52,023 nt of DNA. Source: Leptolyngbya sp. PCC 6406. GTDB lineage: Bacteria; Cyanobacteriota; Cyanobacteriia; Phormidesmidales; Phormidesmidaceae. The stretch lies in contig NZ_KI913949.1 in assembly GCF_000332095.2 (NCBI RefSeq), positions 43,421-95,443 on the forward strand, in the 5' to 3' direction. The position numbers and the translations under genes were made by a program. Below are positions 1 through 52,023 of this stretch, piece after piece. How positions within the stretch are numbered: the stretch's first letter is position 1; each line of letters opens with the position of its first letter. Below the pieces are notes generated by a model that saw nothing but the letters and a program-made list of their open reading frames with translations, made no database searches and was not told where the DNA came from.

Positions 1-967
1 TTGGGGTATTGGGGGTAAATCCCGTAGGGGCAATCCCTTGTGGTTGCCCTTGTCGCTGGGTGACCGGTGTTGGGGTATTGGGGGGTTGGGGTGTTGGGTG
101 GGTGGGGGGTGAGGTTTGCAGGGCTGTGAGTATTTCGGTGGCGGTGGTGTAGCGGCGGCGGAGTGATCGCGCTGTCATTCGGTCGAGGATTTGCACTAGG
201 CGCAGGCTGATGGGGTGGGGGGCGTAGGGTCGCCAGACCCAGCGGTCTTCGGTGGCGGAATAGAGGTCAAAGGGATGCTGTCCGGTGAGGGCATGGAGGC
301 AGGTTAACCCTAGTCCGTAGAGGTCGCTGGCGAAGACGGCTTGGCCCAAGGCTTGCTCGGGGGCGGCATAGCCTGCACTGCCGATCACCGTCCCCGTTTC
401 CCGTAGGGTTTCTGGGCGCAGGGCTTTGGCAGCACCAAAGTCCACCAGCATCGGCAGGCCGGGAGGGTCTGGCAGGATGATATTAGCGGGCTTAATGTCT
501 CGATGAATGACCTGATGGTCGTGGATGAACTGGATCACAGGTAGGAGGGCAAGAAGGTGCGATCGCACTTCCTCCTCCGTCCATGGCCCCGCCGCTTGGA
601 TGTGCTGCTCCAGCGTTTTTCCCGGCACATAGGACTGCACCAGACAAAGCCCCTGGGCCGAGGCCAAAATTGCAATCAAAGCCGGAATCTGGGGATGCTG
701 CCCCAAGTCCACCAATCGATCAGCTTCCTGGTAAAACCGCACTGGGTCTAAATCCGGGCGCAGATGTTGCTTAATCACACAGGGAGTGGGGGGCGTAGCC
801 GCCTGATCCCAGGCGAGAAATGTGCGCCCAAAGCCCCCCTGTCCCAGGGCTTGCACAGGCCGAAAGCGATCCCCCAATACCAGCTTGGTCCCACAGCCCC
901 TACAGATGGAATCCGCCACCCCATTCCAGGGCTGGGGACAATCTGGATTCAAGCACAGGGTCTTCAA
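1..967 (-). CDS. Serine/threonine protein kinase, cyanobacterial type (3' end outside window)
   Basis: The reverse strand is open from a TTG at 967 to the window edge, so the gene is partial. It encodes a short N-terminal zinc-ribbon-like segment (CLNPDC ... CRGCG, residues about 5-27) and then a Hanks-type kinase domain. Visible motifs are the glycine loop LGQGGFGRTF, the lysine in VIKQHL, the catalytic loop HRDIKPANI and the Mg-binding DFGAAK, followed by an APE-like AAPEQ. The kinase core ends near residue 285 and runs into a Thr/Pro-rich linker that leaves the window. Cyanobacterial kinases of this layout phosphorylate Ser/Thr in the cytoplasm; the target is unknown. No ATG or Shine-Dalgarno sequence is seen near the start, and upstream DNA is GGTGTGAGG repeat, so the start is uncertain. 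The linker includes an in-frame copy of a dispersed 26-bp repeat (24-49). Confidence 0.88.
   Translation of the reverse strand, partial: MKTLCLNPDCPQPWNGVADSICRGCGTKLVLGDRFRPVQALGQGGFGRTFLAWDQAATPPTPCVIKQHLRPDLDPVRFYQEADRLVDLGQHPQIPALIAILASAQGLCLVQSYVPGKTLEQHIQAAGPWTEEEVRSHLLALLPVIQFIHDHQVIHRDIKPANIILPDPPGLPMLVDFGAAKALRPETLRETGTVIGSAGYAAPEQALGQAVFASDLYGLGLTCLHALTGQHPFDLYSATEDRWVWRPYAPHPISLRLVQILDRMTARSLRRRYTTATEILTALQTSPPTHPTPQPPNTPTPVTQRQGQPQGIAPTGFTPNTP
24..49. repeat. 26-bp dispersed repeat inside the kinase gene
   Basis: The 26 bases 24-49 (beginning GTAGGGGCAATCCC) are identical to 26767-26792, which is intergenic. Here the repeat is translated in frame as part of the Pro/Thr-rich linker of the kinase. 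This kind of GGGCAATCCC...GGTTGCCC element is common between cyanobacterial genes. Confidence 0.75.
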
Positions 968-1287
968 GGGGTGTGAGGGTGTGGGGGTGTGAGGGTGTGA
1001 GGGTATGAGGGTATGAGGGTGAGCACAATGCTTAGATTGGTGGGCGATGCTCTGCATTGGGCGCGGAAACCACGCCCCTACGGGCAATTCAAAATTCCTG
1101 TCACCTGTCACCCTCTGTATTGGTCGAGGGCACCGCGCCCCTATGGCCACATCCTGCATTGGGCGCGGAAACCGCGCCCCTACGGGCAATTCAAAATTCA
1201 AAACTCAAAACTTAAAATTCCTGTCACCCCATCACCCCATCACCCCATCACTCCCCCACCCCATCACCCCATCACTCCCCCACCCCC
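968..1287. repeat. Intergenic repeat cluster between kinase and ycf34
   Basis: No gene is seen here. 968-1022 is a GGTGTGAGG-type microsatellite. 1052-1200 holds three copies of an element with the core GGGCGCGGAAACC and CGCCCCTACGGGC (roughly 1057-1098, 1112-1146 and 1158-1195). 1085-1220 holds AATTCAAAATTC strings followed by CTGTCACC, and 1222-1287 is a CCATCACCCCATCACC microsatellite. The same set recurs at 3054-3245, and the last type again at 52000-52023. Confidence 0.75.
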
Positions 1288-1536
1288 CTAAGTCGGCACC
1301 AACTCCCCAGGCCGCAGCTTGGCCCACTTCCCCATCTCCGCTTGAAAACTTTCGCACCCCACCACGTCCCATTCCATCTCAATGCCGCCGTCTACCTGGC
1401 GGATGTTGACGTTAATGGTGGGTTCAAGGGCTTCAAAGGTAGGCGCTTCCGTCAGATGGGGCTGCTGGTGCTGGCCCTCCACGGCGTGGTAGGTGGTGCA
1501 GCGGTCCACATAATGACAGTTCACACAAATGCACAT
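1288..1536 (-). CDS. ycf34: Ycf34 family Fe-S protein
   Basis: An 82-residue protein starting MCICVNCHYVDRC, the signature of the Ycf34 family found in cyanobacteria and red-algal plastids. Cysteines at positions 2, 4, 7 and 13 form the cluster-binding set; the family is reported to bind an Fe-S cluster and to influence photosynthetic electron transport. The protein has normal family length. It stands alone: the neighbouring cca gene diverges, with about 120 bp between starts, and the stop lies directly beside the CCATCACC repeat tract. Function beyond cluster binding is inference from the family. Confidence 0.9.
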   Translation of the reverse strand: MCICVNCHYVDRCTTYHAVEGQHQQPHLTEAPTFEALEPTINVNIRQVDGGIEMEWDVVGCESFQAEMGKWAKLRPGELVPT

Positions 1537-1660
1537 TTTCCCTCCCCGCCAAAAGAGCGCTAAGTTTTTGCTAATCTAACGCAACTTTTTGGCCAGTTGT
1601 CCCCAGAGGGGATGCCGTGTTGCAAAATGAAAGGCTGCACCTAATTACGGCCTTGGGGCT

Positions 1661-3022
1661 GTGAATAGATGCCCCTGTCCCTTCTGGTCTGTTCCCGTCT
1701 TGCCCTCCGTTTCTCTGCATCAACCCCCCTTCACCACGGCAACGCTATCTGTGACCTCTGTTCTGTCACCCCAGACTTGGCCCTTTGATTTGGCGCTGCT
1801 GCCCCAGACAGCCCATTTAGTAGGGGGGAGTGTCCGGGACGCCCTCCTCGGGCGCAAGGCGGATTACCTAGATTTAGATTTCGTCCTACCCGAAGGAGCG
1901 GTGGAAACGGCGCGGGCCATCGCTCGCCATTACCAGGCTGGTTTTGTGGTGCTGGATGCGGAAAACCAGATTGCCCGTGTGGTGTTCGCCCACGCCACGG
2001 TGGACTTTGCGGCTCAGGTGGGGGAAACCCTGGCGGAGGATCTGCACCGCCGGGATTTCACGGTCAATGCGATCGCATATCATCCCCACACGGAGCAGGT
2101 GTTTGATCCCCTCGGGGGCTATCGGGATTTGGAGCTGCGAATTCTACGGATGATTGCCCCCGACAACCTGGCGGACGATCCCCTCCGGCTGCTGCGGGCC
2201 TATCGGCAAGCAGCACAGCTCAACTTTGCCCTCGATCCCCAGACTCGGAGCACTATTCACCAACTGGCTCCACTGCTGGGTCGAATGGCCGCCGAACGGG
2301 TACGGGGGGAACTGGACTCCCTGCTCAGTCAGCCCGAAGGCACACCTCTGCTAAAGCTGGCCTGGGAAGATCAGGTGCTGCGGAGTTGGCTACCAGACTT
2401 CAATAGTCAGCCCTTGCAAACCCTGACCGCGATTGACCAAGCCTGTCGGGACATCCAGGCACTTCGCCCCACCTTGATCCCCTTGATTCAGGGCTGGATC
2501 AAGGAGCAAACGCCCCCCGGTTTCCACCGCAGTTGGTTCAAAGCCGCCAAGCTGAGCCAGATTATCCCCCCGGATCTAGGGGCGGCAGAGGCCACCCTCA
2601 CCCATTTCAAATACAGTCGGGCGGAGCAGCAGGCAGTTCTGGGCATTTTGCGCGGTTGGCAATATCTGCAAACCCTGCCGCCGGAAAACCTGTCTCGTCG
2701 CCAGCAGTATCACCTGTTCAAGGTCATTGGTCCCAGCTTCCCCGGCGTCGTACTTGTGGCCCTGGCCCTGGGCTATTCCTTAGACATGCTGACCCAACTC
2801 TGCGATCGCGTTCTTGATCCCACCGATGCCATCGCCCATCCCAGCCCCCTAGTCAGCGGACGCGATGTGATGCGCCATCTCCACCTGCGCCCCGGCCCCC
2901 GCATCGGTGAGCTACTAGCCGGGGTAGAACTGGCCCACGCCGAAGGCCAAGTCACCACCCCTACCGAGGCGCTATCCTGGGTGGCCCAGTACCTCCAGGA
3001 CCACGACGACGACGCTCCCTAA
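1661..3022 (+). CDS. cca: CCA-adding tRNA nucleotidyltransferase / poly(A) polymerase family
   Basis: The 453-residue product has the class II nucleotidyltransferase head: VGGSVRDALLGR near residue 53, then DLDF with the metal-binding aspartates, and HRRDFTVNAIAY near residue 130. This is followed by the RNA- and primer-binding helical region (DDPLRLLRAYR, about 170). Enzymes of this family add CCA to tRNA 3' ends; neither tRNA gene in this window encodes CCA, so the activity is needed. The first ~30 residues are not family-like. An in-frame GTG at 1751 would start just before the conserved region, so the true start may be there (about 423 residues). A separate A-adding or CC-adding role, known in some bacteria, cannot be excluded from sequence. 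Confidence 0.9.
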   Translation: MNRCPCPFWSVPVLPSVSLHQPPFTTATLSVTSVLSPQTWPFDLALLPQTAHLVGGSVRDALLGRKADYLDLDFVLPEGAVETARAIARHYQAGFVVLDAENQIARVVFAHATVDFAAQVGETLAEDLHRRDFTVNAIAYHPHTEQVFDPLGGYRDLELRILRMIAPDNLADDPLRLLRAYRQAAQLNFALDPQTRSTIHQLAPLLGRMAAERVRGELDSLLSQPEGTPLLKLAWEDQVLRSWLPDFNSQPLQTLTAIDQACRDIQALRPTLIPLIQGWIKEQTPPGFHRSWFKAAKLSQIIPPDLGAAEATLTHFKYSRAEQQAVLGILRGWQYLQTLPPENLSRRQQYHLFKVIGPSFPGVVLVALALGYSLDMLTQLCDRVLDPTDAIAHPSPLVSGRDVMRHLHLRPGPRIGELLAGVELAHAEGQVTTPTEALSWVAQYLQDHDDDAP

Positions 3023-3053
3023 TATCCGAAGCCATACCACCCCATCCCCCTCT

Positions 3054-3245
3054 CCCCTCCTGCATGGGGCGCGGAAACCACGCCCCTACCCCATCACCCT
3101 GCATTGGGCGCGGCATCTCTGCGGTGCATTGCTTCGCGAATGCACCCTACGAGAAATTCAATTCAAAACTCAAAATTCAAAATTCCTGTCACCTATAACC
3201 TCTCACCTCCCCCACCCCATCACCCCATCACCCCCCACCCCTCCA
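3054..3245. repeat. Intergenic repeat cluster between cca and proA
   Basis: No gene is seen between 3023 and 3330. The stretch holds GGGCGCGGAAACC-type boxes (3066-3090 and 3104-3115), a GGTGCATTGCTTCGCG / ATGCACCCTACG element (3122-3152) also embedded in the elements at 38312 and 43053, AATTCAAAATTC strings (3150-3190), and a CCATCACCCC microsatellite (3213-3240). Confidence 0.7.
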
Positions 3246-3391
3246 CGAGATCACTAATTAGGGCCACAGCCTTTCGCGAAGATAGCCAGTTGCTAAAATA
3301 GCCATCGGCAATGTTGTATTTGGGAGATCCAGATGACTGCAATTCAGCTAAGCCCGTCGCACTCGGGAGAGAGACTGGGGCTCCAGACTTG

Positions 3392-4678
3392 ATGACCCTA
3401 GCCCGTCGCACTCGGACCGCTGCCCAGCAGTTAGCTGCCCTCCCCAGCGAAGATAAAAACCGGGCCATTGAGGCCATCGCCCAGGCGCTAACAACCCAGA
3501 CCGCCGCCATTACCGCCGCGAATATTGCCGATTGTGAAGCCGCGATCGCAGATGATCTCGCCAAGCCCCTCTACCACCGCTTGAAGCTAGATGGGGCCAA
3601 ACTGCAAACCGCGATCGCCGGGGTGCGGGACGTGGCACAACTGCCCGATCCCGTAGGGACGGTGCAAATTCATCGGGAACTGGATACGGGTTTAGAACTC
3701 CAACGAGTAACCTGTCCCCTGGGAGTCCTAGGGGTGATTTTTGAATCCCGCCCCGATGCGGTGGTCCAGATCGCCAGTCTGGCGGTGAAATCGGGCAACG
3801 GGGTGATTCTGAAGGGGGGCAAAGAAGCTATCCGCTCCTGTCAAGCCCTTGTGCAGGCCATCCGTAGCGGCCTGGAAACTGCTGGGCTCAACCCCGATGC
3901 GGTGCAACTGCTGACCACGCGGGAAGAGACGCGGGCACTTCTAGCCCTCGACGGTTGGGTGGATCTAATTATTCCTCGCGGATCCAACGCCTTTGTGCGC
4001 TACGTTCAAGACAACACCCGGATTCCGGTGCTGGGCCATGCCGATGGCATCTGCCACCTGTATGTGGATCAGACGGTGGATATGGACCAAGCCGTAGCCA
4101 TTGCCCTAGATGCCAAAGTGGGCTATCCTTCCGCCTGCAACGCCATTGAGACCCTGCTAGTTCACACTGCGATCGCACCCCTCTTTTTGCCAAAAGTAGC
4201 CGCCGCCCTCACAGCCCAGGGGGTGGAACTCCGGGGAGACACCGCTACCCAGGCCATCCTGCCCCAGGTTACCACCGCCACCGAAGCAGATTGGGCCACG
4301 GAATACAGTGATTTAATCCTCTCCATCCGAGTCGTAGCGTCCCTAGAGGCTGCTATTGACCACATCAACACCTACGGCTCTCGCCATACAGAAGCGATCG
4401 CCACCCAAGACGCCGCCGCCGCCGCCACCTTCCGCGCCCAAGTCAACGCCGCCGGGGTCTACCACAACTGCTCCACCCGCTTCGCCGATGGCTTCCGCTA
4501 CGGCTTTGGCGCAGAGGTCGGCATCAGCACCCAGAGCCTCCCCCCCCGAGGTCCAGTGGGTCTGGAGGGACTGGTCACCTACAAATACCATCTGGTCGGA
4601 GATGGTCATCTCGTAGCAACCTACGCCGGGGACAATGCCCGCCCCTTCACCCATCGCAATTTACTGAAACAGGATTAA
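3392..4678 (+). CDS. proA: Gamma-glutamyl phosphate reductase
   Basis: The product catalyses the second step of proline synthesis, NADPH reduction of gamma-glutamyl phosphate to the semialdehyde, in the cytoplasm. The aldehyde-dehydrogenase-like fold is clear: [12 protein letters not shown] near residue 115, [11 protein letters not shown], the loop IPRGSNAFV and the catalytic cysteine in [12 protein letters not shown]. The ATG at 3392 gives 428 residues, the usual size. An ATG at 3311 would add 27 residues with no family character. Immediately upstream, a 19-codon reading frame (3333-3392) ends TGA overlapping this ATG by one base (TGATG), so the start may be translationally coupled. A 16-bp direct repeat (3351-3366, 3400-3415) spans the start region. 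No proB is nearby. Confidence 0.92.
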
Positions 4679-4735
4679 CCTTTGCAATCCATCCCATGGG
4701 GCATGATAAGCATAGCCTCTGCTTAGGAAGCCCCC

Positions 4736-5395
4736 ATGGCATTCCCAATGCTTGTATCTGTAAGCCGTGACCATATTCAATTACCCGTCGGCAGCACAAT
4801 AACCCTGAACGACCAAACCTGGGCTGACTACGAAGCATTGTTGACCAGTCGTCGGGATGCTGCTGCCATTAAAATTCGCTTCAATGCCCAGACCCAACAG
4901 ATTGTAATCATGGCCCCGATGGCTGGGCATGGTAATCGCATTGACACCCTAGTGGATTTGGTCAAGGCTTTACTGCGCAATCAAAATCGAGACTGGCATA
5001 GCTATGACCCAGTTACCCTAAAGCGTTTCCAGGAGGCGGGGGCCGAGCCCGATGCCTGCTTCTACATTCAAAACTGGCGGGCTGTCTTAGGCAAAGAACG
5101 CCTTGACTTAGCCACTGACCCACCCCCCGATCTGGCCATTGAGATGGATCTCACCTCCCTGACAGATTTAGCTGTGTACCAGGTGCTAGCGGTGCCCGAG
5201 GTATGGATCTATCGCCAGGGCCAGTTAAACCTCTATGGGCTAACCGCTGGGGGCTACGAAAAACTAGCGACCAGCCCGACCTTTCCCACCGTGGCGGTCA
5301 AAACTCTGCTGCCAGAGTATGTAGAAAGAGCCTGGGTTGCGGGTTCTAGTGTTGCACTGCGAGAGTTTGAGCAGTCTTTGCAAACGGGCGACTAA
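4736..5395 (+). CDS. Uma2 family protein (DUF820, PD-(D/E)XK fold)
   Basis: A 219-residue Uma2-type protein. Visible are EPDACFYI (about residue 101), the acidic PPDLAIEMD (about 130) and the typical end-region EVWIYRQGQLNLYGL. The fold belongs to the PD-(D/E)XK nuclease superfamily; the family is hugely expanded in cyanobacteria and no substrate is established. A second member lies at 25956. The gene stands alone after proA, 57 bp downstream. An ATG at 4748 (MLVSVSR) is an alternative start. Confidence 0.85.
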   Translation: MAFPMLVSVSRDHIQLPVGSTITLNDQTWADYEALLTSRRDAAAIKIRFNAQTQQIVIMAPMAGHGNRIDTLVDLVKALLRNQNRDWHSYDPVTLKRFQEAGAEPDACFYIQNWRAVLGKERLDLATDPPPDLAIEMDLTSLTDLAVYQVLAVPEVWIYRQGQLNLYGLTAGGYEKLATSPTFPTVAVKTLLPEYVERAWVAGSSVALREFEQSLQTGD

Positions 5396-5423
5396 GCTCG
5401 GTCCAGGGATCGCAGATAGGTAG

Positions 5424-5699
5424 CCAAATGCTGTCCTGTAATGGTCTAGACAGGGTGTAGCTTGCTTCTGCGGAGCAGTAGGGCCGAAGCGAGGAAAACA
5501 GAGAGGCGGCGAAGGGGCTGGCTCAGAGCGATGAACCCGACCGGGGGAGCTTATGATGAGCAGCGCATAACTTCGTAACCAGCTCTGGAAGTCAAGAACT
5601 CCAATGGGGTCTTAATTGCTAAACTTTTCCGAGGCACCGCCCGGTACGGACCCGCCTACCGGGTGGGGGGAGATTCGTGAGGATTCTCTCTATCCCAAT
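5424..5699 (+). mobile_element. ORF-less group II intron remnant
   Basis: The 310 bp between Uma2 and the methyltransferase contain no gene but read like bacterial group II intron RNA. TGGTCTAGACAGGGTG (5442-5457) and GAGCGATGAACCCGACC (5526-5542) match the domain I core. CCGCCCGGTACGGACCCG (5637-5654) with ACCGGGTGG folds as the domain V hairpin typical of one bacterial intron class. A short stem at 5669-5692 and an end at about CTATCCCAAT would be domain VI and the 3' splice end. No reverse transcriptase is present and I could not find a GTGYG 5' end, so it is probably a truncated or non-autonomous copy. Identification is from recall of intron core sequences, not a covariance search. Confidence 0.6.
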
Positions 5700-5710
5700 T
5701 AGGTTTACAT

Positions 5711-7252
5711 CTAAACTGTGTAAAGGGAAGTTTTCTCCGCCAATCCCAACTCTAGCTGACCGTTAGAAGCCATCTGAAAAGCTTCAGCCCATCGCAAATA
5801 ATCTTCTAAAACTCCTAGCTCTCTTGCAACAGCTTTAAGAGATAGCCGCCTTAAAATCCCTATTGTAATTGGCCTCTTTTCATCCCAAAAGATCATAGAG
5901 TCAAAAAACTCTAGTGAAGGATCTGAGGTAACAAGCTTAAAGATAAATTTAGCCTCTTCCTCTGTCTCAAACGACAAAAAATTTACGGTATCATCAAACA
6001 TAACTGGTTTTCCATCCAGAGGTTTAACAAGGCAAAATCTCAACTGCTTATAAAGCCCAGAAATTGCTATTTTCCAGTTTTTGAAGGAATAGGAGCCGAC
6101 CCCAAAGATAGAATACGGTGGTTTATTTTTATAAATCGAACTTTTTCTATTTTTCAGGTATCCATCATGTTCAAGTAAATACTCCCAGGTTTTAGGGGCT
6201 TCATTTTGAATAGGACTTGTATCATCACCAACTAATTTTTGTGTAATTAAAATAAGTTTTCGATAATTATTGATTCTGCCATTGCCAAGATCTGAGCTTT
6301 TCAAAAGAGGATACAAATAGCTTTCCTCTAAAGAATATTTCTTACCCATCCCATTTAGGAAAAAGGCATCATGAACTTGCTCTAACTCCATTACTTTAGA
6401 ACAATCGTGCTTAATTCCAGAACGCCAAATATATCTTAAATCTTGACCTGCTAAGTGTCTCCACTTCTCATATCTAACTGTATCTCGGAGAATTAATCCA
6501 TCTCTTTCACCAATTAGATATGATGTCTTTTTAGCATGTAAATCCTCATAAACTTTGCAATTAGGATCATTGTCACCATCAGTAGATAAAACAAAAAGGC
6601 AAGCCTCTACTGATGCCCCAAAATATGCTTTTGCATCAATCAAATAAATATGAGCAGAAAACCTATTCCCTGACTTCCGCTTTACCTGACGTATTACCTT
6701 ACGAGCAACAGAGTACTTACATAAAACAGCTATAGTACCTTCTTTTTTCGATAACCACTCGACGTATTGCAGCAGCATCCATTCAGAAATGTCAAAGTTT
6801 CCTGAGCCAGTAATAGCCTCAATACCTCGACGATTTTGAAAGTTTGATTTTGAGGGAATATTTTGACTGTTAAGAATACTCAATTCACTACTGGTAACCC
6901 AAGGAGGATTACCGATCACTAAAATGTATCCTGACAGATTTGAAATAAAATCTTTCCAATCGGTGCCAAAAAAATCGGACTCATATACAGTTAAATTTTC
7001 GGAGTTTGAATACTCAGAGACAGAAAGCTTTGCTTCTTTAATATATTCCTTATTTATATCCAAACCTATAATTTTTGAGTCTGCAAATACATTAAGTGCA
7101 GCTCGAAGAAAGGCTCCTTCCCCACAACTTGGTTCTACGATAACTTCCGGCGATATTTGATGATTTTCTCTAAGAGTCTGAACTACTTCTCTTGCAAGAT
7201 CATCGGGGGTTTGGAAATCACCGAATTGCCATTTCTCTTTTGATTTCACCAT
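5711..7252 (-). CDS. Type II N6-adenine DNA methyltransferase (TaqI-like architecture)
   Basis: A 513-residue class I methyltransferase. Motif X/start GDFQTP (residue 11), motif I VEPSCGEGAFL (about 39), acidic loop GLDIN, and catalytic motif IV GNPPW (about 113) mark an amino-methylating adenine enzyme; the rest is a target-recognition region. It would protect host DNA from the nuclease encoded just upstream: the nuclease stop and this start are 6 bp apart, on the same strand, so they are one operon with the nuclease translated first. Both genes are strikingly AT-rich against the GC-rich flanks, a sign of horizontal transfer. The recognition sequence cannot be read from the protein. Confidence 0.9.
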   Translation of the reverse strand: MVKSKEKWQFGDFQTPDDLAREVVQTLRENHQISPEVIVEPSCGEGAFLRAALNVFADSKIIGLDINKEYIKEAKLSVSEYSNSENLTVYESDFFGTDWKDFISNLSGYILVIGNPPWVTSSELSILNSQNIPSKSNFQNRRGIEAITGSGNFDISEWMLLQYVEWLSKKEGTIAVLCKYSVARKVIRQVKRKSGNRFSAHIYLIDAKAYFGASVEACLFVLSTDGDNDPNCKVYEDLHAKKTSYLIGERDGLILRDTVRYEKWRHLAGQDLRYIWRSGIKHDCSKVMELEQVHDAFFLNGMGKKYSLEESYLYPLLKSSDLGNGRINNYRKLILITQKLVGDDTSPIQNEAPKTWEYLLEHDGYLKNRKSSIYKNKPPYSIFGVGSYSFKNWKIAISGLYKQLRFCLVKPLDGKPVMFDDTVNFLSFETEEEAKFIFKLVTSDPSLEFFDSMIFWDEKRPITIGILRRLSLKAVARELGVLEDYLRWAEAFQMASNGQLELGLAEKTSLYTV

Positions 7253-7258
7253 CTTTAT

Positions 7259-7912
7259 CTATCGAACTCTAACTATTCCTGAGGTACTATTAGCTTGCTG
7301 AATGACTCGACTGTACTGCAATCTCCACTGAAGAGCATTTGAGATTGTTAAATATCCTTGATTTGGAGGCGATTCCAGAATCCTATCAGCTAACTGATTC
7401 GCACCTATTTCATCGACTGGCAAATTTCTCTCAACTATAAAAGCGATAATATCATCCTTATTTCCATCTCGATTCAAAATATCAATAATACCTCTGGTCG
7501 TCTGAAAATCTCCTGTTCTGCTCTTATCCACAAAGATAGTATGCTGCATATTTAATCTTCCAGTTCTATTTGCCGGGTCATCATATTTATCATAAACAAA
7601 AATCAGAAGATGGTATCCCAAACCAAATACTTTTTGAGTTGCTGATTTAAAGGGACAAGAAGATTGTGGTTGCTTTATGCTTGTTACTTTAATGTCAACT
7701 TCAAGAGCAGGAAGATCAATACCTAATGCTGAATTCCCTCGTTGATGACTATAATTTTGAGCTAAATAGGCTGTGAATTTATGTTCAAGATAAGTTCCGA
7801 TAGCTTTTCCATCTGTCACACCATAAAGGGTGGGTTCGTCGTATATAGACTCTATTTCAGCAAACCTAGCTGCTTCAGCCCACAAGTTTTCCATGGTCAG
7901 TATTGGCTGCAT
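7259..7912 (-). CDS. Type II restriction endonuclease, PD-(D/E)XK-like (putative)
   Basis: The 217-residue product precedes the methyltransferase by 6 bp. Residues about 34-80 contain GTYLEHKF and then IDLPALEVDIKVTS, fitting a PD-(D/E)XK active site (acidic residue, then EVDIK). This pattern, with the coupled methyltransferase, supports a restriction endonuclease cleaving unmethylated cognate sites. I do not recognise the exact family. The gene is AT-rich like its partner. No controller (C-protein) gene is visible, so how the host survives entry of the system is unclear from the sequence. Confidence 0.75.
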   Translation of the reverse strand: MQPILTMENLWAEAARFAEIESIYDEPTLYGVTDGKAIGTYLEHKFTAYLAQNYSHQRGNSALGIDLPALEVDIKVTSIKQPQSSCPFKSATQKVFGLGYHLLIFVYDKYDDPANRTGRLNMQHTIFVDKSRTGDFQTTRGIIDILNRDGNKDDIIAFIVERNLPVDEIGANQLADRILESPPNQGYLTISNALQWRLQYSRVIQQANSTSGIVRVR

Positions 7913-8095
7913 TCTTCTTTCAGGTTATGCCACTGAAATAGTACATGAGTTTGCGGAGCTAGGAAAGTATACGTCAATATCCTTCACCTTATTCCTGAAG
8001 TGTGAGCAGTTCTTGGTTTGGAAGAGAGGAGTTGCGTACATTTGACGATTGAGTTCAGCAGCGGTTAGTTCCCCTGAAATCCCCGCCGATCACCG

Positions 8096-8317
8096 TTATT
8101 CCACCGTTGGAAAGATTTTTTGGGTAGCTGGAAACACATCATCAGCGCTTTCTTCATTGCCTTGACTTGCACCCCAAGGAAGTTTTGAATACTTATTCTT
8201 GATCTTTTCTAATTCATCTAGTGCTCGCAGGAAAAATATTTTGATGACTACCACATGATTTTCTTCAGAAAGAAAATCATTCACACTTCGTTCTCGAACT
8301 ATTCTTGCCCAACCCAT
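8096..8317 (-). CDS. Small hypothetical protein
   Basis: A 73-residue frame from an ATG at 8317 with GGGTGAAG just upstream as a plausible ribosome site; a GTG at 8356 would add 13 residues. The middle (residues about 20-45) has an amphipathic helix-like stretch VVVIKIFFLRALDELEKIKN. I recognise no family. It lies at the edge of the AT-rich restriction island, on the same strand as the next small gene, and could be a truncated gene. Confidence 0.45.
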   Translation of the reverse strand: MGWARIVRERSVNDFLSEENHVVVIKIFFLRALDELEKIKNKYSKLPWGASQGNEESADDVFPATQKIFPTVE

Positions 8318-8397
8318 ATCTTCACCCCGTGCGGAACGAGGCAACCCAGATAGCACCTCAAGCTTGTATATGAGAGATATTTACATGAGGGTGTGAA

Positions 8398-8685
8398 TCA
8401 GTTTTTTCGGTGTTTTTCTATAAACTTTTTAGCGAGTGCACCTCCATCTACACTCTTATCTTGACCAAAAGAGCAATAGTTTGCTTGAGGGTTTAGAATT
8501 TCCTCGAATGCAACAAGCAGGTTATAAATAGTTATTGTATCTCCCCATTCCTTACCAAGAATTTGAAAAATCCAGTCAAGTATATCTGCACTAGAGTGGA
8601 TTTCCTCTAAGTCGATCTCGTAATTTTCAGTAGCATGAGTAAGAGTGAGTTGCCTCTCATCAAAATTCCAGCTTCCCCATCGCAT
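8398..8685 (-). CDS. Conserved hypothetical protein (cyanobacterial)
   Basis: A 95-residue acidic protein, MRWGSWNFDERQLTL..., with DLEEIHSSADILDWIFQI (residues about 26-43) and NPQANYCSFG (about 68-77). Short proteins of this appearance recur in cyanobacterial genomes without assigned function. GGAGAAAAG lies just upstream of the ATG as a ribosome site. It is 41 bp upstream of the small gene ending at 8096 and may be co-transcribed. It is AT-rich, like the restriction island. Confidence 0.65.
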   Translation of the reverse strand: MRWGSWNFDERQLTLTHATENYEIDLEEIHSSADILDWIFQILGKEWGDTITIYNLLVAFEEILNPQANYCSFGQDKSVDGGALAKKFIEKHRKN

Positions 8686-8805
8686 AAAGCTTTTCTCCTT
8701 ATCTACTGTGTTCTAAATTCGTTGAAGTTCAATTATGTTAAGCTTGCTTAAAAGTTTTTTTTATTTTGTCCGTCTTTATATAGCAGAATACAGGGGAATT
8801 TTTTT

Positions 8806-8987
8806 GGCTCTTCCGGCTTAAGTATGGAAAATCGGTCCCCGATAGCCTGAAAGCATTGCTATACAAGGCTTTCAGCTTAAAATAAGTCTTCAAGGCTCTT
8901 TTTGTGAGGCTAAGGCTTACAAGCATTGTTATGAGAGGGTTTTAGGCATCTTGGGTCTTGGTTTCCCATAGCCAGACCGGAAGAGCC
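8806..8987. mobile_element. ISL3-like miniature element (MITE), about 182 bp
   Basis: The ends form an imperfect inverted repeat: GGCTCTTCCGG at 8806 and its complement CCGGAAGAGCC ending at 8987, with ATGG-A-AA-type similarity continuing to about 26 bp on each side. GGCTCTTCCG-type termini are typical of the ISL3 family. Flanks are AATTTTTTT and AATTTTTC, compatible with an A/T-rich target but not an exact duplication. There is no transposase inside, so it would be non-autonomous. The surrounding gap 8686-9319 otherwise holds only the transposase remnant listed next. Confidence 0.6.
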
Positions 8988-9152
8988 AATTTTTCTTTCT
9001 TACCTTATGTGAGGTTGCCCAATGCAACCATAGGATTCTAGCTCATTTTCACAACTAGGCAATTGATCGAGGTGCCCACAACTACATGATCATCTTCTGA
9101 ATCTTGGGCAGCTTTGAGGGTGAGGATGATGCGATCGCACTGAGCGCTACTC

Positions 9153-9298
9153 GACTTTATCCTGGCGACCAATCAACTCGATACAGCCCTTTGGCCCGCC
9201 GACAAGGTCTTGAGTGAATATAAGAATCAGCAAATTGCGATTACCCGGACCTATCCCCCGATTTGCCAGGGCAGTAGAACAAGCCAGGTATCCTGAAA
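9153..9298 (+). pseudogene. Transposase remnant, IS1634/IS4-like C-terminal piece
   Basis: Forward translation from 9153 gives DFILATNQLDTALWPADKV followed by LSEYKNQQ, matching the FILATN...L...Y..QQ segment near the C-terminus of IS1634-type DDE transposases. Homology stops at about 9233, where VERGFRFLK would be expected, and the frame then runs into a stop. No upstream transposase sequence is recognisable. It lies 22 bp before cbiG-cobJ. Confidence 0.65.
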
Positions 9299-9319
9299 AG
9301 GCTGTACGCCTAAACCGCT

Positions 9320-11257
9320 TTGAGTAGCCTATCGAATCCCATCGCGATCGCGACTACCCCCGCCGCCCTTCGCACCCTAGTTCCCTACTGCACCGCCGCC
9401 GTCGCCCCCCTGCTGATTCCCGAAAAACTGGCGGGGGAAGTTGCCCAGTATGCCGCTACAGGACTCCAGAGCCAATACTACCCAGGTAGCCTGCGGGAAG
9501 CCTTGGGAAAGCGCTGGGGACAGCACGACGGCTTTGTCTTTGCCCTAGCGACGGGGGCGGTAGTGCGGTTGATTGCCCCCCTCCTGCAAGACAAAACCAC
9601 CGACCCCGCCGTGGTAGTGGTGGATGAAGCGGGACAGTTTGCCATTAGTCTTTGCGGCGGTCACCAGAGAGGAGCCGACGCCCTCGCCCGTGAAGTGAGC
9701 CAATATCTCCAGGCCACCCCGGTACTGACAGGGAGCGCAAACCAGCTACACCTGCCCGCCCTGGATCTGCTGGGTCAGCCCTGGGGCTGGAACCGGGGGA
9801 GCGGCAATTGGACCGCCGTCAGTAGCGCCATTGCGCGGGGGGAAGCCGTGCAGGTGATTCAAGAGGCGGGAGCGGACCTGTGGCGCAGAGCATTGCCCCC
9901 CGACCATCCCTTTCAGTTCGACGGGTCGGAAGAGTCGGACCCGGCGCGAGAGATCCGCCCAGCCCCCCAGGGACGGGTGTGGATTAGCCCTATCCAGCGA
10001 GAATTTCCCCCCGAGGCGGGGCTGCCCCAGGTGCAGTGGCATCCTCGGGTGTTGTGGGTGGGGGTGGGCTGCGAGCGGGGTACTTCCCAAGCGCTGATCG
10101 ACTGGGGCATTAGAACGGTGTGCCAATCTCACCACCTAGCCCTAGGCGCGATCGCGGGTCTCGCCAGTCTGGATCTGAAGGCGGATGAGGTGGGTTTGGT
10201 GAATCTTGGCCGCGATCGCAATTGGCCCCTCCGTTGTTTCACCGCCGAGACATTGCAGCAGATTGCCGTCCCCAATCCCTCAGCGGTGGTGGAGCAAGCC
10301 GTGGGCACCCCCAGCGTGGCCGAGGCGGCTGCGATCGCGGCAGCCGCCATTCCCCTTGGCCCCCATCTCAGCTCGGTCCCAACCCTGCCCAACGATTCCC
10401 ACCCTCCCACCCCCCTCTGCGTGACCAAACAGGTCATGCGCCACCCCGACTATCCCGGTGCCGTCACCCTCGCCATTGCCCAGGCAGAACAAGAGTACGT
10501 GGGACGCCCTGGACACCTAGCCCTGGTGGGTACCGGCCCCGGCAGCTTAGCCCAGATCACCCCCGCAGCCCAAGCCGCAATCGCCCAAGCCGATGTGGTC
10601 ATCGGCTACGCCCTCTATATAGATCTGATTCGGCCCCTGCTGCGACCAGGGCAGATCGTCGAAGCCCTGCCCATTACCCAGGAACAGCAGCGAGCAGAGC
10701 GGGCGATCGTCCTAGCCCACAGGGGACTATCCGTAGCGGTAATCTCCTCCGGCGATTGCGGCATCTACGCCATGGCGGGGTTAGTACTGGAAACCTTGCA
10801 GGCCCAGGGATGGGATGGCAAAACCCCCGAGGTCACCAGCTACCCCGGCATCTCCGCCCTGCAAGCAGCAGCAGCACGGGTAGGGGCTCCCCTCATGCAC
10901 GACTTCTGTGCCATTAGCCTCAGCGACCTACTCACCCCTTGGCCCGTGATCGAGAAACGGCTCCAGGCTGCTGCCGAGGCGGATTTCGTCATCGCCCTAT
11001 ACAATCCCAAGTCCCAGAAACGCACAGAACAAATTGCCATCGCCCAGAGCTATTTCGCCCAGCACCGCGCCCCCGATACCCCCGTCGCCATTGTCCGCGC
11101 CGCCTATCGCCCCGATGAGCAGATCATCCTCACCACCGTAGCGGAGATGCTAGCGCAGCCCATCGACATGGTGACTACGGTAATCATCGGCAACCGTAGC
11201 ACCGTCCTCTACCAAGGCAAACTCATCACCCCTCGGGGATATTCAGTCCGTCCATAG
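9320..11257 (+). CDS. cobJ: CbiG-CobJ fusion: cobalt-precorrin-5A hydrolase / precorrin-3B C17-methyltransferase
   Basis: A 645-residue two-domain enzyme of cobalamin ring synthesis. Residues 1 to about 370 are CbiG-like: ATGAVVRLIAPLL, VVVDEAGQFAISLCGGHQ, and the C-terminal CbiG domain from VGVGCERGTS to SVAEAAA. Residues about 395-645 are a tetrapyrrole methylase (LALVGTGPGSLAQITPAA, SSGDCGIYAMAG, IALYNPKS, IIGNRST), the SAM-dependent C17-methylating, ring-contracting step. Such fusions are usual in cyanobacteria. The start is TTG at 9320, only 22 bp after a transposase remnant, so the promoter is probably inside or before that remnant; no cobalamin riboswitch is apparent. Other cob genes are not in the window. 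Confidence 0.92.
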   Translation: MSSLSNPIAIATTPAALRTLVPYCTAAVAPLLIPEKLAGEVAQYAATGLQSQYYPGSLREALGKRWGQHDGFVFALATGAVVRLIAPLLQDKTTDPAVVVVDEAGQFAISLCGGHQRGADALAREVSQYLQATPVLTGSANQLHLPALDLLGQPWGWNRGSGNWTAVSSAIARGEAVQVIQEAGADLWRRALPPDHPFQFDGSEESDPAREIRPAPQGRVWISPIQREFPPEAGLPQVQWHPRVLWVGVGCERGTSQALIDWGIRTVCQSHHLALGAIAGLASLDLKADEVGLVNLGRDRNWPLRCFTAETLQQIAVPNPSAVVEQAVGTPSVAEAAAIAAAAIPLGPHLSSVPTLPNDSHPPTPLCVTKQVMRHPDYPGAVTLAIAQAEQEYVGRPGHLALVGTGPGSLAQITPAAQAAIAQADVVIGYALYIDLIRPLLRPGQIVEALPITQEQQRAERAIVLAHRGLSVAVISSGDCGIYAMAGLVLETLQAQGWDGKTPEVTSYPGISALQAAAARVGAPLMHDFCAISLSDLLTPWPVIEKRLQAAAEADFVIALYNPKSQKRTEQIAIAQSYFAQHRAPDTPVAIVRAAYRPDEQIILTTVAEMLAQPIDMVTTVIIGNRSTVLYQGKLITPRGYSVRP

Positions 11258-11268
11258 TCCGGGTACAG

Positions 11269-11588
11269 CACTACCGCAAGGCGTAAATCAGTCCACTATT
11301 GTCGCGTCAACCCAACATTTTCTAGTCCCCTCTCCCCTTGGGCTACGGTGTACACATAAGTCACTGTTTGATGGGCATCCCGGCCTGACCCCCTCTAACT
11401 CCCCCTTGTAAAGGGGGAGGACTAGAGTTTCCCCCCTTTACAAGGGGGGATTAAGGGGGGTTTGCAAGGGGCATCAGCACCCTTCCAGAAATATGTGTAC
11501 ACAGCAGCCCCTTGGGAGAGGGCTAGGGTGAGGGGCCGAGGTGTGCCACGATGGAACGGTCAGAGGATTTGCGCCGCACAGCAGTGCT
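11269..11588. mobile_element. CTAGTAC-family miniature element, copy A (split by a nested insertion)
   Basis: The left part 11269-11342 (ACCGCAAGGCGTAAATCAG, CCCAACATTTT, CCCCTCTCCCC) and right part 11508-11588 (GAGAGGGCTAGGGTGAGG, CCACGATGGAACGG, ATTTGCGCCGCA) match the two halves of the intact copies at 14113 and 19326. The ends are eroded, and another element (11343-11507) is inserted in the middle. The gap 11258-11709 holds this and a terminator, no gene. Confidence 0.7.
11343..11507. mobile_element. Nested miniature element with 9-bp target duplication
   Basis: A 165-bp insert has termini CTACGGTGTACACATA at 11343 and, reversed, CTGCTGTGTACACATA at 11507 (14 of 16 match). The direct repeat CCCCTTGGG flanks it exactly (11334-11342 and 11508-11516), a 9-bp target duplication. 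Removing insert and one duplicate restores the CCCCTCTCC... centre of the CTAGTAC-family element. Inside are AACTCCCCCTTGTAAAGGGG and AAGGGGGGATTAAGGGG, commonly repeated in cyanobacteria. No coding capacity. Confidence 0.75.
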
Positions 11589-11674
11589 GTGCCCCGACTG
11601 AATACCCCTACGCCGTCTTTATAGCGGTTCCCTCATGTATGAGGTACACCTCAACTTAATGACACTCCGGCGAA

Positions 11675-11694
11675 CAAGGGGCTTAAGCCCCTTG
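11675..11694. terminator. Palindrome downstream of the ferritin-like gene
   Basis: CAAGGGGCTTAAGCCCCTTG is a perfect 20-bp palindrome 15 bp past the stop of the reverse-strand ferritin-like gene. It probably acts as a transcription terminator, although no T-run follows. Confidence 0.55.
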
Positions 11695-11709
11695 CCTGCA
11701 CTTAACCCG

Positions 11710-12369
11710 CTAGACCTCTAGCACCCAGGCATCACGGGTGTCGGCACTGATGAAGGGGGAAGGCACGTAGGCAATATCTACCCCCAGGGAGATAAAGGCA
11801 GCCCGGATGGTGGTGGCGTGGGCGGCTTCAGCGGTGGCAATGCTGACGCCAGCGGTCACCAGTTCCGGCGTCTTCAGGCGCGCAACTTCTAATCCGTAGG
11901 CGATGGCCGCATCGGTTTCCAAGGCTAGGGCCAGCTTGGCAATATTGACATCGGAATCCAGTCCACCGAGCCCCTGCTCCAGGTAGCTGGACAGGTCATA
12001 TTCCGACAGGGCCATCACAGGAGTTCCCCCCAAGTCCGTGACGACTTCGGTGAGGACATCGCGGTGGGCAACGTGGTCCGCTTGGTTAGCGAGGGCAATG
12101 TTCAGGACGGCTTGACCCACGTCGGTATCACTCAGGGCTCCAGCGGCGAAACCATAGGCCCAGATGGCTTGGTTCTCGTAGAAGAGGGCACCGTTGAGGA
12201 TTTCGATATCGTTGGCGACAGGGTCATCGGCCTGAGCCCGTCCCGGCTTGAGGGCAGACAGACCTACGGCTCCGGTCAGACCCGCGATCGCACCCCCCAC
12301 CACCATGCGGCGACGGGAAAAGAGAGCAAAAGGACGAGGCATTGCATTGGCGGTCGATCGATTCAAGTT
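11710..12369 (-). CDS. Tat-exported ferritin-like domain protein
   Basis: The likely start is the ATG at 12369 (MNLNRSTANAMPRP), giving 219 residues; the open frame extends upstream but without protein character. Residues about 18-50 are a twin-arginine-type signal: SRRRMVVGGAIAGLTG and a hydrophobic run, ending near AQA. The mature part is a four-helix ferritin-like domain with FYENQAIWAYGFAAGAL and HVAHRDVL, and later ETDAAIAYGLEV and AEAAHATTIR, of the type in which Glu/His residues bind a di-metal centre or which has lost it. Export to periplasm or lumen is inferred. It diverges from the ECF sigma/anti-sigma pair (162 bp between starts), a pairing that suggests it belongs to the regulon. 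Confidence 0.8.
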   Translation of the reverse strand, partial: NLNRSTANAMPRPFALFSRRRMVVGGAIAGLTGAVGLSALKPGRAQADDPVANDIEILNGALFYENQAIWAYGFAAGALSDTDVGQAVLNIALANQADHVAHRDVLTEVVTDLGGTPVMALSEYDLSSYLEQGLGGLDSDVNIAKLALALETDAAIAYGLEVARLKTPELVTAGVSIATAEAAHATTIRAAFISLGVDIAYVPSPFISADTRDAWVLEV

Positions 12370-12531
12370 CATGGGTTTTCCAACTGTGTTCTTCTCAGCG
12401 CGGTTCCACATCACATCAGAACCAAGCACAATACGAGCAGCCCATAGGATTAGATTTTGGAGAGGGAGTGATAGGGTAAATGCTGCACAATCCAAGGCCG
12501 GTCCTGACCCGTATTAACCAATGAACTCTCT

Positions 12532-13119
12532 ATGGCCCCCCCCTCGATACCTGAGCAACCTGAGACCCCATCCTTAAGCGATCGCGATCTAGTAACCCGC
12601 CTGAGGAATGGTCAGATGGATGCCCTAGGAGCCCTCTATGACCGCTACGGAGGACTGGTGTACACCCTGGCCCTGAGAATGTTGACCAGTCGAGAAGCGG
12701 CGGAGGATCTGACCCAAGATGTATTTATGGCCCTGTCCCAGGGACAACAGTACGACCCCGATCGCGGTAGCTTGGGAAGCTATCTGGCCACCTATACCCG
12801 GTCTCGTGCCCTAGATCGTCTGCGGGTGAACAGCAATCGACTCCGCATTCTGCGACAGTTTCGCCAGATGCTGACCCCCAGCAGCAAGTCCCAGACTCCG
12901 GCGGAGCAAGTGGTTCAGCAGGAGCGATCGCACCGAATCAGGGCTGCTCTGCAAGAGATTCCCGACGCGGAACGTACCGTTCTCGAAATTGCCTATTTCG
13001 AGGGCTGTAGTCAATCCCAAATTGCTAACCGTCTCAACATGCCCCTGGGTACGGTCAAGACCCGCTCCCGCCAGGGGCTACGCCGTCTGCGCACGCTCCT
13101 GGAAGCCGATGATATCTAG
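12532..13119 (+). CDS. ECF-type RNA polymerase sigma factor
   Basis: A 195-residue sigma-70 family factor lacking regions 1 and 3. Region 2 is residues about 33-100 (ALYDRYGGLVYTLALRML ... DLTQDVFMALSQ) and region 4 about 140-190 (IPDAERTVLEIAYFEG, then SQSQIANRLNMPLGTVKTR, the -35 helix-turn-helix). It directs RNA polymerase to stress or envelope-related promoters. The anti-sigma gene follows 42 bp downstream on the same strand, and a divergent Tat-exported ferritin-like gene lies upstream, an arrangement typical of a self-controlled SigG/SigK-type module. Target promoters are not read here. Confidence 0.93.
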   Translation: MAPPSIPEQPETPSLSDRDLVTRLRNGQMDALGALYDRYGGLVYTLALRMLTSREAAEDLTQDVFMALSQGQQYDPDRGSLGSYLATYTRSRALDRLRVNSNRLRILRQFRQMLTPSSKSQTPAEQVVQQERSHRIRAALQEIPDAERTVLEIAYFEGCSQSQIANRLNMPLGTVKTRSRQGLRRLRTLLEADDI

Positions 13120-13161
13120 CCCCTACCGCCCCTTCCCTGTATCCGTTCTCCCCCATTGGCC

Positions 13162-13941
13162 ATGACTCAAGCTCCTCTCCCTGAAAATTGGCGCGATATC
13201 TTAGCAGGGTACGTCCTCGGTGATCTAGAGACCGAAGAGGTAACTCTAGTGCGGCAATGGCGTAATCTCTACCCCGAAGTCCGGCTGGAATTAGAGGCCC
13301 TAGAGGAGACCTGGAATGCAATCCCTGCCGCTCTCCCCGCCCAGATACCGCCGCCAGACCTACGGCATCGGATTCTCTCTACGGCGGCAGCAGCTACGCC
13401 ACCGCCTCAGGTGCCATGGTCAGGAACCGGCCCAAAGGGACCATTGCGGTCTTCATCTTCATCCCGCCCCGCCTGGGCCTGGTATGGCCTGAGTGCAGGC
13501 TGGGCAGTGACAGCCGTAGCGCTAGCGGTGGTGGCGATGGACAATAATCAACTCCGCCAAGAAAAGCAACAGGTAGAGGCGGTGGTCGCCCGCTTTAGCC
13601 AGCCCCGTAACCCGGTCTATACCCTGGCAGGGGCAGACGCCTTGCCGGAAGCTACAGGTCGCCTTGTCATTGATGCCAATACCCAGTCTGTCCTGATTGC
13701 CACCCAGGATTTGCCACCGTTACCCAGCGATGAAGCCTATCGTCTTTGGGCGCTGGCGGATGCTGACCCGGTGTACTGTGGACAGTTCAACCCCAGTGAT
13801 AGGGCCGCTATGAGCGAGTGGAAACTTCTCAGTCCATTATGTGAAGGCACTTCGGTGCAAATGCTCATCACCCGAGAATCCGTCAGTGCTCCCCCGATTC
13901 CCGCCGGTCCCCTTGTTCTTCAGGGACAGCCCCAGAGCTAG
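13162..13941 (+). CDS. RskA-type membrane anti-sigma factor
   Basis: The ATG at 13162 gives 259 residues. Residues 1-50 (ENWRDILAGYVLGDLETEE) are the cytoplasmic anti-sigma N-terminus; a single membrane segment lies near residues 110-132 (GLSAGWAVTAVALAVVAM); the rest is the RskA C-terminal domain (ATGRLVIDANTQSVLIA, SDEAYRLWALADADPVYCG) outside the membrane. It would hold the upstream sigma factor inactive until proteolysis. No zinc-binding HxxxCxxC is seen, as in the RskA class. The Ser/Pro linker before the membrane segment includes a translated copy of the REP-like palindrome (13414-13449), suggesting repeat invasion of a tolerant linker. Confidence 0.85.
   Translation: MTQAPLPENWRDILAGYVLGDLETEEVTLVRQWRNLYPEVRLELEALEETWNAIPAALPAQIPPPDLRHRILSTAAAATPPPQVPWSGTGPKGPLRSSSSSRPAWAWYGLSAGWAVTAVALAVVAMDNNQLRQEKQQVEAVVARFSQPRNPVYTLAGADALPEATGRLVIDANTQSVLIATQDLPPLPSDEAYRLWALADADPVYCGQFNPSDRAAMSEWKLLSPLCEGTSVQMLITRESVSAPPIPAGPLVLQGQPQS
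13414..13449. repeat. REP-like palindrome inside the anti-sigma gene
   Basis: CCATGGTCAGGAACCGGCCC plus AAAGGGACCATTGCGG matches, with one or two changes, the reversed units at 30311-30365. It is in frame and encodes the segment SGTGPKGPL of the linker. Confidence 0.7.
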
Positions 13942-14005
13942 GCAATCTCCGGAAAATGGGAATCCATGTCGGGTGTATCACGACACAAACGACCCTGGAT
14001 TCCGG

Positions 14006-14118
14006 TACTAGTGCTCAGTCAATTCATGATTGACGGGTGACCGAAATCCTGGAGTTTAGTTGGGGTCCCATTTTGAGGGTCTTCGACCCGTCAAAATGTT
14101 CCTGAAGAAACACTAGTA
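14006..14118. mobile_element. Short inverted-repeat element, TACTAGTG ends
   Basis: The 113-bp unit begins TACTAGTG (14006) and ends CACTAGTA (14118). A second, inner inverted pair GACGGGT / ACCCGTC (14031-14037 and 14086-14092) lets most of it fold as one structure. It abuts and shares CTAGTA with the next element. The gap 13942-14269 contains only these two elements. Confidence 0.6.
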
Positions 14119-14258
14119 CCACAGGGCGGAAATCAGTCCACTATTGTCGCGTCAGCCCAACATTTTCCGGTCCCCTCTCCCCTTGTGAGAGGGCTAGGGA
14201 GAGGGGCCGAGGTGTCCCACGATAGAACGGTTAGGGTACTTACGCCGCAGAGTACTAG
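14113..14258. mobile_element. CTAGTAC-family miniature element, copy B (146 bp)
   Basis: An intact copy running from CTAGTAC (14113) to GTACTAG (14258). The ends are inverted repeats (CTAGTAC ... GCGG/AAAT...), with the internal boxes CCCAACATTTTCCGGTCCCC, CTCTCCCC/GGGAGAGGG and CCACGATAGAACGG shared by all copies. It ends 12 bp from the stop of the reverse-strand methyltransferase gene. Confidence 0.8.
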
Positions 14259-14269
14259 GGGCTTCACCG

Positions 14270-15055
14270 CTACCCCAGGGGCTTTTCAAAGAATAGAAGA
14301 TGCTGCTGGGGCAGAGATTCATCAGTTTTCACCCAGCGCAGTCCCACCGCCCGCATCTCATAGCGGACTTGAGCTTCACTCATTTTGTGCAGCCGCTTGA
14401 TCATGACCAGCGGGTTTTCCGCCCGATATTCCGCCAGTACCACCTGTCCCCCCGGCTTCAGGGCGGTAACCAAATGGGTCATCATTTCCCTGGGAAAGGC
14501 AAATTCATGATAGGCATCCACCATCAGTGCCAGATCCACCGCCGCCGTGGGTAAGTGGGGATCATCCACCGCCCCCTGCACCGGCTTAATATTCTCAATG
14601 CCCGCTGTCGCTAAACGTTCGTGGAGGAGCGTCACCATCTCCGGCTGCACATCCACCGCTAAAACCTGTCCCTGGGGCACCGCCGCCGCCAGCCGCACCG
14701 CCATGTACCCCGTACCCGTACCCACATCGGCCACCACGGCATCGGGGGTGAGGTCGAGAGCATCCACCACCGCCTGGGGACGCTCCGCCAGTTCTCGACT
14801 GGGGCGCTCTAGCCAATAGGCTCCTTGATGTCCCATGATCTGGGAAATCTCCCGCCCCATGTAGATCTTGCCAATGCCATCAACGCTGGGTTCCCGATAT
14901 TGATAGGAGCCATCGTCCATCCTCAGGGCCAAATCGCCACAGGCCATGAGACTCAGGCTGAGTGCGATCGCACTCAGCAGGCCCATCTGCCGCAGGTAGG
15001 ATGGGATGCCCTCTAGAACAAAGGTGCGAAATGACTTCAGCACGGGGGGCTCCAT
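14270..15055 (-). CDS. Class I SAM-dependent methyltransferase with lipoprotein-like N-terminus
   Basis: The ATG at 15055 gives 261 residues. Residues about 20-42 are hydrophobic and end LSLSLMACG, a fair lipobox, suggesting export and lipid anchoring. The body has the Rossmann methyltransferase motifs: motif I VVADVGTGTGYMAVRLA (about 105), acidic AVDVQPEM, and motif IV-like DLALMVDAYHEF. The combination of an export signal with a cytosolic cofactor fold is odd; related cyanobacterial proteins exist, so it is unlikely to be an annotation error, but the substrate and true location are unknown. An upstream TTG (15061) would add two residues. It stands alone between repeat elements and the ABC permease. 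Confidence 0.8.
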   Translation of the reverse strand: MEPPVLKSFRTFVLEGIPSYLRQMGLLSAIALSLSLMACGDLALRMDDGSYQYREPSVDGIGKIYMGREISQIMGHQGAYWLERPSRELAERPQAVVDALDLTPDAVVADVGTGTGYMAVRLAAAVPQGQVLAVDVQPEMVTLLHERLATAGIENIKPVQGAVDDPHLPTAAVDLALMVDAYHEFAFPREMMTHLVTALKPGGQVVLAEYRAENPLVMIKRLHKMSEAQVRYEMRAVGLRWVKTDESLPQQHLLFFEKPLG

Positions 15056-15124
15056 TACCAAGTTACCCTGTCACCATAGCCCATCTCCCCCCGTTGCCTA
15101 GGTTAGGAATCGGTTAGGCGTCGG

Positions 15125-15937
15125 TTAGGAATCAGCCACCGCTGGCGTGGGACGTCGCTTGGCCTTTTGGGTAGGGTCCATCCACCGCTCTAGCCAGATA
15201 AAGGCTTGGGAGGAGAGGGTATTGAGCAGCAGATACACCAGCGCCACGGTGATATAGATCTCAAAGGATCGATAGTTGGACGCCACGATCAGTTGCCCCC
15301 GCCGAAACAGTTCCTCATAGCCGATCACGGCCACCAAGCTGGTGTCTTTGAGCAGGGTGATGAACTCGTTGCCTAGGGGGGGAATCATGCGCCGAAAGGC
15401 TTGGGGAAAGATAATGTAGCGCATGGACTGAATGGGACCGAGCCCCAGGGATTCCGCCGCTTCCCGCTGTCCCAGGTCAATGGATTGGATCCCGGCCCGA
15501 ACGATTTCCGCCAGGTAGGCGGCGGAGTTAAGGCTCAGGGCCAAAATGGCTGCAACAAAGCGGTTGAAGCTAAAGCTGAGCCCCAGGCTACTGACGAAGG
15601 CTGGAAGGCCGAAGTAAATCATGAAAATCTGCACCAGCAGCGGCGTCCCTCGGAAAAAGTCAATATAGATCCGCGTCATAATGCGGAGGGGCAGCAGGGG
15701 AGACAGGCGGGCAATCCCCAGAAGGACGCCGCCCACCAGCCCAAAGGCTACGGATACCGCCGTCAGTTGCAGGGTGATTAGGGCTCCTTGCAGGAGAGTC
15801 GGCAAGGCGGTCAGGGCATAGTCCAGGGATTGCAGCACAGCGATCGCGCTCCTCACAAAAAAGCTTTGCCATCCTACCAAGCCCATTCTGTTGTAGGGAG
15901 TTCTCCATGCACTTCTCAAGAAATACCGCCATAACAT
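15125..15937 (-). CDS. Polar amino acid ABC transporter permease (HisM/GlnP type)
   Basis: The ATG at 15937 gives 270 residues. After a 45-residue N-terminal part come about five membrane segments (LLQGALITLQLTAVSVAFGL, IYIDFFRGTPLLVQIFMIYF, FVAAILALSLNSAAYLAEIV, TLLKDTSLVAVIGY, IYITVALVYLLLNTL). The EAA loop REAAESLGLGPIQSMRYIIF contacts the ATPase. The FRGTPLLVQ signature is that of polar amino acid permeases. No binding protein or ATPase gene is adjacent, so the partners must be elsewhere. The start codon and its AGGGGG ribosome site lie inside a perfect 18-bp hairpin (15935-15980). A TTG at 15961 inside the loop is an alternative start (278 residues). Confidence 0.88.
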   Translation of the reverse strand: MLWRYFLRSAWRTPYNRMGLVGWQSFFVRSAIAVLQSLDYALTALPTLLQGALITLQLTAVSVAFGLVGGVLLGIARLSPLLPLRIMTRIYIDFFRGTPLLVQIFMIYFGLPAFVSSLGLSFSFNRFVAAILALSLNSAAYLAEIVRAGIQSIDLGQREAAESLGLGPIQSMRYIIFPQAFRRMIPPLGNEFITLLKDTSLVAVIGYEELFRRGQLIVASNYRSFEIYITVALVYLLLNTLSSQAFIWLERWMDPTQKAKRRPTPAVADS

Positions 15938-15980
15938 AAGCCCCCTGCGCTCAAGGTACAACGAGCGCAGGGGGCTTATG
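15935..15980 (-). promoter_or_regulatory. Perfect 18-bp hairpin covering the permease start
   Basis: 15935-15952 and 15963-15980 are perfect complements (CATAAGCCCCCTGCGCTC and its reverse) with a 10-base loop. In the mRNA the 3' arm ends exactly with the permease ATG and contains its AGGGGG ribosome site, so initiation would be blocked while the hairpin is folded. It could be a translational switch, or an inserted palindrome or terminator of an upstream transcript. Confidence 0.65.
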
Positions 15981-16165
15981 TGTTTTCGTTGAGAGGTGGG
16001 GACAGTAATTTAGAGTATTCCAGCTAAATACTGATCCAGGGTCTCACTGCGACAGGCCCAAGGGGCTGAGTTCAGAGTGAGGCTAGGCGTTTTTAGATAG
16101 AATCTGCTTCACTGTCCTGGGCAACTGGGGCGCTAGCCCCAACGGCACCGTTGTGGCTGTGGGGG

Positions 16166-17590
16166 CTATGGTTTCTGACGGGCCTCATACACGACGGCAT
16201 CAATTGGAGTCGGGTAGTTCAACTGTCCCTTAGATACCTTGGGAGACTCGTAAATCCGCCCCAGGGATCGCGCCCCGTAACCAAAGGTGGACTTTGCCGT
16301 CTCTGCGGCGGGGGCTTGATAAAAGGTCCGCTTACGGAGTTGGTAAGTCGTTTGATACAGCGTGGTCCGCACCCCATTGGCGGTAGCTAGACTGGGCTGC
16401 TCCACACCCTGGGAACGCCGATACAGATAATCTGCAAAGGATTGTTCCATCGTCAGGAGCGGCTGAGGTTCTGCCTGGGGGGCTTCATACTGTACCTGCA
16501 ACAGGGGCTGGGGTTCAGGGTGGACTGGATTTTGATACACCAGCGTCGGATTTTCACTGATTTCCGCAAAGTTTTGCCGCCAGTTCGCCAGGGTTTGACT
16601 GAGATCAAAGCCCATGGCCCGCTGGAAGTGCCAAAGCCCCCCTTGCAGGAAGAAAAAGGCCAGATAAAAGTGGGCATTGGCAAGCCAAGTGCGGTTAGAA
16701 TATCCCGCCTCTAGAGACTGATTGGGGTCAAAGTAGAAGGGCAAAAAGGCCGACTTAAGCGCCAACAGTGGCCCGTAGAACTCGGTGGGATAGGCCAGAG
16801 TATTAAAGCCGCAGTAGTAGGACGCAGCAAACCCAGCTAGGGCAATGCCAAATAGGGAGTAGGACAGAATGCCATCAGCGGAAAACATGAACCGCTGACG
16901 AACCCAGCCAAAGGGCGGCACCAAAATGTGCCAAGCGCCTCCCAGTAACAGCAATACTGCTACATAAATATGGCCCCCCACCAGATCTTCCAGATTGCTG
17001 ACATCAAAGAGGTGGGTGCGGTAGCTGAAGAGGGTACCCACATCCAGGGTGGGGGCCGTGACTAAACGGACTTCACCCAAGTCGGTATCGTACAGCCCAC
17101 CAAAGGCGGTGGCTTTGACCACCAGCAAGAGGGCACCCAAGCCCAAAATGGCGAGGTGATGACCCAGAATAAAGCCCAATTTGGGGGCATCATCCCAGTC
17201 AAAGTCGAACTTGGCGGCATTACCCGATGCCGTGGCCAAACTGGGGCCGAGACGCTCTCGGTGGAAATAGGCTCCCCCGGCCAAAACTCCAGCGGCAACG
17301 ATGTGGATCACGCCGATGGCAAAGGGAAGGAACCCGTTCTCTAGGACTCCGCTGGAGCTGATGCCCCAACCCTGGGTGGCTAAATGGGGGAGCAGAATCA
17401 GCCCCTGGGTGTACATGGGTGCATCGGGAGAATACACCGCTAGTTCAAATAGCGTAAAGGCTCCGGCCCAAAACATGATCAGAGCGGCTTGGGCCACGTG
17501 GGCGACAATAAACGTGTTCGATAAATCGATGAATCGGGTATTACCCGCCCACCAAGGATATTGCTCCTGGTTTTTGTTAACGGCGTACAT
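16166..17590 (-). CDS. isiX: CP43/IsiA-family chlorophyll a-binding antenna protein with C-terminal extension (IsiX-like)
   Basis: A 474-residue protein with the six membrane helices of the CP43/IsiA/Pcb family: residues about 26-50, 86-109, 137-160, 203-223, 238-262 and 303-325. Paired histidines of the chlorophyll sites are visible (VAHVAQ, GVIHIV, LGHHLA, GGHIYV, WHILV, ANAHFYL, LWHFQ). The long luminal loop of CP43 is absent, as in IsiA. IsiA ends near residue 345; here about 130 further soluble residues follow, rich in Gln/Pro then Tyr/Arg (TTYQLRKRTFYQ), with no recognised domain. The gene lies 261 bp downstream of the apcB3-like gene on the same strand, the layout of the low-light acclimation cassette of some cyanobacteria, where it would add chlorophyll antenna around a photosystem. 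Confidence 0.85.
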   Translation of the reverse strand: MYAVNKNQEQYPWWAGNTRFIDLSNTFIVAHVAQAALIMFWAGAFTLFELAVYSPDAPMYTQGLILLPHLATQGWGISSSGVLENGFLPFAIGVIHIVAAGVLAGGAYFHRERLGPSLATASGNAAKFDFDWDDAPKLGFILGHHLAILGLGALLLVVKATAFGGLYDTDLGEVRLVTAPTLDVGTLFSYRTHLFDVSNLEDLVGGHIYVAVLLLLGGAWHILVPPFGWVRQRFMFSADGILSYSLFGIALAGFAASYYCGFNTLAYPTEFYGPLLALKSAFLPFYFDPNQSLEAGYSNRTWLANAHFYLAFFFLQGGLWHFQRAMGFDLSQTLANWRQNFAEISENPTLVYQNPVHPEPQPLLQVQYEAPQAEPQPLLTMEQSFADYLYRRSQGVEQPSLATANGVRTTLYQTTYQLRKRTFYQAPAAETAKSTFGYGARSLGRIYESPKVSKGQLNYPTPIDAVVYEARQKP

Positions 17591-17662
17591 GGCGATGGTG
17601 TGACTGCTACAGAAGGGATGATAGGAACCTCACCTGAGGGATGACTCAGGCTAGAGTTTTGG

Positions 17663-17835
17663 GTTAGGTCGGTGCGGCGTAAATACTCTAACCGTTCCAC
17701 CGTGCACACCTCGGCCCCTCTCCCTAGCCCTCTCCCAGAGGGAGAGGGGACCGGAAAATGTTGGGCTGGCGCGACAGAATAGTAAGCCTATTTCAGCCTA
17801 AGAGTCCTGGGTCGGTGCGATCGCACCGACCTAAC
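17663..17835. mobile_element. CTAGTAC-family miniature element, copy C, between apcB3 and isiX
   Basis: The core (GCGGCGTAAATACTCTAACC, CCCTCTCCC, GGGACCGGAAAATGTTGGGC) matches the family, but the outer ends are different: GTTAGGTCGGTGCG (17663-17676) and its exact complement (17822-17835). It fills nearly all of the apcB3-isiX gap and could form a large stem-loop in a read-through transcript. Confidence 0.7.
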
Positions 17836-17851
17836 CTGAATTCCGGGAGTG

Positions 17852-18337
17852 TTAGCTCAAACCCGCAATGATGTGGTCTAGATAAACATCCATTTCTTGA
17901 CCCGCATCGGCTCCCACCCGGTGGGTTACCACTTCCTTCATGGCCTGAACCGCCTGAATTGTGGCTTCAACGGGTACGCCCAAGGAGCTGTAGGTTTCCT
18001 TCAATCCATTCAATACCCGCTCGTCCAAAATCGAGGCATCTGCCGCCAACATAGCGTAGGTGGCATAGCGTAGAAAATAGGTTAGATCCCGCAAACAGGC
18101 GGCATAGCGGCGGGTAGGATACATATTGCCCCCAGGACAAGTGATGTCTCCATATAGCAGGCTTTTAGCCACAGTTTCGCTAATGATACTGGCGGCACTG
18201 TCGCCAATTTGGCTGGCGGCTTTCACCCGTAGGGTTCCACTCTGAAAGTATGCTTTCAGCGCGTCTAGTTGCTCCCCTTCCAGGTAGATGCCTTGCTCAT
18301 CAGCGGGGTTAATTGTGGCGGTAATGGTGTCTTGCAT
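17852..18337 (-). CDS. apcB3: Allophycocyanin beta-type subunit (ApcB3-like)
   Basis: A 161-residue beta allophycocyanin. The bilin-attachment Cys81 sits in [20 protein letters not shown], and Asn71, the site methylated in beta subunits, is in PGGNMYPT. Length and helices match ApcB closely. It pairs with the alpha-type subunit encoded 85 bp upstream on the same strand, with GAGG before its ATG as ribosome site. An isolated alpha-beta pair next to an IsiA-like gene matches the apcD4-apcB3-isiX low-light cassette; assignment as apcB3 rather than a second apcB or apcF rests on that context. The product would form far-red-absorbing allophycocyanin on the cytoplasmic face of thylakoids. Confidence 0.88.
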
Positions 18338-18422
18338 GATTTTCCTCTACTAAAGCTTTAGATCAAATGGTTCTCAGACTACGATGGGATGTCGCTGCGA
18401 TCACAACGACAAGTGCCAACTG

Positions 18423-18896
18423 TTAGAAAGCCCGAATGAGCTGCTCAAAGTAAGGGGCAGCTAATGCGCCTTCTTCTGCGGTCAAGAGCCCGATGGCCAC
18501 GTCTTTTAGACACTTCATCGCTAGCTTTAGATTAGAGAGGGGCACCCCTAGAGAGAGGTACATATCACGCATGCCGTCTAGGCCAATGTCTTCTAGGGGC
18601 TTGGCATTACCGGCGAGGACACAGTAGCTCACGAGGCGGATATACCAGCCTTGGTCCCGCTGGCACAACATGGTTTTCTGGGAATCACCACTGTTGCTAG
18701 GGGTATTAGGGCATTGAGCCCAAAACCGCTTACTGCCTTCATCAACAATTTTCTGCTGATTGCTGGCCAGTTTCTGCGAAGCACTAATCCGAACTGTTCC
18801 ATTTCCAAAGAAGTCCTGAAGTTTGGTCAGTTCAGCACTACTTAGAAAACGGCTGGCCTCATCAGATTGGGCAATAACTTTGGCAACAATACTCAT
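18423..18896 (-). CDS. apcD4: Allophycocyanin alpha-type subunit (ApcD4-like)
   Basis: A 157-residue alpha-type phycobiliprotein. It has MSIVAKVIAQSDEASRFLS at the start, the bilin-site KTMLCQRDQGWYIRLVSYCV with Cys78, and the standard C-terminus AAPYFEQLIRAF. Compared with ApcA the loop before the bilin cysteine (CPNTPSNSGDSQK, about 62-74) is divergent and the usual CLRDLDYYLR is replaced by CQRDQGWYIR; bulky changes here are characteristic of red-shifted ApcD-type subunits. A strong AGGAGG lies 9 bases before the ATG, and the beta subunit gene follows. Cys62 and Cys92 are extra cysteines. Whether the bilin is covalently bound cannot be told; far-red members of this group vary. Confidence 0.85.
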   Translation of the reverse strand: MSIVAKVIAQSDEASRFLSSAELTKLQDFFGNGTVRISASQKLASNQQKIVDEGSKRFWAQCPNTPSNSGDSQKTMLCQRDQGWYIRLVSYCVLAGNAKPLEDIGLDGMRDMYLSLGVPLSNLKLAMKCLKDVAIGLLTAEEGALAAPYFEQLIRAF

Positions 18897-19325
18897 AGCG
18901 GAAAATCCTCCTTGGTTGAATTTACGATCATCCCGTTCGATGTCATCCGTCCAGCAACTCTATCATCGGCATAAAATCAGACAATGATTGATGCACTCAA
19001 GTCAGCAAGTTGTAGTTGCGATCGCAAACCATGACCGAATACAAATACATCGGTACCGGCCCTTGAGACTAGAAGTGATGATGCCTCTTATTTGTTGATC
19101 ACGAATAAATCAGTGAGTTGCTGGACTTCTTCAACAATAAGAGCCATGGGTTACCAGTCAACATTTTGCCTTAGAAAAGATACATATAAGTTTAAGTGTA
19201 TTTATATGCGAGAAAATAATTTTGTGCTAATCAATGGTTGCCCTCGAATTGATCTAGTCAACGCACTTTAAGGTGCCATTGCAAGTGTTGCCCTCTAGCA
19301 TGGATTCATAATATGGGGACAGGGC
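18897..19325 (-). promoter_or_regulatory. Upstream region of the apcD4-apcB3 operon
   Basis: A 430-bp stretch without a gene, more AT-rich than its surroundings, which must hold the promoter and leader of the antenna operon. I see no confident -10/-35 pair. It contains a HIP1 site (19020) and a short forward fragment reading MTEYKYIGTGP that stops at once and is not treated as a gene. Confidence 0.4.
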
Positions 19326-19470
19326 CTAGTACTGGGCAGCGGAAATACCCTGGCCGTTCCATCGTGGCACACTCGGCCCCTCACCCTAGACCTCTCACAC
19401 GGGGAGAGGGGACCGGAAAATGTTGGGCTGGTGCAACGATAGTGGTCTGATTTACGCCCTGCGGTACTAG
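19326..19470. mobile_element. CTAGTAC-family miniature element, copy D (145 bp)
   Basis: Intact copy in the opposite orientation to B, bounded by CTAGTAC and GTACTAG, with CCGTTCCATCGTGGC and GGACCGGAAAATGTTGGGCT inside. From 19471 to 19610 only a hairpin (AGAGCTTGCTCT / AGAGCAAGCT, 19521-19561) is seen. Confidence 0.8.
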
Positions 19471-19610
19471 GGCGAGGTCTTAGGGCGAAGTCTGTGCGTA
19501 GCCACAGGAGCTAGGGGATATAGAGCTTGCTCTGTCCGCAGGGTGGGGAGAGCAAGCTGCTAGGTCAGAGGCTGGGTAGTAGTTACTTTGGGCAAATTTC
19601 TTAGCCCATA

Positions 19611-19648
19611 ACAACAGCGGGTCTGCCCTAGGGCAGACCCGCTGTTGT
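19611..19648. terminator. Perfect 18-bp stem terminator after the DUF4278 gene
   Basis: ACAACAGCGGGTCTGCCC (19611-19628) and its exact complement (19631-19648) are separated by TA. The structure lies 88 bp past the stop of the reverse-strand DUF4278 gene and probably ends its transcript. Confidence 0.65.
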
Positions 19649-19735
19649 ACGTTCACAGTTGTATGTTCACAATGGCCTTACTGATTCAGAACTGATTCAG
19701 ACAGGCACCGTTGACCTCAGGTGAGATCCCAGAGA

Positions 19736-20188
19736 CTAGCTGCTGGCAGAGCGGCTGCGATCGTAGGTGGCCCAAAAGCTGGGGTGCACCTTGCCCTGGA
19801 TATGGTTCCAGTAGTGGGTGGCATCATCCACCGCTAGACCAACTTCCGCAGCTAAACGGCCCATCATGGCCTGTTGACGGCGCTTGACGTTGCGGTGGTG
19901 GCCCATCAGCATGGTCCGGGCTCTTTCTTCTAGGCCCGTGGACACAGCGGCAGTCGTCGCTACAGCGGGAGCAGTCGCAGTCACAACGGGAACCGGGGCA
20001 GTAACTTCGCCCGTCCGGTAGGCTACGCCGCGATACATGAGATCAACTGTAGACTGCTGCACAGGTGCTTTCTTGATGGTTCTGAAGCGAATATCGACAC
20101 CGCGATATTTGCCCACTTCAGACGTTTTGTCCAGCTCTGCAACGGGGGGATTGTAGTCGTATTCAATGCCGCGATAGGTGAGTTTCAT
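19736..20188 (-). CDS. DUF4278 domain protein
   Basis: A 150-residue protein. The first ~60 residues carry two copies of the DUF4278 motif: MKLTYRGIEYDYNPP and VDLMYRGVAYRTG, with GKYRGVDIRFR between. Then comes an Ala/Val/Thr-rich linker (about 62-85) and a basic helical C-terminus (RARTMLMGHHRNVKRRQQAM). DUF4278 proteins are common in cyanobacteria, often stress- or light-responsive; no biochemical role is known. GGAGG precedes the ATG. It is upstream of the antenna genes on the same strand, but a terminator and 840 bp separate them, so it is probably an independent unit. Confidence 0.8.
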   Translation of the reverse strand: MKLTYRGIEYDYNPPVAELDKTSEVGKYRGVDIRFRTIKKAPVQQSTVDLMYRGVAYRTGEVTAPVPVVTATAPAVATTAAVSTGLEERARTMLMGHHRNVKRRQQAMMGRLAAEVGLAVDDATHYWNHIQGKVHPSFWATYDRSRSASS

Positions 20189-20400
20189 GGTTCGCCTCCA
20201 TACGTTTTCCGGGAATATGGGGCGCGTTCCTTCGGAGTCCGGTGCCTCCTACTTCCGTCTTCTGGCTCGTGAATTGAGAGAAGAAGATGAACGTATTTGC
20301 TCTATGTCTGTATCTTATTTTACAGTTTTGGTGATCGTCAACCTGTGATCACAAAACTAAGGGATCGGATTTCCGCCCCGGAACCGTTAAGATGCCCCGT

Positions 20401-20434
20401 GCGATGGCCCAAGGCCGGTCGGAGACCATCGCAC
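20401..20434. repeat. REP-like palindrome, intergenic copy 1
   Basis: GCGATGGCCCAAGGCCGGTC followed by GGAGACCATCGC; the arms GCGATGG(C/T)C...GACCATCGC pair. The same 33 bases occur at 23685-23717 and, reversed, at 21832-21864. Confidence 0.8.
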
Positions 20435-20501
20435 CGTCCAGCAGTAGCACTCAGTATGCTAGAGACTCCAGCGCTACCAGAGATTTGGTTGACTTGGTTC
20501 T

Positions 20502-20768
20502 ATGGCTTGGTTCGTCAAAATTGAGCGGGGCATCGTAGATAAGTCTGTGTTTGATACCGTTGTCCCGGCCCATCGGGCCTACGTGCGCGAACTTATCGCC
20601 AAGGGACATCAAGCCCGCACCGGGTACTGGACAGAGTTCGGCGGTGGGATGTTGTTGTTTCAAGCAGAGTCGCGATCGCAGGCAGAGGCAATTGTCCAGC
20701 GCGATCCCCTGGTTCAGAATGGCTGTGTGGAATATGAACTCCACGAATGGCGCATAGTAGTGGAATAA
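20502..20768 (+). CDS. YciI family protein
   Basis: An 88-residue YciI-like protein: MAWFVKIERG start, the family histidine in VPAHRAYVREL, FGGGMLLFQAESRSQAEAIV and RDPLVQNGCVEYELHEW. The fold is a ferredoxin-like dimer, with a possible role as a small enzyme or stress protein; function not established. smpB begins 27 bp downstream on the same strand, so the two are likely co-transcribed. The upstream REP-like palindrome lies 68 bp before the start. Confidence 0.85.
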   Translation: MAWFVKIERGIVDKSVFDTVVPAHRAYVRELIAKGHQARTGYWTEFGGGMLLFQAESRSQAEAIVQRDPLVQNGCVEYELHEWRIVVE

Positions 20769-20795
20769 GGCGTGGAATAAGGCGGCAAAACACCT

Positions 20796-21269
20796 ATGGC
20801 AGAGTATTCAGAAGACGGCTACAAACTCATTAGTGATAACCGTCAAGCCCGCCACGAGTATGAGATTCTCGAAACCTTCGAGGCGGGGGTTGAGCTGCGG
20901 GGCACGGAGGTCAAGTCCATCCGAGCAGGCAAGGTGAACCTGCGGGACGGCTACGCTGTGATTCGCGATGCCCAAATCTGGCTCAACAACGTCCACATTT
21001 CCCCCCACGACACCACCAACAAGGTTTACAACCACGACCCTGTCCGCTCCCGCCGCCTGCTGCTGCATCGCGAAGAGATTCGCAAGCTGATCGGCAAGGT
21101 CGAGCAGCAGGGACTCACCCTAGTCCCCCTCAAGATCTATCTAAAGCAGGGCTGGGTGAAGGTATACATTGCTTTAGCGAAGGGCAAAAAACTCTACGAC
21201 AAGCGGGAATCCCTGAAGCGTAAGCAGGATAAGCGAGAAGTTGAGCGGGCCTTGAAGAATCGGTCCTAA
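20796..21269 (+). CDS. smpB: SsrA-binding protein SmpB
   Basis: The 157-residue product binds tmRNA and delivers it to stalled ribosomes for trans-translation. All marks are present: DNRQARHEYEILETFEAGV, LRGTEVKSIRAGKVNLRDGY, the HDTTNKVYNHDPVRSRRLLL segment, and the basic C-terminal tail (KGKKLYDKRESLKRKQDKRE) that reads codon-free mRNA channels. Length is typical. It follows yciI by 27 bp. No tmRNA gene is seen nearby. Confidence 0.95.
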   Translation: MAEYSEDGYKLISDNRQARHEYEILETFEAGVELRGTEVKSIRAGKVNLRDGYAVIRDAQIWLNNVHISPHDTTNKVYNHDPVRSRRLLLHREEIRKLIGKVEQQGLTLVPLKIYLKQGWVKVYIALAKGKKLYDKRESLKRKQDKREVERALKNRS

Positions 21270-21275
21270 TAGGCA

Positions 21276-21480
21276 GGCGGCTAGTACTTAAGGGGCGGTT
21301 GGTTAAAACCGCGCCCATACAGCCACTAGCGCAGCCATACCCAAAGGGTTATGCCCCTCCAGTTCTAGGAACCGCTGCGCTAACGCGGGTTAGTTTAGTC
21401 GGCGAAGGCCGACTTTGTTTGTATAGCAGCGGTTTTAACCGCCGTGAGTTAAGCCTGCGGCTTAACGGATTTGAGCTGAT
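21276..21480. repeat. Intergenic hairpin-rich repeat mosaic after smpB
   Basis: The stretch has several inverted repeats, for example TTAAAACCGC (21303) against GCGGTTTTAACC (21429), and GTTAAGCC / GGCTTAAC (21449-21466). Such AGCGGTTTTAACCGC mosaics are common between cyanobacterial genes and could separate the converging smpB and 21490 transcripts. No gene is seen. Confidence 0.6.
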
Positions 21481-21489
21481 CCCGATTGG

Positions 21490-22152
21490 TTAATCCGGCC
21501 CCTGGGTTAAACAGCCTGCCGCTTGAAACTGGGTGATGACTTCGGGGTACTGTTCCGTCAACCTGGAGGATGCGGTGGGATGCACCAAGGTCCAGGGATG
21601 GCTGTATGCATATAGGTTGGCTTCGTCCTCGTAAACAAAGAAACTGGCTAAAAAGTCACCCTCTAGCACCAAAACCTGGTGTATATCGGTGTAGATCTGG
21701 CCGTTGATTACCTGCCCCAGGTAGAAGTCGCTGCCCCCCAGATAGGATTCGATAATGCAGACCTGACCAGGGTTCCCCGTGGGGAAGATGGCCAGAGACT
21801 CTGCAATGGCTCCCCATTCTCCAAGGAAAGGTGCGATGGTCTCCGACCGGCCTTGGGCCATCGCGCTATCCACCGCCATCCAAGCGGCCACAAACTCCGC
21901 CCGTTGCTGCTGCTCCTCGGGGGGACGGAGATCGGTGTAGAACCCCGACTCTAGGAGCTGGGGAATTTTTTGCTCCAGTTCTTGCCGGAGGTCTGCAATC
22001 TCGGCCTCCGTGGGATAGCGGGCTAAGGCTGCTGGGGCCGTCCCCATCTGTTCAGTCTGTTGAGCCGTTAAAGCAGGGAGCGTAGGCTGGACTGCGCCGA
22101 CTCCCAGAATTGCCACTACGGCCACGGTAGCCGTCGGGGTCAAAAACAACAT
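21490..22152 (-). CDS. Hypothetical secreted protein
   Basis: From the ATG at 22152 the product is 220 residues. Residues 1-25 (MLFLTPTATVAVVAILGVGA) form a signal peptide or membrane anchor. The remainder is acidic with two cysteines (QVCIIES, AGC near the end), and a C-terminal part VLEGDFLASFFVYEDEANL. I recognise no family. A REP-like palindrome is embedded in frame (21832-21864, encoding MAQGRSETIAPF), showing that part of the coding sequence derives from a mobile repeat. The gene is 18 bp downstream of the lyase gene end-to-start region on the same strand, so co-transcription is possible. Confidence 0.6.
   Translation of the reverse strand: MLFLTPTATVAVVAILGVGAVQPTLPALTAQQTEQMGTAPAALARYPTEAEIADLRQELEQKIPQLLESGFYTDLRPPEEQQQRAEFVAAWMAVDSAMAQGRSETIAPFLGEWGAIAESLAIFPTGNPGQVCIIESYLGGSDFYLGQVINGQIYTDIHQVLVLEGDFLASFFVYEDEANLYAYSHPWTLVHPTASSRLTEQYPEVITQFQAAGCLTQGPD
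21832..21864. repeat. REP-like palindrome inside a coding sequence
   Basis: Reverse complement of the repeat at 20401 and 23685, identical over about 33 bases, read in frame within the hypothetical secreted protein. Confidence 0.8.
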
Positions 22153-22185
22153 AGCTGCATCATCCAATTCGGTGTCTAGGCAACT

Positions 22186-23412
22186 TCATTGGACAGGTCT
22201 ATGAATTCGGACAGTCTGAATCTGCTGGCGGATATGGTCTAGCAGTATTTCCACCTCTGACTCTAGGGTGAGATAACTGACACAGGCCCGGACGCAGTGG
22301 GGATGGAGAAGAGTGCGGAGGAAAATACCTTGGGTTTCGCCGTTTTGGACAATTTGGGTATGGCGATCGCGGTTAGGTTGTCCCCCCTCCATGACCTGAA
22401 ATGACACCAGCCCGGAGGGGGGCGGTGTAGCCATGATGCAGTGAATTCCCTCTAGAGTCTGGAGTCCTTGCCAGAGTTGGGTACTCAGGTGACAGATGCG
22501 ATCGCGGCGCTGCTGAGCCGTGCCCCATTGGTCATGAACCGCTAGGGCCGCTTGCAGGGCGGGCATTAGGGCATAGTCGGAGGTGGCGACCTCGTAGCGC
22601 TGACCGTTGGGATTCCAGCCCGTGGGGTTGCCCTGGCCGTCGGTGGTAATACTGCGCCAACCAATAAAAGTAGGGGCTATGCGATCGCGGATCTCAGGTC
22701 GCACATACAGCCCCCCCAGCCCCGCCGGACCACAGCACCACTTATGGCCCGTGAAGGCGTAGAAATCCACTTCCGAAGCCGTCAGATCCAGGGGCACCAT
22801 GCCCACAGACTGGGCTCCATCCACCAGCACCCATACTGGATCCGGTCGATGACCATGGCAATGCTCCACTAGGTCCGCCAAGGGCAACATCTGTCCCGTA
22901 TTCCAGAGAATATGGCTGATCACCAAGAGTCGGGTGCGGGGCTGAAGATGGTCCGTAATCACCGTCAGGGGATCGCCCCCCTGGGCCGTTGCCAACACCG
23001 GGCAGGTGTCAATTTCCACCCCAAAGCGGCGGCGCAGTTCCGCCACCGTGGCGACGATCCCAGGGTGTTCACAGTCCGTCATCAAGATGCGATCACCCGC
23101 TTGCCAGTCCAGCCCCCAGAGCGGAATATTGCAGCCCACGGTGACATCCTCCGTCAGGGTGAGGTTATCAGGGCTGATCTGGAGGGCGTGGGCCAGTACG
23201 GTGCGGGTCTCAGCCCCCAGTTGCTGAAGCCAGCGATTCACAGCGGCGCTAAAGGGTCCATCGGTTTGAATCTTGAGCTGAGTCTCGTGCAAAGCCGCGA
23301 TCGCAGCAGCGGGCATGGGTCCCTGCCCACCGTAGTTAAAGTAATGCTTGTGGGCGAGGGCCGGAAACTGCCGACGATGCTGGTCTAAGGATAGAGAAGA
23401 AGGATCAATCAT
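22186..23412 (-). CDS. Class V aminotransferase family; cysteine/cystine C-S lyase (C-DES)-like
   Basis: A 408-residue PLP enzyme. The cofactor lysine is in FTGHKWCCGPAGLGG (about residue 225), the PLP-ring aspartate in VLVDGAQSVG, and VTVGCNIPLWGLDW lies near residue 90. The sequence FNYGGQGPMPAAAI at the start and the overall layout are close to the cyanobacterial C-DES cystine lyase, which makes sulfane sulfur usable for Fe-S cluster assembly, rather than to NifS/SufS desulfurases; no mobile catalytic Cys loop is apparent. Substrate assignment is by resemblance. The hypothetical secreted gene follows on the same strand. Confidence 0.75.
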   Translation of the reverse strand: MIDPSSLSLDQHRRQFPALAHKHYFNYGGQGPMPAAAIAALHETQLKIQTDGPFSAAVNRWLQQLGAETRTVLAHALQISPDNLTLTEDVTVGCNIPLWGLDWQAGDRILMTDCEHPGIVATVAELRRRFGVEIDTCPVLATAQGGDPLTVITDHLQPRTRLLVISHILWNTGQMLPLADLVEHCHGHRPDPVWVLVDGAQSVGMVPLDLTASEVDFYAFTGHKWCCGPAGLGGLYVRPEIRDRIAPTFIGWRSITTDGQGNPTGWNPNGQRYEVATSDYALMPALQAALAVHDQWGTAQQRRDRICHLSTQLWQGLQTLEGIHCIMATPPPSGLVSFQVMEGGQPNRDRHTQIVQNGETQGIFLRTLLHPHCVRACVSYLTLESEVEILLDHIRQQIQTVRIHRPVQ

Positions 23413-23684
23413 GGGATACAGGGTAAGCGTATTCCAGCTCCAAAATCATCCCCTGGGTTAGGCACAAAGGATAGCTTCTCAGGGAACAGAGTAGGTTTTG
23501 CCGCTTCAAGGTGGCCAGATTGGGGAGATAGGGCAGGCTCAGCCTCCTTTAACCCCAATCCCCATCCTTGCCCAGCAAACACCCACAATGCTGTATAACT
23601 GTCAATAGGGTTTCCCGCGACGCCGTTGCCGTCTCATTAGCCTAAAAATGGCCTAAAAATGGGTTGGCGCTGTCGGCAGATATT

Positions 23685-23717
23685 GCGATGGCCCAAGGCC
23701 GGTCGGAGACCATCGCA
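23685..23717. repeat. REP-like palindrome, intergenic copy 2
   Basis: Same 33 bases as at 20401. The surrounding gap 23413-23946 has no gene; besides this repeat it has a run of three near-identical units of AGTCCTGGGAATTA (23850-23890). Confidence 0.8.
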
Positions 23718-23946
23718 CCCCGCACTCCCCGTGGTGTTACCGGGTGAGTCCTCTGCCATTTCTCAAGGACTGTCAATCCTGCCATGGATGTAGTCACCCC
23801 CTGCTGCCCCCCATCCATGTCCCCTCGTTCATCAGGGGACAAAGTAGAGTCCTGGGAATTAAAGTCCTGGGAATTAGAGTGCTGGGAACAGTTCGGAATG
23901 CCCTTTAAGATACGGTTCGACCTGCCTTTTAATCGGTTCAGCTCAC

Positions 23947-25569
23947 TTGTCTGCTAGCTACCCCTTGACCCACAACGTCATCTTCAGGGGTAGCCAACTC
24001 AGACCCCTGACCGAGCCGTCTACCCCAATTTCGCCAGAACCTCAACTCCCCACCGATCCCTTCTGGCTGACGGATGATCTGATTTTTCATTACCAACGGT
24101 GCGATCGCCGCGCCTACTTGGATATTCGCGGCGATCGCAGCCAGACCGATCCCCCCAGCGACTATTTACAGAAAATCAAACAGGATAGCGCCGAACATCG
24201 AGTCATGGTCCTTGCCGATTATGACCCGGTCCAGCGGCCCCAGTTTCCCCCCGGAGACTGGCAAGCCGGAGCGCAGGCCACGGTGACCCTGATGGCAGCG
24301 GGGGCAGAGGCCATTGTCGGCGGTGTATTGCTTACCCCAATGGTGACCCCTCGGCGGCGAGGCACCTACTTGATCAGTCGTCCAGACCTGTTAGTCAAGC
24401 AGCCGGGATGGTCCCTCTGGGGCGACTGGCAGTACGAACCCATCGATATCAAACTGGGCAAAAAGCCCAAATTGGACTACCAGGTAGTAGCCACCTACCA
24501 CGCCTACCTGCTGGCCCAGATTCAGGGCAACTGGCCCCAGGCCAGTTGGTTGGCCCTACGGGAGGGACGCTACCATGCCGTGGATCTAGATCAGCAGCTC
24601 CCCAAAATGACAGAAGTCCTGCTGGCCTGTTGGCACAGTCTTCAGGCTCCCACGGCCCCAGAGGTCTTCATTGCCCATAGCCGCTGCGACCTCTGCCGCT
24701 GGTATAGCCACTGCTACACCACCGCCAGCAGTCAGCAGCACCTCTCCCTGCTACCGGGAGTCACCCCCGCCCGCTACACCCACCTGCAAAACCTGGGGCT
24801 CACCACCGTAGATACCCTGGCCCTAGCCCACCCCACTCGATTGGCCCATCTTCCTGGCTTTGGGGATGCGGTGGCAGAAAAGCTGGTTCACCAAGCCCAA
24901 GCCACACTTCATAACCGGGCCATTGCCCGATCAGTCTCAGGTCAACCCTTTCCCCTTTCCCCCCGAGAGCTGCCCTCAGCAGCCGTGGAGCTGTATTTCG
25001 ATATTGAGGCTGCCCCCGACTTTGACCTGATCTACCTCCATGGGGTGCTCGTGGTAGATCATCGTCAAGGCACAGAAACCTTCCATCCCCTGCTCGCGGA
25101 GACCGTAGATGAAGAGCACCGAGCCTGGGAACAGTTCTTAGATCTGGTGCTGCAATATCCCGACGCCCCCATCTATCACTTTTGCCCCTACGAGGCCCAG
25201 ACCGCCCGCAAGCTGACCCAGCACTATGGATCCCTAGGACGCGGAGAGTTGAACCGTCTCCTCAGTCGGTTTGTAGATATCCACTGGGCAGTCACAGAGG
25301 CCGTAACCCTCCCAGTAGAAAGCTACGCCCTGAAACATATTGCCCGCTGGATGGGGTTTCAATGGCGGGACAGCGAGGCCAATGGAGCCCAATCCATTTG
25401 CTGGTACAACGACTGGCGAACCACCGGCGATCGCACCTATCTGGAGGCCATCCTCCGCTACAACGAGGATGATTGCCGCGCCACCTACCACATCAAGCGC
25501 TGGCTGACGGAATTTGCCCAACCATTCTGGGCCTGCGCTGCGCCCCTAACCGCCGCCGCATCCCAGTAA
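23947..25569 (+). CDS. TM0106 family RecB-like nuclease
   Basis: A 540-residue protein with a Cas4/RecB-like PD-(D/E)XK N-terminal nuclease: SRPDLLVKQPG and PIDIKLGKKPKLDYQV (about residues 145-180) supply the acidic and DxK residues, and cysteines in YQRCDRR and CDLCRWYSHC probably hold an Fe-S cluster. Helix-hairpin-helix-like residues (HLPGFGDAVAEKLVHQA, about 300) follow, then an RNase H-like domain with YFDIEAAPD (about 352) and NEDDCRATYHI near the end. The TM0106 family is thought to act in DNA repair or recombination; in other bacteria the domains are often fused to helicases. The start appears to be TTG at 23947. It stands alone. Confidence 0.85.
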   Translation: MSASYPLTHNVIFRGSQLRPLTEPSTPISPEPQLPTDPFWLTDDLIFHYQRCDRRAYLDIRGDRSQTDPPSDYLQKIKQDSAEHRVMVLADYDPVQRPQFPPGDWQAGAQATVTLMAAGAEAIVGGVLLTPMVTPRRRGTYLISRPDLLVKQPGWSLWGDWQYEPIDIKLGKKPKLDYQVVATYHAYLLAQIQGNWPQASWLALREGRYHAVDLDQQLPKMTEVLLACWHSLQAPTAPEVFIAHSRCDLCRWYSHCYTTASSQQHLSLLPGVTPARYTHLQNLGLTTVDTLALAHPTRLAHLPGFGDAVAEKLVHQAQATLHNRAIARSVSGQPFPLSPRELPSAAVELYFDIEAAPDFDLIYLHGVLVVDHRQGTETFHPLLAETVDEEHRAWEQFLDLVLQYPDAPIYHFCPYEAQTARKLTQHYGSLGRGELNRLLSRFVDIHWAVTEAVTLPVESYALKHIARWMGFQWRDSEANGAQSICWYNDWRTTGDRTYLEAILRYNEDDCRATYHIKRWLTEFAQPFWACAAPLTAAASQ

Positions 25570-25602
25570 GTTTTCAGGCAGAAAGAAGACCAGAAAAAGT
25601 AT

Positions 25603-25632
25603 TTGACAAAAGGGATCACCGCTCCGCACAAT
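25603..25632 (+). promoter_or_regulatory. Promoter of tRNA-Asp
   Basis: TTGACA (25603-25608), 18 bp spacing, CACAAT (25627-25632), with transcription expected a few bases before the tRNA at 25646. The spacing and -35 are near consensus. Confidence 0.65.
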
Positions 25633-25645
25633 AGAGATCGCTCTT

Positions 25646-25719
25646 GGGCCTGTAGTTCAATTGGTTAGAGCACCGCCCTGTCACGGCGGAAGTTGCGGGT
25701 TCGAATCCCGTCAGGCCCG
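25646..25719 (+). tRNA. tRNA-Asp (GTC)
   Basis: A 74-base cloverleaf: acceptor GGGCCTG paired with CAGGCCC, anticodon stem CCGCC/GGCGG with loop CTGTCAC (anticodon GTC), T-arm GCGGGTTCGAATCCCGT, discriminator G. The 3' CCA is not encoded. Confidence 0.97.
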
Positions 25720-25955
25720 TCCTCAAAGTTGCCCGTTTTTGACCCTGCAAATCCCGAAACGACTGCCCCGCATAGGTTGTAGTGGTTTCTCCTTGGTTGC
25801 TTTCGGGTTGCCAAAGTTGCCATCCAGTGGCGATCTACTTCACGGTTGCGCTATTTCGAATCGGGGGTTTGTGAGTCGGATTCGGTATAAAACCCTGGAA
25901 CGCCTTTGTTCTAAGGTTTTAGTAGACTAAAGGGAACGGTTCCCAAGGCAGCACC

Positions 25956-26753
25956 ATGGCTTACAGTGAACACCCACAGCCCGCCTCCGAAACCCTGCCC
26001 ACCATGTACGATTTGCTCAGCGAAGACCCGGAGGAGCCAGGGCTGCCTGATGTTGGCGCTAGCCCGTCGCGAGACGTATTTCATGACTTTCAGCCTCAAC
26101 TGCTGCGGGAAACCTGTCAGTCTCCCGCCTATCCTGCCCAGGAGATGTTTGCCGGTACAGATCTCAATCTCTATTACGATGTTCGTCACCCCCGCTGGCA
26201 TAAGCGCCCCGATTGGTTCTTGGTGCTGGGGGTGCCAAGGGCGCTGCAACAAACCGATCTCCGCTGGAGCTATGTAATCTGGCAAGAGGGTGTGAGCCCT
26301 TTCCTGGCGATTGAACTGCTTTCCCCAGGTACCGAGGCTGAAGATCTAGGGCAAACCCTGCGGGAAGTGAACCAGCCACCGACAAAATGGCAGGTGTATG
26401 AGCAGTTGCTGCGAATTCCCTATTACGGGGTATTTGATCGCTACACCAGAGTCTTTCGACTGTTTCGGTTATTGGGTTCCCGGTACCAGCCCGTAGAGCT
26501 ATCTGAGCAGCGCTTTTGGTTTGAAGAGCTGAAGCTAGGGTTAGGGGTGTGGCAGGGTCAGTATCAAAGCACTGAAGGATCCTGGTTACGCTGGTATGAC
26601 GCTGAGGACAGTTGGGTGGCGACGGCTGAGGAAATCGCTAGTCAAGAGCGGCAGCGGGCCGATGAAGCGCAACGGCGAGCCGATGAAGCGCAACAGCGAG
26701 CTGAGCGTTTGGTAGCTCAGTTGCGGGCCTTGGGTGTTGATCCAGAGGACTAG
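25956..26753 (+). CDS. Uma2 family protein with C-terminal heptad repeats
   Basis: A 265-residue Uma2-type protein. The PD-(D/E)XK-like core has RPDWFLVLGVPR (about residue 83) and FLAIELLSPGTEAEDLG (about 112), then YEQLLRIPYYGVFDRYT and FRLFRLLGSRY. The last ~50 residues are a charged coiled coil of near-repeats (QRADEAQRRADEAQQRAERL), encoded by short tandem DNA repeats at 26648-26710. This long subtype is frequent in cyanobacteria; function unknown. It follows the tRNA-Asp gene by 236 bp on the same strand; no gene is seen between. Confidence 0.88.
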   Translation: MAYSEHPQPASETLPTMYDLLSEDPEEPGLPDVGASPSRDVFHDFQPQLLRETCQSPAYPAQEMFAGTDLNLYYDVRHPRWHKRPDWFLVLGVPRALQQTDLRWSYVIWQEGVSPFLAIELLSPGTEAEDLGQTLREVNQPPTKWQVYEQLLRIPYYGVFDRYTRVFRLFRLLGSRYQPVELSEQRFWFEELKLGLGVWQGQYQSTEGSWLRWYDAEDSWVATAEEIASQERQRADEAQRRADEAQQRAERLVAQLRALGVDPED

Positions 26754-26766
26754 TAAAGTCCCATCT

Positions 26767-26792
26767 GTAGGGGCAATCCCTTGTGGTTGCCC
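26767..26792. repeat. 26-bp dispersed repeat, intergenic copy
   Basis: Identical to 24-49 in the kinase gene (GTAGGGGCAATCCC...GGTTGCCC). Confidence 0.75.
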
Positions 26793-26891
26793 GGTGGGTG
26801 AGTGATCGATATTGGACTGGTCGTGGGGTGTTCTTTGGATTGCACGTGCCTTATTTACGATGAACGAAAGTTCGACGAAGAGCGTCCTAAC

Positions 26892-27174
26892 ACGACTTGG
26901 AAGGTTATGTTTTGAAACGAGTTGAAAAGCCTGCTCCGTCATTGTCTCCATACAGACATCCAGTTCCCTGTTTGCGTTAGCGGCTCCCCTAGGGAGCAAC
27001 GGAGTCGTTGGCTTTGCCGCCCCAGAGGGGCTAGGGAATGGCCAGAACCCGATGGTGTGGCTGGCTTTCTCCCTTCGGGAGACGCTAAAGCGTTGGCAAA
27101 GCCTGTCTGAAAGACTTACGACTCCGCTCAGCCAGCAGGCAATGGGTTCGGTTTTTTGTAACCTTCCAAGTTGT
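26892..27174. mobile_element. 283-bp miniature element with 8-bp target duplication
   Basis: Termini ACGACTTGGAAGGTTA (26892-26907) and, reversed, ACAACTTGGAAGGTTA (27159-27174) differ at one base. GTCCTAAC flanks both sides exactly (26884-26891 and 27175-27182). The interior has hairpins (CTCCCCTAGGGAG at 26984) and the module TGGCTTTCTCCCTTCGGGAG found again at 34325. No transposase is present. It lies within a few bases of the stop codon of the following reverse-strand gene. Confidence 0.8.
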
Positions 27175-27186
27175 GTCCTAACGGAC

Positions 27187-28572
27187 TTATTCCTCAATTT
27201 TTTCACAGAGCAGGGGATTGTAGTCCACCGGCAGTTTCAAGGTATAGGCCCGTGCTTCTCCTGCCGAGGGAAAGTCGTAGCCCTCGACGAGATCCTTTGC
27301 CTCCCCATCCAAACGGCTATAGCCCGTGGACCGGAGAAGCTGGGGAGGACCGTCCAAATTGCCGCCCCCATCTACTAAGACACCCCACCAGGATTCCTGG
27401 GGCGCGATCGGCAGACAGAGCCCTAGGGTATAGGGCACTTTCTCCACAAAGCTGGGCAGGGGTTGGGACTCAAGAGCATTGACCTTACCCGCATTTCTGA
27501 GCCCCGTAAACCATTGGGTCTCCGCCGCCTGACCCTCCGCCAGAGTCGTGCGGCTAGGGCCGGTGTAGCTCCGCAGTAGCACCAGAAAATCCTGGGATAC
27601 CCCCGGTACCGGTGATGGTTGCCGACAGTTGGTCTCGCTATAGTCCACCGCCACATCGACCCGGTAGGCCCGTGCCGCCGCCTCGCTAGGAAAGCTGTGA
27701 CTCCGCACTAAGCGCTCACCCGCATCATCAAAGGAGGTGTAGCCCGTCCCCCGCAGGGGAAAAACGTTAGGATTCACAGCCCCCTCTGCCGTCACCAGTA
27801 CCAACCACTGGGCAATGCTGGGGAGCGCAGGCAGACACAACCCCTCGCTATAGGGCAATTGGGGAAACCCCTGAAAAGGCTGCACCGAGGGCGGCTGGGC
27901 CGCCAGGGCAGGATCCTCATTGGCTAAATCCTCTAGCCAGATCTCTTCCAGTTCCTGAGCTTCCTCGTCTTCGACTTCCACGGTGCCGCGATAGGTACTC
28001 AAGATGCGGAAAAAGGAGGCAAAGGTGTCCCGTGGGTTGGCACGGGCCTGGGGCGCAGGGGAAGTGGGATTAGGGTTGGTGGCTGGGGGATTGGTGGGGG
28101 GCAGATTGGGCACCGACCCAGAGGCAATCGCGCCATCGTCATCATCGTCATCGGTGATGGCGGGCGATCGCGGGGTGTCGGTGCGGGCAGAGGGAGATGG
28201 TCTAGATCGGGGAGTTGCGGTGGACCGAGCTGCCGCCGTGGAGCTTGTGCCCCCGCCACGGGCAGGGGCTTGGGTGCTGGCAGCAGTGCCCCTATTTGCC
28301 GCCGCACTCGCCGTTGCGCCACTGCTGGCTGTTGTAGCACCGCTGGGAGCCTGGGTCGGCGTACTGGCCGCTGTCTCTGAGGGCTCCAACCGAGTAATGG
28401 AAATGCCCTCCTCCTCTGGGTCAGGAGGAGGAACCAGAATGCTTTCTGATGCCCCCGTAGGGATCAACAAAATCACCCCATGGAGAGCCAGGGAGATAAA
28501 CAGCATGGGAGCTACAAAAGATTGCCACAGGGGACGTTTTTGCTGGGGGGAAGGCGGGAAATCCATGGTCAT
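27187..28572 (-). CDS. TonB-like membrane-anchored protein with duplicated C-terminal domain
   Basis: A 461-residue protein. Residues about 14-38 (PLWQSFVAPMLFISLALHG) are a membrane anchor shared with the next two genes. A short acidic stretch (PPPDPEEEGISI), then a long Ala/Ser/Thr/Pro-rich linker (about 60-185) with DDDDDD, precede two homologous C-terminal repeats (about 239-326 and 370-456). Each repeat has PY..GLCLP, LR.TGY, FPS...ARAY and VDY....C, so two cysteines each. The anchor, linker and end-domain order is that of TonB-family proteins that bridge the periplasm. The real partner is unknown. It is last of three same-strand paralogues, 98 bp below the second, and a miniature element sits right after its stop. 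Confidence 0.65.
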   Translation of the reverse strand: MTMDFPPSPQQKRPLWQSFVAPMLFISLALHGVILLIPTGASESILVPPPDPEEEGISITRLEPSETAASTPTQAPSGATTASSGATASAAANRGTAASTQAPARGGGTSSTAAARSTATPRSRPSPSARTDTPRSPAITDDDDDDGAIASGSVPNLPPTNPPATNPNPTSPAPQARANPRDTFASFFRILSTYRGTVEVEDEEAQELEEIWLEDLANEDPALAAQPPSVQPFQGFPQLPYSEGLCLPALPSIAQWLVLVTAEGAVNPNVFPLRGTGYTSFDDAGERLVRSHSFPSEAAARAYRVDVAVDYSETNCRQPSPVPGVSQDFLVLLRSYTGPSRTTLAEGQAAETQWFTGLRNAGKVNALESQPLPSFVEKVPYTLGLCLPIAPQESWWGVLVDGGGNLDGPPQLLRSTGYSRLDGEAKDLVEGYDFPSAGEARAYTLKLPVDYNPLLCEKIEE

Positions 28573-28669
28573 ACTCTAGGGATGAAAGATTCTCAAGGTC
28601 ATCACTAATTGATATCTTCAATACTATGATTTTTTATGATTTTTTTAATTTAATATCCTGCTGTAGGAT

Positions 28670-29206
28670 TTAATTTCTCGGGTCCGATTGCCAGATTATC
28701 ACCACGGCAGAACCAGGGGGTTGGCCCTCCCCGATGCCCACAACCGACGCAAACAAAATAGATTCACTCTCCTCTTGTAGCTCATAGAGTAGGGCACCAC
28801 AATACCCAGACTCATGGGCCACCAGCTCGGTTCCAAACATCAGGGGTAGTTCATCGGAAATAACATATTGATAATTTCGAGTAAAGAACAAGGCATCTAA
28901 ACCGCCACTCACAAGGTCTGGAATTGTGTCTAGTTCCTTGAAAAAACAGGCTTGATCAATATCTTGATGCCATCCTCGCTCTAGGGCAGCGGCAACCAAG
29001 CCGAGATCACGGTTGATAACGCCAAATTCCCCTGTCATAACGACTTCTCTGGACTGGGCTGCCCTTGCCCGCGCCCGTTGTACAGAAGCAGCCTCTGTGG
29101 GAATTAACAGAATAATCCCATGGAATGCTAAGGAAAGAAATAGCATCGGAGCGACAAAGAGTCTCCACAAAGGCGTTTTCTGTTGTAGGGTTTCGGGAGA
29201 AGTCAT
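28670..29206 (-). CDS. TonB-like membrane-anchored protein, short paralogue
   Basis: A 178-residue protein with the same anchor (PLWRLFVAPMLFLSLAFHG, residues 12-30). It lacks the long proline-rich linker: the anchor is followed within about 15 residues by the C-terminal domain, GVINRDLGLVAAALERGW ... GGLDALFFTRNYQYVISDELP ... PPGSAVVIIWQSDPRN. That domain aligns end to end with residues about 170-287 of the next protein. It may be a linker-deleted duplicate, and with so short a spacer could hardly cross the periplasm. Codon use is more AT-rich than the neighbours. Function unknown. Confidence 0.65.
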   Translation of the reverse strand: MTSPETLQQKTPLWRLFVAPMLFLSLAFHGIILLIPTEAASVQRARARAAQSREVVMTGEFGVINRDLGLVAAALERGWHQDIDQACFFKELDTIPDLVSGGLDALFFTRNYQYVISDELPLMFGTELVAHESGYCGALLYELQEESESILFASVVGIGEGQPPGSAVVIIWQSDPRN

Positions 29207-29328
29207 GATGACAGGGAGTTGGATTAACTATTAGCTGTTCCAGCCTAAATTCATGGTTCCTAAAGCATAAGGAGTTCAGCCTTGGTGTCTGTTTGGGTCT
29301 ATCGTGATACATTACGTTGTCGCTGGCC

Positions 29329-30192
29329 CTACAACCTCGGATCTGACTCCCAAATAATCACGACAGCAGTACCTGCTGGGTTGCCAGGACCAATGCCGAT
29401 CACGGAAACAAAGACCTCTGTAGAGCCTCCAGATTGCACCTCGTATAACGCGGCATTGCCGTACTCACCCTGGGGTAACAATTCATCGCCAAATAAACGG
29501 GGCAATTCATCTGTGATGATGAAGTCATAGCTACGGGTAAAAAACAGCGCATCAAGGGCTTTGGGGACTAGGACAGGGCTTGTTGCTAAGCTACTGAAAA
29601 AGAAACTTTGATCGACAGTGGGAGGCCAGCCCCGGCTCAAACTAGCGGCGACAAGCCCAGGATCACTATTGATGCCCCCAAACTCTCTGCCCAAAGCGGA
29701 TCCCCGTGCGGCTCCGGCACGGGCACGGGCGCGATCTGGATCAAATCCTCCGGTATCTTCTGGAGGAGGAGTCGGTTCAAAGGGGTCATCTACAGGGAAG
29801 GTGTCATCAGCGGGGGTCTCAGTGGGGAGGGGAGCATCAGCGGGGATCTGGTCAGGACGGGGGGGGGCCGCTTGACTAGAGGCCGGAGGACGATCTGGAG
29901 ACGGGGGTGTTTGGTCCTGGGGGGGTTCTGGAACCTCCTCTAGGGGGGGTAAATCCTCTACCGCAGAGAGGCTGATCACTTCTGGGGCTTCCTGGGGGGG
30001 CTCCTCTTCTTCCTGCTCAGCACTGGCATCCCAGGTGGGGAGGGGCACAAACAGAAGTGCACCATGGAGCACCAGGGAAATCGTTAATAGGGGAGCGATC
30101 AACCATCGCCAAGGCTGCCGACGGGGCTGCGATGGGGGAAAATTCTCTGTTGGAGGCGTGGGAGGCTCGACCAGAGTGGAGGGAACGGCCAT
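29329..30192 (-). CDS. TonB-like membrane-anchored protein, long paralogue
   Basis: From the ATG at 30192 the protein has 287 residues. Anchor at about 28-48 (WRWLIAPLLTISLVLHGALL), then an acidic and Pro-rich linker (about 55-155: EQEEEEPPQEAPEV, PEPPQDQTPPSPDRPP), then a C-terminal domain (FGGINSDPGLVAASLSRGW ... KALDALFFTRSYDFIITDELP ... AGTAVVIIWESDPRL). This is the usual TonB plan of anchor, extended linker and periplasmic domain, but the C-terminal domain is not one I recognise as TonB_C. It is first of the three paralogues downstream of pstS, so phosphate control is possible. A TTG at 30213 is an alternative start. Confidence 0.65.
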   Translation of the reverse strand: MAVPSTLVEPPTPPTENFPPSQPRRQPWRWLIAPLLTISLVLHGALLFVPLPTWDASAEQEEEEPPQEAPEVISLSAVEDLPPLEEVPEPPQDQTPPSPDRPPASSQAAPPRPDQIPADAPLPTETPADDTFPVDDPFEPTPPPEDTGGFDPDRARARAGAARGSALGREFGGINSDPGLVAASLSRGWPPTVDQSFFFSSLATSPVLVPKALDALFFTRSYDFIITDELPRLFGDELLPQGEYGNAALYEVQSGGSTEVFVSVIGIGPGNPAGTAVVIIWESDPRL

Positions 30193-30296
30193 GGGGGAGG
30201 GGCGCGGTGACAACTAAATTGAAAAACCCCGGAACAATTGAATTGCCCTGGGGTTAGGCTATTTCCAAGCAAAGATTGCGGGGATAGGGATAGAGA

Positions 30297-30380
30297 TGCC
30301 TGGAATCGCGATGGCCCCTTTGGGCCGGTCCTTGACCATGGCCCCTTTGGGCCGGTCCTTGACCATCGCAATTCCAGGCA
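30297..30380. repeat. Double REP-like unit in an inverted repeat
   Basis: Two tandem 30-bp units of ATGGCCCCTTTGGGCCGGTC plus CTTGACC lie between outer arms TGCCTGGAATCGCGATGG (30297-30314) and the near-complement at 30363-30380. It separates pstS from the TonB-like genes. Confidence 0.75.
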
Positions 30381-30397
30381 ACCTTCCAATCAAACCG

Positions 30398-30424
30398 ATG
30401 GGACATAGCAGCGCTATGTCCCAT
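30398..30424 (-). terminator. Terminator hairpin after pstS
   Basis: ATGGGACATAGC and its exact complement around a 3-base loop, 9 bp past the pstS stop. On the transcribed strand it is followed by CGGTTTGATT, a weak T-run, so some read-through to the TonB-like genes is conceivable. Confidence 0.6.
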
Positions 30425-30432
30425 AGATCTGT

Positions 30433-31374
30433 CTACAGACCCAGCCGGGATAGGATGGTGGTGTAGTTATTGGCAGGCATGGCTACATAACCGACTTCCC
30501 GCACCAGGGTGGTATCCCGAGAGGTTTCCAGGTAGAACTTCACAAAGGCGCGAACCTCTGGACGTTGTAGACCATCATTGCGGACATAGATGAATAGAGG
30601 CCGAGCAAGGGGGTATGCACCACTGGCAGCGTTTTCAAAGGTGGCGGAAACGCCATTTACGGGCACTGACCTAAGAATGTTTTGGTTCTCCAGATAGTAG
30701 GCAAGGCCAAAATAGCCCAGGGCGTAGGGGCTACGGGAGACGCCGACGACTAGGATATTGTCATCTTCGCTGGCGGTGTAATCAGCGCGGCTGGCAGCAA
30801 CCTCACCCATAACTTCCTCAGTGAAATAGTCGAAGGTACCGGAGTCGGTCCCAGGACCAAACAGGGAGATGGGGTTACGTGCCCACTGGCGATCGAGCTG
30901 ATTCCAACGGCGGATGCGACCCTCTGCGGCGGGCTCCCACAGGGTTTTGAGCTGATCTATGGTCATGCCCGCAGCGGGAACGGTGCCCTCTGCGCCAAAG
31001 ATGCGGGTATTGCTAGCAACTACAACGGCTAGGGCGTCAACCCCAACTTGAATTTCGGTGTATTGAACGTTATTGGCGGCACAAGCGGCCACTTCAGTGT
31101 CCCGAATCGGACGAGAAGCATTGGAGATTACGGTTTCTCCATTGCAGAACTTACGGAAACCGCCGCCCGTTCCAGAGACGCCCACGGTGATATTGACACC
31201 GGGGGTCGTTTTCCGAAATTCCTCGGCCATGGCCTCGGTCACGGGGTAGACGGTGCTGGAACCGTCAATATCGATACTGCCAGAAAGTTGAGCTTGGGCA
31301 GCAGTGGCCACGCTCAGGGTAGCCGCTACCGCTGTGAAGGCAGCAGCAAGAGTTTTGATTCCGCTCGCGAACAT
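30433..31374 (-). CDS. pstS: Periplasmic phosphate-binding protein (PstS/SphX family)
   Basis: The ATG at 31374 gives 313 residues. Residues 1-28 are a signal peptide (LAAAFTAVAATLSVATAAQA). The mature protein has the PstS/PBP-like layout: GSIDIDGSSTVYPVTEAMAE with the phosphate-binding SSTVYP, SGTGGGFRKFC, ISNASRPI, and FGPGTDSGTFDYF. It captures phosphate for a Pst-type ABC transporter, but no pstC/A/B genes adjoin, as for the stand-alone binding proteins of cyanobacteria (SphX type). Three Pho-box repeats lie about 75 bp upstream (31446-31498). A longer frame to 31425 reaches into the promoter and is unlikely. Confidence 0.92.
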   Translation of the reverse strand: MFASGIKTLAAAFTAVAATLSVATAAQAQLSGSIDIDGSSTVYPVTEAMAEEFRKTTPGVNITVGVSGTGGGFRKFCNGETVISNASRPIRDTEVAACAANNVQYTEIQVGVDALAVVVASNTRIFGAEGTVPAAGMTIDQLKTLWEPAAEGRIRRWNQLDRQWARNPISLFGPGTDSGTFDYFTEEVMGEVAASRADYTASEDDNILVVGVSRSPYALGYFGLAYYLENQNILRSVPVNGVSATFENAASGAYPLARPLFIYVRNDGLQRPEVRAFVKFYLETSRDTTLVREVGYVAMPANNYTTILSRLGL

Positions 31375-31445
31375 ATACAGAACACTCCGTGGTGTTGGGG
31401 AGAAATAAAGATGCGTTAGTACCACCCCGTACAGTAACGGTCGGA

Positions 31446-31498
31446 GTTTAAGGACACTCAGACAGAAATTTAAGGGAAGGGGGTTTTTACCTTAAGAA
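31446..31498 (-). promoter_or_regulatory. Pho box (SphR/PhoB-type operator) upstream of pstS
   Basis: On the reverse strand CTTAA occurs three times, its complement TTAAG lying at 31448, 31470 and 31492 (forward coordinates), exactly 22 bp apart. Cyanobacterial Pho boxes are direct repeats of (C/T)TTAA(C/T)(C/T)(T/A) with an 11-bp period, so 22 bp is two periods. The intervening 11-mers are degenerate. Position and orientation fit activation of pstS during phosphate limitation. Confidence 0.7.
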
Positions 31499-31705
31499 AC
31501 GGTAATGCTTGAGGAACGGGAACCCTGGCGAGAGGAGGCGGGAAAGGTCACGATGGTGAAGAACCGACACAAAGGGGCCATCGCCATCTTCCCTCACGAT
31601 TCAGGATGCTCAGGCTGGGATGCCAGGATTCCAGAAGAACTCCTGAGTAGCGATCCGGTCCCACCGTAGGATGGAGACAGTGAATGGCAACGGTGGGGCA
31701 GGACC

Positions 31706-32119
31706 ATGGACAAGGCGGCACAACTTATTCGCATGGCGGAGGATGAGCTGACGGAGTACAGCACCGATGCCCGAAAAATAGAGAAGCTGCGGCGAAAGTT
31801 TAGCTTTGCGGTGCCCTACCCAGAGCAGGCAGCGATACGGGCGGCGGTGCAGGCCAGTATTCCGCAGAGCTTTGTGGCAAAGCTGGTGGCGGCCAATCGG
31901 CAGACAGTAGCGCTTCCCTTCTGGGGAATTGGCGGTCTGGGCCTGCTGTTGGGCATTTCTGGGCGGCAGCCGCTGGATCTGATTGCCACGGGGATCGGCT
32001 TCTATGTCGCCTTCCAAGTGCAAAAGTGGGGCTGGGAAATGGAGGCGAAGCGTCTGGTGGTCGCGACCCTGGATGACATCAAGGCGGGGGTAGAGGCCGT
32101 TACCCAGCCTGAAGGATGA
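31706..32119 (+). CDS. Hypothetical membrane protein
   Basis: A 137-residue protein. N-terminal ~65 residues are charged and helical (LIRMAEDELTEYSTDARKIEKLRRK); residues about 72-105 form a membrane hairpin (LPFWGIGGLGLLLGIS ... LDLIATGIGFYVAF); the tail is helical. I recognise no family. GGGGCAGGACC precedes the ATG, with only weak ribosome-site character. The FAD oxidoreductase gene starts 73 bp downstream on the same strand. The preceding 280 bp (31426-31705) hold the Pho box and nothing else seen. Confidence 0.6.
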   Translation: MDKAAQLIRMAEDELTEYSTDARKIEKLRRKFSFAVPYPEQAAIRAAVQASIPQSFVAKLVAANRQTVALPFWGIGGLGLLLGISGRQPLDLIATGIGFYVAFQVQKWGWEMEAKRLVVATLDDIKAGVEAVTQPEG

Positions 32120-32192
32120 TTAGGACAGTGGCGGCGCAAAGCCCTGCACCTCGTTTAGGATTGGGGGCGAATCCTCCAGAGGCACCGCCGCC

Positions 32193-34298
32193 ATGGCCGC
32201 CCCCATTACCCAGCAAAACGGCATCTTTGCCCCCCACGTTTTCACCCGGCCCGCCAATGGCAGTACCCTCAACGCCTCCATCCTCGTCGTGGGCGGCTCT
32301 ACTGCGGCCTATGCCGCTACCCTGGCCAGTCTGCACCTGAAGGTGGATGTGGTGCTGGTGCAGCCCCAGGCCGTTGTGGGGGGACAGTTCACGGCCCAGG
32401 GATTACCGGCCTCCGATGATGGGGACTTGCTAAAACAGAACGCCGATCTCTGGTCTTTGGATGGTGAGCAGTTTGCTATTTCTCGCTGGCAGCGCATCTT
32501 TCGTCAGCGACAGCGGGCCTTGCAACCCGTGGGGGGACGGCTAGATCCCAATCCGGGGGGGGGCTGGGTGAGTAACTTTGCCACGACTCCTGTGGTGGCA
32601 GCGACGGCAATGAACTCAGCCCTTGTGCCCTACCTCAGTGAGGGGCGACTGCGGTTAATACCCTATAGCGACCCGGTGCAGGTTTTAGCGACGGACCCGC
32701 CGGGGCAGCGACGCCAGGTGGCGGGGGTGGTTTTTCGCGATCGCCAGACCGGAGCCCAATTCACTGTCACCGCCTCTGTGGTCCTAGAGGCGACGGATTT
32801 GGGGGATTTACTGGAACTGGGGGGCATCGAGTCGCGGGTTGGTCAGGAATCCCGCCACGAAACCGGGGAGGCCATCCTTCCGGATCTGCCCCGGCCCCAA
32901 TGCCAGCAATCCATCACTTTTGATGTGGTGGTGGAGCGGACGCTACCGGGGCAAGGGGTGACGGTGACGGCTCCCCCCACCTATGGCAAAGCTCCCTGGT
33001 TTAATCCCCATGAGTTTACGGGCGTCTTCTGGACGAAGACGAAGGACGGCCAGTGGCAGAAGTGGGACTTTTTTAGTGCCTTTGGTATCTTTCGCTATCG
33101 CCGTCTCCGTCGTCAGCAGCCCTATGAAAAAGCGGTGTCGCCGGGGGATGTGACGGTGATCAACTGGGGCACCTCCCCCGATCCTGAACGCTCTTTTTGC
33201 TGCGGCAATGATTACCGGGAGGGCTATCTGGTGGGGGTGAGTCGGGAGGAGCGGCAGCGCCATATCCAGCAGGCCCGCGATCGCGCCCGAGGCTATCTCC
33301 ATTTTTTGCAAACCCACGGCGTCCCAGATCTGAAACCACGCGGTGACATGACTTGGACCGAGGATGGCATTGCCCTGGAGCCCTACATCCGGGAAGCCCG
33401 CCGGGGTATTGCCCTCACCACCATTCGTCATGAGGATGTGGCGGAGCGTTTCTTTCCAGCCCAAGGCCGCGCCCGCTGCTTTGAGGATGCTGTGGGCATC
33501 GGTCAGTATCATTACCTGGATCTCCACGGCAACGACCAACCGGGTCATATTACCCCCAAGGGCAAAGAGGTAGTAGCCCTGCCCTTTTCCTTGCCCCTGA
33601 AGGCACTGGTGCCCATTGCCACCGATGGGCTGATTCTGTCGGCAAAAAGCATTGGCACCACCCACATCACCAACGCCGCCTATCGGATGCACCCGATCGA
33701 ATGGGCGATTGGAGAGGCGAGTGGATTTCTGGCGGTTTTTGCCGTGTGGACCGGAAAATCCCCCCATGACTTGGCCACGGACGAAGCCCAGGTGCGGAAA
33801 ATCCAGGGATTCATGACCCGTAATGGCATCCCTATCTTCTGGTTCGATGATGTGGGTCATGAGGATCCTGACTTTGAACCGATCCAGGTTCTGGCCGCCG
33901 CTAATATTGTCCGCAGTGAGAACTTGAAGACGCTGCACTTTCGCCCTACAGCCCCCGTCAGTCGAGCAGTGGTGGCCACGGCCCTGGGCAAGGTGATGAT
34001 CCTCCCCCCACAAACGCCCCCCAGACCCACTTTTGTGGATGTGCAACCGGGACGCCATTGGGCCTATGAAGCCATTGAAACCCTCCACAGCCATGGGCTA
34101 GTGGCGGGGGTTGGAGGAAACCGCTTTGCCCCCGATCAGCCCATCACCCGCCAGCAGCTTTCGTTGTTGGTGCAGCGGGCCATGCCCGATATCCATGACA
34201 GCGCCTTTGCCCGCACCCCCATTGACACCGCACCCCTCCAGCGGCGGGAGTTATCCCGAGTCCTCTATGAACTCCTCAAGCATCGCCTGGGGATCTAA
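32193..34298 (+). CDS. FAD-dependent oxidoreductase with C-terminal SLH domain
   Basis: A 701-residue protein. The N-terminus has a dinucleotide-binding motif with changed spacing (ASILVVGGSTAAYAATLASL, about 28-47) and VVGGQFTAQGLPASDD, as in the FAD_oxidored family often called xanthan-lyase-like. Middle motifs are VVLEATDLGDLLELGG, ALTTIRHEDVAERF and HITNAAYRMHPIEWAIGEASG, the FAD-domain end. Residues about 610-660 (FVDVQPGRHWAYEAIETLH ... RFAPDQPITRQQLSLLV) form one SLH unit, usually a cell-wall anchor. Yet no signal peptide is evident, which is odd for an SLH protein. Substrate unknown; the small membrane protein upstream may be in the same operon. Confidence 0.8.
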   Translation: MAAPITQQNGIFAPHVFTRPANGSTLNASILVVGGSTAAYAATLASLHLKVDVVLVQPQAVVGGQFTAQGLPASDDGDLLKQNADLWSLDGEQFAISRWQRIFRQRQRALQPVGGRLDPNPGGGWVSNFATTPVVAATAMNSALVPYLSEGRLRLIPYSDPVQVLATDPPGQRRQVAGVVFRDRQTGAQFTVTASVVLEATDLGDLLELGGIESRVGQESRHETGEAILPDLPRPQCQQSITFDVVVERTLPGQGVTVTAPPTYGKAPWFNPHEFTGVFWTKTKDGQWQKWDFFSAFGIFRYRRLRRQQPYEKAVSPGDVTVINWGTSPDPERSFCCGNDYREGYLVGVSREERQRHIQQARDRARGYLHFLQTHGVPDLKPRGDMTWTEDGIALEPYIREARRGIALTTIRHEDVAERFFPAQGRARCFEDAVGIGQYHYLDLHGNDQPGHITPKGKEVVALPFSLPLKALVPIATDGLILSAKSIGTTHITNAAYRMHPIEWAIGEASGFLAVFAVWTGKSPHDLATDEAQVRKIQGFMTRNGIPIFWFDDVGHEDPDFEPIQVLAAANIVRSENLKTLHFRPTAPVSRAVVATALGKVMILPPQTPPRPTFVDVQPGRHWAYEAIETLHSHGLVAGVGGNRFAPDQPITRQQLSLLVQRAMPDIHDSAFARTPIDTAPLQRRELSRVLYELLKHRLGI

Positions 34299-34324
34299 AC
34301 TCATCCGAAACACCCTCAAAGCGA

Positions 34325-34380
34325 CGGCTGGCTTTCTCCCTTCGGGAGACGCAGGGAGAACGACTCCGCTCAGCCAGCCG
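34325..34380. repeat. Hairpin repeat forming the end of the methyltransferase gene
   Basis: Arms CGGCTGGCT (34325-34333) and AGCCAGCCG (34372-34380) enclose TTCTCCCTTCGGGAGACGC and ACGACTCCGCTC. The same module occurs at 27058-27139 inside the 283-bp element. It overlaps the 3' end of the reverse-strand methyltransferase, supplying the last codons and the TGA, and lies between two converging genes, where it may serve as a terminator. Confidence 0.65.
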
Positions 34381-35041
34381 AACCCTCAGATTCTTGCCGT
34401 TCGGCAATGACGGCATAGAAGGGATCGCCCCCTGCTAACCCCAGCATTTGCAGAATCATGGGGGCAGAGGCGGGGCGGGCGATAAGTTCTGGGGAACCGA
34501 AGCCGGGAACAGCTTGAACGTATTGGCGCACCAGTTGCAACCGCTGGGCTTCGGTGCCGTCTCGCCAAACTGCGATCGCTTTTTGGTAAAACATGCGATT
34601 CGAGAAGCTGACGATGGCGATCCCTCCCGGTTTCAAGATGCGGTGGATTTCTGCAAACACCGCCTCTGGATACTGGAGGTACTGCACCGACACCGTATTC
34701 AAGACGGCATCAAAGGACTGATCGGCGCAGGGGAGCGTCTGATTCTCATTCAGATTTTGGAGAAAAAAGTGATTCAGGCGGGGGTTTTTAGCCAGCTCAT
34801 CGGCATTCATGCCATGGCCCTCTACCCAATCGAAGGCCATATCCTGGGGCAGATGGGACACCCAGCTACTCATCAGGTCTAGGATGCGGCTGTTGGGGCG
34901 CAAACGTTCCCGATAGAGATCCGTCAGTTGGCTAATGAAGCCCTCATCCACATGGGTGACAAACCGGGGTACATCGTAGAACTGATCATCCTGGGCGGCA
35001 TCGAGTTTCTGGCGTTGTTGGGGCTGGAGTAGGGAGGTCAT
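34370..35041 (-). CDS. Class I SAM-dependent methyltransferase (Methyltransf_11 type)
   Basis: A 223-residue protein with a modified motif I (SRILDLMSSWVSHLP, about residue 52), the acidic loop EGHGMNADEL, motif IV AVLNTVSVQYLQYPEA (about 110), and LKPGGIAIVSFSNRMF after it. Similar proteins are conserved in cyanobacteria and plants without a settled substrate. The final residues ESEGSAG and stop come from the hairpin repeat at 34325-34380, so the natural C-terminus was probably altered by repeat insertion. It converges with the FAD oxidoreductase gene and lies downstream of the fba terminator. Confidence 0.82.
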   Translation of the reverse strand: MTSLLQPQQRQKLDAAQDDQFYDVPRFVTHVDEGFISQLTDLYRERLRPNSRILDLMSSWVSHLPQDMAFDWVEGHGMNADELAKNPRLNHFFLQNLNENQTLPCADQSFDAVLNTVSVQYLQYPEAVFAEIHRILKPGGIAIVSFSNRMFYQKAIAVWRDGTEAQRLQLVRQYVQAVPGFGSPELIARPASAPMILQMLGLAGGDPFYAVIAERQESEGSAG

Positions 35042-35095
35042 GGACAGAAGAACAGGGCCACGAAAGGGACGGCATGGTCAACACAGCATTCGCAA

Positions 35096-35130
35096 AAAAG
35101 CGATCGCACTTTTGAAGTGCGATCGCTTTT
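35096..35130. terminator. Terminator of fba built on a HIP1 palindrome
   Basis: AAAAGCGATCGCACTT and its exact complement around TTG; A-run and T-run on the two sides allow termination on either strand. It lies 39 bp past the fba stop. Confidence 0.75.
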
Positions 35131-35168
35131 CAACCTAAAGCTCTAGACAAGAGCAAATCTAAGCTGGA

Positions 35169-36248
35169 CTAAACCGCAGCCGCAGCCTTGGTTTTCGCAG
35201 CCAATTCACCAGCGGCGTACTTAGCAGCAAACACCTCAACGCCCGCCTGCTTGATCTTGCTGGCATTCCCAGCAGAGCCAAAGGCTTCGTAGCGCTCACG
35301 GCAGACTTGCTGCATGTACTTGATGGCAGGCTTCATGAAGTGACGAGGATCAAAGTTAGAGGGATCCTTCGCCGCCGCTTCCCGAATGGCTGCGGTGATG
35401 GCAAGACGATTGTCGGTGTCGATATTCACCTTCCGCACGCCGCTCTTGATGCCCTTTTGGATTTCCTCAATGGGCACACCGTAGGTCTCAGGAATCTGGC
35501 CACCATACTTGTTGATCATGTCCAGCCACTCTTGGGGCACCGAGGAAGACCCGTGCATGACCAAGTGGGTGTTGGGCAGCCGCTTGTGAATTTCTTCAAT
35601 GCGGCTAATGGCCAGAATTTCGCCCGTGGGTTTGCGGGTGAACTTGTAAGCGCCGTGGCTGGTGCCAATGGCCACCGCTAGGGCATCCACCTGAGTCGCT
35701 TCCACAAACTGCACCGCTTCATCAGGATCCGTCAGCAGTTGATCCTTGCTGAGGGTGCCTTCAAAACCATGGCCATCTTCCGCTTCCCCAGCACCCGTTT
35801 CCAGGGAGCCCAGACAACCCAGTTCCCCTTCAACACTCGCGCCGATGGCATGGGCCACCTTCACCACTTCAGCCGTGACATTGACGTTGTACTCGAAGCT
35901 AGCGGGGGTTTTTGCATCCGCTTCCAGGGAGCCGTCCATCATCACGCTGGTGAAGCCGTTACGAATGGCAGAGTAGCAGGTGGCGGGGCTGTTGCCGTGG
36001 TCTTGGTGCATCACCACGGGAATGTGAGGATAGGTCTCTACCGCAGCAATCACCAAATGCCGTAGAAAGTTTTCGCCAGCATAGGTCCGGGCACCGCGAG
36101 ACGCCTGCAAGATCACAGGGCTGTCAGTCTCGTCAGCAGCCTTCATGATAGACAGGATCTGCTCCAGGTTGTTGACGTTGTAGGCCGGAATCCCGTAGCC
36201 GTTCTCGGCTGCGTGATCCAGCATCAGCCGCATGGGGACAAGCGCCAT
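35169..36248 (-). CDS. fbaA: Class II fructose-1,6-bisphosphate aldolase (Calvin-cycle subtype)
   Basis: A 359-residue zinc aldolase that joins DHAP with glyceraldehyde-3-phosphate (or erythrose-4-phosphate) in the Calvin cycle and gluconeogenesis. Visible: [19 protein letters not shown], zinc ligands in VMHQDHGNS (about 80) and [21 protein letters not shown], and [13 protein letters not shown] for phosphate binding. Length is standard. A strong AGGAGG lies 5 bases before the ATG. Single-gene unit with a HIP1-based terminator; the 255 bp between the start and tRNA-Lys presumably hold its promoter. Confidence 0.96.
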
Positions 36249-36503
36249 AAAATCCTCCTAAAATCTATATCTAGCCTTTTGGCAAGCTTACACAAAACCA
36301 ATAGGTATCCATACCAGTCAATCTTAAGGCAGATTCCTGTGCTTATGACGGAATGTTAGGACAACCTAAAATTTTCGTAAAGCGTGAAATTAACAATCGA
36401 TAGGGCCTCAACCCCCTACAGACTCCAATTCCGCTGACCTGACTACGCCCTATGTTCGCCCTATGTTAGGGAACGCTCAATTGTAAAGGGCAAGAAATTT
36501 CCA

Positions 36504-36575
36504 TGGGTCGCCTGGGATTCGAACCCAAGACCGATCGGTTAAAAGCCGAGTGCTCTACCGCTGAGCTAGCGACCC
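36504..36575 (-). tRNA. tRNA-Lys (TTT)
   Basis: A 72-base cloverleaf on the reverse strand: acceptor GGGTCGC/GCGACCC, D-arm AGCTCAGCGGTAGAGC, anticodon loop CTTTTAA (anticodon TTT), T-arm TTGGGTTCGAATCCCAG, discriminator A. CCA is not encoded. Confidence 0.97.
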
Positions 36576-36763
36576 CTAAGGCAAGCGCTTATTTCTAAGG
36601 CACGGTTATAGATACTAACATATCAAGCCCTCAGAACTAACCCATATTTGGGGGGGGTAACTGGGATTTAGCCCACCTATACCCAGTCCAGCTCGAAATC
36701 TGGCGTTTCCCCACCGGGAAAACGCCACTTCTGGACTTGGGCAAGGTTTATTTTGCAGGTGCC

Positions 36764-38032
36764 CTAGGCGTGGATAGAACCGTCGGGCAAAATTGCTCCC
36801 CGCAGGACAGTTCCCGTCAGCTTCACCATAATCTTTTCCCCCACCTTGACCTGGGCACCGCTGAGGTCCGCGCCGCTGAGGTCCGCGCCGCTGAGGTCCG
36901 CACCGATCAGGTTCGCTTCCCGCAGATTAGCGTGGCTGAGGTTGGCCTGGAGGAGGTTAGCCCGAAATAGGTTGGCCTTAGAGAGGTTGGCCCGATTTAG
37001 GTTGATCTTGTGCAAAAAGGCATCCTTGAGGTTTGCTTCCCTGAGGTCCGCATTGCTGAGATTGCGTCCTGAGAGATCCTTCTCTTGCAGATCGGCCCCC
37101 CGCATATCCGATCCACTGAGGTCAGAATCGACCGGGCGTGCTTTAGGGGGCGGTTGGGCAGTACTGGCAGATGAGCCACCGGGGGGGGAAGCACTACTAC
37201 TGTTACTGTAGCCATAGCTGCTGTAGCCATAGGGGCTTCTGTAACCCTGGGGGGGGGTATAGCTGCTGTGAGACGAGCTACTGCCAGAATTAGGGCTGGT
37301 AGCCCCACTACTGCCCGGATAGCCGCTATTCCAAGTGTCGCGATAATAACTGCTATTAGCCTCGGCGGGGCTGCGGTGGCCCGGATCATAGCTGGCGGCT
37401 TCACGCCGTTCTTGGCGATCGCGACTGCGGCTGGCACCGTTGCTTCCATTGGTTCCCCCGCTAGGGCTAGTTCCCTTAGCCCCATTACTACTAGCCCCAT
37501 TACTGCTGGTAGCCCCATTACTGCTGGCGGTACTACTGCCTGTGCTACCCGTGCTATTGCTACTAGCCGTGCCCCGACTAGAGCCAGCCTCTGGACGACC
37601 ATAGCCGTTACTGGAACCCGCTGCACCGCTGTAGCCGCCGGAGGCCGTAGCATTGGGTGGGGGTGAAGAATAGTACCGCGCCCGATAGCTGCTGTATTGA
37701 CCGTAGGCAGAGGCTGCACCATTGGCGGCTCCATAGGGAGCCTGGTAGCGATTAGTGTAGGCTCGGCTACCCGTATCCGTTGAACGCTGGGCACCATAGC
37801 GTTGGGCTGCCCCGACAGTGCTGCCGACCCGGACATGGGTGCGGAGATAGTCACGGGCGTGGTTGAGCTGCTTGAGTTTTTCTTGGGCCTTTTCGACGAG
37901 GCGCTGGTTATCCTGGGGCAAACGATCGGGGTGCCAAATAAACACCAGATCCTTATAAGCCTGGTTCACCTCTTCCATTGAGGCCCCAGGCTCTAAGTCC
38001 AGCACTCTGTAAGCATTTTCGAGCTCGCGCAT
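36764..38032 (-). CDS. DnaJ-domain protein with pentapeptide repeats
   Basis: The ATG at 38032 gives 422 residues. Residues 1-65 are a J domain (ENAYRVLDLEPGASMEEVNQ, then WHPDR with the HPD tripeptide needed to stimulate DnaK). Residues about 75-320 are low complexity, very rich in Ser, Gly, Tyr, Asn and Pro. Residues about 325-405 are roughly 14 pentapeptide repeats (A(N/D)LxX: ADLREANLKDAFLHKINLN), a right-handed beta-helix. J-domain plus pentapeptide proteins are a cyanobacterial speciality, thought to recruit Hsp70 to a scaffold or membrane site. The tandem GCGCCGCTGAGGTCC repeats at 36857-36900 code the final pentapeptides. A longer frame to 38074 is not supported. Confidence 0.85.
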   Translation of the reverse strand: MRELENAYRVLDLEPGASMEEVNQAYKDLVFIWHPDRLPQDNQRLVEKAQEKLKQLNHARDYLRTHVRVGSTVGAAQRYGAQRSTDTGSRAYTNRYQAPYGAANGAASAYGQYSSYRARYYSSPPPNATASGGYSGAAGSSNGYGRPEAGSSRGTASSNSTGSTGSSTASSNGATSSNGASSNGAKGTSPSGGTNGSNGASRSRDRQERREAASYDPGHRSPAEANSSYYRDTWNSGYPGSSGATSPNSGSSSSHSSYTPPQGYRSPYGYSSYGYSNSSSASPPGGSSASTAQPPPKARPVDSDLSGSDMRGADLQEKDLSGRNLSNADLREANLKDAFLHKINLNRANLSKANLFRANLLQANLSHANLREANLIGADLSGADLSGADLSGAQVKVGEKIMVKLTGTVLRGAILPDGSIHA

Positions 38033-38311
38033 GAAGCCTTCCGTCTTCGGTGCTATGGCCCAGCCCCAGCCCATGCCGCTGACTAGATTCCCTTCATTTT
38101 AAGGGGTCGGTTGTGCGACTGTGAGCCTAGTGATGCTTTAAGGCTAGGGTATCGCTTCCCTAACTGGGGGTTTCTGCCCATTCGCTTAAGCTTTGGATAA
38201 AGATTGCTGTACCTGTGGAAGAAACCTCGAAGTTTCTCGGTTACCTGCTACAGAGTGTTTCAGCTAGATACGGGTCCAGCATGTTCAGCGAAGATCCAGG
38301 GAATGCCATCC

Positions 38312-38553
38312 CTAGTACGCTGCGGCGTAAATAGCCTAGCCGTTCTATCGTGGCACACCTCGGCCCTCACCCTAGCCCTCTCCCACGGGGAGAGGAGACC
38401 GGAAAATATTGGGCTGGTGGAGCACAAGTTTGATTTTCAGGGTTTCGTAGGGTGCATAGCGCTAAGGCGCGGCTTCGCCCACGCGAAGCAATGCACCGCA
38501 GAAAGGCAACGCCTAGGGGGAATGGTCACAGGATTTGCACCGCAGAGTACTAG
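38312..38553. mobile_element. CTAGTAC-family miniature element, copy E (242 bp, long form)
   Basis: Bounded by CTAGTAC and GTACTAG, with terminal TGCGGCGTAAAT (left) and ATTTGCACCGCA (right) as inverted repeats. It equals the short form plus about 95 bp that include GCGCGGCTTCGCCCACGCG and the GCATTGCTTCGCG-type repeat. Nearly identical to copy F. The rest of 38075-38698 shows no gene. Confidence 0.8.
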
Positions 38554-38698
38554 GGCCGTAGGCTGAATCGATTTACGGGTGGCAGAGCCTGGGTACGAGT
38601 GCGACCAAAATCTGAAATAAAAAAGGGTAAAACCTGACTGTGAATTTTCATGTTTCTGTTGGGCTTTCCCCCAGCAATAGGATCCCATGGATTCCATG

Positions 38699-38924
38699 TC
38701 ATCCTAGGACAAAGTTTTGTGCCGTTTCCCGATACTTACCTCTGAGTACTTTTACTATGAAGAGTGAAGCGGTGAAGGCATCGTAGCCTTGTCGCCAGAC
38801 TAAATGCCACCCTGTCTTCACCGCGATCGCACTGCTCCAGAAGGCCATGTCCAGGTTCTTTTGGGACGCTCCAGAAAGGTTTCTTAACTGTACTTCCCGC
38901 TTCTAGGATGATCCCTATCTTCAT
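38699..38924 (-). pseudogene. Small frameshifted gene
   Basis: An ATG at 38924, preceded by TCAGGAGA, opens MKIGIILEAGSTVKKPFW, SVPKEPGHGLLEQ and so on; after LLEQ a one-base shift gives SAIAVKTGWHLVWRQG, YDAFTASLFIVKVLRG, ending at a TGA at 38701-38699. Without the shift the frame reads improbable residues. Together it would be about 75 residues; the family is not recognised. Evidence is the ribosome site and protein-like composition on both sides of the shift. Confidence 0.35.
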
Positions 38925-39064
38925 TGGATCTCCTGAATTTTTCTGGCTAATTGTCATAATCATGGGTTAGCAATAGCAGCCATTGATGGGCTGTTAACCC
39001 CTGGGAAAAACAGTAATAGATGACCTTATCCCTATGACCCATTATTAAATTTGGGGAGCTGACC

Positions 39065-41491
39065 ATGGTTGCTACTTCAGTCCAAACAGCCCAAGACTTT
39101 GTCCGCTGGCTGGATCACGTCCGCCTGACGGATATTCCCATGGTGGGGGGTAAGAATGCCTCCCTGGGGGAAATGATTCAGCAATTGACCTCAAAGGGCA
39201 TTGCGGTGCCCGGTGGCTTTGCCACCACCGCCCATGCCTACCGACACTTCATCTCTAGCAACCAGCTTGATGAAACCCTCCGCCATCTATTTGCCGATCT
39301 GGATGTGGCGGATGTAAAGAATTTGCAACAGCGGGGCCAGCAAGCGCGATCGCTCCTACTCCATGCCCCCTTCCCGCCGGAGCTAGAAGTGGCCATCCGC
39401 GATGCCTACCGGGATATGTGTAACCACTATGGCCCCGATGTAGACGTAGCCGTGCGTTCCAGTGCCACCGCTGAGGACCTGCCCGATGCCAGCTTTGCCG
39501 GACAGCAGGAAACCTACCTGAACGTCCACGGGGAAGCCCAAATCATTGAATCCTGCAAAAAGTGCTTTGCTTCCCTCTTTACCGATCGCGCCATTTCCTA
39601 TCGCCAGACCAAGGGCTTCGACCACTTCGATGTCGCCCTGTCTGTCTGTGTGCAAAAAATGGTGCGCTCTGACCTGGCCACCTCTGGGGTCATGTTCTCC
39701 ATTGATACGGAGACCGGCTTCAAGGATGCCATCCTGATCACCGCTGCCTATGGCCTGGGGGAAAACGTCGTCCAGGGTACCGTCAATCCCGATGAATACC
39801 GGGTGTTCAAACCCACCCTGAAGCAGGGCTACAACCCCATCCTCAGCAAGCGCTTAGGCAGCAAGGCCCTGTGTATGGTGTATGACACCGGCGGTAGCAA
39901 GCTGGTGAAAAATGTCCCTGTGCCCTTGGTGCAACAGCAGCGCTTTGCCCTCAGCGAAGCGGAAATCCTCACCCTGGCCCGCTGGACCTGCATCATTGAA
40001 GACCACTACAGCAGCCTCCGGGGGGGCCAGTTTACCCCCATGGATATTGAGTGGGCCAAGGATGGCATCACGGGGGATTTGTTCATCGTTCAGGCTCGCC
40101 CCGAAACGGTGCAGTCCCAGCGGCAAGACAACGTCCTGCGCACCTACCAGTTGCAAAAGCCGGAGGGTACCCAGCCTCTAGTCACCGGACGGGCGGTGGG
40201 GGCGATGGTGGGTAATGGCCCCGCCTGTGTGATTTTGGATGTGCAGGAAATTGAGCAATTCCGGCCTGGGGAAGTACTGGTCACCGCCAAGACTGACCCC
40301 GACTGGGAACCGATCATGAAACAGGCGGCGGCCATCGTCACCGATCAGGGGGGACGCACCTGCCACGCTGCCATCATTGCGCGGGAGTTGGGCATTCCGG
40401 CGATCGTGGGCTGTGGCAATGCCACCAGCGCAGTCAAGACGGGGCAAGCGGTCACCGTTTCCTGTGCCGAAGGGGAAGATGGCTATGTCTATGAGGGAGC
40501 CTTGCCCTTTGAGGTGAAGGAAATGGCTCTGGATACCCTGCCCACCACCCGGACTAAGGTGATGATGAATGTGGGTAACCCGGACATGGCCTTTGGCCTT
40601 GCGGCCTTGCCTAACGAAGGGGTGGGGCTGGCCCGGATGGAGTTCATCATTGCTAATCACATCCAGGTTCACCCCTTGGCCTTGGTGAATTTTGACAGCC
40701 TCAAGGATGGCTCTACCAAGCGTAAGATCGCTAAGCTCACCCAGCGCTATGACGACAAGCCCCAGTATTTTGTAGACAAGCTGGCCCAGGGGATTGGCAC
40801 CATTGGCGCGGCCTTCTATCCCAAGCCGGTGGTGGTACGCCTGTCGGACTTCAAGAGCAATGAGTACGCCAACCTGCTGGGGGGCGAACCCTTTGAGCCG
40901 AAGGAAGAAAACCCCATGATCGGCTGGCGGGGGGCCTCTCGCTACTATGACGAGCGCTACCGGGCTGGGTTTGCCCTAGAGTGCCAAGCTCTGAAGCGGG
41001 TGCGGGACGAGATGGGCCTGACCAATATCATCCTGATGGTGCCCTTCTGCCGCACCCCGGAGGAAGGCCGTCGGGTGCTGGCGGAAATGGCTAGCCATGG
41101 CTTGGTGCGGGGGGAAAATGGCCTCCAGGTCTATGTCATGTGTGAGTTGCCTAGCAACGTCATTCTGGCGGATGAGTTTAGTCAGGTGTTCGATGGTTTC
41201 TCCATTGGCTCCAATGACCTGACCCAGCTCACCCTGGGGCTGGACCGCGACTCGGCCCTGGTGGCTCACCTATTTGATGAGCGCAATGGGGCGGTGAAGC
41301 GGATGGTGGCGATGGCGATCGCAACGGCGAAAGCCAACGGTCGCAAGATCGGCATCTGTGGCCAAGCCCCCAGTGACTACCCTGAGTTCGCCCGCTTCTT
41401 GGTGGAACAGGGCATCGACACGATGAGCCTGAACCCTGACTCGGTGATTCGCACCATTCTGGACATCGCTGAGATGGAAGCCTCTCTGTAA
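39065..41491 (+). CDS. ppsA: Phosphoenolpyruvate synthase
   Basis: An 808-residue enzyme making PEP from pyruvate and ATP (releasing AMP and phosphate) for gluconeogenesis. Residues 1 to about 350 are the ATP-grasp, pyruvate-phosphate-dikinase-type domain (VGGKNASLGEM, VRSSATAEDLPDASFAGQQE). The swivelling domain has the phosphorylated histidine in DQGGRTCHAAIIARELGIP (about 430). The C-terminal TIM barrel has GVGLARMEF, the PEP-binding FYPKPVVVRLSDFKSNE, GWRGASRYY and SIGSNDLTQLTLGLDRDS. Length is typical. GGGGAGC precedes the ATG; a terminator hairpin follows the stop. Single-gene unit. Confidence 0.96.
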   Translation: MVATSVQTAQDFVRWLDHVRLTDIPMVGGKNASLGEMIQQLTSKGIAVPGGFATTAHAYRHFISSNQLDETLRHLFADLDVADVKNLQQRGQQARSLLLHAPFPPELEVAIRDAYRDMCNHYGPDVDVAVRSSATAEDLPDASFAGQQETYLNVHGEAQIIESCKKCFASLFTDRAISYRQTKGFDHFDVALSVCVQKMVRSDLATSGVMFSIDTETGFKDAILITAAYGLGENVVQGTVNPDEYRVFKPTLKQGYNPILSKRLGSKALCMVYDTGGSKLVKNVPVPLVQQQRFALSEAEILTLARWTCIIEDHYSSLRGGQFTPMDIEWAKDGITGDLFIVQARPETVQSQRQDNVLRTYQLQKPEGTQPLVTGRAVGAMVGNGPACVILDVQEIEQFRPGEVLVTAKTDPDWEPIMKQAAAIVTDQGGRTCHAAIIARELGIPAIVGCGNATSAVKTGQAVTVSCAEGEDGYVYEGALPFEVKEMALDTLPTTRTKVMMNVGNPDMAFGLAALPNEGVGLARMEFIIANHIQVHPLALVNFDSLKDGSTKRKIAKLTQRYDDKPQYFVDKLAQGIGTIGAAFYPKPVVVRLSDFKSNEYANLLGGEPFEPKEENPMIGWRGASRYYDERYRAGFALECQALKRVRDEMGLTNIILMVPFCRTPEEGRRVLAEMASHGLVRGENGLQVYVMCELPSNVILADEFSQVFDGFSIGSNDLTQLTLGLDRDSALVAHLFDERNGAVKRMVAMAIATAKANGRKIGICGQAPSDYPEFARFLVEQGIDTMSLNPDSVIRTILDIAEMEASL

Positions 41492-41503
41492 GGAAGTAAC
41501 TCT

Positions 41504-41534
41504 GGCTGCCCGGTTAGCCCTGGGCAGCCTGTTT
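41504..41534 (+). terminator. Terminator of ppsA
   Basis: GGCTGCCC (41504-41511) and GGGCAGCC (41522-41529) with a 10-base loop, followed by TGTTT, 13 bp after the ppsA stop. Confidence 0.7.
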
Positions 41535-41590
41535 GATGCCAGTGGATTCACAGCGCGATCGCCCTCAGAGTTCTGGGGGCGAATGCTCGA

Positions 41591-41914
41591 TCACGCATAG
41601 ATGGCCTCGCAATCGATTCTGGCTTTCAAATATGGATTCATGCCATACCAATAGCGAATCACATCCACATCTCGGCCAAACAATGTTTCGAGTTCAACTT
41701 TGAGATGAAATCGCTTAAACATATTGGGTTCTATATGCACCACGATGTCGATGTCACTCTCGGCGTGGGCCTCGTTGCGGGCAACGGAACCAAAGATGCC
41801 GATCTGCTTGACGGCATATCGGTCTGCAAAATCAGATTTTAGATCGCATAGCTGCACCAGAATATCTTCTTTGACAGGTGGGAGCATTACATCAAAATAC
41901 TTTTGATCAGGCAT
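41591..41914 (-). CDS. MNT-type minimal nucleotidyltransferase (MntA-like antitoxin)
   Basis: A 107-residue protein with the nucleotidyltransferase signature IFGSVARNEAHAESDIDIVV (GS, 10 residues, DxD) at about residues 40-59 and a third acidic site in DVDVIRY. Such minimal enzymes AMPylate and silence HepT RNase toxins encoded next door. Here no HepT gene follows (downstream is ppsA, converging) or precedes, so it is an orphan antitoxin or has another role. DUF4926 lies 30 bp upstream on the same strand. Confidence 0.85.
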   Translation of the reverse strand: MPDQKYFDVMLPPVKEDILVQLCDLKSDFADRYAVKQIGIFGSVARNEAHAESDIDIVVHIEPNMFKRFHLKVELETLFGRDVDVIRYWYGMNPYLKARIDCEAIYA

Positions 41915-41944
41915 AGTTTAGATCCTGAATTTTCCTGCTGAGCC

Positions 41945-42262
41945 TCAGACAGGGAGATGAAATAGTGAACGAGTAAATCTTAAAACCTGCTCTTTCTTTT
42001 CTTCGGGAAATGAGGCAATCATAGCAACAATTCGATCTTTTAATGGCACCCAAGATTGAGTTTCTGCCCGCCAAACGACAATGAATTGGCTAGTAGAAAA
42101 GGACGTTAATACTAAGGTTTCTCCGTAGGCATTGGCAAACTCAACTTCATAGGCTGTATCTGTATACTTTTCTACAATGGAACCGCGATCGCCTGCTTTG
42201 AGCTTGTGCTCAGGTACATCTACAGTTAGCTCAACAACATCAAATAAGTCAGGTTTAGTCAT
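41945..42262 (-). CDS. DUF4926 domain protein
   Basis: From the ATG at 42262 (MTKPDLFDVVELTV) it has 105 residues; the first ~60 form a small SH3-like DUF4926 barrel (KLKAGDRGSIVEKYTDTAYEVEFANAYGETL), followed by FIVVWRAETQSWV and a helical tail that resembles the C-terminal segment seen in antitoxin-type proteins. DUF4926 genes often sit beside small unknown genes in cyanobacterial toxin-antitoxin-like clusters. Function unknown. It is 30 bp upstream of the MNT gene and may form an operon with it. Confidence 0.75.
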   Translation of the reverse strand: MTKPDLFDVVELTVDVPEHKLKAGDRGSIVEKYTDTAYEVEFANAYGETLVLTSFSTSQFIVVWRAETQSWVPLKDRIVAMIASFPEEKKEQVLRFTRSLFHLPV

Positions 42263-42312
42263 TTTTGCCTCGGAATATATCACGCAAGATTATTCCTTTT
42301 TAATTTGATTCG

Positions 42313-42387
42313 TCAGCCCTGCTTTTGTAAAGCGGCCAGCACTTCCTGGCTTTTGTCGATGACCACTGACCCATCCGATTTCCCTAT
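42313..42387 (-). pseudogene. Truncated hicA remnant
   Basis: Directly after hicB, overlapping its stop by two bases, a frame reads GKSDGSVVIDKSQEVLAAL, then QKQG and a TGA. EVLAALQK.G is the conserved start of HicA RNA-interferase toxins, where KAGF...GSH should follow. The start codon is ATA and about 50 residues including the catalytic histidine are missing, so the toxin is dead. Confidence 0.5.
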
Positions 42388-42608
42388 GCAGCCGTAAACG
42401 TAAGACTGGTTAAGCCCAACACCATTTCATCGTGCTCAAGTTTGTCAGCTATCACACGCAAAGCCAGTGCTTGGACATGGGCGATCGCCTGTGGCTGGGT
42501 GTCGCTATAAACTAGGACACCGGGAATTTCTAAAACTTCAGCGATCCAGCGCCCATCCTCTTCCTGTTCCGTTTCAACCGTGAATTGATTCGATAGTTGA
42601 TTTTCCAT
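42384..42608 (-). CDS. hicB: HicB-like antitoxin
   Basis: A 74-residue protein with the partial RNase H-like HicB fold: FTVETEQEEDGRWIAEVLEIPGV, YSDTQPQAIAHVQALALRVI. HicB proteins neutralise HicA, an mRNA-cleaving toxin, and repress their operon. The DNA-binding tail of longer HicB proteins is absent. Its partner downstream is only a remnant (42313-42387), so this is a solitary antitoxin, possibly able to counter HicA toxins made elsewhere. Confidence 0.8.
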   Translation of the reverse strand: MENQLSNQFTVETEQEEDGRWIAEVLEIPGVLVYSDTQPQAIAHVQALALRVIADKLEHDEMVLGLTSLTFTAA

Positions 42609-42668
42609 CAGTATTCAAATAAGGCTTTGCTCTTTTTGGGAAAGTTTTTTCGGGAATTCTAACATTTT

Positions 42669-42917
42669 TTACTCAAGATCAGTTCCATATTTTACCCAGT
42701 CTGTCGCACTAATAAATTCTTCTGCTTCATAATCTTTTGGGCTACCAAACTGTTCTCGAATTTCTGCCATCTCTTGCTCACTGACTCGCGGGATTAATGC
42801 ACGGCATAAAGCAAGGCGCTCTTCTCTCAAGATCTCGCGCACTGCTTCTCGAATCGTTTCACCGATTGCTTCACGAATACTTTGCTGAATGATAGCTTTC
42901 AATTCTTGAGTTTCCAT
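42669..42917 (-). CDS. Small hypothetical protein, possible antitoxin
   Basis: An 82-residue, strongly helical acidic protein: QELKAIIQQSIREAIGETIR, EAVREILREERLALCRALIP, then VSEQEMAEIREQFGSPKDYE. It resembles no family I can name. AT-rich, placed 60 bp upstream of hicB on the same strand, within a group of antitoxin-like genes; a role as antitoxin or fragment thereof is a guess from context. Between 42918 and 43052 nothing is seen. Confidence 0.6.
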   Translation of the reverse strand: METQELKAIIQQSIREAIGETIREAVREILREERLALCRALIPRVSEQEMAEIREQFGSPKDYEAEEFISATDWVKYGTDLE

Positions 42918-43052
42918 TGTGATACCTTATCGGATCAAGGACTCGGTAATCTTACGAAGATGCTAACACTAAGGCCAACCTGAATATCAGAGACGTTGTA
43001 AATGATGTCTGAAGAATCCGAAAGCTAGGCACAGACCATCTGACCGCTTTTC

Positions 43053-43288
43053 CTAGTACTGGGCATGGGCAGCGTAAATCCTCTGGCCGTTCTATCGTGG
43101 CACACTTCGGCCCCTCACCCTAGCCCTCTCCCACGGGGAGAGGGGACCGGAAAATATTGGGCTGGTGGAGCATAAGTTTGATTTTCAGGGTTTCGTAGGG
43201 GGCATAACGCTAAGGCGCGGCTTCGCCCACGCGAAGCAATGCACCGCCTAGGGGAAATGGTCACAGGATTTGCGCCGCAGAGTACTAG
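43053..43288. mobile_element. CTAGTAC-family miniature element, copy F (236 bp, long form)
   Basis: Near-identical to copy E, bounded by CTAGTAC and GTACTAG. Its terminal CTAG provides the TAG stop of the adjacent restriction-modification gene (43285-43287), so it inserted into that gene's 3' end. Confidence 0.8.
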
Positions 43289-44714
43289 TCTGTGGGTAGG
43301 CCGAGGTCGGGTAAGGCGTTGACGATTTTGACGGTCTCTAGGCTGACGGTGATGACCTTTTTGATCAGTCGAACGATGTATTCTTCATCGTCGAGGCGGT
43401 TGGGGTCGTTGGTGATGCCGCTGCGTTTGTCGGTTTTGATGCGGTATTGGTCGATCACCCAATCGAGGGCGGAGCGGTTGCCGAGGCGGTACTCAAAGGC
43501 TTCTGGGGGAATGCCTGTGAGGGTGAGAAAGTCGTTGTATTTGAGTTGGGTTTTGTCTTTGCTGAGGCGCATTTTCTCTACGCGCCAATCAATGGGCAGG
43601 TCTTTATTTTCTAGGTGTTTGAGGGGATATTCTGGCTGATCTTCGTAGTGGACGTGGATTTCGGCTAGGCGTTGGCCTGCGATCGCAAAGGGGCGAAATG
43701 CGGGGGCGTAGGGAATGCGGGGGAGTTCGCGTTTGAGGTTGGCGGCGTAGCGGGTGCGGTAGTGGGGATGGTGGAGAACGGCGTAGGTGTAGTAAAAGAT
43801 GTCCCATTTGGTAATGGTGGAATCTTCGTAGTGGGTTTGAAATTGTTCTAAAACCCAATCGGTAATATTTTCTCTACGGTTCGTGCCGTCTTTATCGTAA
43901 GTGTAGAAGGGAAAACACTGAGAACCACCTTGCGTGAGCAAATTGGGTATGCAGTGAATCATCAAAGAATACATAGAAATTTCTGATCCAATTTTCAACC
44001 ATATAGCTCTATTCTCAACTTCCGACTCTAAAGTAGGGAAGAAAAATCTTTGAAGTGTTGGTGCATCAATTAAGACATAATCAAAATAAAGATATTTTTT
44101 TGAAAAGGGTCTCCATTGAGAAACTCGAATTTGTGTTTCATCAAAATCAACTAGTTTCTCACGCTTGAACTTATCTATTAATAGAGAAGACCATTTTATT
44201 CTTTTGCTGTCATTCGTGACAAACTTGAGTATCTCCCCTGGCTTTCGAGCATTTCTCCATCTAGCAATTTCAGTATTATATGTTTCACAAAAAAGACTGA
44301 CATTTGTTTTTAAACTCTCATGGCTATATGAATATAGCCAATCATCTCTATTTGTCGAAACACCCAAAGCATATTGATCAAAAACAACATCTTCTAAACT
44401 CTCAAAATCTAGCTTTGAGCTTTTAGTTCTTTGGGAGGCTAGAGCAATGTATTCGTCGTATTCTGGCTTCAGTTCGCGACCAAGCCAAATATAGTTCTTG
44501 GTAGGCTTGATGATTTCCCAATCAAGCTCTGAATAAACTCTAGAGCTTTCTAAGAAATGGTATTTATTTTCTTTGCGCCAAAATTCATTAACATTTTTAT
44601 AAAAAATATCAATCCCCTGCTGATTTTCTTTCTTGATCAGAATACTTATTGATACACCAACTTGTATGCCAAAGACATTATGTGTTGTTCCCGAAAGCTT
44701 GGGATTTTTTCTAA
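43285..44714 (-). pseudogene. 3' part of a type ISP/IIG-like restriction-modification gene, split by an IS
   Basis: Reading resumes right after the insertion: RKNPKLSGTTHNVFGIQVGV, continuing through EFWRKENKYHFLE and WLGRELKPEYDEY to LPDLGLPTD and a stop. This is the target-recognition and C-terminal specificity region (VTNDSKRIKW, FFYDYVLIDAPT-type, IPYAPAFRPFAIAG, TLTGIPPEAFEYRLGNRSAL, DWVIDQYRIKTDKRSGI), typical of type ISP enzymes. About 475 residues. Base composition changes inside it: AT-rich before about 43860 (in the gene's upstream direction) and GC-rich after, suggesting a swapped recognition domain. The stop codon comes from the miniature element at 43053-43288. Confidence 0.8.
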
Positions 44715-45625
44715 GAGGGTGTCTGAAAAGCTGGAATGTAGGTATGAATTAGCACGTTAGTCGCCTTAACATGACTCGAATATTGGCCACATAAATCCAT
44801 GCCTCAGCGGTCTCTGGTAGGCGCTCATAGTCTTTACTCAAGCGGCGGCAAAAAGTAAACCAGCCAAATGTGCGCTCCACCACCCACCGCTTGGGTAACA
44901 GCACAAATCCCTGCGCACAGTCGGGGCGCTTGATCACCTCAATCACCCATCGAAAGCGGTCCATGATCTCTTTCATGAAATCGTTACCGCTATATCCCCC
45001 ATCAACCCAAATGACACACAGGCGAGTGAACCACTGACTAACCTGATGCATTTTTTCTAGCACCTTTCGTGCGCCATCCCGCTCAGGGAGACTCGCTGCG
45101 GTAACCACAACCATCAGCACTAAACCCATTGTGTCGACCACCACGTTTCGCTTCCGACCTTTGACCTTTTTGTTTGCATCGAAGCCGACCGACTCCGAAA
45201 TGTAGACATCGCTGTTCACCGACTGACTATCCATCACCGCTGCACTGGGAGACGCTTCGCGCCCCTCCGTTAACCGCACCAACTCCCGCAATCGGTGATT
45301 GATGTGTTCCCACACCCCATCATTGCGCCATTGGCGAAAATAATGGTAGACCGTTTTGGCCTTCGGGAAATCATGGGGTAAGCACCGCCACTTGGTGCTA
45401 TTGTCCAGAACGTACAGAATCGCATTGACCACTTCTCGCATATCCGTGCTCCGAGGTCGTCCACCAGGCTTCGCCGGAGGAATCAAGAGAGAGAGAATAT
45501 CCCATTGTTCATCAGTCAAATCGGTGGGGTAGGATAATCGCATTGCCCTCAAAAACCCTATCAAGTGTACTTACTGACTGATAGAGTAGCGTTTTTGAGG
45601 GCCTTTCTACTTCTCAGACACCCTC
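44715..45625 (-). mobile_element. IS5-family insertion sequence (IS1031-like), 911 bp
   Basis: Ends GAGGGTGTCTGAAAAG (44715-44730) and, reversed, GAGGGTGTCTGAGAAG (45610-45625) differ at one base. TAA is duplicated on both sides (44712-44714 and 45626-45628), fitting the 3-bp TNA target of IS1031-type elements. It carries one complete transposase. Deleting it with one TAA restores an open restriction-modification gene exactly. Confidence 0.92.
44749..45540 (-). CDS. IS5-family transposase
   Basis: From the ATG at 45540 the enzyme has 263 residues. DUF4096-type N-terminus (SYPTDLTDEQWDILSLLIPP, GGRPRSTDMREVVNAILYVL), and a DDE domain with VMDSQSV (first Asp, about 108), WVDGGYSG (second Asp, about 178) and RWVVERTFGWF (Glu, about 220). 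It cuts and pastes the element bounded by 44715-45625. No frameshift or stop, so it is probably active. Confidence 0.92.
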   Translation of the reverse strand, partial: RLSYPTDLTDEQWDILSLLIPPAKPGGRPRSTDMREVVNAILYVLDNSTKWRCLPHDFPKAKTVYHYFRQWRNDGVWEHINHRLRELVRLTEGREASPSAAVMDSQSVNSDVYISESVGFDANKKVKGRKRNVVVDTMGLVLMVVVTAASLPERDGARKVLEKMHQVSQWFTRLCVIWVDGGYSGNDFMKEIMDRFRWVIEVIKRPDCAQGFVLLPKRWVVERTFGWFTFCRRLSKDYERLPETAEAWIYVANIRVMLRRLTC

Positions 45626-47291
45626 TAACGTTGCCGCCCAAATCCAAACAATATATTTTGCTAAAGTCTCGCTCAAGATTTTTTCTCATTCCGCCAAAAG
45701 TGTCTTGATCTAGAAAAGAGTTGTTTGAAACGAAGCATACAATACCTTCCTTCCCAATCCTGTCAGTTGCCCATCGAAATGCCTTTATGTAGGGATCAAA
45801 TAGAAGTTTTCTTGTTGTGCGACCTACTGATGCACAATCTGATATGTAAGTCTTTTTGATCCTGTCATCTAAGGCATCGTGCTTTCGGTTTTTATTCAGA
45901 TCCATCTCATTTTGTTGATTTGCATTGTATGGAGGATTCCCAATGATTACAAATATACTTTTCTGCTTTTGCTGCTCAACTCTTTGAGTATTGGCAGCAT
46001 TAAAAAGTGACAATTGCTGGCCCTCTGTCAATTCAAAAGTATCAACCATACAAATTGAATCGAAGGATTCATACCTTCCAGTTTGTTCAAAGTATTCATG
46101 CTCAATATTCATTGAGGCAATGTAATAGGGCAGCAACATCACTTCATTACAGTGCAATTCATGTTGATATTTATGGGGTAATGCCGACTTCTGAATTTCT
46201 GCAATCTCTCGCATAATGCGAATAATGAAATTCCCCGTCCCCACAAACGGATCGAGAATATGCACCCCCTTATCTACCAGCGACTTGCCAAATTCCCGCT
46301 GTAAGATATCCTCAACACTTTTCACCATGAAATTCACAATCGGCTGCGGCGTGTAGACAATGCCGTGGGTATCCGCCACCTTGATCGAAAAGCCCTGAAA
46401 AAAGCGCTCGTAAATCGTGTTTAAGAAATCCTGCTTTTGAGAAAAGTCATCAATCGTGGCGGCAGTTTCCTCAATCGCGCCATAAAACCGATCCAAACTG
46501 CTCAGAAAGTGAGCCCGACTAAATGACTTTGACGTAAGCGCATTGATCACCTTCTCAATTTCCACCGCAATGATGTTGCGTTGGGCAAAGTCGGGATTGT
46601 TAAACACACTGCGAAAAATTCGCTCCGTCAGCAAGTGCTGAATCAGCATTTCCTCCACCGCTTGCTGACTCAAGTTGGGGTTGATCGACTGCCGACACAG
46701 GGTTAAAAACTCCTTAAAGGCATCAATAAACCGCTTGTTCGTCTTTGCCTGGGCCTGAATCAGCTTGAGCAACGCATTGCCATGATCCTGCACCCGTTCC
46801 CCAAATTCCTCAACCGCTCGTTCCCATTGGTCAATGGCCGGGGGGCGATATTCAAAAAACTGCCGGACAATATCCACCAACCGCTGGGGGTCAGTGATGT
46901 CTTCATCCATTACCAAGCGGCCATCCTGGTACAAAATGGCGCGATCGGGCTGTTGAAAGATGATGTTGTCTTTGGGGTAGCCCGTCTTAAATTTCTTCTG
47001 GACTTCCTTCCTTAAGTCGTCCCGGCTATCCTTCGCTTCCCAGTAAGCCCGTGCCAAGTTGTAGCTATCTACCAACGCCCCATCAATGCGTAGGGGCTGT
47101 TGCTTGGGGCGCTTGAACGGCCATTCCGGCACTAGAGTCCAGGAGAACTGCCGACCGCAGGACACCAGTAAGTTCTGAAACGCCGTCTTCACCGCCATCT
47201 CATGCTTCACCCCCAACTGCTCATAGTCCTGGAGGGCGGCGTAATAGGCTTTGATGGGTTTGTGGGTGGGCTTCAGGCTGAGGCTAGGCAT
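45626..47291 (-). pseudogene. 5' part of a type ISP/IIG-like restriction-modification gene, split by an IS
   Basis: From the ATG at 47291 about 555 residues before the insertion at YCLDLGGNV. The N-terminal ~130 residues look like a PD-(D/E)XK nuclease (RIDGALVDSY ... ARAYWEAKDSR, with Asp and ExK). Then a helical domain (about 180-300), and an N6-adenine methyltransferase: TPQPIVNFMVKS, ILDPFVGTGNFIIRIM (motif I), and VIIGNPPYNANQ (motif IV). No helicase, so it is shorter than classical type ISP enzymes; reconstructed length is about 1,030 residues. After the IS joins, 21 unrelated residues and a stop follow. Upstream starts to 47333 are possible. Confidence 0.85.
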
Positions 47292-47472
47292 TGAGCGGGA
47301 CTCAGTAACGTTACAAGAGGGCAAACAGCCCATCGTCGATTTCGTAGCCCAACATTTAGGGATTTTTCAGCGTGATTAAGCGTGTTCCAGGGCGTTGCAG
47401 TAGGGCCACCATCATCCCAGCGGCAATTCAGTTGGTTTTGTCGATTTTAATAGACCTGTTGGGAAATAACGA

Positions 47473-47570
47473 GAAAAATCGCTGAAACCCTTATACAGCC
47501 TGACTTTCAAGGATTTTTTGACAAAATCGCTGAAACGCTTACCAGGCAAGGCTTCCAAGGATTTTCGAGC
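47473..47570. repeat. Imperfect 48-bp tandem repeat
   Basis: Two adjacent units of AAATCGCTGAAAC(C/G)CTTA ... CAAGGATTTT, starting at 47476 and 47524. The gap 47334-47706 contains these and a GATAGCCGTCCCGGCTGTC / AGGCAAGATGCCTGACCC motif (47632-47680), another common cyanobacterial repeat. No gene is seen. Confidence 0.6.
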
Positions 47571-47706
47571 TTATTACACAACAACTCTAATGAATGGCAG
47601 CATTTTAAGGAATAGAGATTAAATAACGTGGGATAGCCGTCCCGGCTGTCCATGGTCAGGCAAGATGCCTGACCCACAAGAATTGCATGTTCAAGGATCC
47701 GGGTTC

Positions 47707-48774
47707 CTAAGGGTGGAGGATGTGCTGGAACCACTGCTCGAAGCGATCGCCGAGGGCGGCCATGGAAAACTCTGTCTCGGCTTGGCGGCGGCAGGCGCGG
47801 CGATCTAGGGCATCAATGTTGCTAAGGGCTGTGACTAAACCAGGAATGCTGTCGGGTTCCACGAGCCAGCCAGTCTGCCCATGGCGGACAATTTCCGCAG
47901 GACCACCACGGCGGTAGGCAATGACGGGTACGCCACAGGCCAGCGCCTCGATCGCGACATTGCCAAAGGCTTCGACCCAGTGGGGTGTCATCACCAGAGC
48001 ACGGCAGGTGCGGAGATGGGCTTGCATTTCCTGGGTGGGAAAGAATCCAAGATAGGTCACAGGGGCATCGGGATATTTAGCTTGCAGCTCATGCCAGTAG
48101 GCTTCGTTCTCCAGCTTGCCCAGGATCTTGAGGGGGGTTTGACTTGCGATCGCAACTGCGATCGCATCCTCCAGACCTTTCTCTGGCGAGATGCGTCCCA
48201 CCCAAGCCAGGTCGGGTCCTGGCGTCTCGCAATAATCGTAGAGCGCCAGATCCAGCCCGCCTCCCAGAGGAAAATAAGACTCCAGGTCAGGAAAGGTCTG
48301 GGCCTGGGTGTGGGTACAGAGCCCCAGGGTACCGGGATGGGTGCGGGCCACCTGGGTAATTACGTGATCCATGGCCTCCGTCAGCGACCCCATGCTGACG
48401 AAGTGGGCAATGGGGGTGGTGAAAAAGGTTGTCAGGTAAAAGGGCAACCAGTCATAGGCCACATGGAGAATCAAGTCGTAGTCTCCCTGGACCTGACGGG
48501 CATAGTCCCACATTGCGGAGAGCACCGACGGCTCCGGCTGGATCACCGCCATCGTGCGGCTGGCCGTGTGGGCCGTAGGCTGCCACTGCCCCGGCAGGGT
48601 AACCAATTGCACGGGCAAGGGCAGTACGGACTGGTCGGGGGCCACCACGGTTATCCGGTGGCCCCGGTCCTGTAGCACCTGCACCAGATTCGTGAGCAAC
48701 AGCTCCACCCCGCCCCCGAGTCCCGAGCTCAGCGGTCCTACCGGGGTGGATATCAACAGCAACCGTAGCCCCAC
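47707..48774 (-). CDS. Glycosyltransferase family 4
   Basis: A 355-residue GT-B enzyme transferring a sugar from a nucleotide donor. N-terminal domain LLLISTPVGPLSSGLGGGVE, with the GGVE acceptor loop; C-terminal donor domain with WVGRISPEKGLEDAI (about 197), LKILGKLENEAYW, and the signature EAFGNVAIEALACGVPVIAY (about 272) ending GGPAEIVRHGQTG. The acceptor is unknown. It begins 24 bp after the stop of the HNH-motif membrane protein on the same strand, so the two are probably one operon. Confidence 0.9.
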   Translation of the reverse strand: MGLRLLLISTPVGPLSSGLGGGVELLLTNLVQVLQDRGHRITVVAPDQSVLPLPVQLVTLPGQWQPTAHTASRTMAVIQPEPSVLSAMWDYARQVQGDYDLILHVAYDWLPFYLTTFFTTPIAHFVSMGSLTEAMDHVITQVARTHPGTLGLCTHTQAQTFPDLESYFPLGGGLDLALYDYCETPGPDLAWVGRISPEKGLEDAIAVAIASQTPLKILGKLENEAYWHELQAKYPDAPVTYLGFFPTQEMQAHLRTCRALVMTPHWVEAFGNVAIEALACGVPVIAYRRGGPAEIVRHGQTGWLVEPDSIPGLVTALSNIDALDRRACRRQAETEFSMAALGDRFEQWFQHILHP

Positions 48775-48798
48775 TCAGTTCCTCCAAATTTTTCAGGA

Positions 48799-49758
48799 CT
48801 AGGTGGCTTCGCCAGCCCACGCCTGAGTTTCCCCGGCCACCAGATCCTGCCACCACTGTTGCACGGTCTGAGCAGAGTCCGCCAGGAGAGTATTGCCCTG
48901 ACACAGAGCCTCAGCATACTGGCGCTGGGGAACTTCTCCCGCGCCCCCCGCCTCCACATGGCGCAGGATTGACTGCACTAGGGGCAGGGCAATGCCCACG
49001 CCAAAGAGGGCGTTGAACCCGGCCACCACCGCTGGAGCCGATAACACCACCACCACCTCTGGAAACAGGGCCATCACGGCAATCAAGAGCAGGAAGAAAA
49101 TCGGGGTGGCAATCCCTGCACTGACGGCGGCTTCGACAATCTTGTCGCGAAAAACCTCGGCGGTGATATCGCCGCGATAAAGATCCAGGGTGTAGGCCAG
49201 GGCAGTAACGACAGCCTGGGTCAGGACGGCGGTGCCCGTTGCCGCCAGCCCCAGTTGGGCCACCGTGGCGGAATTTTTAAGCACCGAGTCAATGGCGTTG
49301 TGGACCCGAATATAGATCTGTTCGCCCCCCGTCATCACCTGGGCACCCCGCTGGTGGTTGTGGAGGCCCAGTTCCCAGAGGATATTGTCGGCTCCGTTGC
49401 CGCCGCCCTGGGAATGGGGATGAATATGGCTGGCTTGCTTATCCGATAGAAAGACCCGGATATCCCATTCCTTAGCTCCCAACTTGGAGGGGCCAGGGAT
49501 CTGGTCGAACAAACCCATAACATCCGCTGAGGAGCGAGGCCCATCCCCCCGACGCACCCCGGCATTTTGTAGCCGTCGGGCCAGGTTGGGCATTTCGGCG
49601 GCGAGAGCTTGGGCAGTACGGGGCAAGTCTTGGAGAGATTGGGTGACTTCCCGACCAGCGGTGCCAACACCCGCAATTGCGCCTTGCCAGTTACCCAGGG
49701 CTTGGCCCATGGACTCTAGCCATTGGGGGCTGGCGGTTTGAGAATTAGAAGCAGGCAT
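48799..49758 (-). CDS. Membrane protein with HNH nuclease-like motif
   Basis: A 319-residue protein. Residues 1-90 are helical and low in complexity. Residues about 110-139 read SHIHPHSQGGGNGADNILWE, LGLHNHQRG, which fits an HNH core: His, P..S.GG.N, ...N, then N/H..RG. The zinc cysteines of many HNH proteins are absent. C-terminal residues about 165-190, 214-237 and 240-262 are hydrophobic (GIATPIFFLLLIAVMALFPE, VVVVLSAPAVVAGFNALFGV), so the protein looks membrane-attached. An HNH nuclease on a membrane protein is unusual outside toxins and DNA-uptake machines. The GT4 gene follows 24 bp downstream. I recognise no named family. Confidence 0.6.
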   Translation of the reverse strand: MPASNSQTASPQWLESMGQALGNWQGAIAGVGTAGREVTQSLQDLPRTAQALAAEMPNLARRLQNAGVRRGDGPRSSADVMGLFDQIPGPSKLGAKEWDIRVFLSDKQASHIHPHSQGGGNGADNILWELGLHNHQRGAQVMTGGEQIYIRVHNAIDSVLKNSATVAQLGLAATGTAVLTQAVVTALAYTLDLYRGDITAEVFRDKIVEAAVSAGIATPIFFLLLIAVMALFPEVVVVLSAPAVVAGFNALFGVGIALPLVQSILRHVEAGGAGEVPQRQYAEALCQGNTLLADSAQTVQQWWQDLVAGETQAWAGEAT

Positions 49759-50018
49759 AAATTGAATAGGGGATAAAGGTTCGGTCAGGGCATCAGCGGG
49801 GGCATGCTGCTGGGCTTTAGATCCAGCGAAATCCCCCCAATTCCCGAACCTTGTCCCTAGTGGAGCGTCAAGCTTAAGGTTATGAGTGCCTTCGAGATTG
49901 GTTTCTGATCATGACACCAATGCTGCCTGGGCTGGCCACGCCGTACCTCCGTCCAGGGAGCAGGCCCGAGGACAGTTGCTGCGTAGGGTGGGGGCAAGGC
50001 TATCCGCACTTGCCCTAG

Positions 50019-51923
50019 TTACTCCACTGTGACGCTTTTCGCGAGGTTGCGGGGTTGATCCACATCCAAGCCCCGGCGGGCGGCAATATGGTAGGCCAGC
50101 AATTGGAGGGGAATCACCGTCAGGATTGGGGAGAGTAGTTCCTCCACGGGGGGAACGGGCAGGAGGTGGTCAAAGGTATACTCCGCCTCGGCATCATTCA
50201 TGGGCACGACCCCAATCAGTTGGGCGTCGCGGGCCTTGGCCTCTTGGGCGTTAGAGAGCACCTTCTCGTAAACGCTTCCCGGCATTGCGATCGCAACTAC
50301 CGGCACCTTGGCATCCAGTAGAGCGATGGGACCATGCTTCATCTCCCCAGCAGGATAACCTTCGGCGTGGATATAGCTGATCTCCTTAAGTTTTAGCGCC
50401 CCCTCTAGAGCAATGGGAAAGTTAATACCTCGCCCCAGATAGATGAAATCCCGCGTTTCCCCAAAGCTGTGGGCCAAATCCTCGATGTAGCGCTCCTGGC
50501 TCTCCAACACCAGTTCGATCTGGGCTGGGAGTTGACGCAGACCCTCTAGGATGTCCGCCATGCGATCGCGACTCACCGTCCCCCGTCGATAGGCCAGATC
50601 CAGCGCCAGAAAGTAGAAGGCCATCACCTGGGCAGTGAAGGTTTTTGTTGCTGCCACCCCGATTTCGATGCCCGCCTGGGTATCGATAATTTGGGGAATC
50701 AGGCGCGAGAGGGAGCTTTCTGCCCGGTTGGTAATTCCCAGCATCCGAGGAGCTAGGGCTGCATCCGCTGTTTGCTGGCGGCGGTGCTGCTCCATTTCGA
50801 GCGCCGCTAGGGTGTCCGCCGTCTCCCCCGACTGGGTGACGCCGATGGTGAGGGTGTGGCGGGTCAAGGGAGAGGGAGAATAGCGAAACTCCGAGGCGTA
50901 CTGCACCATGGTGGGCAGACCCGCCAATTGCTCAATCAGGTATTTGCCCACCAAGCTGGCGTGCCAACTGGTGCCACAGGCCACCACCTGTACGTGCTCC
51001 AGCCCCTCTAGCAGGTCATCGGGTAGTCCCAGGGTGACAGGAGGACTGGCTTTTTCCGCCGTCCAGTCCGTATCCAGATAGGTTTCCAGCCCCGTGCGGA
51101 CGACGCCCGGTTGCTCATAGATTTCCTTGAGCATGAAATGCTTGAATCCCTGCTTTTCCACCATGATTGGGTTCCAGTTCAGGGTGAAGGGATGCTTCTT
51201 GAGGCGATCGCCGCCAAAGGTGTAAACCTCCACCCCCAGCGGCGTCAGGCGGGCCAGTTCGCCATTCTCTAGGGGCAGCACGGCGCGGGTGTGGGGGACG
51301 ATGGCGGGGGTATCGGAGGCACAGAAAAATTCCCCCTGGCCAAAGCCGATGATGAGAGGAGCCTGCTGCCGCACCACGATCAAGTCGTCGGGAAAGTCTG
51401 CATTAATTACCGCTAGGGCAAAGGCTCCCTCCAGTTGGTTGACCGTAGCCCGTACCGCCTCCAAAAAGGGATCTCGCGCTGCTAGGGAACCGGGAGTCAT
51501 CACCGGATTTTTCAGATACTCTGCAATTAGGTGGGGAATCACCTCGGTGTCGGTGTCGGAGCGAAACTCGTGGCCCTTGGTTTTCAGAGTCTCCCGCAGT
51601 TCCCGGTAGTTCTCGATGATGCCGTTCTGCACTACCGCTGTGCGGTGGTAGGTGTCGGTGTGGGGATGGGCGTTGTGTTCCTCCGGTTTGCCATGGGTGG
51701 CCCAGCGGGTGTGGCCAATACCGACTTTGGCGGGATTCTCTGCCCCGGCGATTTTGTCTTGGAGATTTTGCAGCTTGCCTTTGGCCCGTACACAGTGCAA
51801 CTCCCCTTCCAGAATGGTGGCCAACCCAGCGGAATCATAGCCGCGATATTCTAGCTTTCGCAGTCCTTCCATGAGGATGTCGCTGGCGGAGCGAGTACCG
51901 ATATATCCAACGATGCCGCACAT
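50019..51923 (-). CDS. glmS: Glutamine--fructose-6-phosphate aminotransferase (isomerizing)
   Basis: A 634-residue enzyme making glucosamine-6-phosphate for peptidoglycan and lipopolysaccharide. The class II glutaminase starts with the nucleophile Cys2 (MCGIVGYIGTRSASDILMEG) and has HTRWATHGKP and NGIIENYRELR; two SIS sugar-phosphate domains follow (VVACGTSWHASLVGKYLIE, VTQSGETADTLAALE; EGALKLKEISYIHAEGYPAGEMKHGP), ending with the C-terminal PRNLAKSVTVE needed for catalysis. Length is slightly above the 609 of E. coli. Single-gene unit; a GlmS ribozyme is not apparent. The 260 bp downstream (49759-50018) show no gene. Confidence 0.97.
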   Translation of the reverse strand: MCGIVGYIGTRSASDILMEGLRKLEYRGYDSAGLATILEGELHCVRAKGKLQNLQDKIAGAENPAKVGIGHTRWATHGKPEEHNAHPHTDTYHRTAVVQNGIIENYRELRETLKTKGHEFRSDTDTEVIPHLIAEYLKNPVMTPGSLAARDPFLEAVRATVNQLEGAFALAVINADFPDDLIVVRQQAPLIIGFGQGEFFCASDTPAIVPHTRAVLPLENGELARLTPLGVEVYTFGGDRLKKHPFTLNWNPIMVEKQGFKHFMLKEIYEQPGVVRTGLETYLDTDWTAEKASPPVTLGLPDDLLEGLEHVQVVACGTSWHASLVGKYLIEQLAGLPTMVQYASEFRYSPSPLTRHTLTIGVTQSGETADTLAALEMEQHRRQQTADAALAPRMLGITNRAESSLSRLIPQIIDTQAGIEIGVAATKTFTAQVMAFYFLALDLAYRRGTVSRDRMADILEGLRQLPAQIELVLESQERYIEDLAHSFGETRDFIYLGRGINFPIALEGALKLKEISYIHAEGYPAGEMKHGPIALLDAKVPVVAIAMPGSVYEKVLSNAQEAKARDAQLIGVVPMNDAEAEYTFDHLLPVPPVEELLSPILTVIPLQLLAYHIAARRGLDVDQPRNLAKSVTVE

Positions 51924-52023
51924 AGGGGGGCTCCTGGGTAGGGTGGGTGGGGGGTGTGGTCTGACTGGTGTATAGGATACATGGGGTGGTGGGGAGTTGG
52001 GGAGGGTGATGGGGTGATGGGGT
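51924..52023. repeat. G-rich microsatellite upstream of glmS
   Basis: GGTGGGTGGGGGGTGTGG and, to the window end, GGGGTGATGGGGT units, the reverse of the CCATCACCCC tracts at 1222 and 3213. It probably lies in the glmS promoter region. Confidence 0.5.

Follow-up and report, generated by a model that had tools for sequence, protein, structure and literature searches.

A low-light photoacclimation cassette in Leptolyngbya sp. PCC 6406 and the putative tyrosine modules in the tail of its IsiX protein

The apcD4-apcB3-isiX locus

The window analysed here is a stretch of 52,023 nucleotides of Leptolyngbya sp. PCC 6406 (contig NZ_KI913949.1, positions 43,421 to 95,443). The initial annotation had placed in it, on one strand, an allophycocyanin alpha–beta pair and an IsiA/CP43-type protein, and three intact minus-strand open reading frames are indeed present there (Table 1). 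The pair is isolated, as had been said: the other phycobiliprotein genes found in the same genome sit elsewhere. ApcD4 and ApcB3 match the Pfam phycobilisome family (E 3.4e-49 and 1.7e-53, respectively), and the CQRDQGWYIR motif that had been read around Cys78 is that of ApcD4. IsiX matches the Pfam CP43-type PSII family (E 2.1e-58, best stretch residues 11–275) and the NCBIfam chlorophyll a/b antenna family (residues 13–330, 378 bits, for a cut-off of 335). The gap between apcB3 and isiX is 261 bp long and holds one copy of a dispersed 111-bp repeat, about which one can only speculate that it might affect the expression of isiX.

Table 1. Features of the cassette, with their positions in the window
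Feature	Positions	Strand	Basis
apcD4, far-red allophycocyanin alpha subunit, 157 aa	18423..18896	-	Pfam PF00502, tree, 8DDY chain A
Bilin pocket CQRDQGWYIR, ApcD4 residues 78–87, with PCB-binding Cys78	18636..18665	-	sequence, PMC11614940
apcB3, beta subunit, 161 aa	17852..18337	-	Pfam PF00502, tree, 8DDY chain B
Copy of the dispersed 111-bp repeat, apcB3-isiX gap	17665..17775	.	repeat comparison
isiX, IsiA-like chlorophyll-binding protein, 474 aa	16166..17590	-	family matches, tree
IsiX residues 1–345, CP43/IsiA-type membrane domain plus the short helix that follows	16556..17590	-	
IsiX Gly318 codon, position of IsiA H333 (Chl405 ligand)	16637..16639	-	
IsiX residues 346–474, soluble tail, 129 aa	16169..16555	-	
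Span of the seven putative tyrosine modules, Y352 to Y468	16187..16537	-	

The Rfam model of IsrR, the antisense RNA of isiA, scores 84.8 bits on the plus strand (17020–17197). We rejected this match and attribute it to conserved coding sequence, because the model also scores on psbC (162.7) and isiA (75.0) of the same genome, and matches opposite every CP43-type gene searched, the CP47 locus alone being without a match.

The gene trio, the clades and the key residues all agree with the proposal that apcD4-apcB3-isiX is a low-light photoacclimation (LoLiP) cassette; judged from its sequence, the Leptolyngbya trio is the published cassette, of a known type. The cassette of hot-spring Synechococcus, which includes lcyA, is described with the same three genes (PMC4477158, PMC10038336). 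The two are alike in their nanotube and PCB residues, and the tail of IsiX has 129 residues in Leptolyngbya compared to the 127 reported, in line with the C-terminal extension of about 100–127 residues that is a LoLiP trait. They differ in the gap with its dispersed repeat, in an extra cysteine of the Leptolyngbya ApcB3 (Cys67) and in the LcyA photoreceptor of Synechococcus, whereas no photoreceptor of LcyA type (GAF or histidine-kinase domain) was found in the 26 neighbour proteins scanned. We treat LcyA as optional for LoLiP membership, because operons of related type without a photoreceptor are on record in PMC12214013 and PMC12279586.

Conservation of the cassette and of its three proteins

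The comparison covers 29 cassettes, a lower bound, with 80 of 110 confirmed relatives retained (14 of those 80 are at least 74% identical, the remaining 66 at most 45%); genome G412, whose contig ends before isiX, was left out. The order apcD4-apcB3-isiX on one strand is found in 28 of the 29 listed cassettes, and isiX or its tail lies next to apcD4-apcB3 in all 29.

In the phylogeny of the allophycocyanins, which used 73 of the 80 distinct sequences (seven phycocyanin-type or distant ones were left out), ApcD4 and ApcB3 each form a clade of their own (100/99 in both cases), separate from ApcA, ApcB, ApcD and ApcF of the same genome, as we labelled them in the present analysis. The pair does not cluster, therefore, with the core subunits ApcA, ApcB and ApcF. 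The nearest sister group of ApcD4 consists of six ApcD sequences of FaRLiP type (98/87). The FaRLiP allophycocyanins (ApcD2, ApcD3, ApcD5, ApcB2) differ from the LoLiP pair in having Ala at alpha position 11 (eight sequences) and Ser or Lys at beta position 11 (three ApcB2-type sequences).

In the PDB, both subunits match best to 8DDY, the solved far-red nanotube, with 77% identity for ApcD4 (chain A) and 75% for ApcB3 (chain B). Alpha Ser11, beta Thr4 and beta Pro11, which are tied to helix formation in PMC10038336, are all kept in the Leptolyngbya pair. Ser11 is present in 29/29 listed ApcD4, versus 1/32 of the other listed sequences that match ApcD4 best; Pro11 (29/29) and Thr4 (28/29) are typical of the listed ApcB3 and occur in none of the 11 other listed sequences. 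ApcD4 also keeps Cys78, which binds PCB (PMC11614940); Cys81, likewise PCB-binding, is kept too.

Another cluster of LoLiP type is that of Halomicronema hongdechloris, which absorbs at 728 nm and is described with the same trio and no GAF photoreceptor nearby (PMC12279586). H. hongdechloris also carries FaRLiP, whereas no FaRLiP-type ApcD was found in the Leptolyngbya genome: the next alpha-type matches there are 44% and 38% identical, and the FaRLiP-type ApcD of other genomes show 45–53% identity. A terminal-emitter role inside phycobilisomes has been suggested for the 728-nm pair of H. hongdechloris by Chen et al. (2025; PMC12279586). The same could hold for ApcD4-ApcB3 of Leptolyngbya, with IsiX being incidental; the L036 cassette, which lies near phycocyanin-type genes, linkers and a bilin reductase, with homologues in L048, goes in this direction. 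We consider this unlikely for Leptolyngbya, since Trp75, which is required for the absorption at 728 nm according to PMC12279586, is replaced by Thr, the linkage to isiX or its tail holds in every listed cassette, and the far-red allophycocyanin of Synechococcus is reported to co-purify with IsiX rather than with phycobilisomes (PMC10038336).

IsiX forms a clade (100/98) that is sister to IsiA, the iron-stress antenna of PSI, the two IsiA sequences used falling outside; this tree contains 25 of the 29 listed IsiX, two domain-less and two frameshifted forms being left out. IsiX is 54.7% identical to the IsiA of the same genome over 333 residues, and the quenching Cys260 is retained in 26/26 listed IsiX. 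The two proteins differ in the linkage to apcD4-apcB3, in the long repeat tail and at two positions of the chlorophyll domain: that of H333 is Gly or Ser in 27/27 listed IsiX, and that of Q206 is Arg or Lys in 25/26 and Ile in the remaining one. The IsiA ligands H159 (25/26) and Q331 (27/27) are retained, the remaining chlorophyll ligands being compared solely as conserved His. IsiX thus lacks ligands of two chlorophylls, Chl405 and Chl416, that are located at the IsiA–IsiA ring interface. The Synechococcus IsiX, which is outside the present set, was predicted to have the same Chl ligands (PMC10038336), unlike the 27 listed proteins as regards H333.

ApcD4 has a patchy distribution (5/386 genomes of the phylum sample, 19/63 of the order), isiX is split into two frames in L044 and L047, and a repeat copy separates apcB3 from isiX in Leptolyngbya. 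This could be taken to mean that the strain acquired the cassette horizontally and keeps it as an unused relic. We regard this as highly improbable, given that the three reading frames are intact and the key residues retained. Viral contigs gave 26 pattern matches, none of them a relative, and the best of six plasmid records is 49% identical, below the level of ApcD4.

The tail of IsiX and its natural variants

The last helix of IsiX is followed, as had been noticed, by about 130 soluble residues without a recognised domain. No Pfam or NCBIfam match covers this tail, it has no hydrophobic stretch (the highest 19-residue Kyte–Doolittle mean is -0.06) and no relative was found in the PDB (best E 0.74). 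It is not an ordinary CP43/IsiA region. Homologous tails are present in the 28 other listed cassettes, and the existence of such tails in other genomes rules out a chance origin. The initial annotation called the tail unusual, which it is not for an IsiX: this C-terminal extension is known from the IsiX family and was described in 2015 and again in 2023, when a role as a ruler was proposed (PMC10038336).

Stand-alone homologues of the tail were sought in 386 genomes. The profile search gave matches in nine of them at E <=0.1, five of which are cassette genomes; the four others (E 0.026–0.064) have stops inside and were discarded. The single-sequence search gave seven at E <=0.01, again with five cassette genomes; G282 (a non-IsiX reading frame) and G300 (stops inside) were dropped.

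Tyrosines 352, 368, 390, 412 and 447 are present in 29/29 listed tails, Tyr424 in 28/29 and Tyr468 in 25/29, and tyrosine accounts for 6 of the 11 most conserved columns (P 3e-5, computed afterwards). Internal repeats are frequent: 44 window pairs exceed the threshold compared to a mean of 2.8, and none of 2000 column permutations, which preserve composition and conservation, reached this count. On this sequence evidence, the tail consists of seven degenerate tyrosine modules in a row. It is true that Pro, Gln and Tyr are abundant in it, and that its pLDDT is about 28 in the AlphaFold model, so that the repeats could reflect the composition bias of a disordered tail that binds nothing. This is very unlikely in our opinion: five tyrosine columns are invariant although 18 listed tails are merely 29–65% identical to that of Leptolyngbya, the permutations keep the composition, and dN/dS of the tail is 0.10–0.27 in six full-length pairs (another two, both with the Leptolyngbya tail, were saturated and yielded no value). 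The AlphaFold model of IsiX, obtained from a 15-row alignment, is too poor (mean pLDDT 42.8, residues 340–474 below 50) to say anything on docking.

The length of the tail varies naturally; in L053, for example, it has 112 residues. The L173 tail is lengthened by an exact in-frame duplication of 177 bp, or 59 residues, to a total of 187. The tail of L180, from a sister genome, is longer by about 62 residues and measures 223; a self-BLAST gave no repeat, and this lengthening, read by eye from two FYQ-S-A-L-type stretches 62 residues apart, is less sure than that of L173. In L036 and L048, a tail with seven Tyr but no chlorophyll domain adjoins an intact apcD4-apcB3; a domain-less IsiX of this kind belongs to Pleurocapsales cyanobacterium LEGE 10410. 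For this pair, dN/dS is 0.40 for the tail, and 0.46 (NG86) but >1 (YN00) for the whole protein; the constraint on these domain-less tails is uncertain.

These domain-less forms bear on what the tail may bind. Since IsiX is sister to IsiA, and the C-terminus of one IsiA copy is described to contact PsaF in the PSI–IsiA ring of T. vulcanus (PMC7214436), the tail could dock to photosystem I or to neighbouring copies of IsiX, and not touch allophycocyanin. However, a tail that merely holds IsiX at PSI makes little sense in L036 and L048, and the ligands of two ring-interface chlorophylls are missing from IsiX, which makes this explanation rather unlikely.

A possible tether for far-red nanotubes

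We think it fairly probable that ApcD4 and ApcB3 assemble into nanotubes with an absorption near 709 nm, which the tail of IsiX tethers near photosystem I by its tyrosine modules, perhaps setting their length. ApcD4 and ApcB3 would form a far-red allophycocyanin, probably stacked as helical nanotubes. IsiX, derived from IsiA, would bind chlorophyll in the thylakoid membrane, probably next to photosystem I, and its tail would be a flexible chain whose seven modules bind repeatedly along the nanotube, so that the tube is tethered to IsiX and its length may be set. The far-red absorption, the nanotubes and the co-purification with IsiX were demonstrated with Synechococcus proteins (PMC10038336); we infer that the Leptolyngbya proteins behave in the same way, with the tyrosine modules touching allophycocyanin and PSI serving as acceptor. 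In Chlorogloeopsis, the cassette genes are reported to show no rise in far-red light (PMC4658448, PMC6424891), an observation that counts against this explanation, as does the lack of a photoreceptor domain among the 26 neighbour proteins scanned.

The arrangement would work like CpcL-type PSI-bound rods, in which a membrane-held protein brings a phycobiliprotein cylinder to PSI (PMC10038336). The likeness is a functional analogy. The IsiX tail matches no Pfam linker family.

A fully extended chain measures about 3.3 Å per residue, so that the stretch between Y352 and Y468, 116 residues long, would reach about 380 Å. A docking role of the tail, as inferred in the initial annotation, is already in print: in the proposal of Gisriel et al. 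(2023), a 127-residue extension of IsiX runs through the nanotube beside PSI and acts as a ruler (PMC10038336). A straight thread that caps the tubes at 10–13 protomers does not fit, because 380 Å overshoots the 104–135 Å that correspond to this number of protomers (10.4 Å each, from the reported 72.6 Å per seven protomers). A winding path of the tail, or longer tubes in cells, would leave room for a ruler.

The string of tyrosine motifs suggests that the tail may tether or measure antenna tubes. More tentatively, but still plausibly, the tail could be a multivalent scaffold or tape measure, in which each of about seven tyrosine modules holds far-red allophycocyanin and of which nature provides variants: the L173 tail would have gained an exact three-tyrosine module, the tail of a sister genome would have been lengthened similarly, and the domain-free tail of two genomes would act as a stand-alone linker. 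With the IsiA ring contacts given up, IsiX would carry tubes singly, not in a closed ring of IsiA type.

What is new here is the anatomy of the tail from the 29 cassettes compared (tyrosine modules, length variants, domain-less forms) and the ligand losses. PMC10038336 leaves open how the nanotube is attached to the photosystem and what limits its length. Both become testable with the tyrosines, with natural tails whose lengths range from 111 to 223 residues and with tails that are free of the membrane domain. The cassette being present in 19 of the 63 genomes of the order, a three-gene route to far-red light harvesting may be widespread in this group.

The cassette and its setting

The three minus-strand ORFs listed in the table consist of an allophycocyanin (AP) pair and an IsiA/CP43-type gene, as the initial annotation had described them, and its reading of the trio as apcD4, apcB3 and isiX was correct: this is a known system, the low-light photoacclimation (LoLiP) cassette. 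The genes are separated by 85 bp (apcD4–apcB3) and 261 bp (apcB3–isiX). In a 73-row AP tree, where own-genome and some other row names were assigned from identity and tree place, the alpha subunit falls inside a clade of 18 ApcD4 (support 100/99), which adjoins six ApcD of the separate far-red response, FaRLiP (98/87), and the beta subunit falls inside a clade of 19 ApcB3 (100/99). Of the strain's own subunits, ApcD and ApcA branch apart from the former clade and ApcB and ApcF from the latter, so that no clustering with the own core subunits is seen.

The genome of PCC 6406 (5.78 Mb, 3 contigs, completeness 99.96%) seems to encode no FaRLiP-type ApcD, since the other alpha-type AP found in it are 44% and 38% identical to the window ApcD4, against 45–53% for FaRLiP-type ApcD from other genomes. 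Apart from isiA and psbC, it also carries three further CP43-type genes in tandem (520, 343 and 363 aa; contig C1:1534849-1541046, loci L005 and L006).

The top PDB match of both subunits is the far-red AP nanotube 8DDY (77% identity for ApcD4, 75% for ApcB3). The residues named as causes of helix formation (PMC10038336), alpha Ser11, beta Thr4 and beta Pro11, are all retained in the window pair. Ser11 is present in 29/29 ApcD4 (28 listed rows, L037 being identical to L053) and in 1/32 other rows (L066), Pro11 in 29/29 ApcB3 and Thr4 in 28/29 (Lys in locus L044), the last two being found in 0/11 other rows. Cys78 and Cys81, the ligands of the chromophore PCB (PMC11614940), are also kept. Position 75 of ApcB3 is Thr, unlike in the 728-nm pair of H. 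hongdechloris, where Trp75 is required for absorption at 728 nm (PMC12279586); because of this Thr75, absorption at about 709 nm is the more plausible estimate for the window pair.

Features of the window discussed in the text
Feature	Coordinates	Strand	Remarks
apcD4	18423-18896	minus	far-red AP alpha subunit, 157 aa; phycobilisome protein by family match
apcB3	17852-18337	minus	AP beta subunit, 161 aa; phycobilisome protein by family match
isiX	16166-17590	minus	474 aa; CP43-type chlorophyll protein by family match
sigma-70-type factor, then RskA-type anti-sigma factor	12532-13941	plus	about 2.2 kb from isiX; no demonstrated link to the cassette
repeat copy	17665-17775		apcB3–isiX gap
repeat copy	19327-19437		upstream of apcD4
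repeat matches	14152-14175, 38394-38417, 43142-43165
150-aa protein	19736-20188	minus	DUF4278 fused to glutamine synthetase inactivating factor IF7A domain
glutamine riboswitch	20221-20295	minus	Rfam RF01739, 52.4 bits; directly upstream of the 150-aa protein
Type ISP restriction-modification domains	43285-47333	minus	spread over separate ORFs
Type ISP C-terminal specificity domain	43285-44367	minus
Type ISP coupler and methylase	45561-47333	minus	271-aa ORF between this and the specificity domain

Two copies of a dispersed repeat of about 111 bp, which has an internal inverted repeat and matches the genome at 45 or more places, flank apcD4–apcB3. The predicted fold of the apcB3–isiX gap RNA is more stable than those of shuffled sequences (z −2.62); speculatively, this fold might reduce isiX relative to AP. 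A family search of 26 neighbour proteins, three of which had no family match at all, found no photoreceptor domain. The cassette genes are reported to show no increase in far-red light in Chlorogloeopsis (PMC4658448, PMC6424891) and to increase in H. hongdechloris (PMC12279586). Elsewhere in the window, the Type ISP system may be split or broken.

At least 14 ApcD4 loci occur among 80 of 110 confirmed relatives, including Leptolyngbya, Nodosilinea, Hyella, Spirulina, Gloeomargaritales and Synechococcus SynAce01. ApcD4 was found in 5/386 genomes of a phylum sample (identity at least 66%; three more genomes, with only 49–53% rows at the same cut-off, are left out) and in 19/63 genomes of the order (at least 78%), 11 of which also have a FaRLiP-type ApcD. 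We compared 29 distinct cassettes (the window, loci L036-L039 and L041-L054, and ten more: L165, L166, L169, L170, L172, L173, L176, L177, L179 and L180). In all 29, apcD4 is accompanied by apcB3 and by isiX or its tail; isiX is on the opposite strand in one, L039. Among ORFs of at least 110 aa at 20 loci, the only neighbour families that recur at four or more loci are response regulators (six loci) and isiX-antisense ORFs (five), which is consistent with apcD4-apcB3-isiX having spread as a unit. In two cases isiX is split over two frames, by decay or sequencing error (L047:11182-12701, Synechococcus sp. SynAce01; L044:3778-5251, a low-coverage MAG).

The chlorophyll domain of IsiX

IsiX forms a clade (support 100/98) that is sister to two IsiA rows. 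Ligands were numbered by alignment to T. vulcanus IsiA (6K33), in agreement with L330 and Q331 as named in PMC7214436. According to that paper, H333 of IsiA binds Chl405, which touches the neighbouring IsiA in the ring. The aligned position (residue 318 in the window) is Gly or Ser in 27/27 IsiX rows, against His in 7/7 other CP43-type rows. Q206, the ligand of the interface chlorophyll Chl416, is replaced by Arg or Lys in 25/26 rows and by Ile in one. On the other hand, H159 is kept in 25/26 rows and Q331 in 27/27, and so is, in 26/26, Cys260, the residue responsible for quenching in IsiA (PMC8545134). The same chlorophyll ligands as in IsiA were predicted for Synechococcus IsiX (PMC10038336); this is a difference and no contradiction, because that strain is outside the compared set. 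An Rfam match to IsrR, the isiA antisense RNA, opposite isiX (17020-17197, plus strand) was rejected: the model scores higher on psbC, which points to coding conservation.

The IsiX tail and its natural variants

The tail (residues 346-474) is soluble, and has neither a Pfam or NCBIfam family match nor a solved relative in the PDB. The initial annotation was thus right about some 130 soluble residues with no recognised domain, but not in calling them unusual: the tail itself is an already known feature of IsiX. The additional transmembrane helix considered probable by Olsen et al. 2015 (PMC4477158) is not seen in the window tail.

Across the 29 cassettes, the tail measures 111-223 residues. 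Tyr352, 368, 390, 412 and 447 are present in 29/29, Tyr424 in 28/29 and Tyr468 in 25/29. They belong to modules, degenerate between one another, that when aligned with each other approximate P-x-P-hydrophobic-x-x-[V/L/T]-[L/F/V]-Y-[Q/E]-x-[P/S]. When the profile of the 29 tails is compared with itself, 44 window pairs exceed the threshold, against a mean of 2.8 in column permutations (equalled in 0/2000; best single pair reached by 1/2000); 19 tails gave 38 pairs against 2.8 (0/500; best pair reached in 3/500). In each of the seven tails given a shuffling test, Y[E/Q] pairs are more frequent than in the shuffled versions (p 0.0001 to 0.021).

Natural variants change the length of this array. 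The isiX of L173 (L173:5817-7415) contains a gapless in-frame 177-bp tandem duplication (59 residues, three conserved Tyr, 95.5% identity). In the 223-residue tail of L180 (L180:2449-4155), part of the same stretch recurs 62 residues later, as read by eye; self-BLAST did not report this repeat. The two lengthenings may not be independent, since L173 and L180 pair with each other in the IsiX tree (support 97/94).

In two other cassettes, L036 (genome G070; L036:7621-8142, 173 residues) and L048 (Pleurocapsales LEGE 10410; L048:11407-11940, 177 residues), about 28 N-terminal IsiX residues are followed directly by the tail, and the chlorophyll domain is absent. An assembly error common to two genomes is unlikely. 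The three indels of L036 and L048 are all in frame. The rest of G070 gave no full-length IsiX, its matches being of PsbC and CP47 type apart from a 51% fragment interrupted by a stop. Upstream of the L036 cassette are phycocyanin-type genes, linkers and a bilin reductase, and downstream a PAS-GAF histidine kinase, with homologues in L048. The tail dN/dS of L036 and L048 against the full-length L049 is 0.17-0.18, compared to 0.10-0.27 for six full-length pairs. Between L036 and L048, it is 0.40 for the tail, at low divergence, and 0.46 (NG86) or above 1 (YN00) for the whole domain-less proteins, with 0.10 for apcD4 and 0.13 for apcB3 (NG86). Constraint on the tail after loss of the chlorophyll domain is, from these ratios, likely but not proven, and the domain-less form suggests a joint function of tail and AP pair.

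A possible role of the tail

Combining the published complex (PMC10038336) with the anatomy described here, we propose that AP tubes would lie in the cytoplasm and IsiX in the membrane, the tail holding several AP protomers via its repeated Tyr motifs. At full extension the tail exceeds the length of 10-13 protomers. In the far-red nanotube, one helical repeat of 72.6 Å takes in seven protomers (PMC10038336); the equal number of tail modules is treated as a coincidence, though one that deserves testing, and carries no weight as evidence. Photosystem I as the energy acceptor is a proposal of the authors of that paper. In the available text of the papers that describe the extension and the ruler idea, Soulier et al. 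2022 and supplements aside, we found no mention of tail repeats or tail tyrosines. Nor did we find in them the lengthened tails, the form that lacks the chlorophyll domain or the loss of interface-chlorophyll ligands.
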